Shown: positions 1 to 33,925 of the stretch, piece after piece
Layout: each line of letters opens with the position of its first letter
Numbering within the stretch: the first letter of the stretch is position 1
Source of the DNA: an uncultured Gammaproteobacteria bacterium
GTDB lineage: Bacteria; Pseudomonadota; Gammaproteobacteria; CAMYKB01
Direction: 5' to 3'
NCBI GenBank assembly: GCA_947258875.1
Contig: CAMYKB010000035.1
Span: 29,062 to 62,986 of the forward strand
DNA length: 33,925 nt
Translations under genes and position numbers: made by a program
Notes under the pieces: generated by a model
What the model saw: the letters and a program-made list of their open reading frames with translations, nothing else
Databases searched by the model: none
Told to the model about the DNA's origin: nothing

Positions 1-347
1 GTTTATTGGGGCTGGCCTGCGTAGTCATCAACCTGCTGGGGACCAGTGTATGGCATTTCTGGTTGGCGTTATTATTTCTGGGAATCAGTTGGAACTTCCT
101 GTTTATCGGCGCAACTACATTGCTAACAGAAACTTACCACCCAGAAGAACGCGGTAAGACACAGGCCGTGAATGACTTTTCGGTATTCACTACTGTGGCG
201 CTGGCCTCATTGTCAGCCGGTGCCCTGCAACACCATTTTGGCTGGCAAACAGTAAACCTGGGCGTGATACCTCTGCTCATGTTAATCATCGCCAGCATTA
301 CATGGCTGAAAACCAGAAACCGGCTAGCCGTCGTGTCGTCTACCTAG
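1..347 (+). CDS. MFS transporter, C-terminal part (5' end outside window)
   Basis: This is the last ~114 residues of a major facilitator superfamily permease; the frame runs off the left edge of the window, so the TTG at position 6 is an internal Leu, not a start. The visible part has about three hydrophobic membrane segments. The TETYHPEERGKTQAVND loop resembles the charged loop between helices of the C-terminal half of MFS_1 carriers, and the following segment (VALASLSAGALQHHFGW) resembles the 'G-x-L...G-W' region seen in many MFS drug and sugar exporters. It acts in the inner membrane. The substrate cannot be told from this fragment. It converges with the minus-strand tRNA-Met and ychF. 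The family call is fairly sure; the specificity is unknown. Confidence 0.75.
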   Translation, partial: LLGLACVVINLLGTSVWHFWLALLFLGISWNFLFIGATTLLTETYHPEERGKTQAVNDFSVFTTVALASLSAGALQHHFGWQTVNLGVIPLLMLIIASITWLKTRNRLAVVSST

Positions 348-394
348 TGTAGCGACCAGGGGTTAGTGGTAGACAATAATGAAATGGCACAAGA

Positions 395-471
395 TGGTGG
401 CTATGGGTGGACTTGAACCACCGACCCCAGCATTATGAGTGCTGTGCTCTAACCAGCTGAGCTACATAGCC
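395..471 (-). tRNA. tRNA-Met (anticodon CAT)
   Basis: The reverse complement folds as a complete 77-nt tRNA with encoded CCA. The acceptor stem is GGCTATG/CATAGCC with discriminator A, the D-loop region is AGCTCAGCTGGTTAGAGC, the anticodon loop is CTCATAA and the T-loop is GTTCAAG. The body closely matches the elongator Met tRNA of enterobacteria (GGCTAcGTAGCTCAG..., CTCATAA loop, GGGGTC variable region), and the paired first acceptor base argues against initiator tRNA. A CAT anticodon could also belong to tRNA-Ile2, but the similarity favours elongator Met. Confidence 0.93.
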
Positions 472-551
472 ATAGACATGGAGGGCGTGAATTCTTGCGT
501 TTTCCGGGCGATGTGTCAAGGACTAGCAGTTATTGCTGAATAAAGCAGCTT

Positions 552-1643
552 TCAGACGTTGAAACGAAAATGGACCACATCGCCTTCCTGCATCACATAA
601 TCCTTGCCTTCCAGCCGCCACTTGCCTGCATCCTTGGCACCCTGCTCGCCGTTACAGGCGATGAAGTCGTCGTAACTGATGACCTCGGCACGGATAAAGC
701 CCTTCTCAAAATCGGTATGAATGACACCTGCGGCCTGGGGTGCAGTCGCGCCTTGTTTGACGGTCCAGGCACGCACTTCCTTTACACCTGCCGTGAAATA
801 GGTTTGCAAACCGAGCAGTGAATAACCGGCGCGGATGACACGATTGAGCCCAGGCTCGTCGAGCCCCATTTCGGCAAGGAAATCACCTTTCTCGTTATCA
901 TCAAGCTCGGCAATCTCGGCCTCGATGGCTGCGCAGACCGGCACCACTTCGGCGCCTTCTTTGACGGCATACTCACGTACCGCATCCAGGTGAGGGTTGT
1001 TGTTAAAGCCATCCTCGCTGACATTAGCGATAAACAATGTTGGCTTGATGGTGATCAGATGCAGGTCACGCAACTTGAGACATGTCTCATCATCAACCTC
1101 GAAGCTGCGCGCGGTATGACCCTCTTCCATATGTTTGAGCAAGCCCTCTAGCAACGCCTTGTGGGCGAGAGCGTCCTTGTTACCGGACTTGGCATTCTTG
1201 CTAACACGATTGATTGCCTTTTCAACGGTATCGAGATCAGCCAGGATGAGTTCGGTATTGATGATCTCGATATCGTCCAGCGGGCTAACCTTGCCGGAGA
1301 CATGCACCACATCATCGTCTTCAAAGCAGCGCACCACTTGTGCGATGGCGTCGGTCTCGCGGATATGCGCCAGGAACTGGTTGCCCAGGCCCTCCCCTTT
1401 GGAGGCGCCCGCGACCAGCCCGGCAATGTCGACGAACTCCATGGTCGTGGAGAGAATTTTTTGCGGCTTTACAATTTCGGCCAGCGTATCCAGCCGCGCA
1501 TCTGGCATCGGCACCACACCCACATTGGGTTCAATAGTACAAAACGGATAATTTTCAGCCTGGATACCTGCCTTGGTGAGTGCATTAAACAGGGTGGATT
1601 TACCCACATTTGGCAATCCGACGATACCACACTTGAAACCCAT
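552..1643 (-). CDS. ychF: Redox-regulated ATPase/GTPase YchF (Obg-like)
   Basis: YchF (OLA1 in eukaryotes) is a universally conserved P-loop NTPase of the Obg family that binds ribosomes and prefers ATP to GTP. In the 363-residue product the P-loop GLPNVGKS is near residue 8 and the switch II/G3 motif DIAGLV near residue 67. The usual NKxD is replaced by ANVSED near residue 200, the hallmark of YchF. A C-terminal TGS domain begins at [11 protein letters not shown] and ends in VVHFRFNV. I placed the start at the MGFKCGIVG methionine: the ten residues upstream do not match the family, and 363 residues is the normal length. It is the last gene of the pth-ychF arrangement usual in gammaproteobacteria and is separated from pth by a REP-like inverted pair. 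Confidence 0.97.
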
Positions 1644-1678
1644 TAGCTTAAAGCCTCTACACGAAAGCCCCAATTCTT

Positions 1679-1748
1679 GTCATTCCCGCGCAGGCGGAAA
1701 TCCAGGCATAATATTTTTACACTAGATTCCCGCGTGCGCGGGAATGAC
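1679..1748. repeat. REP-like inverted repeat pair between pth and ychF
   Basis: Two 27-nt arms, 1679-1705 and 1722-1748, are inverted copies of each other with 24 of 27 positions identical and a 16-nt AT-rich spacer. Each arm has the core ATTCCCGCG...GCGGGAAT flanked by GTC and CTNGAT. This GTCATTCCCGCG...GGAATCCAG pattern is typical of dispersed palindromic units in many proteobacterial genomes. It lies in the minus-strand transcript between pth and ychF and could act as a partial terminator or an mRNA-stabilising hairpin. Whether other copies exist cannot be seen within this window. Confidence 0.8.
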
Positions 1749-1797
1749 GGAAATCAGAGTTCTATTATTTAAAAAAATCGACATTAGGTATTATCAG

Positions 1798-2388
1798 TCA
1801 TCCACTATGGCGACTATGCAGTTCGCGCATGGCCTTTTCGAAGTCGCCGGCCAAGATATGCGCGGCCAAAGAGGCTGCTTCATCAATATTCTGCATGATG
1901 ACGGTCGCATCGGACTTCGAGGGTCTCGCCAGCACGTAATCAACCACCTGGTCGCGATGCCCGGGATGTCCGACACCGATGCGCAAACGCCAAAAGTCCT
2001 TGCCACAGTGAGCAAAGACATCCCGCAAGCCATTATGGCCACCATGTCCACCGCCGCGCTTGAGTTTGACCTGCCCCGGCGGCAGGTCGATCTCATCATG
2101 CACCACTAGTACAGCCTGCAGGGGAATCTTGTAGAAACCCGACATCTGTTTAAGCGCCTGCCCACTACGGTTCATATAGGTGGTGGGCTTCAATAACCAG
2201 ACATCATGACCAGCGAGGTGAATACGGCAAATATCACCCGAGAACTTGGCCTCATGCCTGAATACCCCTTGATAGCGCCGCGCCAGCTCGTCCACAAACC
2301 AAAACCCGGCATTATGCCGGGTCTGGTCATGTTCGGCTCCGGGATTACCCAACCCAACGATGAGTTTTATGGCAAGGTTATCTGCCAC
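1798..2388 (-). CDS. pth: Peptidyl-tRNA hydrolase
   Basis: Pth cleaves the ester bond of peptidyl-tRNAs dropped from ribosomes and recycles the tRNA in the cytoplasm. The family signatures are all present: KLIVGLGNPG with the catalytic-site Asn, TRHNAGFWFVD with the catalytic His, KPTTYMNRSGQA, and VHDEIDLPPGQ with the conserved Asp, followed by GGHGGHNGLRD. The start is uncertain because no in-frame ATG exists. GTG at 2388 gives 196 residues beginning MADNLAIKLIVG, close to the E. coli length of 194. A TTG at 2397 is an alternative with a GAGGG about 12 nt upstream, inside the rplY 3' end. The out-of-frame ATG at 2392 stops after four codons. The gene follows rplY closely, so they are probably cotranscribed. 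Confidence 0.95.
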   Translation of the reverse strand: MADNLAIKLIVGLGNPGAEHDQTRHNAGFWFVDELARRYQGVFRHEAKFSGDICRIHLAGHDVWLLKPTTYMNRSGQALKQMSGFYKIPLQAVLVVHDEIDLPPGQVKLKRGGGHGGHNGLRDVFAHCGKDFWRLRIGVGHPGHRDQVVDYVLARPSKSDATVIMQNIDEAASLAAHILAGDFEKAMRELHSRHSG

Positions 2389-2405
2389 ACATAACAAAGG
2401 CTGTA

Positions 2406-3068
2406 TCAGCCCTCGCCACCCTCTTCAGCAGGTTTTTCAGCATCCTCTTCAGCAGCAGCCTCAAGTGTCTCATCTTCAACAGCGGTCACGCGTGTCGGAT
2501 GGATGTTCACCACGGCATTGTCGTGCTCTTCACCGTGCTGCAGTTCAACCAGCGTAACCCCTTTCGGCAGCTTGAGATCGGATAAATGCAACGACTCATT
2601 CAGATGCAAGTCGGAGATATCAACCTCGATAAATTCAGGCAGGTCCTTTGGCAGACAGCTGACATCAACTTCCAGCAGCAAGTGACTGACTGTACCACCC
2701 TCGGTCTTGATACCAGGTGCAATATCTTCACCCTTGAAATGCAGGGGCACATGCACACGGATTTCTTCATCCGCCTTGACGCGCTGCAAATCCATATGCA
2801 AGACGATGGGCTTGCTGGGGTGCCGCTGTAAATCACGCAGGATAGCCTGCTCTTTTTTGCCTGCGACATTCACTGTCAGGATGTGTGAATAAAACGCCTC
2901 GTTTTCCAGGCTGTGAAACACCTCATTCTGCTTCAATGCGATCATGGTGGGTTCTGACCCGGCCCCATAAAGGATCGCCGGCAACAGGCCCGCATGACGC
3001 AGGCGGCGGCTCGCACCCTTACCCTTGTCATCACGCGGCTGCGCATCTAACGTAAAATCTGTACTCAT
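2406..3068 (-). CDS. rplY: 50S ribosomal protein L25, Ctc/TL5 long form
   Basis: L25/TL5/Ctc binds 5S rRNA on the large ribosomal subunit. The N-terminal ~95 residues form the 5S-binding L25 domain (ASRRLRHAGLLPAILYG, with conserved ILRDLQRHPSKPIVLHMDLQRV). The C-terminal TL5-like beta domain follows (DLPEFIEVDISDLHLNESLHLSDL), and an acidic, disordered tail rich in Glu and Ala ends the protein. At 220 residues it is the long Ctc form, not the 94-residue single-domain form of E. coli. ATG is preceded by TTGGAGAAAACGAC, a good ribosome binding site. It lies between prs and pth, the standard order. A hairpin with a T-run sits just upstream (see 3084-3102). Confidence 0.97.
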   Translation of the reverse strand: MSTDFTLDAQPRDDKGKGASRRLRHAGLLPAILYGAGSEPTMIALKQNEVFHSLENEAFYSHILTVNVAGKKEQAILRDLQRHPSKPIVLHMDLQRVKADEEIRVHVPLHFKGEDIAPGIKTEGGTVSHLLLEVDVSCLPKDLPEFIEVDISDLHLNESLHLSDLKLPKGVTLVELQHGEEHDNAVVNIHPTRVTAVEDETLEAAAEEDAEKPAEEGGEG

Positions 3069-3083
3069 GTCGTTTTCTCCAAA

Positions 3084-3102
3084 AATTAGCCGCTAAAGCG
3101 GC
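3084..3102 (-). terminator. Hairpin plus T-run in the prs-rplY gap (terminator or attenuator)
   Basis: On the minus strand a perfect 5-bp stem, GCCGC-TTTA-GCGGC (3089-3102), is followed by TAATTTTT and then directly by the rplY ribosome binding site GGAG. The shape is that of a short intrinsic terminator placed just before a start codon, so it could separate prs from rplY expression or act as an attenuator. The stem is short, so strength is doubtful. Confidence 0.45.
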
Positions 3103-3179
3103 AGCGTTTCCCCGTTCGCGACCAAACAGGGCGTTTACTCTGATAACCGACTAACGGTTACCAAAAATTCAATAACTCA

Positions 3180-4136
3180 CTAATCGATAAATAATGAACT
3201 TACCGATTCTTCCTCGTTAATGCGGCGTATTGTTTCCGCCAGCATACCCGCCACACTCAGCTGACGGATCTGCGGACAGGCCTTGGCCTGCTCGTTGAGC
3301 GGGATAGTATCTGTCACTACCAGCTCATCCAGCTTCGATGCGCTGATATTCTCCACGGCCTTACCCGACAATACAGCATGCGTTGAATACGCAAACACAT
3401 TTTTTGCGCCATGCTCTTTCAACGCGCCAGCGGCCTGACACAGGGTACCGGCAGTATCGACCATGTCATCCACAATGACACAATCCTTGCCCTCAACATC
3501 ACCGATGATATGCATCACTTCAGCCTGGTTGGCCTTCGGGCGACGTTTATCGATAATCGCCAGCTCGGCATCGTCTAGACGCTTTGCCAGAGCTCGCGCG
3601 CGCACCACACCACCAACATCAGGCGACACTACCATCAAGCCTGACTCTTTACGCCGCCAGATATCGCCCAACAGTACCGGCGAGGCATACACGTTATCGA
3701 CCGGCATATCGAAAAAGCCCTGCACCTGATCGGCGTGCAAGTCAATGGTCAACACCCTGTCGGTACCGACGCTGGCAATCATATTCGCCACTACCTTGGC
3801 TGAAATCGGCACGCGCATGGATCGCACGCGCCTGTCCTGGCGGGCATATCCAAAATACGGGACCACGGCGGTGATACGTAGCGCCGAGGAACGTCGCAAG
3901 GCATCCACCATGATCAACAATTCCATCAAATTGTCGTTGGTCGGTGCACAGGTCGATTGCACGATGAACACGTCCTTGCCACGGACGTTCTCCTCGATCT
4001 CCACCTGTATTTCACCGTCGCTGAAGCTGGCTACAGTTGCCTTACCTAACGGTATGTTCAGATGGTTAACGATATTCTGGGCAAGCCCTGGATTGGCATT
4101 GCCAGTAAACACCATCATCTTGCTGGAATCAGACAC
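3180..4136 (-). CDS. prs: Ribose-phosphate pyrophosphokinase (PRPP synthetase)
   Basis: Prs makes PRPP from ribose-5-phosphate and ATP, feeding purine, pyrimidine, NAD, His and Trp synthesis. The class I family motifs are clear: [35 protein letters not shown], the ATP-site [10 protein letters not shown], the Mg-site [28 protein letters not shown] and the PRPP loop [12 protein letters not shown]. The start is not certain because it is not ATG. GTG at 4136 has AGG eight bases upstream and gives 318 residues; GTG at 4142 is the longest option but its AGG would be only two bases away; ATGs at 4118 and 4115 also fit (E. coli has 315). The gene lies between tRNA-Gln and rplY. Confidence 0.96.
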
Positions 4137-4220
4137 TGTCACGACCTGCTTCTATATAACTACACTGTGTAAGAGCCGTGTGCGATTTTCCGCCAAATCG
4201 ACTCTTGAAGATACTGCCCA

Positions 4221-4263
4221 TGTCGCTAACGCGACGTAATAATATGGCTGGGCCGGCAGGATT
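4221..4263. repeat. 43-bp direct repeat, copy 1: extra 3' end of tRNA-Gln plus flank
   Basis: These 43 bases are identical to 4390-4432, which contain the last 19 nt of tRNA-Gln (4414-4432, reading into the T arm, with CCA) plus 24 bp of 3' flank, including the palindrome GTCGC-TAAC-GCGAC. The copy is a tRNA fragment only and cannot fold as a tRNA. The two copies are 169 bp apart in the same orientation. Confidence 0.9.
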
Positions 4264-4392
4264 ACACAGGACATCCCTGTCCTGCGCCCCTGCGGGGCCA
4301 ACGCCGCTTCGCGGCATTGTTCCGGTTCGCTCCCGGCGAACCGGTCGAACCTTGAGGTTCTCATCCTGCCAGCCCAGCTTTGGTTCCTGTGT
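4246..4392. repeat. Cluster of perfect hairpins between prs and tRNA-Gln
   Basis: Five short inverted repeats follow each other with almost no gap: 4267-4284 (7-bp stem CAGGACA), 4286-4298 (GCCCC-TGC-GGGGC), 4303-4315 (GCCGC-TTC-GCGGC), 4322-4344 (9-bp stem CCGGTTCGC) and 4347-4360 (GAACCT-TG-AGGTTC). They are enclosed by outer arms 4247-4262 and 4363-4378 (15 of 16 pairs match), and the left arm is itself the tRNA-Gln 3'-end copy. A further pair, 4264-4271 with 4385-4392, crosses the outer arms. No convincing gene lies here. The minus-strand frame through it only reads out the hairpins. It looks like a non-coding dispersed or MITE-like unit, or the 3' trailer of the tRNA transcript. Confidence 0.7.
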
Positions 4393-4432
4393 CGCTAACG
4401 CGACGTAATAATATGGCTGGGCCGGCAGGATT
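4390..4432. repeat. 43-bp direct repeat, copy 2: native tRNA-Gln 3' end plus flank
   Basis: This is the native copy; it overlaps the real tRNA-Gln gene over 4414-4432. The sequence is the same as 4221-4263. A duplicated tRNA 3' end is the footprint left by tRNA-targeted integration or by segmental duplication. No integrase gene lies nearby. Confidence 0.9.
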
Positions 4433-4488
4433 CGAACCTGCGCATGCCGGGATCAAAACCCGGTGCCTTACCGCTTGGCGACGGCCCA
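4414..4488 (-). tRNA. tRNA-Gln (anticodon TTG)
   Basis: The 75-nt reverse complement has acceptor stem TGGGCCG/CGGCCCA with discriminator G and encoded CCA, D arm GCCAAGCGGTAAGGC, anticodon loop TTTTGAT (anticodon TTG) and T arm GCAGGTTCGAATCCTGC. It matches the gammaproteobacterial tRNA-Gln consensus (CGCCAAGCGGTAAGGCACCGG). The weak first pair of the acceptor stem is typical for Gln tRNA and GlnRS recognition. It sits between ispE and prs, as in Pseudomonas-type genomes, and is separated from the ispE stop by only three bases, so it is likely processed from the operon transcript. Confidence 0.96.
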
Positions 4489-4491
4489 ATA

Positions 4492-5367
4492 TCAATTCGC
4501 TGCTGCACTGCTCACGGGGGGTCGTTTACCAATTAAGGGTGAACGGTTAAGCGCCCTGGCAATGAAACCCTGATAGGCTTCCGGCCTACTGGCAAACACC
4601 TGTTCGGCCTGCTCACGATCCTCGAATGGCGCGAAGATACAGCTACCGGTCCCCGTCAGGCGCGCCGTCGAAAATGTACCCAACCAGGCCAACGCTTGCC
4701 CTACCTCGGGGTAACGCTGCGTCACTACCGGTTCGCAGACATTTCCGGCCCCGCCCGAAACAAAGTCGCATATTGTGATTGGCGGACAGTTACGTGTCAA
4801 TTCCAATGCGCCGAAGATTTTAGCCGTTGAGACCTCTACCGGCGGCTTGATGACCAGGAACCACGGCTGCGGGGGCTCAGCGGGGGTCAGTTGCTCGCCA
4901 ATACCCTCCGCCCAGGCGGCAACACCATTGATAAATACTGGCACATCGGCTCCCAGACGTAAGCCCAGTGCCATCAACTCATCCCGATTCAGACCACAGC
5001 CCCACAAGTGGTTGAGCGCCACCAGGGTAGTGGCCGCATTCGAACTGCCACCCCCGAGGCCGCCACCCATGGGCAGGTGCTTGTCGAGAGTGATGTCAAC
5101 GCCCTGGACAGCCTTCGTCTCCTGCTGTAGCAGACATGCCGCACGCACACATAAATCATGCTCAATGCTGACTCCGGGCAAGGGTTGCCGCCGCTGGATG
5201 CGCCCATCCTCACGCAACTGAAAATGCAACACGTCACCGTAATCGAGAAACTGGAACAGGGTCTGTAGTTGGTGGTAGCCGTCGGCACGTTGGCCAGTGA
5301 TGTGCAGAAACAGATTGAGTTTGGCAGGTGACGGCCAGTGATCAGCTGGCAGGTGAGACAGTATCAT
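4492..5367 (-). CDS. ispE: 4-diphosphocytidyl-2-C-methyl-D-erythritol kinase
   Basis: IspE phosphorylates CDP-methylerythritol in the non-mevalonate (MEP) route to isoprenoids. It is a GHMP kinase: the substrate-site WPSPAKLNLFLHITGQRADGYHQ is at the N-terminus, the ATP loop PMGGGLGGGSSNAATTL is near residue 100, and GLRLGADVPVFI follows. The C-terminal motif TGTGSCIFAPF is also conserved. The 291-residue length is normal. The ATG overlaps the lolB stop as ATGA, so translation is probably coupled. The end is three bases from tRNA-Gln. Confidence 0.97.
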   Translation of the reverse strand: MILSHLPADHWPSPAKLNLFLHITGQRADGYHQLQTLFQFLDYGDVLHFQLREDGRIQRRQPLPGVSIEHDLCVRAACLLQQETKAVQGVDITLDKHLPMGGGLGGGSSNAATTLVALNHLWGCGLNRDELMALGLRLGADVPVFINGVAAWAEGIGEQLTPAEPPQPWFLVIKPPVEVSTAKIFGALELTRNCPPITICDFVSGGAGNVCEPVVTQRYPEVGQALAWLGTFSTARLTGTGSCIFAPFEDREQAEQVFASRPEAYQGFIARALNRSPLIGKRPPVSSAAAN

Positions 5368-5963
5368 GGGCTAGGCACAAACCAGTCTTTAACAATAAGT
5401 CTGGCGTTTAGCTGCTGATTGGTGAGGTTTATTTTACGCGGCAATTCCGTTAGCGGCATTGCCTGGTACTGCTGGTACGCCACATCCCAGCCAGACTGTG
5501 ACAACTGGCTGAGGCGGCCGGCGCCGTCGAGCGCAATCCCATCCTGAGTTGCCGCAGGGTCAGGCAAGCCCAGCACCCAATAACGCAGACCCGTGAGCGG
5601 CAGACTGAAACCGGTCTGCCGCTGCATCAGCTCTTCGGCGGTGGCAGCATAGGCTGTCTGACCTTTACTGGTAGTCATTACCACTCCTGTGGGATCACCT
5701 TCGAAGCGCGCCACCTTGCGACCCAGAGGGTCGATTAATTCGATGACAAACGCATCGCCACGTTGCCGCCAGTGCAACCCGGCCTGCCAACCCTCGTCGT
5801 CTAATGACACAGCGATTCGCCCTTGCAAGGTCCAGACCTGCTGTTGTTGCAGCAGCGCCTGCCGCGCCTGCCATGCAAGTTCGGTAGCCTCAGTGCTGAT
5901 GGGGGGTGTCGTGACACAGCCTGCCACGGATAGCAGCAAACAAATGATCAGCAGGTGTTTCAC
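5364..5963 (-). CDS. lolB: Outer-membrane lipoprotein insertion protein LolB
   Basis: LolB accepts lipoproteins from periplasmic LolA and inserts them in the inner leaflet of the outer membrane. The product has 199 residues with a short lipoprotein signal (MKHLLIICLLLSVAGC; lipobox SVAGC, lipidated Cys16). The body carries the family pattern WTLQGRIAVSLDDEGWQAGLHWRQRGDAFVIELIDPLGRKVARFEG, here read as separate strands of the LolA-like beta sheet, with LTGLRYWVLGLPDP and the C-terminal PRKINLTNQQLNARLIVKDW. The start overlaps the stop of the upstream TPR gene (ATGA), and the stop overlaps the ispE start, a three-gene coupled operon. The placement beside hemA and ispE is the standard gammaproteobacterial order. 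Confidence 0.95.
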   Translation of the reverse strand: MKHLLIICLLLSVAGCVTTPPISTEATELAWQARQALLQQQQVWTLQGRIAVSLDDEGWQAGLHWRQRGDAFVIELIDPLGRKVARFEGDPTGVVMTTSKGQTAYAATAEELMQRQTGFSLPLTGLRYWVLGLPDPAATQDGIALDGAGRLSQLSQSGWDVAYQQYQAMPLTELPRKINLTNQQLNARLIVKDWFVPSP

Positions 5964-7714
5964 TGGCCGAAGCGTTGCGTCAGCTCTTGCAGGTAATCGT
6001 TATCGGGTTCTTTCTTCAGTGCATCACGCAGCACGTTACGCGCCTCGTCATGCTGACCCTTGGCCCACAGAATTTCACTCAAGTGACCAGCAACTTCACC
6101 ATCATCAAGCATGGAAAAGGCTTGCCTGATGTATTCCTCGGCCTTGTCATAGTTGCCCATTTTAAAATGCAACCAACCCATACTATCGACCACCGCCGGG
6201 TCATCCGGGCGCACCTCAAATGCACGTTCAATGTAGCCACGCGCTTCTTCCAGCCGATCACTGCGGTCTGCCAGGGTGTAACCCAGTGCATTAAGCGCCG
6301 TTACATTATCCGGTTCATCCTTGAGGATGGTGCGTAAATCGGCTTCCAGCAGATCGAGTCGGTCGATTTTTTCCGCCATCAGGGCGCGACCGTATAATAA
6401 GTCGGTGTTACCTGGAAACTGATTTAGCGCATCGGAGTACATCGTCATTGCGTCCTGGTATTGACGAATCTCGCGCAGGAACTGACCTTCCGCCAGATAA
6501 AACTGCACGTCGAGATTCGCATCGCCGGCGCGATTGCGTTGATCGCGGAAATGCGCACGCGCTTTCTCGGTATCGCCCTGCTCGTGGTACATGCTGGCAA
6601 TACGCGCATGCGCATCAACATAGAACTCGCTTTCACCGACTCGGTTATACCAGCTCACGGCCTTAGCATAGTCCTTGCGCTCCTGGTTGACGCGGCCCAG
6701 GTAGTAATAACCCTCATCGACGCGGTTACCGGTTTTCACCATGCGATTAAAGGCTTTGGCCGCATCGTCATATTGTTTTTCCTGCAGGTTCACGAGCCCG
6801 AAAGTGTAGAGAAGGTCTGCATCCTCCGGCTTTTGCTTCAGCAGCACCATAAACTGTGCCCGCGCCTCAGCGAAACGCTTGGCCTGTAATAACATCCTCG
6901 CATAACCAAGGCGTAGCTCGAAATGCTCGGGCTGTGACTCAACCACCGATGCCATATCGTTGAGCGCTTCATCGGTTTTACCCAGCCCGGCAAGTGCACG
7001 AGCCCGTACACTGCGCACTTCCACCCAGTCCGGCTTAAGTTGCAGCGCGCGATCACTTTCTGCAACGGCGAGCTCGTATTGGCGCGACTGGCCGGCAAGG
7101 TTTGCATGGGCAAAATGTGCTTCGGCTGAATCATCGTGCCGGCTGACCAGTAGCTGCATGGCCTTGAGAGCTAGTTCACTGTCCTGTTCGCGGCTAAGCA
7201 TTCCGCCAATCAACAGGAAGCCATTTTGTTTAGACTCTGCTGTCGCCTGCAACACCTTCTCGAATGGCAGCATGGCGTCGTCAAAGCGTTGCTGGCGCAC
7301 CAGCAATATCCCCAGGATCTGTTGCGCTTCGATATTCTTCGGCTCCAGTTCCACCCACCGCTGTGCTGATTCAGCGGCGCCTTCCAGGTCCTTGGCAAAA
7401 ATACCGATGCGTGTGGCACGCGCGGCGATCTGTGGATCAGGTGACAATTGTGCGGCCTGCCGGTAGTAGTTTACCGCGTCTTCGAGGTTACCCAGCTTAC
7501 CGGCCAGCTCACCCACCAGCAGTGTGTAGAGTAAATCTGACTGAGTTGTGCGTGCCGCATCACCATTGGATGCTATCCTGAGGTCCTGCTCGATGCCGCT
7601 GGTACCGAGGCCTGTGGGCCCAGTGCTCGCACAAGCCGTGAATAACAGAGCCGCAAACAGGCTCAGACAGATACTGGGGATAGGACGACGCTCAGACATA
7701 AGGGCATATAGCAT
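5960..7714 (-). CDS. Tetratricopeptide-repeat lipoprotein upstream of lolB
   Basis: The 584-residue exported protein has a signal peptide ending in the lipobox FTAC (Cys28), then about a dozen or more TPR units over nearly its whole length, for example GKLGNLEDAVNYYRQAAQLSP, LGKTDEALNDMASVVESQP and LGYTLADRSDRLEEARGYIERAF. TPR solenoids bind protein partners. The domain pattern and context match the periplasmic TPR protein often found upstream of lolB in Pseudomonas and Chromatiales genomes; its function is not established. The start at 7714 has GGAG seven bases upstream; a second ATG at 7699 is possible. It is translationally coupled to lolB, which suggests a role in outer-membrane or lipoprotein assembly, an inference from position only. 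Confidence 0.88.
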   Translation of the reverse strand: MLYALMSERRPIPSICLSLFAALLFTACASTGPTGLGTSGIEQDLRIASNGDAARTTQSDLLYTLLVGELAGKLGNLEDAVNYYRQAAQLSPDPQIAARATRIGIFAKDLEGAAESAQRWVELEPKNIEAQQILGILLVRQQRFDDAMLPFEKVLQATAESKQNGFLLIGGMLSREQDSELALKAMQLLVSRHDDSAEAHFAHANLAGQSRQYELAVAESDRALQLKPDWVEVRSVRARALAGLGKTDEALNDMASVVESQPEHFELRLGYARMLLQAKRFAEARAQFMVLLKQKPEDADLLYTFGLVNLQEKQYDDAAKAFNRMVKTGNRVDEGYYYLGRVNQERKDYAKAVSWYNRVGESEFYVDAHARIASMYHEQGDTEKARAHFRDQRNRAGDANLDVQFYLAEGQFLREIRQYQDAMTMYSDALNQFPGNTDLLYGRALMAEKIDRLDLLEADLRTILKDEPDNVTALNALGYTLADRSDRLEEARGYIERAFEVRPDDPAVVDSMGWLHFKMGNYDKAEEYIRQAFSMLDDGEVAGHLSEILWAKGQHDEARNVLRDALKKEPDNDYLQELTQRFGQ

Positions 7715-7765
7715 TAATAAACTCCAACTATAACTGATTTTGGGGCAGATTGAATGACCCGGATG

Positions 7766-7794
7766 TTGTCAATACGAGCGTTAAACCATGATAT
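7766..7794 (+). promoter_or_regulatory. Candidate sigma-70 promoter of hemA
   Basis: TTGTCA (7766-7771) and TGATAT (7789-7794) are separated by 17 bases, close to the sigma-70 consensus TTGACA-17-TATAAT. Transcription would start near 7801 and give a leader of about 90 nt before the hemA ATG. The call is from consensus only. Confidence 0.45.
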
Positions 7795-7892
7795 ATATAG
7801 TAGTATGACCACAGCATTAAGGTTGTATTCCCTGCATCCATGCCTCAAAATTTCGTGTTGCTCAAATATGTCAGCGCTCTAGCCTATCCTGT

Positions 7893-8972
7893 ATGTCACT
7901 CATAACCCTCGGCCTTAACCACACCACCGCGCCCGTCAGCATTCGCGAGCGCCTGGTATTCCCCAGTGAACAACTGCAACAGGCCCTGCGCGAGCTGGTG
8001 GGCATCTCGGGAATCAACGAGGCCGCAATCCTCTCCACCTGCAATCGCACTGAGGTCTATTGCGATATCAACATTGAGAACGAAGAGAGTGAAGTGCTGC
8101 AATGGCTGGGAGATTACCATCATTTCAAACCCGAGGACATCAAGCCCTTCTTATACAGGCACCTCGATAAATCCGCCGTCCGCCATGCGCTAAGGGTCGC
8201 TTGCGGGCTGGACTCCATGGTGCTCGGCGAACCACAGATCCTTGGCCAATTGAAGTCCGCCTATCAAAGCGCCGATGACGCCGGCACCCTGGGCCACCAG
8301 CTCGGCCGCCTCTTCCAGCATGCCTTCAGTGTCGCCAAGCAGGTACGCACAGATACTGCAATTGGCGCCAGCCCGGTCTCTGTCGCCTTTGCTGCGGTAC
8401 GCCTGGCACAGCAAATCTTTAGCGATCTTGGTAAGCAGACGGCACTGCTGATCGGTGCCGGCGAAACCATTGAACTGGCCGCACGCCATCTGGCGGGTAA
8501 CGGCATCGGCAATATCATTGTTGCTAATCGTCATGTAGCGCGCGCCCAGGATTTGGCTGAACAATACGGCGGCCGGGGTATCTCGTTGCCCGAAATCAGC
8601 AAGATGCTCACACAAGCCGATATTATTATCTCATCTACCGCAAGTCCCTTGCCTATCCTTGGCAAAGGTATGGTGGAGAGCGCACTCAAACAACGCAAGC
8701 ACCGGCCGATTTTCATGGTCGATATAGCAGTACCTCGCGATATCGAGCCCGAGGTTAACGATCTACGTGATGTTTATTTATATACCGTGGATGATCTGCA
8801 ACAAGTTATCGAAGATAACCTGGAGTCGCGCCGCGAAGCCGCCAACGAGGCACATGACATCATCGACGTTCAAGTCGAGCACTTTATGGCTTGGTTGCGC
8901 TCGCAGGATGCTGTGGGCACTATCCGCGCTGGAAAAGGCGCAGCGTATGCTAACGCAAGGCAAATCAATTGA
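7893..8972 (+). CDS. hemA: Glutamyl-tRNA reductase, frameshifted (lacks C-terminal domain)
   Basis: HemA reduces glutamyl-tRNA(Glu) to glutamate-1-semialdehyde, the first step of C5 tetrapyrrole synthesis. The N-terminal catalytic domain has the nucleophile Cys50 in STCNRTEVY and the DSMVLGEPQILGQLK loop; the NADPH domain has LLIGAGETIELAARHL. The helical spine follows to EHFMAWLRSQDAVGTIRA. At position 8928 the frame is lost: this frame continues with 13 unrelated residues and stops at 359 residues, whereas the family has about 415-420. The missing C-terminal dimerisation domain is encoded in the next frame (8929-9120). About 12 residues are also missing at the junction, so it is a deletion rather than one miscalled base. 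This could be a real mutation, a minority variant or an assembly error. Confidence 0.93.
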   Translation: MSLITLGLNHTTAPVSIRERLVFPSEQLQQALRELVGISGINEAAILSTCNRTEVYCDINIENEESEVLQWLGDYHHFKPEDIKPFLYRHLDKSAVRHALRVACGLDSMVLGEPQILGQLKSAYQSADDAGTLGHQLGRLFQHAFSVAKQVRTDTAIGASPVSVAFAAVRLAQQIFSDLGKQTALLIGAGETIELAARHLAGNGIGNIIVANRHVARAQDLAEQYGGRGISLPEISKMLTQADIIISSTASPLPILGKGMVESALKQRKHRPIFMVDIAVPRDIEPEVNDLRDVYLYTVDDLQQVIEDNLESRREAANEAHDIIDVQVEHFMAWLRSQDAVGTIRAGKGAAYANARQIN

Positions 8973-9120
8973 TGAGGCGCTGCAATACCTGGCCCACAGC
9001 CTTACTAACAAGCTCACCCATGACACTACCCATGCATTACATCAGGCTGGCCGCGAAGGACGTAAAGACCTGCTCGAAGCGGCCCGTCTGTTACTGAACA
9101 TTACAGACGAAATAAAATAA
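8929..9120 (+). pseudogene. hemA: Detached C-terminal dimerisation domain of glutamyl-tRNA reductase
   Basis: These 63 codons read [49 protein letters not shown]. That is the end of the HemA dimerisation domain (family pattern LTNKLxHxPTxALRxA), shifted by +1 relative to the upstream frame. There is no start codon or ribosome binding site of its own at the junction. Joined to 7893-8928 it would give about 408 residues, roughly 10-12 short of E. coli HemA (418). The stop at 9120 is two bases before the prfA ATG. Confidence 0.85.
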
Positions 9121-9122
9121 TT

Positions 9123-10208
9123 ATGAAGCCCTCCATTCAGAAAAAGCTCGAGGGTATCAGCGAGCGCCACGAAGAAATAGCGGCCTTGTTATCCGATCCT
9201 GACACCATCAGCAATCAGGAACAATTTCGTAAACTATCCATGGAATACGCCCAGCTCGAACCCGTGGTGTCTGAATTTAATGCCTACACCAAGGGGCAGC
9301 AGGAACTTGCCGAATGTCAGGAAATGGCCAGCTCCGAAACAGATTCCGAATTACGCGGTATGGCGCAGGACGATGCCAAACGTATTGCTGATGAACTTGA
9401 GGCGTTGCAGCTTAATTTGCAGAAACTATTACTACCGGTTGATCCGCATGACCGCAGCAACGTGTATCTCGAAATACGCGCCGGCACCGGCGGCGATGAA
9501 GCCGCGATCTTTGCCGGCGACCTGTATCGTATGTATGCGCGTTACGTGGAACAGCAACACTGGCAAATGGAGCTTCTCAGTCAAAGCGAAGGCGAACATG
9601 GTGGCTACAAGGAGATCATTGCGCGCGTAATCGGTAATGGGGTGTATTCACGGCTTAAATTCGAATCCGGAGCGCACCGTGTGCAACGCGTACCGGAAAC
9701 AGAATCACAAGGCCGTATCCACACATCGGCAGCTACGGTAGCTATCATGCCGGAAGCCGATGAGAGTGAGGCCGTTGATATCAACCCCGCCGATCTGCGT
9801 GTGGATACCTTCCGCGCTTCAGGCGCAGGCGGCCAGCACGTTAACAAGACCGATTCCGCCATCCGCCTGACTCACCTACCGACAGGAATAGTGGTGGAAT
9901 GTCAGGATGAACGTTCACAACACAAAAACCGCGCGCGCGCCATGTCACTGCTACAGGCACGCATCCTCGAAGGTCAGCGCAGCAAACAGGCGGCCGAAGA
10001 GGCTGCAACTCGCCGTGATCTGGTAGGCAGTGGCGACCGTTCCGAACGCATCCGCACCTATAATTTTCCACAAGGCCGCATCACCGACCATCGCATCAAT
10101 CTCACATTATATAAACTCGACGAAGTCATACAGGGTGGGCTTGACCAGGTCATCGAACCGCTGATCAACGAATACCAGGCCGACCAGCTCGCGGCACTCG
10201 CCGGTTAA
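9123..10208 (+). CDS. prfA: Peptide chain release factor 1
   Basis: RF1 recognises UAA and UAG in the ribosomal A site and triggers peptide release. The peptidyl-hydrolysis motif [15 protein letters not shown] has G236-G237-Q238. The tripeptide that reads the stop codon is PET in [14 protein letters not shown], within the RF1 PxT class (PAT in E. coli). Other family signatures are [33 protein letters not shown] and [15 protein letters not shown]. The length of 361 is one more than E. coli. It begins two bases after the hemA end and is followed nine bases later by prmC, whose product methylates the GGQ glutamine: the standard hemA-prfA-prmC operon. Confidence 0.98.
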
Positions 10209-10217
10209 TTAAACCCC

Positions 10218-11060
10218 ATGGCCGGCACGCGTATCGAGCACGCTCTCAACGAGGCAGTGACTGTTTTGAGCGGCCTTTCTGAGTCACCACGACTGGATGC
10301 CGAGTTGTTGTTGAGTGAAGCACTCAACCAGACACGCAGTTACCTGCACGCCTTTCCCGAAAAAGTTATGGAGCAGCAGCAGTACCAACGCTACCAGTCA
10401 ATGATCGAACGCCGCAGCAAGGGCGAACCCGTTGCGTACATCTTGGGGGAAAAGGAGTTCTGGGCATTATCCCTGCAGGTCGCACCCGGCGTACTCATCC
10501 CCCGACCCGAAACCGAACTACTCGTTGAACTGGCGCTGGCACGTATACCACAAGACAAGGCAATGCTTATCGCTGACCTGGGTACGGGCTGCGGCGCGAT
10601 TGCGCTCGCCATTGCCAGCGAGTGCCCGCAATGTCGCATCATAGCAACTGATGCTTCAGAGCCTGCGCTCAACATCGCTCGCGAAAATGCAAAAGCGCAT
10701 GGCATTCAGAACGTCGAACTGATCAGTAGCGACTGGTTTCACGCATTAAATGATAAATATTTCGATATGATCGTCAGCAACCCACCCTACATTGCACCCG
10801 GCGACCCGCACCTGCAGGCATTGCAGCACGAACCTGTTAACGCGCTGATTAGCGAAGATGAAGGGCTACGCGATATTGCGCATCTGATCAAACAGGCCGG
10901 TACGCATCTCAAAACGGGTGGCTGGCTGTTGCTGGAACACGGCTTTGATCAGGGAGAACGCATACGTGATCTGTTTGCGATAAACGGGTTTTCAGATATC
11001 GAAACACACAGAGATCTCGCAAATCTGGAACGTGTGACACGTGGCCGACATATAGCCTAA
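10218..11060 (+). CDS. prmC: Peptide chain release factor N5-glutamine methyltransferase
   Basis: PrmC uses S-adenosylmethionine to methylate the side-chain amide of the GGQ glutamine of RF1 and RF2, which increases release activity. The N-terminal helical domain (residues 1-~85) binds the release factor. The Rossmann domain has IADLGTGCGAIALAIA for SAM binding and the catalytic IVSNPPYIAPGDPHL (NPPY binds the Gln amide). EPxxAL and GGWLLLEHGFDQG are conserved. The length of 280 is normal. The neighbour prfA encodes its substrate, so the assignment is firm. Confidence 0.97.
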   Translation: MAGTRIEHALNEAVTVLSGLSESPRLDAELLLSEALNQTRSYLHAFPEKVMEQQQYQRYQSMIERRSKGEPVAYILGEKEFWALSLQVAPGVLIPRPETELLVELALARIPQDKAMLIADLGTGCGAIALAIASECPQCRIIATDASEPALNIARENAKAHGIQNVELISSDWFHALNDKYFDMIVSNPPYIAPGDPHLQALQHEPVNALISEDEGLRDIAHLIKQAGTHLKTGGWLLLEHGFDQGERIRDLFAINGFSDIETHRDLANLERVTRGRHIA

Positions 11061-11207
11061 AGCCCAGGGGGCACTCTCGCATTTTTTCTGAACAACTTCT
11101 GCACTAGCCAAACCCAGTCTATGACACCTAGAAAATGATTTTATAAGCCCGTCACGCAGCCTCCGATAAACCTTGATTTTCATATGGCTTCTGGCTAGGC
11201 TGGGACT

Positions 11208-11606
11208 ATGGACGAGGACATCTGGACCAAACACCGGGAACTCCGGTTCCACGATCTTCATCATGACCCGCAACAAGCTCATAGCGCCATGTTGCTGCTG
11301 ATTGATGTTGACGGTATCGAAGATATCCATCGACTAAGCGACATGCGCCTGAGTATCCGCTACGATTTACGAAAAATCTGCCTGCAGGAAATCGAAGTGG
11401 CACTCAGCGACATTGGCTTCCACTTCGAAAACAGCCTGTTCTGCAAACTCAAACGTGCGCTGTTCTATTACACCGAAGAAACACAGCGCGAGAATTTCAA
11501 GATAGTTGTCGATGACCCTTCACGTAGCGCCTCAGTGCAAATCTATCAAAAGCATGATCACGGCTGCAGGGATAAGCGGCCTAACTATTGGCGCAAATAT
11601 CTATAG
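11208..11606 (+). CDS. Conserved-type hypothetical protein, cytoplasmic
   Basis: The 132-residue protein has no signal peptide or membrane segment. It is mixed alpha/beta by composition and contains several charged motifs: RELRFHDLHHDPQQAH near the N-terminus, LLLIDVDGIEDIHRLSD, a Lys/Arg-rich LFCKLKRALFYYTEETQREN and a C-terminal HGCRDKRPNYWRKYL. I do not recognise a named family. Codon use looks ordinary for the window, and there is no good frame on the other strand, so it is likely a real gene. It lies alone between prmC and a GNAT gene with gaps of 147 and 57 bp; the first gap is probably the promoter region. No function is proposed. Confidence 0.7.
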   Translation: MDEDIWTKHRELRFHDLHHDPQQAHSAMLLLIDVDGIEDIHRLSDMRLSIRYDLRKICLQEIEVALSDIGFHFENSLFCKLKRALFYYTEETQRENFKIVVDDPSRSASVQIYQKHDHGCRDKRPNYWRKYL

Positions 11607-11663
11607 CTGATTTCGTAATCACGGACGTTAAACCAATCCGCACTGCCTGAAACATTTCTTTTC

Positions 11664-12221
11664 TTGCTCACGCTAAAAACACAGCGGCTAACTCTTCGCG
11701 AGTTCAACGACGCAGACCTGCCAGCCTATACACAATTACGTAGCGGTGAGAAATTTCAGCGGTTTTACTCTGAAGATGACTGTTCATCTAAACGGTCGAA
11801 AGAATTATTGAAGCTGTTCATCACAGAGGCCAAAATTAATCCGCGACTACATTATCAATTGGCGATTACGACAGCAGATCAACTGCTAATAGGCAGCTGT
11901 GGCCTGCGCATAACCTCACAAAAGGCCCGTCAGGCTTCTTTTGGTTGCGAATTGGGAGAACCACAATGGGGTCGGGGCTACGCGACTGAAGCATCGCGCA
12001 CCCTGATTGATTATGGCTTTAAAGTACTGGGCCTGCATAAAATAGTCGTCGAGACCATTTCTGAAAATACCACAGCAATAGCCACCGCCAAAAGATCGGG
12101 TTTTAGTGTGGAAGCTGAATTACGCGAAAACCACTATTTTAAAAATCGTTGGTGGAATACAACTGTGCTTGCGATCCTGGGCTCTGACTGGCACGCTAAT
12201 AGTTACAGCAAAAGAAGATAA
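11664..12221 (+). CDS. GNAT family N-acetyltransferase (RimJ/RimL type)
   Basis: GNAT enzymes transfer acetyl from acetyl-CoA to an amine. The N-terminus has the RimJ/RimL-like opening LKTQRLTLREFNDADLPAYTQL; the acetyl-CoA motif A is GEPQWGRGYATEASRTLIDYGF (Q-x-x-G-x-G/A), followed by LGLHKIVVETISENTTAIATAKRSGF and the closing ENHYFKNRWWNTTVLAIL. This subfamily acetylates N-terminal Ala or Ser of ribosomal proteins or small amines; the substrate is unknown. The 185-residue frame begins at TTG with no clear Shine-Dalgarno site, so the exact start is uncertain. The gene is plus strand and stands alone. Confidence 0.85.
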   Translation: MLTLKTQRLTLREFNDADLPAYTQLRSGEKFQRFYSEDDCSSKRSKELLKLFITEAKINPRLHYQLAITTADQLLIGSCGLRITSQKARQASFGCELGEPQWGRGYATEASRTLIDYGFKVLGLHKIVVETISENTTAIATAKRSGFSVEAELRENHYFKNRWWNTTVLAILGSDWHANSYSKRR

Positions 12222-12262
12222 TGATGATCCGCAAAAAAACTGCGCAAACCAATCAGCAACAG

Positions 12263-12841
12263 TCAAAAAGATTCACCCAACTTACGAACCTCTTGCAACA
12301 TTTCCTGCCGCTGTTCATCTGTTGCCAACGGAATTCCATAAAAAACCTTATATAAGATATCCTTAATTCCGCAGAACGAAAGTGTACCGTAGACAGTCGG
12401 ACCAACAACAAACTGGTCGGCACCCAATCCCTGATAGGAGGCGGGATCACCACCAGCGGTCACAAGCACCATAGCCTTGGTTTGCGTCAACAAACCCTTG
12501 GCGCCCTCTGCTGTATATTCGAACGCAAAACCATTAGTCATAACACGATCGAACCAGCCTTTTAGTATGGCGGGCCGGTCACACCACCACAGCGGGTAAA
12601 TAAAGATAACGCCTTCCGCCCAGCGTAGCTGTTGCTGTTCCCGTAGCACATCGGCAGGCATTTCGCCCTTGCTCATTTGCGCCAGGCGCGCACGATCCAG
12701 AACCGGATCAAAACCCTCCTCATACAGGTCATTGATGCGCACTTCATGTCCGGCATCCGTTAATGCCTCCTGCAGGGTCCTGAGGATGGCATTGTTAAAA
12801 CTGTCAGGATTGGGGTGGGCGTAAACAACGAGCACTTTCAT
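12263..12841 (-). CDS. NAD(P)H-dependent oxidoreductase, flavodoxin-2 fold (NQO1/KefF-like)
   Basis: This 192-residue enzyme belongs to the flavin-containing quinone-reductase family (flavodoxin_2): it reduces quinones or other electrophiles with NAD(P)H, in the cytoplasm. The FMN/FAD phosphate site is KVLVVYAHPNPDSFNNAI, the flavin ring region is FIYPLWWCDRPAILKGWFDRV, and the FAD/ribityl contact region is VTAGGDP. KefF and MdaB belong to the same family; the match is not close enough to choose between them. It is 36 bp downstream of hslO, same strand, so the two may be cotranscribed. Both genes deal with redox stress, which is an inference from the pairing. Confidence 0.88.
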   Translation of the reverse strand: MKVLVVYAHPNPDSFNNAILRTLQEALTDAGHEVRINDLYEEGFDPVLDRARLAQMSKGEMPADVLREQQQLRWAEGVIFIYPLWWCDRPAILKGWFDRVMTNGFAFEYTAEGAKGLLTQTKAMVLVTAGGDPASYQGLGADQFVVGPTVYGTLSFCGIKDILYKVFYGIPLATDEQRQEMLQEVRKLGESF

Positions 12842-12877
12842 TACAGTGATCCGGGTAAATTGCAGTCAAACATAAAA

Positions 12878-13756
12878 CTAGTGAATAAGATCACTTGGCG
12901 AGAGGTTATTGATCGAGGTGTATAGTTGCTCGACATCGACCTTGTCAAATTCGTAGTGTGCGTTACAAAACTCACAAGTAACATTAATTGCGCCTTCATC
13001 ATGCAGGATTTCACGGCATTCATCGATACCGAGGCCAATCAGGGTTTGTTTGACCCGCTCTTGAGAACAACCACAACGGAAACTCATTGGCTCGCTTTCA
13101 AACACGCGCACATCTTCTTCGTGGTATAAGCGGTTCAGGATTTCTTCTGCTGGCAACTGCAACAGCTCTTGCGGTTTTATGGTATCTGCGATCAGGGTGC
13201 TTCGTTGCCAGGCATCATCGTCCTGCGTTTTCCCGGGAAGATTCTGCAACAACATACCCGCGGCCCGCTGCTCATCCACAGCCAGCCACAGGCGGGTGGG
13301 CAACTGATCAGACGTGCTTAGATAATGATGCAATGAATCAGTGAGTGTATTTCCGTGCAAAGCAACAATACCCTGATGACGTTCTCGCTCTTTACCCTGG
13401 TCTATGGTGATTTGCAGCTTGTCTGCACCACACATGTCGCGCAAGCTGCCTTCAGGCACGTCTTGCTGCCAACGCGCCAGGCCACGCAAGGTCCGCTGGC
13501 TGGTGGCCTGCACCACCAGCAGATGCAGTGGACCGTTCCCCTTGATCTGCATGATTAACGAACCATCAAACTTCAATGTGGATGTCAGCAAACTGGCTGC
13601 GACGGCAGCCTCACCCAACACATTGCGCACGGTTTCAGGGTATTCAGCACGCTGCAACATGGCCTGCCAACTGGCATCCAGATGAACCAGTTCGCCACGC
13701 ACCTGTGAGCCGTCAATCAAAAAACGTTGCAGACTATCCTTTAAAACACCAGACAT
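12878..13756 (-). CDS. hslO: Redox-regulated chaperone Hsp33
   Basis: Hsp33 is a holdase that becomes active when its C-terminal zinc centre is oxidised. The four zinc cysteines are present as CxC (RCGCSQERV) and CxxC (CEFCNAHYEFD) near residues 235-270. The N-terminal domain has QVRGELVHLDASWQAML and GEAAVAASLLTSTLKFDGSLIMQIKGNGPLHLLVV read as consecutive strands, and LQNLPG is in place. The length is 292, equal to E. coli. It begins 12 bp after the gatB stop on the same strand. The gene order is gatB, then hslO, then the quinone reductase. Confidence 0.97.
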   Translation of the reverse strand: MSGVLKDSLQRFLIDGSQVRGELVHLDASWQAMLQRAEYPETVRNVLGEAAVAASLLTSTLKFDGSLIMQIKGNGPLHLLVVQATSQRTLRGLARWQQDVPEGSLRDMCGADKLQITIDQGKERERHQGIVALHGNTLTDSLHHYLSTSDQLPTRLWLAVDEQRAAGMLLQNLPGKTQDDDAWQRSTLIADTIKPQELLQLPAEEILNRLYHEEDVRVFESEPMSFRCGCSQERVKQTLIGLGIDECREILHDEGAINVTCEFCNAHYEFDKVDVEQLYTSINNLSPSDLIH

Positions 13757-13767
13757 AGATCTGTTAC

Positions 13768-15204
13768 TTAGCCTTTTAATTTACGCTTGAGGATGTCATT
13801 GACCTGTGCTGGATTGGCCTTGCCTCCGGAAGCCTTCATCGCCTGACCAACAAAAAAGCCGAACAATTTTTCCTTGCCTGCACGAAACTGCTCGAGCTGT
13901 TGCGGGTTATTGGCGATGATCTCATCGATCATGGCCTCGATTGCGCCGCTGTCGGTGATCTGCTTCAGGCCTTTTTTCTCGATAATGTCATCGGCAGCGC
14001 CTTCGCCGGCCCACATTGCTTCAAACACTTCTTTGGCTATCTTGCCAGATATGGTGTTGTCGGTAATGCGCGTTAACATGCCGCCCAGCATTTCAGGGTT
14101 GACCGGGCTGTCAGCGATCTCAATGGCATCATTGTTTAACGCAGCCGAGAACTCACCCATTACCCAGTTGGCTACAAGCTTGGGGTCGGCGTCTGAAAAC
14201 CTGAGCGTTGCCTCATAGAAATCGGCAAGCTCCCGACTAGCCGTCAACACTGTCGCATCATATTCATTTAGATCGTACTCGCTAACAAAGCGTTGCCGCT
14301 TGCCATCGGGTAATTCCGGCATCGTGGCGCGTACTGATTCGAGCATCTCTTCAGTAATCTCAAGCGGCAATAAATCGGGATCAGGGAAGTAGCGGTAATC
14401 GTTGGCTTCTTCCTTGGAGCGCATAGAACGCGTTTCGCCTTTATCTGAATCATAAAGACGTGTTTCCTGCACCACCTTATCCCCGCCCTCGATGAGATCG
14501 ATCTGACGCTCGATCTCATGATTGATAGCCCGTTCTACAAAACGGAAGGAGTTGAGGTTCTTGATCTCAGCACGGGTACCGAACTCTTTCTGGCCTTTCG
14601 GGCGCACCGAAACATTAGCATCACAGCGGAAAGAACCTTCCTGCATGTTACCGTCACAGATTTCGAGATAACGCACCATGGAATGGATTTTCTTCATATA
14701 GGCAACTGCCTCTTTAGCGGAACGAATATCCGGCTCGGAGACGATCTCCAGCAAGGGGGTACCTGCGCGGTTTAAGTCGATCCCCGTCATGCCGTGAAAG
14801 TCTTCGTGCAGGGACTTCCCAGCATCCTCTTCCAAATGGGCACGGGTTATGCCGATGGTCTTGGTGCTGCCATCTTCGAGCATGACATCCAGCTTGCCTT
14901 TACCCACTACCGGCAACTCAAACTGGCTGATCTGATAACCCTTCGGCAGGTCAGGATAAAAATAATTCTTGCGCGCGAACACCGAGCGCCTGGCTATTTC
15001 AGCCTCTACCGCGATGCCAAATTTAGCCGCCATCAAAACGGCCTTTTGGTTAAGCACCGGCAATACGCCTGGCATACCGAGATCCACTGCACAGGCCTGC
15101 GTATTCGGCACCGCACCGTAAGCCGTCGATGCGCCTGAAAAAATCTTGCTACTGGTCGCAAGCTGGGCATGAATCTCAAGCCCGATGACTGACTCCCATT
15201 CCAT
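13768..15204 (-). CDS. gatB: Aspartyl/glutamyl-tRNA amidotransferase subunit B
   Basis: GatB binds the misacylated Asp-tRNA(Asn) or Glu-tRNA(Gln) and activates the side-chain carboxyl for amidation, in the cytoplasm, with GatA and GatC. The family signature [18 protein letters not shown] opens the protein; LPGYQxSQxxxP is present as [15 protein letters not shown], and the LEEDAGKS and [17 protein letters not shown] (here [17 protein letters not shown]) motifs follow. The C-terminal tail domain (YqeY-like) ends [15 protein letters not shown]. The start is ATG at 15204, giving 478 residues, preceded by AGAGG about nine bases upstream; a longer frame opening at 15420 has no family match in the added 72 residues. 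Confidence 0.97.
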
Positions 15205-15241
15205 TTTAGTTAACCTCTGTTCGTTAGCTGTGATGTGCGGC

Positions 15242-16696
15242 TTATGCGAAGCCCTGTGGTGTATGTGTATGCCAATCAGTTTGTTGTTGATACTGGTGCG
15301 CGGCAGCGAGTAAACCACCCTCATCAAAATAGTTACCAATGAGTTGCAAGCCCACCGGCAGTCCATTGCTAAAGCCCGCCGGAATCGACATGCCGGGCAA
15401 GCCGGCCAGGTTGGCGGCAATAGTGTAGATATCCGACAAATACATACTCACCGGATCATCAGTCTTCTCACCCAACTTAAACGCCGTGGTTGGCGAGGTT
15501 GGCCCCATGATCACATCAACATCCGCAAACGCCTGCGTGAAATCATCGCTGATGAGGCGACGTATCTGCTGAGCCTTGAGGTAATAGGCGTCGTAGTACC
15601 CTGCAGACAGGGCATAGGTGCCAATCATAATGCGGCGTTTAACCTCGCTACCGAAACCTTCGCCGCGCGAACGTTCATAGAGGTCTGTGAGATCACTGGG
15701 ATTCTCACAGCGATACCCATAACGCACACCGTCAAACCTGGACAGGTTTGACGAACATTCGGCAGGCGCCACCACGTAATACGCAGGCACCGATAGATGA
15801 GTGTTAGGCAGGCTAATCTCCTTGATCTCGCAACCCATGGACTTGTAGACATCAATCGCCTGTTCAACGGCTTGTGCCATCCCAGCGTCAAGACCTTCAC
15901 TGAAATATTCTTTTGGCAATCCGATCTTGAGTCCGGCAATCGAATCCTTCAACGTCGCCGTATAATCCGGTACGGGTTTATCGATACTGGTGGAATCCCG
16001 CCCATCAAAACCGGACATCGCATTTAATAACAATGCACAATCTTCTGCGGTGCGCGCGAAAGGGCCGCCCTGATCCAGGCTGGAGGCAAAGGCGATCATG
16101 CCATAACGTGATACGCGCCCATAAGTTGGCTTCAAACCCGTCACACCACACAGCGCAGCCGGTTGACGAATCGAACCACCGGTGTCGGTACCGGTTGCGC
16201 CCGGAACCAACCGCGCGGCAATGGCGGCGGCCGAACCACCCGACGAGCCACCGGGTACACGCTCCAGGTCCCAAGGATTCTTCACTGCTCCATAGAAACT
16301 GGTTTCATTGGAAGAACCCATGGCGAACTCATCCATATTGGTTTTACCCAGCATCACGGCACCAGCAGCGTGCATGCGCTCAACTACGGTGGCGTTATAC
16401 GGCGCAATGAAGTTATCCAGCATCTTCGATCCGCAACTGGTTTTCACACCCTCAGTACAGAAAATATCTTTATGCGCGATGGGTACACCAGTCAGCGGCG
16501 TTGCCTTGTTTGCCTTGATGCGTTCATCGGCTGCACGCGCCGCGGCCTGCGCTTGTTCTGCAGTAACAGTCACGAAACTATTAAGCTTGCCGTCAATGCG
16601 GTCGATACGTGCAAGCAAGTCTTGCGTCAACTCCTCGCTGGAAAATTTGCCCGCTTTCAGTCCAGCTGAAATTTCGGCAATAGTCTTGTTATGCAT
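15242..16696 (-). CDS. gatA: Aspartyl/glutamyl-tRNA amidotransferase subunit A
   Basis: GatA is the amidase subunit that frees ammonia from glutamine for GatB. The Ser-cisSer-Lys site is visible: Lys in [11 protein letters not shown], and the amidase signature [15 protein letters not shown] followed by [41 protein letters not shown] and [22 protein letters not shown] are the typical amidase surroundings. The product has 484 residues, normal. It lies between gatC (77 bp upstream) and gatB (37 bp downstream), the usual gatCAB operon. If the organism also has GlnRS, the enzyme is chiefly used for Asn-tRNA; that is inference. Confidence 0.97.
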
Positions 16697-16773
16697 CTTC
16701 TATCCTTAAACAAAGGTAATGGAGAAACGCTCATGAGGGAGCGTGCATCTACAAAAGGAACGCCAAGAGGGCC

Positions 16774-17061
16774 TTACTCAATCACCTTGGGCACCAGATA
16801 CAGGCCTGCTTCAGTTTGCGGCGCGATGGCCTGAAAACGCTCGCGTTGATCATTCTCACTCACCACATCATCGCGTAACCGCTGACTGGCATCCTGTGGA
16901 TGCGCCATGGGCACGATGCCCTGAGTGTCTACATTATTCATTTGCTCAACCAAGGCCAGAATCCCGGACAGGTTACCCGCATAGGTTGGCAAGTCATCCT
17001 CATTAACTCGCAAACGAGCCAGGTGGGCAATCTTTTTCACCTCTTCATTTGTTAACGACAT
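16774..17061 (-). CDS. gatC: Aspartyl/glutamyl-tRNA amidotransferase subunit C
   Basis: GatC is the small subunit that stabilises GatA-GatB. The 95-residue product carries the complete family signature: [19 protein letters not shown], the [17 protein letters not shown] helix and [16 protein letters not shown], ending in [12 protein letters not shown] at 17061 is preceded by GGAG further upstream; a frame opening at 17154 adds 31 unmatched residues. It is first in the gatCAB operon and divergent from mreB, whose start is 122 bp away. Confidence 0.95.
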
Positions 17062-17144
17062 CTTCAAACCGCTCCGAACACTGGGAAGTAAACCTGAAAA
17101 AGTATCACATTTAGCGGGTTGCCGAAAATGGAACCCACTGCTAG

Positions 17145-18227
<1,083 letters not shown>

Positions 18228-18252
18228 CACCAGCATACCTCATCAGCGCGAC

Positions 18253-18268
18253 AGGGGGCCGAGTCATT
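18253..18268 (+). promoter_or_regulatory. Shine-Dalgarno and apparent ATT start of mreC
   Basis: AGGGGG (18253-18258), close to AGGAGG, is seven bases ahead of ATT (18266-18268). The spacing is ideal for this ATT, not for the later GTG at 18320. No ATG, GTG or TTG exists in frame between the preceding stop and 18320. Confidence 0.65.
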
Positions 18269-19177
18269 AAGCCGTTATTCGTCATTGGGCCTTCCGTAAT
18301 CTTCAAGCTGATTGTACTCGTGATTATCTCGATCGCATTGATGACGATCGATCATCGCAGCGCCCACCTCGCCCCTGTCAGGTCAGTGCTGGGTTTTATG
18401 CTAAGCCCCCTGCAGTATGTGGTTGACCTGCCGGCACGTGCGGGCTTTGTGGCCTCCGACCGCTTCACTACGCGCCAGAATCTTATGCACAATAATGAAA
18501 CCCTGAGCGCGGAACGCGTGTTACTGCACGGCAAACTACAGAAATTCAATGCCTTGGAGCAGGAGAATATCCGCCTCAGGCAACTTCTAAAAACAGCAAC
18601 ACGCTTCGAGCAGGAACAATTCCTGATTGCCGAACTGTTATCGGTAGACCTGGATCCCTACAAGCAACGTATCATGGTTAACAAAGGCAGCCGTGATGGT
18701 GTCTTCGTTGGACAACCCTTGCTTGATACTCAAGGCGTAATGGGACAAATCATGCACGTCACGCCACTCAGTTCTACTGCTATTCTTATTTCAGACCCCA
18801 GTCACGCCATACCCGTTAAGATCGACCGCAACGGCCTGCGCACGCTGGCGGTGGGCACTGGCGGTCCCGAACGACTGGAGCTACAGTACATCCCGACCAA
18901 CTCCGATATCGAAGTCGGTGATATCGTCAGCACTTCCGGGCTGGGCCAGCGCTACCCTGCCAATTACCCGGTCGCCAGGATCACGCATATTGAACGCCCC
19001 AGCGGCAAACCTTTTGCGATTGTCGATGCCCAACCGCTGGCGTTGCTGGATCGCAGCCGTGAAGTGCTACTGGTGTGGCCAAACTTCGATAACGAAACAC
19101 CGGCCACTGATGACGCTAGCAGTGAGGCAAGTGAGCAGGATGCTACGCCTGATCAGCCTTCCGGCGGAGCGAACTAG
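18266..19177 (+). CDS. mreC: Rod shape-determining protein MreC, probable ATT start
   Basis: MreC is a bitopic inner-membrane protein that links MreB to periplasmic wall synthases. The frame starting at ATT gives 303 residues opening [M]KPLFVIGPSVIFKLIVLV, which mirrors the conserved KPIFSRGPSLQ start of E. coli MreC; a membrane segment follows, then a coiled coil (ERVLLHGKLQKFNALEQE), then the paired beta domains with NKGSRDGVFVGQPLL, GVMGQIMHVTPLSSTAILISD and VGDIVSTSGLGQRYPANYPVA. The only standard start, GTG at 18320, would remove 18 conserved residues and half of the membrane helix, and has no Shine-Dalgarno site. mreD begins two bases after the stop. Confidence 0.93.
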   Translation: MKPLFVIGPSVIFKLIVLVIISIALMTIDHRSAHLAPVRSVLGFMLSPLQYVVDLPARAGFVASDRFTTRQNLMHNNETLSAERVLLHGKLQKFNALEQENIRLRQLLKTATRFEQEQFLIAELLSVDLDPYKQRIMVNKGSRDGVFVGQPLLDTQGVMGQIMHVTPLSSTAILISDPSHAIPVKIDRNGLRTLAVGTGGPERLELQYIPTNSDIEVGDIVSTSGLGQRYPANYPVARITHIERPSGKPFAIVDAQPLALLDRSREVLLVWPNFDNETPATDDASSEASEQDATPDQPSGGAN

Positions 19178-19179
19178 CC

Positions 19180-19665
19180 ATGGCATCATCCTTCACCCGC
19201 TTCCGTATCATCCTCATTACCTTCGTGGTGGCGATGCTACTGGCGATGATGCCGCTACCGGAGTGGGCCAGAGCATTCCGCCCGGAATGGGCATTACTGG
19301 TGTTGATTTACTGGACCATGGCCCTGCCCCACGATGTCGGTCCTGGCACTGGCTGGTTACTCGGGTTGTTCATGGATGTCGCCTACAGCAATCTACTGGG
19401 CATACACGCGCTGACCTATGCACTGGTTGCCTACCTCGTATTACACCTGCATCAACGCATTCGGATATTTCCACTGCAACAACAAATTATCGCCATTGGC
19501 CTCATCCTGCTGCCCTACACACTCATCCTGCTATGGATTGATGGTATCCGTGACCAGACCCAACCTGCGCTCGCCTATTGGGGACCGCTGATAACGGGCA
19601 TGCTGTTATGGCCGTGGATTTTTATACTGTTGAGAAAGGTCAGGCGTGGCGCGAATTTGAGTTAG
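19180..19665 (+). CDS. mreD: Rod shape-determining protein MreD
   Basis: MreD is a small polytopic inner-membrane partner of MreC in the elongasome. The 161-residue product has about five membrane segments, for example IILITFVVAMLLAMM and WALLVLIYWTMAL, with the family signature DVGPGTGWLLGLFMDVAYSNLLGIHAL and a basic end (RKVRRGANLS). Neighbours agree: it follows mreC by two bases. The usual next genes, mrdA (PBP2) and rodA, are not here; instead a convergent dynamin-like gene follows. A GTTAGC...GCTAAC hairpin covers the stop codon. Confidence 0.96.
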   Translation: MASSFTRFRIILITFVVAMLLAMMPLPEWARAFRPEWALLVLIYWTMALPHDVGPGTGWLLGLFMDVAYSNLLGIHALTYALVAYLVLHLHQRIRIFPLQQQIIAIGLILLPYTLILLWIDGIRDQTQPALAYWGPLITGMLLWPWIFILLRKVRRGANLS

Positions 19666-19722
19666 CGGGCGTGGCTAACGCGACACATTAATATTCTACG
19701 CAACCTATCAATGCCTGGGCAG

Positions 19723-21165
19723 CTAATCTGAAATACCCACATCACCCGCCTCACCCGAAGGATTGGTATAGGTATCATTCAACTTCTGCACAAAGCGATC
19801 CGCCGCTTCACGCGTGGCGGTGATGCGTTTGCGGGACAGGCGTCCCCAACCAACAGGTACACGCTTGAAGAGGCTAACCCAGGGACGTGTGTTGTGCAGG
19901 AAGGCCTGCGCCAGGTTGCCAATCGCGTCTTCACGAGCCAGCGGTTTGACGATGCGCCGCGCAACCAGGCCGCGCACCCAGAAGTGTACCGCCAGCCCTG
20001 CTGCCAACAGCAGCACGGTCAATACCCCTGACAAGAAACCGCTCCCCGACCAGGGCGGCATGAAATGAAGGCCCTGCCAATAACCATTATTGATACTCAT
20101 ACCCAGCAGTGCCAGTAACACTGGAACCATGATCAGCGCATCCAGTTGCAACACGCGTTTGCGCCAGCGCGATCGCAGCGACTCTAATCGCGGCGCCAGC
20201 TTGTTTTCTATGTTATTGGCGACACTCTCCAGCGTACCGACGATGCGGTACACGCGCTCCACACTGACCTCGCCGATACGCTGATAGATTTCTTCGAGGT
20301 CATGATCGCGTTTGGAACGATAACGCCGTTGCAATGCTTCATCTTCAATGGTTACCGCTGCGTCTTCGTTATAAATGCAATAAAAGCGCCCACTGGCAAG
20401 ACCACCCTGTGCAAGTGCACGCTGCCAGGCGGCAACCACTTCCTCGAGATTATCTTCATTGGCCGTGGTATCGATCTGATTGAGAATAAATAACACCTTG
20501 TTGGCATCGTTTCGGCGCACCGTACCCTTGACCAGGTGCTCGAGGGTGTCCTGCATGGCACCCGGCTCAGGATGGCGCGCATCAAAAAACACCAGCACCA
20601 AATCAGACAGATCGATAATATGATCCGTGATGCGCAGGGTTGATGTACGCTGCGCATCGGCATCGAAGCCGGGGGAATCGATCAGTATACGTCCGCGCAG
20701 CGCATCTGACGGGCAGGTCTTGAGTTGCAGGTAGGTATTAATTCGGTCACCCTCGCCGCGCACGACTTTCTCAATCTCTTCGCTGATCTGGTAGAAAGGG
20801 AATCGCGGATCGGCATCCAGCGCCAGCCCCGGCAAGGTCCTCACCTGCTGATCCTGGCTGAAACAGGCCACCGTAAACTTGTCATCGACGGCCTGGTTGC
20901 CGGTTTTCTGCAGGGGCAAGCCCAGGTAGTTATTAATGAACGTCGACTTGCCTGCCGAAAAGGTCCCCAATACCGAGATCAGAGGCCACCAGGAGATATG
21001 CGTGGCAAAAGATTCCTTGGCGGATAATAGCCCAGTACGATAGCCTACCTTGTCCAGTTCCAGAAAACTTTTCACCACATCGACCAGCAACGGGTTCTCG
21101 CTGGCAAGGTGATGTTGCAGGCTCTCGATTCGACTCTTGATTTGTTGTTCCGGTTTAATTGTCAT
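19723..21165 (-). CDS. Dynamin-family GTPase with two membrane segments
   Basis: This 480-residue protein has a dynamin-type GTPase domain: P-loop VLGTFSAGKSTFIN (G1) near residue 65, switch region with the conserved Thr in DDKFTVACF (G2), LIDSPGFDADAQRTS (G3, DxPG) and FILNQIDTTANED (G4, N-x-x-D). A predicted helical stalk follows (~270-345), then two membrane segments (LIMVPVLLALLGMSI and GFLSGVLTVLLLAAGLAVHFWV) and a basic C-terminal region that may contact the membrane. Bacterial dynamin-like proteins remodel membranes; the exact role of this one is unknown. It converges with mreD, in the place where mrdA/rodA are often found. Divergent from rnd, 205 bp away. Confidence 0.85.
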   Translation of the reverse strand: MTIKPEQQIKSRIESLQHHLASENPLLVDVVKSFLELDKVGYRTGLLSAKESFATHISWWPLISVLGTFSAGKSTFINNYLGLPLQKTGNQAVDDKFTVACFSQDQQVRTLPGLALDADPRFPFYQISEEIEKVVRGEGDRINTYLQLKTCPSDALRGRILIDSPGFDADAQRTSTLRITDHIIDLSDLVLVFFDARHPEPGAMQDTLEHLVKGTVRRNDANKVLFILNQIDTTANEDNLEEVVAAWQRALAQGGLASGRFYCIYNEDAAVTIEDEALQRRYRSKRDHDLEEIYQRIGEVSVERVYRIVGTLESVANNIENKLAPRLESLRSRWRKRVLQLDALIMVPVLLALLGMSINNGYWQGLHFMPPWSGSGFLSGVLTVLLLAAGLAVHFWVRGLVARRIVKPLAREDAIGNLAQAFLHNTRPWVSLFKRVPVGWGRLSRKRITATREAADRFVQKLNDTYTNPSGEAGDVGISD

Positions 21166-21370
21166 TACTTGTTATCCAATGTCTTGCCAGACGCGGTGCA
21201 GACGGCCCGAATCCGCCGCTATGCAGAATAACTAATATATCATATTGATTCGAGGCCTCCGCTTGGCTGGTGAGGTAGCAAAACACTTGCAGCCGCCATG
21301 CGAGTTTGCCAGCATGGGCGGCCATCATCACCATACTCTCAGCAACGCCGAGACCTTCCCGAGATTACCC

Positions 21371-22525
21371 ATGACAACAGACGAATATTTTGTCGATACA
21401 ACGCAACAACTGGATGAACTGTGCACACGGCTCAAGGGTAGCCAATGGCTCGCTCTAGACACCGAATTTATACGCGAAAAGACCTATTATCCGCAGCTAT
21501 GCCTGATCCAGGTGGCGAACGAAACCTGCCGTGCCTGTGTTGATCCGCTAGCGCTTGACGATCTCGGCCCGTTTTTCGATATTCTCTATGATCCGGGCAT
21601 TCTCAAAATCCTGCATGCATCACGTCAGGACCTGGAAATTTTCTACCTGTTACGGCAATCCATCCCAGCACCGGTGTTTGATACACAGATTGCTGCCAGT
21701 GTGCTCGGCTACGGTGAACAGGTCGGTTATGGCAACCTGGTGCAGGAACTGCTTGGCGTCTCACTGGACAAATCCCACAGCCGCACCGACTGGCGGCAAC
21801 GTCCGCTGGATGAACAACAGATCCGTTATGCTCTGGACGATGTCGTGTATCTTCCACAGATTTATCAACACTTGCACACGGATTTGGTCGCGAAACAGCG
21901 CCTTGACTGGATCAGTGATGATATTGCCGACCTCTACGAGATCGACAATTACCAGACACATCCTGAGAATGCCTGGAAGCGTATCAGCGGCACACATCGA
22001 CTCAAATCCAAGCAGCTGGCGATATTGTCGAAACTCGCAGCCTGGCGTGAACAACTCGCTGTGGATAAAAACCTGCCCCGCAAGTGGATCGCAGCCGACA
22101 ATGCATTGGTCGATATTGCGCGCCAAGCGCCTGCGGATCCGCAAAAAATGCAGCGTATCCGCAGCTTACCCAAAGAATTCATCAGCAAGCACGGCCAGAC
22201 GATGATCAAACTGGTGGCTGAAGCCCTGCAGCAGCCGCAGGAGGACTGGCCACAGGTTCCACAGCGACTCAAGCTCGATAATGAACAGGCTGCGATCGTC
22301 GATCTGATGATGGCGGTGGTGCGACATCAGGCCTCAGCGCATGACATCAGTGCCGGCGCCATCACCAAACGCGGTGAACTGGAACAGTTATTACTCGGTG
22401 ACGACAACCTTGAAATCACGCGCGGCTGGCGGGCGCGGCTGGCGGGCGATCATCTTAAACAACTCATTGCAGGTAAGCTTACGCTATCCATCCGCGATGG
22501 ACGCCTGCAACTCGACACGCATTGA
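21371..22525 (+). CDS. rnd: Ribonuclease D
   Basis: RNase D is a 3'-5' exoribonuclease of the DEDDy family that trims tRNA and other small RNA ends. ExoI is LALDTEFIREKTYYPQLCLIQ (Asp, Glu), ExoII includes LHASRQDLEIFY, and ExoIII is QQIRYALDDVVYLPQIYQ with the DEDDy Tyr. The HRDC domain is at about residues 205-285 (LAAWREQLAVDKNLPRKWIAAD), and a second HRDC-like part ends the protein. ATG at 21371 gives 384 residues; an earlier in-frame TTG/ATG region has no matching sequence. E. coli has 375. It is followed 12 bp later by the DUF6231-like gene. Confidence 0.96.
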   Translation: MTTDEYFVDTTQQLDELCTRLKGSQWLALDTEFIREKTYYPQLCLIQVANETCRACVDPLALDDLGPFFDILYDPGILKILHASRQDLEIFYLLRQSIPAPVFDTQIAASVLGYGEQVGYGNLVQELLGVSLDKSHSRTDWRQRPLDEQQIRYALDDVVYLPQIYQHLHTDLVAKQRLDWISDDIADLYEIDNYQTHPENAWKRISGTHRLKSKQLAILSKLAAWREQLAVDKNLPRKWIAADNALVDIARQAPADPQKMQRIRSLPKEFISKHGQTMIKLVAEALQQPQEDWPQVPQRLKLDNEQAAIVDLMMAVVRHQASAHDISAGAITKRGELEQLLLGDDNLEITRGWRARLAGDHLKQLIAGKLTLSIRDGRLQLDTH

Positions 22526-22536
22526 CACGGATTCCT

Positions 22537-23031
22537 ATGCCTTACATGAATGGCATCTTCGCGCTGCTGGACAAGCTCGCTCCAGCGAGCCTGCTCACAG
22601 TGATGCCGGATGCCGAGGCCGTGTTCTCAGGGTATCTACAACAGCACCCCACAATCGATTTTGCAGCCCTCACGGGCAGCGAGCTGTTAAGCAGCGACTT
22701 CCATAAACGCTACCGCCTTGCACTGGTCGACAACACCCTGGAGTACATGCGCAAACAGGACGGCGCGGCCCTGATCGCCAAACTGCGCGATATCCACGCC
22801 GAGATTCTTTATGTGATCATACCCACAGGCCCGGGCTGGACGAATCTGCAAACAACGTGGAACGCCGCCGATATGATTGCGTTGGGCTTACGTCAGGATG
22901 CGCGCTACGGCCCGGACGACAAGGGCAAACAGCTCTATCATTTTGATATTTATGATTACAAGATCACACCTGACTGGCTCAATAGCCAGCACTGGTCCAA
23001 TCCACAGATGTGGAACAAAGCGCGCTGGTAA
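22537..23031 (+). CDS. DUF6231-like hypothetical protein
   Basis: The 164-residue cytoplasmic protein resembles the DUF6231 family: an N-terminal Rossmann-like half with DKLAPASLLTVMPDAEAVFSG, a core YRLALVDNTLEYMRKQDGA (Rossmann strand and helix resembling a class I methyltransferase core without a SAM motif), ADMIALGLRQDARYG and the C-terminal ITPDWLNSQHWSNPQMW. The DUF assignment is from memory of the family and is moderately sure. No catalytic residue can be named. ATG at 22537 has GGA six bases upstream; ATG at 22546 also possible. It follows rnd and precedes ibaG (90 bp), and these may form an operon ended by the terminator at 23379. Confidence 0.75.
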   Translation: MPYMNGIFALLDKLAPASLLTVMPDAEAVFSGYLQQHPTIDFAALTGSELLSSDFHKRYRLALVDNTLEYMRKQDGAALIAKLRDIHAEILYVIIPTGPGWTNLQTTWNAADMIALGLRQDARYGPDDKGKQLYHFDIYDYKITPDWLNSQHWSNPQMWNKARW

Positions 23032-23120
23032 CACTCACCCTGCAATGCCGCAGTCGGCGTCCGGATCGGTTACACTATGCACACACCCAAGAAGGTCCAT
23101 CATTGTAAACGAGCAACAGT

Positions 23121-23363
23121 ATGAACCCTGAAGAAATCAAACAACTTATCGAAGCCGGCATCTCTGGCGCGCAGGCCCAGGTCACTGGTGAAAGCGGCAA
23201 ATACGAAGCGACCGTCATCAGCGATGCCTTTGCCGGCCTCAATATGGTCAAGCAGCATCAATTGGTGTACAGCACAGTCAATGAGCATATCGCCAGCGGT
23301 GCATTACACGCGCTGACAATCAAGGCCTATACACCCCAGGAGTGGGCGCAACAAAACCCCTAA
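23121..23363 (+). CDS. ibaG: BolA/IbaG family iron-sulfur metabolism regulator
   Basis: BolA-like proteins bind monothiol glutaredoxins and carry or sense [2Fe-2S] clusters. The 80-residue product has the YrbA/IbaG form of the fold: MNPEEIKQLIEAGISGAQAQV, the SGKYEATVISDAFAGLNMVKQHQLVY core and TIKAYTPQEW at the end, which match E. coli IbaG closely. The HQLVY and AYTPQEW blocks are the family signature. It may also be called bolA2 or yrbA. In E. coli ibaG is beside mla/murA, so the location here is different. The gene ends at a strong terminator. Confidence 0.9.
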   Translation: MNPEEIKQLIEAGISGAQAQVTGESGKYEATVISDAFAGLNMVKQHQLVYSTVNEHIASGALHALTIKAYTPQEWAQQNP

Positions 23364-23378
23364 CAGTCTGCAACCCAC

Positions 23379-23410
23379 AAAAAAGGAGCGCATAATGCGC
23401 CCCTTTTTTG
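23379..23410. terminator. Bidirectional Rho-independent terminator (ibaG / cytochrome c)
   Basis: A stem of AAAAAAGG-A-GCGC and GCGC-C-CCTTTTTT with loop ATAAT gives U-runs on both strands. It ends the plus-strand ibaG transcript and the minus-strand cytochrome c transcript (23453). One A-C mismatch in the stem. Confidence 0.85.
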
Positions 23411-23452
23411 TTATGCCAATTAGAACCTCTAGCAGCCGGTAACCGGCGACTA

Positions 23453-23794
23453 TCAGTCAGCGCTCATGCCGACATCTACGGCTATCAGGCCTTTCTGACT
23501 GGCAAAATAGGCAGCCAGATTTTTCATATCCTCTTCACTCAGAGCTGCGACCATGCCACTCATTATCGCATTGTTGCGTACACCAGACTTATAATGCTGC
23601 AACGTCAGGTACAGGTAATCCTCATACTGTCCTGCCAGTTTTGGGTAATTCGGTGCCACGCTGTTACCGTCCACGCCATGGCAGGATTGGCACACAACAG
23701 ATTTTTCTTTACCGATTGCTGCATCACCGCCAGCATGTGCGGTACCTGCCAACATCAGCATCATGCTTATTATCATTAAAACAAGGTTCTTCAT
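23453..23794 (-). CDS. Exported class I cytochrome c (c553/c554-like)
   Basis: The 113-residue protein starts with a Sec signal (MKNLVLMIISMMLMLAGTAHA, cleavage about residue 21) and has one haem site, VCQSCHGVDGNS (CxxCH), near residue 35, and NYPKLAGQYEDYLYLTLQHYKSG and a candidate distal Met (Met79) in MSGMVAALSEEDMKNLAAYFASQ. It is a soluble periplasmic mono-haem cytochrome that carries electrons, for example to an oxidase or in sulfur oxidation; the partner is not visible. It follows 23864-24187 in the same direction, and both are close paralogues. Confidence 0.9.
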   Translation of the reverse strand: MKNLVLMIISMMLMLAGTAHAGGDAAIGKEKSVVCQSCHGVDGNSVAPNYPKLAGQYEDYLYLTLQHYKSGVRNNAIMSGMVAALSEEDMKNLAAYFASQKGLIAVDVGMSAD

Positions 23795-23819
23795 TGTTCC
23801 ACCCTATATTCGTTGGTTA

Positions 23820-23845
23820 CTCGATGCCTGACATCGAGGGTTTTT
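23820..23845 (+). terminator. Weak hairpin with T-run between the cytochromes
   Basis: CTCGATG (23820-23826) and CATCGAG (23832-23838) form a perfect 7-bp stem followed by GGTTTTTATC. The T-run is on the plus strand although both cytochrome genes are on the minus strand; it could only stop antisense read-through. Confidence 0.35.
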
Positions 23846-23863
23846 ATCACTAGCTACTGACAC

Positions 23864-24187
23864 TCACTGCAGCGTATTGAAGTAAGCTGCGATATCAGCC
23901 ATATCTGCATCGGACAAGCTATTCGCCTGCGCCTTCATGGTCTCATGACTACGCTCACCCGACTTGTAGGCCTTGAGTGCCGTAACGATGTAGTCAGGAT
24001 GCTGCCCACCGAGCTTGGGCACGTGATAGGTGGGATAGACATTGGTATAGCCCAGCACACCGTGGCAACCCAGACAGGTCGCTGCCTTGGTCTCACCTTG
24101 TATCGGATCACCGGCGGCCTGTACCGCTCCTACTGCGGCCAGACTTAGCCCTAATGCAAGGCTGCATTGGATAAGCATTTGTTTCAT
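23864..24187 (-). CDS. Exported class I cytochrome c
   Basis: The 107-residue protein has a Sec signal (ALGLSLAAVGAVQAAG, cleavage near residue 24), haem site TCLGCHGVLGYT (CxxCH) near residue 37, PKLGGQHPDYIVTALKAYKSGER and a C-terminal MADIAAYFNTLQ helix; the likely axial Met is in HETMKAQANSLSD. It is a paralogue of 23453-23794 with the same architecture, probably an arranged tandem duplicate, which would work as a periplasmic electron carrier. ATG is preceded by GGAGAAATATTAA. No oxidoreductase partner is in the window. Confidence 0.9.
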   Translation of the reverse strand: MKQMLIQCSLALGLSLAAVGAVQAAGDPIQGETKAATCLGCHGVLGYTNVYPTYHVPKLGGQHPDYIVTALKAYKSGERSHETMKAQANSLSDADMADIAAYFNTLQ

Positions 24188-24343
24188 TTAATATTTCTCC
24201 TGATTTTTTACAGTCAACTCACATAGCCCCTTGGCTGAATTGGGCGCTAGTATACCGGATTTCGCGGTGCCCGCGGAGCTTGAGCAAATGGATATAATCA
24301 ATGACCGCATAAGATTTAAGACTTCACAAACAACAAACCGGCC

Positions 24344-24832
24344 ATGCAAACCTTCACCAACTACCCACTCGCCGAGTTGCACAAGCTGCTGGCAGTATAT
24401 GGACTTAACATCAAAAAGTTGCCCGACAACCAGGTGATAGCGGGCAGTTTCTGGGGAGAATCCGAAGCCGGGCTGGTCGGCGCGGCACTCTTGTTACGTC
24501 GCGATACGCCCGTGCATTCAGCTCTGCATGAGGCCTGTCATTACATTTGCATGCCACCCGAGCGCCGTTCGGATCTGCACACCGACGCCGGCGGCGATTA
24601 TGCCGAGGAAAACGCGGTCTGCTATTTACAGATTCTACTGGCGGATTATCTACCGGGTCTTTCAGGCGAAAAGATCATGGTTGACATGGACAACTGGGGC
24701 TACAGCTTCAGGCTGGGTTCAGCGCGAGCATGGTTTAACGAAGATGCCGACGACGCCATCACCTGGTTACAGAACTATGGGCTGATCGACGAACAGCGAA
24801 AACCGACCTGGAAACTTCGCAACAAAGATTGA
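24344..24832 (+). CDS. Hypothetical protein with HExxH-type motif
   Basis: The 162-residue cytoplasmic protein is unknown by name. It contains HEACHYICM (HExxH, residues 64-68), in a context like metallopeptidases of the gluzincin or IrrE/ImmA type (SALHEACHYI), followed after ~20 residues by DYAEENAVCYLQ, which could supply the third ligand (E). The rest, LADYLPGLSGEKIMVDMDNWGYSFRLG and AITWLQNYGLIDE, shows no known motif. The start has a Met after a fairly weak ribosome-binding site. It is divergent from the cytochrome c gene at 24187. Either a zinc-binding enzyme or a degenerate family member; activity is not proven. Confidence 0.6.
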   Translation: MQTFTNYPLAELHKLLAVYGLNIKKLPDNQVIAGSFWGESEAGLVGAALLLRRDTPVHSALHEACHYICMPPERRSDLHTDAGGDYAEENAVCYLQILLADYLPGLSGEKIMVDMDNWGYSFRLGSARAWFNEDADDAITWLQNYGLIDEQRKPTWKLRNKD

Positions 24833-24915
24833 GGCCTGTGACAGAGGTATTGATTGCGGCCCCGATACACGGAGTGCGACAATACACCAATACAGACACG
24901 CGGAAACAATAAAAC

Positions 24916-25239
24916 ATGATCAGGGCACGATCTATGGAAGAATATGCTGACCTCGTAAAACAAGCTGTTTACGAGGTTGAAGACTTGCGCGCCGCCATTG
25001 AATACGATGAGGAATTTATGGGTGGTGCCGAAACATTCATTGACAGGCTTGATTCACAGATCCGCAAATTGCACGACTCATTCACGGATGGCAGCTATCG
25101 GTTCGGGGAACAAGACCTGCCCTTCATGAGCATTGTGCGGCGCGTCGGCCCGCAGCTACTGCCCTTTAAAACCTTGTTGGTGCGCATCAATGACACCCAT
25201 ACCCAGGGAATTGAAAACGTCCAAGGAAATTCTGATTAA
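24916..25239 (+). CDS. Conserved-type small hypothetical protein
   Basis: The 107-residue acidic protein (Asp/Glu/Tyr-rich, no signal or membrane segment) is probably mainly helical: YADLVKQAVYEVEDLRAAIEYDEEFMGGAE, FIDRLDSQIRKLHDSFTDG and the conserved-looking LPFMSIVRRVGPQLLPFKTLLVRINDTH. I do not know the family. A second Met at 24934 (with AGGG about ten bases before) may be the true start. It converges with the DUF4126 gene; only 19 bp separate the stops. Confidence 0.6.
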   Translation: MIRARSMEEYADLVKQAVYEVEDLRAAIEYDEEFMGGAETFIDRLDSQIRKLHDSFTDGSYRFGEQDLPFMSIVRRVGPQLLPFKTLLVRINDTHTQGIENVQGNSD

Positions 25240-25258
25240 AGGCGCAAGACAAGCTGCC

Positions 25259-25921
25259 TTAATCCACTGTTTCACGGACATCAGCCTGCCGCTGTACGGG
25301 CAAGGTTTCATTGGGCTTACCCTGGAACAGGCGCACGATAAAACCCAATACGCGCTTAATACCCCGCCATAGTTTCGGCATTAACCAGATCATCAGGACA
25401 ATAAATAATACCAGCAGGATCAAGAATAATAACGGATGCTGCAAAGCTGCCCACAAACCAGTGATGACGAGAATATCTTCGCCTATCGAGGCCGCCCAAT
25501 TCGTGACCGGTTCGGGCGAGGTATTGATCATCACGCGGCTACCGGCCTTGGTAAAGTGGCTGCCCGCCGCCATGGAGCCACCGACGATTGCGGCAGCCAA
25601 CTGCAACGCTGGACTGACCTCACCAATTGCGCCAGCTGCCAGCATGGCACCTGCGGGGATACGTATGAAGGTGTGCAAGGCATCCCAGCCGGTATCAACT
25701 CCCGGTACCTTATCAGCAAAAAATTCCACGCAATACATAAAACCTGCGGCGGCGATGACCAAGGGATCGCTGAGTACTTGCAGATCGGGTGGTAACTCGA
25801 CATACCCCCCCATATTCATCAGGCCCAAGATACCGATCGTGGCATACAGATTAATGCCACTGGCCCACGCCACACCCATCGTCAGTGCAATAACCTGCAC
25901 AAGTGATTCATAGGTTTCCAT
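25259..25921 (-). CDS. DUF4126 integral membrane protein
   Basis: This 220-residue protein matches the DUF4126 family: LVQVIALTMGVAWASGINLYATIGILG at the N-terminus, YCVEFFADKVPGVDTGWDALHTFIRIPAGAMLAAGAI and LAAAIVGGSMAAGSHFTKAGSRVMINTSPEPVTNW. Five or six membrane segments are predicted, with a final segment LLFLILLVLFIVLMIWLM and a basic tail. No function is known for the family. The G-x-N-L and K-x-G-x-R-x-x-I-N-T-S-P-E-P blocks are conserved in it. Convergent with 24916. Confidence 0.85.
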   Translation of the reverse strand: METYESLVQVIALTMGVAWASGINLYATIGILGLMNMGGYVELPPDLQVLSDPLVIAAAGFMYCVEFFADKVPGVDTGWDALHTFIRIPAGAMLAAGAIGEVSPALQLAAAIVGGSMAAGSHFTKAGSRVMINTSPEPVTNWAASIGEDILVITGLWAALQHPLLFLILLVLFIVLMIWLMPKLWRGIKRVLGFIVRLFQGKPNETLPVQRQADVRETVD

Positions 25922-26150
25922 TTGCGATCCCCCTATTTAGGCAGGCAATGCTGCGCTGTAAGGCACTAGATAACTGCTGTGTAGACGCTCGAAACAACGC
26001 TAAGTTCCCGATTATTATAATAAATCTGACACTGGTAGCGGTGTCCGGCCGCGCCATCATGGGGCGCCCAAGACAACAAAAGAATACCGCAGGACAACTA
26101 ATTCGGATCAAGGTAGAATGCCGGGCTCACCCATAGCAGCAGGCCGTACG

Positions 26151-26636
26151 ATGCAAATCTCCAAACATAAGGTTGCCACCATCGATTACACCCTCACCGA
26201 TGACAGCAAGAACGTAATAGATACCTCCGAGGGTCGTGAACCACTAGCCTTCATTCATGGCACGGGACAGATCATTCCCGGACTCGAGTCTGCCCTTGAG
26301 GGCGCCTCAGCCGGCGATAACATGAGCGTGTCCATTTCACCTGATCAAGGTTATGGTGAGCGTAACGAAGAACTCGTCATGGATGTGCCGCGCAGTAATT
26401 TTGAAGGCGCCGACAAACTAGAGGCGGGTATGACCTTCCACACCCAAAGCGAAAGCGGCAACGTGCAAATCGTGACCGTCGTCGACGTCAGCGATGACAT
26501 GGTGAAGGTCGACGCAAATCACCCATTGGCCGGCAATACCCTGAATTTCGATGTCACCGTGGTAGAGGTACGTGACGCCACTGATGAAGAACTGGATCAC
26601 GGGCATGTACACGGCCCGGGTGGGCACGAACATTGA
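26151..26636 (+). CDS. slyD: SlyD-type FKBP peptidyl-prolyl cis-trans isomerase
   Basis: SlyD is a prolyl isomerase and chaperone with a metal-binding tail. The FKBP domain is split by the IF insertion: VATIDYTLTDDSKNVIDTSEGREPLAFIHGTG, IPGLESALEGASAGD and DQGYGERNEELVMDVPRSNF, the last being the IF region. The end is DHGHVHGPGGHEH, a short His-rich tail that can bind Ni or other metals. ATG at 26151 (161 residues) matches the family start MQISKHKVATIDYTL; a longer frame from 26118 adds 11 unmatched residues. The single tail His cluster is shorter than in E. coli SlyD. Confidence 0.93.
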   Translation: MQISKHKVATIDYTLTDDSKNVIDTSEGREPLAFIHGTGQIIPGLESALEGASAGDNMSVSISPDQGYGERNEELVMDVPRSNFEGADKLEAGMTFHTQSESGNVQIVTVVDVSDDMVKVDANHPLAGNTLNFDVTVVEVRDATDEELDHGHVHGPGGHEH

Positions 26637-26649
26637 CCGATATTTTAAA

Positions 26650-26673
26650 GAACCTCTGACTTGTCAGAGGTTC
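26650..26673. terminator. Terminator hairpin between slyD and yjgR
   Basis: A perfect 10-bp stem GAACCTCTGA/TCAGAGGTTC with loop CTTG lies between the convergent stops of slyD and the yjgR gene. On the minus strand it is followed by TTTAAAAT, so it best ends yjgR; on the plus strand no T-run follows. Confidence 0.7.
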
Positions 26674-26674
26674 C

Positions 26675-28156
26675 TCAACGCCCCTTAAAAATAGACCCCA
26701 ACAGACCTCGTACAATCTGTCGGCCAATGGAACTGCCGACAGCCCGCGACACGCTCTTGGCAAAGGCCTCACCTACACTTTGCCGATTACTGCGAGCGCG
26801 CTTGGGCTTGGTAATACGTTTTTCTTTCTCAGCGCGTTTCCTCACTTCTTCCGCTTCAACCTCGCGAGCCGCCTCTTCAGCGCGTTTATTGAGCAGCTCA
26901 TGCGCCGACTCACGATCGACTGTTTTATCGTAACGTCCTCCTAACGGACTAGCACGCACAATTTCGTTACGTTCAGTGTCACTGGCAGGACCAATGCGTG
27001 ACTCAGGCGGCCGCACCAGGGTGCGCTGTACAATACTCGGCGTACCTTTTAATTCCAGCACCGACACCAGCGCTTCACCAACGCCCAGCTCCATGATGAC
27101 TGTTTCCGTATCCAGCTCAGGATTTTGGCGGAAGGTGGTGGCCGCGGCACGCACCGCCTTCTGGTCCTTGGGCGTGAATGCGCGCAGCGCATGCTGTATA
27201 CGGTTACCCAGTTGACCAAGCACACTCTCCGGTATGTCCAACGGATTTTGTGTAATAAAGTAAACACCTACACCCTTGGAACGGATCAGACGCACCACCT
27301 GTTCGATCTTGGTCAATAACGCCTTGGGGGCATCATTGAACAGCAGGTGCGCCTCATCAAAGAAGAATACAAAACGCGGCTTTTCCGGATCACCGACCTC
27401 GGGGAGGTTCTCGAATAATTCTGACAACATCCAGAGCAGAAAAGTTGAATACAAGCGCGGACTCTGCATCAGACGATCAGCAGCCAGGATGTTGATCATT
27501 CCCCTGCCGTCATGATGGGTTTTCATCATATCCCAAAAATCCAGCATCGGTTCACCGAAAAAGTTTTCGCCGCCTTCACGTTCCAGCACCAGCAGGCGCC
27601 GTTGAATGGCACCGATCGACGCTGAGGAAACATTGCCATAGCTGTTCTTGAAGGTCTTGGCGTTTTCACCGATATAACGCAGCATGGTGCGCAGGTCATT
27701 CATATCCAGCAGCAATAGTCCCTCGTCATCGGCAAACTCGAAGGCCACCGTGAGTACGCCCTCCTGCGTATCATTCAGGTCCAGCAGCCGGGACAACAGC
27801 AGTGGTCCCATGTCCGATACCGTAGCCCGTATGCGGTGACCTTTTTCACCATAAAGATCCCAGAACACGGTCGGCGAGCCGGTCAATTCGAAATCACTAA
27901 TACCGATCTTCTCGATACGCTCATCGATTTTTGGGTGTGGTTTACCTGCCTGGCTGATACCGGATAAGTCGCCTTTGACATCGGCCATAAATACCGGCAC
28001 ACCCATCTTCGAGAAACCCTCCGCCAGCACCTGCAAGGTCACCGTCTTGCCGGTACCCGTGGCGCCAGCAATCAAACCATGCCGATTACCGAAACGCGGG
28101 TGCAACACCACATGTTCAGCACTACCGCCAATGAGAATTCCGGGTAATTCACTCAT
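26675..28156 (-). CDS. yjgR: HerA-like ATPase YjgR (DUF853)
   Basis: The 493-residue protein is the DUF853/YjgR family, HerA-FtsK superfamily. Walker A is [21 protein letters not shown], Walker B is [14 protein letters not shown], and the arginine/sensor region includes [31 protein letters not shown]. The C-terminal part is charged (residues ~410-470, Lys/Arg/Glu) and ends in a basic hydrophobic stretch ([19 protein letters not shown]). HerA proteins are hexameric DNA translocases; the role of YjgR in bacteria is not settled. It is single-gene here. The family length is about 500. Confidence 0.93.
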
Positions 28157-28272
28157 TCGTTATCTCCGAATTAATCCTGAGGTGACTATTAGTTATTTAG
28201 GTTATTCGCACGGGTATCATGCAAGCCACAGGTATGTTCAGCTCCCTACTCGCTTGCGGACATCATAACAAC

Positions 28273-28307
28273 ACAGGCCAGACAGGTGTAATACCTGCCT
28301 GGCCTGT
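28273..28307 (-). terminator. Long hairpin downstream of the DUF4332 gene
   Basis: 15-bp arms 28273-28287 and 28293-28307 have one mismatch on the plus strand that becomes a G-U pair in the minus-strand RNA, with loop ATTAC. GTTGTTATG follows on the minus strand, a poor U-run. Likely a terminator or 3'-end protection hairpin for the DUF4332 gene, about 90 nt after its stop. Confidence 0.6.
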
Positions 28308-28398
28308 AATTTCGATATGCGCCAAAAGCTTCTGACCGGCGATTGATAACTTGATCAGAAATTTCCGGGTCCAGCAGAATACCTAAAACCAGATGGGC

Positions 28399-28806
28399 TC
28401 AATGGGTAATCAGTGGATCCATTTTTTTGGCAGCTTCCACCCAACGGCTCACCATAGGTGCAGTCGGCACTACGCGGGTTAATTTCTTTTGCACGTTAAC
28501 TTCTTTCATTTTGTCGGCAAGGTTTTCGGCGTTGCGATTACGCAATTCCTTGACGGTATCGACACCAGCTGCCTCGAGCAACTCGGAGTATTGAGAACCG
28601 ACGCCCTTGATACGCATCAGGTCGGCCAGGTTCACCCAGGTGAGCAGGTTCTTCTCACTTACGCCACATTGTTCGCAGACCGATTTACGACCCTTGGCAT
28701 CACAACAGTGTTTAAGCAGGTCATTGGTCGTTTTGATTTTTGCCTCAGCAAGTTTGCTTGCGTAAGACGGGCCAATACCTTCGATATCTTCTATTTTATA
28801 ACCCAT
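28399..28806 (-). CDS. DUF4332 helix-hairpin-helix protein
   Basis: The 135-residue protein has two HhH units typical of the DUF4332 family: YKIEDIEGIGPSYASKLAEA (near residue 3) and ADLMRIKGVGSQYSELLEAAGVDTVKELRNR (residues ~60-90), separated by GRKSVCEQCGVSEKNLLTWVN. Both units have the G-h-G hairpin that usually contacts DNA backbone. Four cysteines, CC...CEQC, sit between them and could bind metal, though many family members lack them. The role is unknown; nucleic-acid binding is likely. The gene has a 5' spacer of 269 bp that holds a TetR-operator-like motif (29051-29068). Confidence 0.85.
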   Translation of the reverse strand: MGYKIEDIEGIGPSYASKLAEAKIKTTNDLLKHCCDAKGRKSVCEQCGVSEKNLLTWVNLADLMRIKGVGSQYSELLEAAGVDTVKELRNRNAENLADKMKEVNVQKKLTRVVPTAPMVSRWVEAAKKMDPLITH

Positions 28807-29050
28807 TACAAACTTCTCCCTAACTTGGATGTGTAAACTAAAACGGTTTGTATAATAGCAACGCTAATGTATTCGAACTGAACGCGCAGTAAAGTGTTTA
28901 TAGGGCATTTAACAAAACTTAACAACGAATCTTTAGGAAACGGGATTGCCGTTCCCACCACAAGACCCTACCCGGGGCCCAACACGGCATCGGGTTCTGC
29001 TCCTGGCCAGGAAAACAACATCAGGGTTGCCAAGTTAATTTAATATACTT

Positions 29051-29068
29051 ACTTACTAAATAGTCAGC
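29051..29068. promoter_or_regulatory. TetR-operator-like motif, distal copy
   Basis: ACTTAC-TAAATA-GTCAGC resembles the tetR promoter site ACTTAC-TTATAA-GTCAGT at 29671-29688: both ACTTAC and GTCAG arms match, spacing is the same. It lies just past the tetR stop, between tetR and the DUF4332 gene. A weak minus-strand TTGGTA-18-TATTTA promoter overlaps it. It suggests DUF4332 or an RNA is also controlled. Confidence 0.45.
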
Positions 29069-29075
29069 TTATATA

Positions 29076-29648
29076 TCACATACCAAGATCCGACGCGATT
29101 TGCCGAATCGTGGCTTCAAGCACACCCTGACCCGCCATACGTGCCAGTTGTTCTGCACCTTGCAACGCCGCCAGCACACACACCGCCCGGGCATTCGCAG
29201 AACCATCATAAAAGAAGTGGCGCTGCTCACGACCGAGTTTCAGTACGCGTGTCATCCAGGCCAGGGTTTCATCGGCTAGCGCACGCGCCTGCTGCTGGAC
29301 AGGCTCAGGCAGGATATGAAAATCCGAAGCCGCCATACCCAAGGCACAAATTTTGCCGCCTTTTTCACAGCGGCGCGCAATAAACTGGAAATACCCCTGC
29401 AGCTGCAGTGTTGCATCACCGCCATTACGCATGAAATCTTTAGTAGCGACCCGCAGGATCTCACGGTAGCGCTCAAGCAGAGCCACGCCCAGATCCGCCT
29501 TGCCGGGAAAGTGATAATGCACCGCTGCATTCTTGATATTCAATGGTGCAGCGATATCGTGATAGCTGAAACCGTTATATCCGCGCTCCTGAAACAGCTT
29601 CTCGGCTGTATTCAGGATCAATGATCGCGTTTCTCTTACAGCAGCCAA
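29076..29648 (-). CDS. TetR/AcrR family transcriptional regulator
   Basis: The 190-residue repressor has the TetR HTH at residues 5-52: TRSLILNTAEKLFQERGYNGFSYHDIAAPLNIKNAAVHYHFPGKADL. The C-terminal ligand and dimerisation domain is helical (ICALGMAASDFHILPEPVQQQARALADE, ADETLAWMTRVLK), with no diagnostic residues. Like other TetR proteins it should bind a palindromic operator and lose it when a small ligand binds; the ligand is unknown. The start is TTG at 29648, preceded by AAGGGAGGTC. The operator overlaps its own promoter (29671-29704), so it is probably self-regulated. Confidence 0.9.
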   Translation of the reverse strand: MAAVRETRSLILNTAEKLFQERGYNGFSYHDIAAPLNIKNAAVHYHFPGKADLGVALLERYREILRVATKDFMRNGGDATLQLQGYFQFIARRCEKGGKICALGMAASDFHILPEPVQQQARALADETLAWMTRVLKLGREQRHFFYDGSANARAVCVLAALQGAEQLARMAGQGVLEATIRQIASDLGM

Positions 29649-29670
29649 CTGACCTCCCTTGCATTTAGTT

Positions 29671-29704
29671 ACTTACTTATAAGTCAGTCGTGTCTATACG
29701 TCAA
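29671..29704 (-). promoter_or_regulatory. Autoregulated promoter and operator of the TetR gene
   Basis: On the minus strand TTGACG (29699-29704), a 17-bp spacer and TATAAG (29676-29681) make a near-consensus sigma-70 promoter. The -10 sits inside the imperfect palindrome ACTTAC-TTATAA-GTCAGT (29671-29688), which has arm ACTTAC versus expected GTAAGT (one mismatch). This is the standard arrangement for repressor blocking of RNA polymerase. Confidence 0.7.
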
Positions 29705-29715
29705 GCACCTACCTG

Positions 29716-30183
29716 TCAGTAGTCGATACCCATTTTACGGTAGAGAAATGCGATGACCCACAGTGGCCCGATCAGCAGGTAACGCAGGTCTTCGAAAAAA
29801 GACGGGCGCTGACCTTCAATGCTGTGACCAATGAATTGCCCAATCCAGCCGATGACGAACACCGCAAGTGATATTTGCCACAGAGGGAACAACAGTTCAT
29901 CAAGGCCAAACAGCACAACCGCCATCATCACGCTAACCAACAACATACCTGCCGCAAGCCGCAACGATAAACTTACGTAGTACAGCAACGACAGCCCGAT
30001 ACACACCCAAGCCCAGTTCAGTGCAATGAAGCGATTTGCGTACATTGCGGGCCACGGCATTGACCACAACATCCCCAACAAGCTGAACATGATCAGTGGC
30101 ACACATAACCAATGGATTCGCTTATTTAACGGATTGCGATGGCTCTGACTATAGGTATCCAGCAAGTATTTAACCCTACTCAT
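29716..30183 (-). CDS. Mpo1/YGL010w-like membrane protein (DUF962)
   Basis: This 155-residue inner-membrane protein belongs to the DUF962/Mpo1 family. The yeast member is an iron-dependent fatty-acid 2-hydroxylase/dioxygenase. The opening YLLDTYSQSHRNPLNKRIHWLCVPLI carries the conserved N and H residues (SHRNPxNKxxHxxCVP), and a second block is IGWIGQFIGHSIEGQRPSFFED. There are about four membrane segments. I used ATG 30183, since homologues start shortly before YLLDTY; ATG at 30204 adds seven residues. Bacterial function not proven. It is followed 67 bp later by the TetR gene on the same strand. Confidence 0.85.
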   Translation of the reverse strand: MSRVKYLLDTYSQSHRNPLNKRIHWLCVPLIMFSLLGMLWSMPWPAMYANRFIALNWAWVCIGLSLLYYVSLSLRLAAGMLLVSVMMAVVLFGLDELLFPLWQISLAVFVIGWIGQFIGHSIEGQRPSFFEDLRYLLIGPLWVIAFLYRKMGIDY

Positions 30184-30299
30184 AAATAACCGCTCATTCG
30201 GCATGGCAAAGCCACTTAGCAAATGCAGCACAGACCCGATCTGTACATTCCTAGCTTAGTATGAAATATTAACTGTCTGCTCTCTGAGGGTCCCTGCAC

Positions 30300-30479
30300 A
30301 TGAACACTGAAGACACTGAAGATGGAACCTATATTGGACCGGAACGCCGGTCTGGAAAAGATCGCCGCCAAAAGGCTGATCGACGTGAACAAATCCGTTT
30401 TGAGCTGGATAAGGAACCTCGCCGCTCGGGCAAGGATCGTCGGCACAGCAGTGCCTGGGACGGGCGCAACGAATCCTGA
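30300..30479 (+). CDS. Small RR/DRR-rich basic protein, paralogue A
   Basis: This 59-residue protein, MNTEDTEDGTYIGPERR then SGKDRRQKADRREQIRFELDKEPRRSGKDRRHSS, ends WDGRNES. It has GPERR, several (K/A/N)DRR units and a central IRFELDKEPRR. A GAGGG nine bases before the ATG supports translation. The gene at 33702 encodes a close relative (GPERR, DRR, IRFELDKEPRR, RR in the same order), so it is very likely a real gene even though small. There is no signal peptide or membrane segment. I do not recognise a function; the Arg pairs suggest nucleic-acid binding or a disordered regulatory peptide, which is speculation. Confidence 0.7.
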   Translation: MNTEDTEDGTYIGPERRSGKDRRQKADRREQIRFELDKEPRRSGKDRRHSSAWDGRNES

Positions 30480-30525
30480 GCACAACCAAAGCACAGAGCC
30501 AACTAACCACCACCCTCGATCACGG

Positions 30526-32445
30526 TCAGCTACCCGTCTTGCGGGGCACCGGCTGCATACGTTTACTCAAGCGACTGGTCTTGTCGTAGAGCTTCCATTC
30601 AAAGATCGTTGTATAGGCCATCACCGCACGCACATAGCGGCGCGTTTCTGTAAACGGGATGGTATCGACCCACAGATCCGCCGGCAGCACATTATTTTCG
30701 GGTGACCAGCGGGTTACCCTCGACGGTCCGGCATTATAGGCGGCAGTGGCAAGCACCTGATGGTTAGCATAACGATCCAGCAACTGGCGCATATAGGCAC
30801 TTCCAAGGCGTATATTCTGTTCCGGATCTACCAGCGCACTATAACCGGGCCGTGACAGTTTCAGAGATTTCGCTACTTGGCGTGCCGTTTTTGGCATGAG
30901 CTGCATCAAGCCCGTTGCGCCGACGGGTGATCGTGCATCATGATTGAATGCACTTTCGCGGCGAATGATGCCATAGATCCATGCCGGCTCGAGGTTTTGC
31001 TGGCGCGCGGCGTTCAGAATATTGGATCGATACGGCGTTGGGAAACGCAAATAAAGATCATCGAAGTGACGCCCCTTGGCAACTGTACGGATCGCATAAT
31101 CATGCCAGTTCCAGTTATCAGCCAGCACCGCTGCCATCTTCAACCCTGCTTCGTCAAGATCCGCAATAACCCTATTCCACTCCCTGCGCGCTTCAAGCAC
31201 CTGCCCAACATGGTAGAGTTCACGCGCCCTGGTTATGCCAGGCAGCTTTAGTAAACGGTCCATCACCGGCGAATAACGTGGTAACGGATCATTCACAATT
31301 TGGTATTCTGTACTCAACAGGTCAGCTGCCAGAAAACCATAATAATCACGTTCTTCGGCAAGCCGACTATAGATGAGCCTGGCGTCGCTATCGCGGTCCG
31401 TTGCCGCCATTGCACGCGCCTTCCAGTATTGCCACTTATCGCGCTGCCGTTCAGCGACGGCCAGGGCGTCAATGCGTTCTACTAACGCCTGCCAGTTGCC
31501 GCTGCGCAGTGCAGTGCGCGCACGCCATACCCTGGCGTGATCGCTGATATATTGATCGGGGACTGCATCCAGCCACGACAATGCCGAAGGGTGGTGACTA
31601 TACGCCGCCCGCAGCCCGAATTTCTCATCGATACCGGCACTCTGTTTAGGGTTGAAAGCGTAACGTAATTTCAGGGTATCCCATTCCAGCTTGGCCTTCT
31701 CCAGGTCAACACGGGAATAGCGTTTGATGCCATGCGCAATAATACGCCGCGTCAGTTCTGAGTCCGGGCGTAGCGCCTCATGACGCAGCCCGCTTGCAGG
31801 GTTATTGTGCACGCTGATCCAGAAATTGATCCAGTTTTGAGCGCTTTCATCAAGCGCTTGCGACAGATATCGCGCCAATGAAGTGTTGTTATTCTTCATC
31901 GCCAGATACACACGTTGCCACACCAGCTCGGAATTCAGCTTGCCCTGCCGTTCATACCAGTCGAAGACGCGATCGCAGGCCCCGTGTTGTGACTTTCCTA
32001 CCAGCCACAGGCGTTCTATGGGCTCGTCGATACCATCTAGATCGCCTGCGCGGACCCGGCTACGTAGGTAATAGCACCGCAACTCGGCATCGCCGCCAGA
32101 CTTATAGGTTTTGAGAAAGGCCTGCCACCTGCCCCGCTCCATGAGTTTATGCAACCAGGCATTATGCAGGCGTGATTTCAGCGGGGTGTCGGCATAGGAC
32201 TCGAGAAAAGCCTGGATTTCGTCATCACTCGCGGTATCCAACCGTGACAACAGCTCATCATAAACAAGATAAGGGTAGAGCGGGTAACTCGTCAGGCGTG
32301 AGCGCAGCGTATTGAATACGACGACATCATTGTTGCCTAACGCTGCGCGCGCCTGCAGGTAGAACTGGCGCTGTGTATCCAGAAGGTCTGCTTGCGCAGA
32401 AGTTACTAATGACAGCGAAGCAAATAAGAATATTATTTTTATCAT
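30526..32445 (-). CDS. slt: Soluble lytic murein transglycosylase Slt
   Basis: Slt cleaves the MurNAc-GlcNAc bond of peptidoglycan and forms 1,6-anhydro products, in the periplasm. The signal peptide is MIKIIFLFASLSLVTSAQA (cleavage about residue 19). A helical superhelical U/L domain fills residues ~20-450, with the SLT catalytic domain at the end: GIIRRESAFNHDARSPVGATGLMQLMPKTARQVA (the catalytic Glu in RES), AYMRQLLDRYANHQVLATAAYNAGPSRVTRW. The length is 639 from ATG 32445 (E. coli 645). The earlier frame opening at 32541 lacks a signal peptide at its N-terminus. It has no obvious operon partner. Confidence 0.96.
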   Translation of the reverse strand: MIKIIFLFASLSLVTSAQADLLDTQRQFYLQARAALGNNDVVVFNTLRSRLTSYPLYPYLVYDELLSRLDTASDDEIQAFLESYADTPLKSRLHNAWLHKLMERGRWQAFLKTYKSGGDAELRCYYLRSRVRAGDLDGIDEPIERLWLVGKSQHGACDRVFDWYERQGKLNSELVWQRVYLAMKNNNTSLARYLSQALDESAQNWINFWISVHNNPASGLRHEALRPDSELTRRIIAHGIKRYSRVDLEKAKLEWDTLKLRYAFNPKQSAGIDEKFGLRAAYSHHPSALSWLDAVPDQYISDHARVWRARTALRSGNWQALVERIDALAVAERQRDKWQYWKARAMAATDRDSDARLIYSRLAEERDYYGFLAADLLSTEYQIVNDPLPRYSPVMDRLLKLPGITRARELYHVGQVLEARREWNRVIADLDEAGLKMAAVLADNWNWHDYAIRTVAKGRHFDDLYLRFPTPYRSNILNAARQQNLEPAWIYGIIRRESAFNHDARSPVGATGLMQLMPKTARQVAKSLKLSRPGYSALVDPEQNIRLGSAYMRQLLDRYANHQVLATAAYNAGPSRVTRWSPENNVLPADLWVDTIPFTETRRYVRAVMAYTTIFEWKLYDKTSRLSKRMQPVPRKTGS

Positions 32446-32563
32446 AGCGACCGTGATTATACACCAACACAAACGGTTCCCATGTGCATTGTTCTGCAGC
32501 GCGAAATTGTTAACCATGCATAACAACAACGCTGTTAGCAACGCCTACCCATGTAATAGCGCA

Positions 32564-32597
32564 TATAAAAGGCCTGCAATAATGCAGGCCTTTTATA
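32564..32597. terminator. Perfect 15-bp hairpin terminator, bidirectional
   Basis: TATAAAAGGCCTGCA/TGCAGGCCTTTTATA with loop ATAA gives a U-rich downstream side in both directions. It lies 34 nt past the stop of the Asp/Arg-repeat gene (32631) and probably ends its transcript; slt begins 119 nt further along the same strand. Confidence 0.8.
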
Positions 32598-32630
32598 TTG
32601 ATGCCGATATAGGCCATCCGTTAACCGAGA

Positions 32631-33386
32631 TTACGGATTAGTATCGGTTTTCTTGCTACGACCCATGATGCGTTCTAGCCAGGACTGCTTGCGTTGCTCT
32701 GCCTCCTGCTTGGCAGCACCCATGTCTTCGCGTTCTGCCTTGCCATCACGGTCGCGATTTTTATCATCGTCATCGTGATTACGGTAACGGTCGCGATCCC
32801 TGTCATCATCATCGTCATCGCGGTCGCGGTCGCGATCCCTGTCATCATCATCGTCATCGCGGTCACGGTCGCGATCCCTGTCATCATCATCGTCATCGCG
32901 GTCGCGGTCCCTGTCATCATCATCGTGGTCACGATCACGATCTCTATCATCGTCATCGCGGTCACGGTCTTTGTTTTTCTTATCCTTTTTATGCTTCTTG
33001 CCCTTTCTGTCCTCATCATCGCGCTCAAACGCGCGGCCCTGGGATTTTTCAGAACGGCGCTCATTGGCGCGCTCCAGGCCACGGGTAGCACCTGCTTCGG
33101 ACTGGCGATTACTGTTACCGGCACCTTTACCATTACCGCGCCCGCGCTCAATGCTTTCTTCTTCGACTCCACGCGTTGCCTCTTCACCGCGGCGCTGCAT
33201 TTCCTCAGCCTTTTGCGCCGCTTCCTTTTTAGATGCGGCATCTTCCTGGCCAGCAATGGCTTGCTCTTTCAACTGTTCAAGCTTGTCCTTGAAGCTGCCG
33301 CCTTTTTCCTTACCCGCCGCATTGCCTGCGCCGCTGACGGCTGCAAGCGAAACCGCTGTCAGTAACATTATGATAATTTTTTTCAT
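32631..33386 (-). CDS. Exported Asp/Arg-repeat low-complexity protein
   Basis: This 251-residue protein starts with a Sec signal (MKKIIIMLLTAVSLAAVSGAGNAAG, cleavage near residue 24). A helical, charged coil follows (FKDKLEQLKEQAIAGQEDAASKKEAAQKAEEM), then Gly/Asn-rich GRGNGKGAGNSNRQS, a Lys-rich KGKKHKKDKKNKDRD run and a long (DR)n/Dn repeat region (roughly residues 145-220) built from RDRDRDDDDDDRD units. It ends in a basic helix WLERIMGRSKKTD. The polar, acidic repeat is unlikely to fold and may bind cations or wall polymers; that is inference. GAGG is seven bases before the ATG. A longer frame from 33485 is not supported. Confidence 0.75.
   Translation of the reverse strand: MKKIIIMLLTAVSLAAVSGAGNAAGKEKGGSFKDKLEQLKEQAIAGQEDAASKKEAAQKAEEMQRRGEEATRGVEEESIERGRGNGKGAGNSNRQSEAGATRGLERANERRSEKSQGRAFERDDEDRKGKKHKKDKKNKDRDRDDDDRDRDRDHDDDDRDRDRDDDDDDRDRDRDRDDDDDDRDRDRDRDDDDDDRDRDRYRNHDDDDKNRDRDGKAEREDMGAAKQEAEQRKQSWLERIMGRSKKTDTNP
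32750..32990. repeat. Coding tandem repeat of 39 bp (13 codons)
   Basis: GATCCCTGTCATCATCATCG begins at 32795, 32834 and 32873, so three near-identical 39-bp units (13 residues) are followed by a shortened 33-bp unit and degenerate GTCATC/CGGTCGC repeats. It encodes the DRDDDDDDRDRDR region. Such arrays change length by slippage; read or assembly copy number should be treated with care. Confidence 0.85.
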
Positions 33387-33701
33387 TGGAACCTCTTCCT
33401 CTTTGTTTATTGCACTAAACGATATTGCAAGGATTCTACCGGTAAGTATGACAATACTGAGTCGAATTACTCGTATCTGTGACAAAACTTAACAATAATT
33501 TAATTAAAGGGTGCGCTCGGTCACAAAATCATAACTTACTGTTTTTAATGTATTTTCACACCCATTCCAGGCAACCGTTACGCAGCGGCATAGTCCCCGC
33601 CCTCAAGGAATCTTGATCACGAGACCGTGATTCATTATGTTAGGTGACATCGATTTTAAAGCAGCGCCAGCAGAAAACCGGCTTAATGGAGTAGTATATC
33701 A
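33387..33701. other. Gene-free 315-bp stretch between divergent genes
   Basis: No coding frame with support exists. The left part (33480-33560) is AT-rich and may hold the divergent promoters of the Asp/Arg-repeat gene (minus) and the small basic protein gene (plus), but no box pair is convincing. A perfect palindrome ATCACG-AGAC-CGTGAT lies at 33616-33631, about 70 bp before the plus-strand ATG, and could be an operator. Confidence 0.5.
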
Positions 33702-33875
33702 ATGGACAAGACCGTGAAATATTACCGCGGACCCGAGCGACGCCTTATTGAACGTCGACACAAGATAAATGACCGCCGCATCGACATTCGATTCGAGCTC
33801 GACAAGGAACCCCGCAGAACAAAAAAGGGCCGCCGCACAGAAGACCAAGCCTGGAAAGATGTGAAACGACCCTGA
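33702..33875 (+). CDS. Small RR/DRR-rich basic protein, paralogue B
   Basis: The 57-residue product MDKTVKYYRGPERRLIERRH, KINDRRIDIRFELDKEPRR, TKKGRRTEDQAWKDVKRP is a paralogue of the protein at 30300: both share GPERR, a DRR, the block IRFELDKEPRR, a further RR and a closing AW-D. GGAG lies ten bases ahead of the ATG. It is highly basic and probably disordered, without signal peptide. Function not known. The close similarity over the whole length in two separate loci argues that both are translated. Confidence 0.7.
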   Translation: MDKTVKYYRGPERRLIERRHKINDRRIDIRFELDKEPRRTKKGRRTEDQAWKDVKRP

Positions 33876-33925
33876 TTTCAGGATTGACCGACTACCAGGC
33901 CGTCAGCCAGTAACTATCAGGAAGC

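Follow-up and report, generated by a model that had tools for sequence, protein, structure and literature searches.

The window analysed here, a stretch of 33,925 nucleotides from an uncultured Gammaproteobacteria bacterium, carries the genes mreB, mreC and mreD in this order, all on the plus strand (Table 1). While mreB was recognised by similarity, mreD was assigned by its position and its open reading frame. The identity of mreC, an essential cell-shape gene, is given by a match to the PF04085 profile of 135.3 bits (curated cut-off 28), and this is the sole such locus in the window's genome. The mreC frame differs from the one in which mreB ends at 18227 and stays open back into mreB, so that 363 amino acids could be read from an in-frame stop 61 codons 5' of an ATT codon. 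Inspection of the open reading frame revealed no ATG, GTG or TTG upstream of the GTG at 18320. The ATT is followed by AAG CCG TTA TTC GTC ATT GGG CCT TCC, which encodes KPLFVIGPS, and according to the alignment and the 7eft chain the N-terminal cytoplasmic block and the membrane helix of MreC are present only when the gene is read from this ATT. The 7eft chain, an MreC with the E. coli N-terminus, aligns to the window protein from residue 1. A preliminary description of this DNA had proposed an ATT start of mreC with AGGGGG seven bases 5' of it, and had pointed out that the first canonical codon in frame, the GTG, would cut 18 codons including the conserved block; both statements are confirmed in the sequence.

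Table 1. Features of the mreBCD locus, with positions counted from the first letter of the window.
Feature	Position	Strand	Details
mreB	17184..18227	+	ATG start, TAA stop 18225-18227; ORF list; 72.5% DNA identity to E. coli K-12 mreB
Shine-Dalgarno-like AGGGGG	18253..18258	+	7 nt 5' of ATT; anti-SD duplex about -9.4 kcal/mol
mreC start codon ATT	18266..18268	+	aligned codon ATT/ATC/ATA in most relatives, ATG in E. coli
mreC read from ATT	18266..19177	+	303 codons + stop; PF04085 E 2.7e-39; alignment; 7eft chain
GTG, first in-frame canonical candidate	18320..18322	+	18 codons in; rejected as main start
mreD	19180..19665	+	ATG start; ORF list

For comparison, mreC genes were taken from 370 genomes sampled across the class, and the starts of the best matches as well as of one genome per remaining family were read. 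Because this sample is not random, its nearer half being denser and its remote half represented once per family, counts are given by family. The relatives compared belong to other families of the class, none of them to the genus, family or order of the window, and the nearest is about 52% identical. In these relatives the aligned codon is ATC, ATT, ATA or ATG. A strict test, blind to the AUH codon itself (AUU, AUC or AUA), covered 189 gammaproteobacterial mreC loci whose N-terminus could be aligned (113 families), and looked for any ATG, GTG or TTG in the interval that follows the upstream in-frame stop and ends at the conserved Phe5. This interval is free of all three codons in 109 of the 189 loci (64 families). 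ATT, ATC or ATA is found within it in 107 of these 109, and in 98 the codon stands exactly four codons before the Phe, which is the position of 18266 in the window. By a looser count, 68 families have no canonical mreC start within 15 codons. The upstream in-frame stop is often as close as 1-10 codons, for example in TGA GTT ATC AAC, TAG ATT ATT AAA and TAA TTA GCC ATT AAA.

Among the families with an unambiguous start codon at the equivalent of 18266, 65 use AUH only, 20 use AUG only and one has both, while GTG or TTG occurs three times at this position. Initiation at the ATT thus has strong comparative support, as the same codon is ATT, ATC or ATA in most relatives examined. The preliminary description had held that ATG or GTG in relatives would speak against the ATT start; such relatives do exist, but only as a minority (the 20 AUG-only families), and the 65 AUH-only families show the opposite.

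The two kinds of start differ markedly in their Shine-Dalgarno (SD) sequences. The mean energy of anti-SD pairing is -7.2 kcal/mol at AUH mreC starts, compared to -3.2 at AUG mreC starts and -3.35 in shuffled sequence, and the difference between AUH and AUG starts is significant across loci (p 3e-9) as well as across family means (p 2e-7). Exact SD cores at AUH starts cluster at a spacing of 4-7 bases. When each AUG clade was paired with the closest AUH relative in a partial, weakly supported MreB-MreC tree, the SD was stronger at AUH in 15 of 17 cases (p 6e-4); a strict test of the association between SD and codon, confined to supported branches, comprised 3 pairs only. The mreC gene of E. 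coli begins with ATG without a recognisable SD. Because the AUG mreC genes mostly lack an SD, they look like the product of an evolutionary switch and not like a correction. One family (f33: L011, L156, L116) unites two ATG genomes without SD and one ATT genome with a strong SD, and lends itself to a test of the switch between AUH and AUG. At many AUH mreC loci, positions 18253-18258 of the window included, the SD core is of a GGGG type (AGGGGG, GGGGT, GGGGC) and not a plain GGAGG.

Several readings of the start region had to be weighed against each other. From the AUH codon to the next canonical codon, a pS of 0.52 and a pN of 0.11 (ratio 0.21) were obtained over 60 within-family pairs, while the bases from -45 to -15 differ at 0.67 in an ungapped comparison, which is near random, and the first downstream canonical codon is found at scattered positions in different species. 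Taken together, the low pN/pS ratio, the unconserved upstream bases and the lack of a fixed downstream codon indicate that translation begins at or beside the AUH codon. A true start at GTG 18320 with the block before it untranslated is for these reasons very improbable, although no canonical start precedes this GTG in frame and a similar choice has been made in a public P. aeruginosa record. Conserved residues 2-18 precede the GTG, and a start there would remove the conserved KPLFxxGPS block and part of the membrane helix; furthermore, the SD sites are in register with the AUH codon, and it is this codon with which the ATG of E. coli aligns. A sequencing or assembly error, by which an ATG was misread as ATT, had been the main alternative of the preliminary description and would need a single base only. 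It is rejected, since the equivalent codon in other families is likewise ATT, ATC or ATA; with this codon class in more than 60 families, single-contig genomes included, we regard its probability as negligible.

The AUH codon could also be an internal isoleucine codon of a protein whose own near-cognate start lies further upstream, and the frame in the window is indeed open for 61 codons upstream. Of the 29 families represented by two or more genomes, 12 mix T, C and A at the third base, with at least 38 changes among these bases needed on the tree, while AUG is mixed with AUH in one family only. Taken alone, this exchange without G would be expected at an internal isoleucine codon too; in combination with the close upstream stops it argues that a non-AUG start has been kept. 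Many relatives have their in-frame stop so near that no canonical start lies in between, the upstream bases are not conserved, and in sister lineages ATG takes the place of AUH at the same position. ATA accounts for 28 of 112 mreC starts, about twice the roughly 13 expected from the use of isoleucine codons inside these genes (p about 0.013), and this excess adds modest weight against its being read as isoleucine. We therefore consider an internal isoleucine codon no more credible than the start at the GTG. The comparisons suggest instead that a non-AUG start has been inherited and selected for mreC in much of the Gammaproteobacteria.

The neighbouring genes served as controls. In the operons of the same mreC set the mreB start is canonical in all 44 cases in which it was found, and the mreD start in 44 out of 45. 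As a positive control, infC starts with ATC, ATT or ATA in most of 30 genomes inspected; the infC gene of the window's genome (L244, G000:C32) has an ATC start following GGAGGAATAACTT, which is the expected infC pattern. For pcnB, taken as a second comparison gene, the starts are ambiguous in most genomes examined, with canonical candidates often in frame. In Proteobacteria outside the class, ATG, GTG or TTG is present in frame near the mreC start in 20 of 20 loci read. No known RNA element was matched around the mreC start in Rfam up to an E value of 1. An altered initiator tRNA was considered and rejected, as the initiator-like tRNA of the window's genome has a CAU anticodon and is 92% identical to that of E. 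coli.

To our knowledge, very few bacterial genes with a start at AUU, AUC or AUA have been described. Conserved AUH starts are known from infC, pcnB, ccpN, cvfC1 and rnhC, and judged by its sequence mreC appears to be an addition to this group, and an unusually widespread one: its AUH codon is conserved, has no usable canonical start beside it and follows a strong, well-spaced SD, as in infC. A search within the open-access literature found nothing on a non-canonical start of this gene. In infC, too, the AUH start is conserved and follows a strong SD; this gene differs in that it encodes the initiation factor IF3 itself and is autoregulated, whereas we know of no link between mreC and IF3. 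For pcnB of E. coli an inefficient AUU start limits protein synthesis, according to Binns and Masters (2002) as cited in PMC13009471. The weak AUH-class start of mreC resembles the one described there, and from its sequence it would limit synthesis in a similar way; the pcnB starts, however, are ambiguous in the genomes examined, while the AUH codon of mreC is clear and widely kept. In Staphylococcus aureus the starts of ccpN (AUA) and cvfC1 (AUU) were shown by Ribo-Ret and reporters, and they share with mreC a conserved AUH codon and an extended SD (PMC13009471). They belong to another phylum and have unrelated functions, and the case for mreC is comparative only. In Listeria monocytogenes rnhC (ATC) and infC (ATT) are, like mreC, conserved genes with a fixed non-canonical start, which in their case has been confirmed by experiment (PMC13068326); they are other genes from another phylum.

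In the reading we favour, to which we assign a probability of roughly 0.8, AUU 18266 starts mreC, the AUH start is inherited and selected, and the near-cognate codon would act as a throttle on MreC. The strong SD would place the ribosome at the AUU, which the ordinary initiator tRNA (anticodon CAU) would read with a third-base mismatch, and MreC synthesis would be held well below that of MreB despite the shared operon. mreC would then need a translation rate that is low and stable relative to mreB, and two routes may lead there, namely AUH with a strong SD or AUG without SD. The AUG lineages, E. coli among them, appear to limit the output by the near-absence of an SD. In S. aureus grown in poor medium AUU and AUA starts with a strong SD gave about 10% of the output of AUG (PMC13009471), and in E. 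coli an excess of MreC disturbs cell shape, which is partly relieved by MreD (PMC7793260). A conserved AUH codon in a central cell-shape gene, spread over a class including Pseudomonas, indicates that selection can keep near-cognate starts. The pairing of AUH with a strong SD on one side and AUG without SD on the other offers naturally occurring variants with which to test how cells set the output of a single cistron in an operon.

Because the codon is AUH, the mreC start would be expected to be sensitive to IF3: established IF3 biochemistry predicts that the factor disfavours initiation at the AUU of mreC, as it does at infC. It is possible, but rather unlikely, that mreC is in this way a target of the IF3 level like infC, so that wall elongation would be tied to the state of the translation machinery. 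The codon class is shared by mreC and infC in the same genomes, and GUG and UUG, which are tolerated by IF3, are nearly absent at the mreC start position. IF3 discriminates in vitro against weak pairing at the third base, as between AUU and CAU (PMC10158994). However, a fixed low translation rate accounts for the data equally well, and regulation by IF3 would have to be dispensable, as lineages have moved to AUG. Slightly more doubtful still is a scheme for the Gammaproteobacteria as a whole, in which an IF3-gated mreC start would serve as a check on the Rod (elongasome) complex, the state of the initiation factors would set MreC dosage and cell shape, and E. coli-type lineages would have been rewired to AUG without SD.

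Near-cognate starts are missed by annotation because ATG, GTG and TTG are commonly the only start codons that gene finders consider. In Pseudomonas aeruginosa mreC starts with ATC, within TAG GAG CGG ATC ATC AAA CCG CTA TTC, but in the record CP123788.1 (L299 219-267) the gene is annotated from a GTG 16 codons 3' of the AUC and lacks the conserved block. Other public records may share this error. Reading from the AUH codon would correct the N-terminus that public records give for MreC, which is part of the complex for cell-wall elongation. A further family (f146), which we read as Pseudomonas-like by its MreC sequences, has ATC or ATT at the mreC start throughout. The start is ATC in the Thiogranum and Thiohalobacter MAGs, and ATG in Aeromonas, Proteus and E. 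coli.

Two families depart from these patterns. In two genera of family f111 (L112, L104) mreC has an apparent GTT start, in L112 within GGAGG TTCGCC GTT AAA CTG; GTT is a still rarer codon, and a sister genus (L061) has ATT. In family f99 (L137, L147, L149) the apparent mreC start is an ATC right after a TAA (CTAAATC), with no canonical start, and lies three codons upstream of the usual start position.
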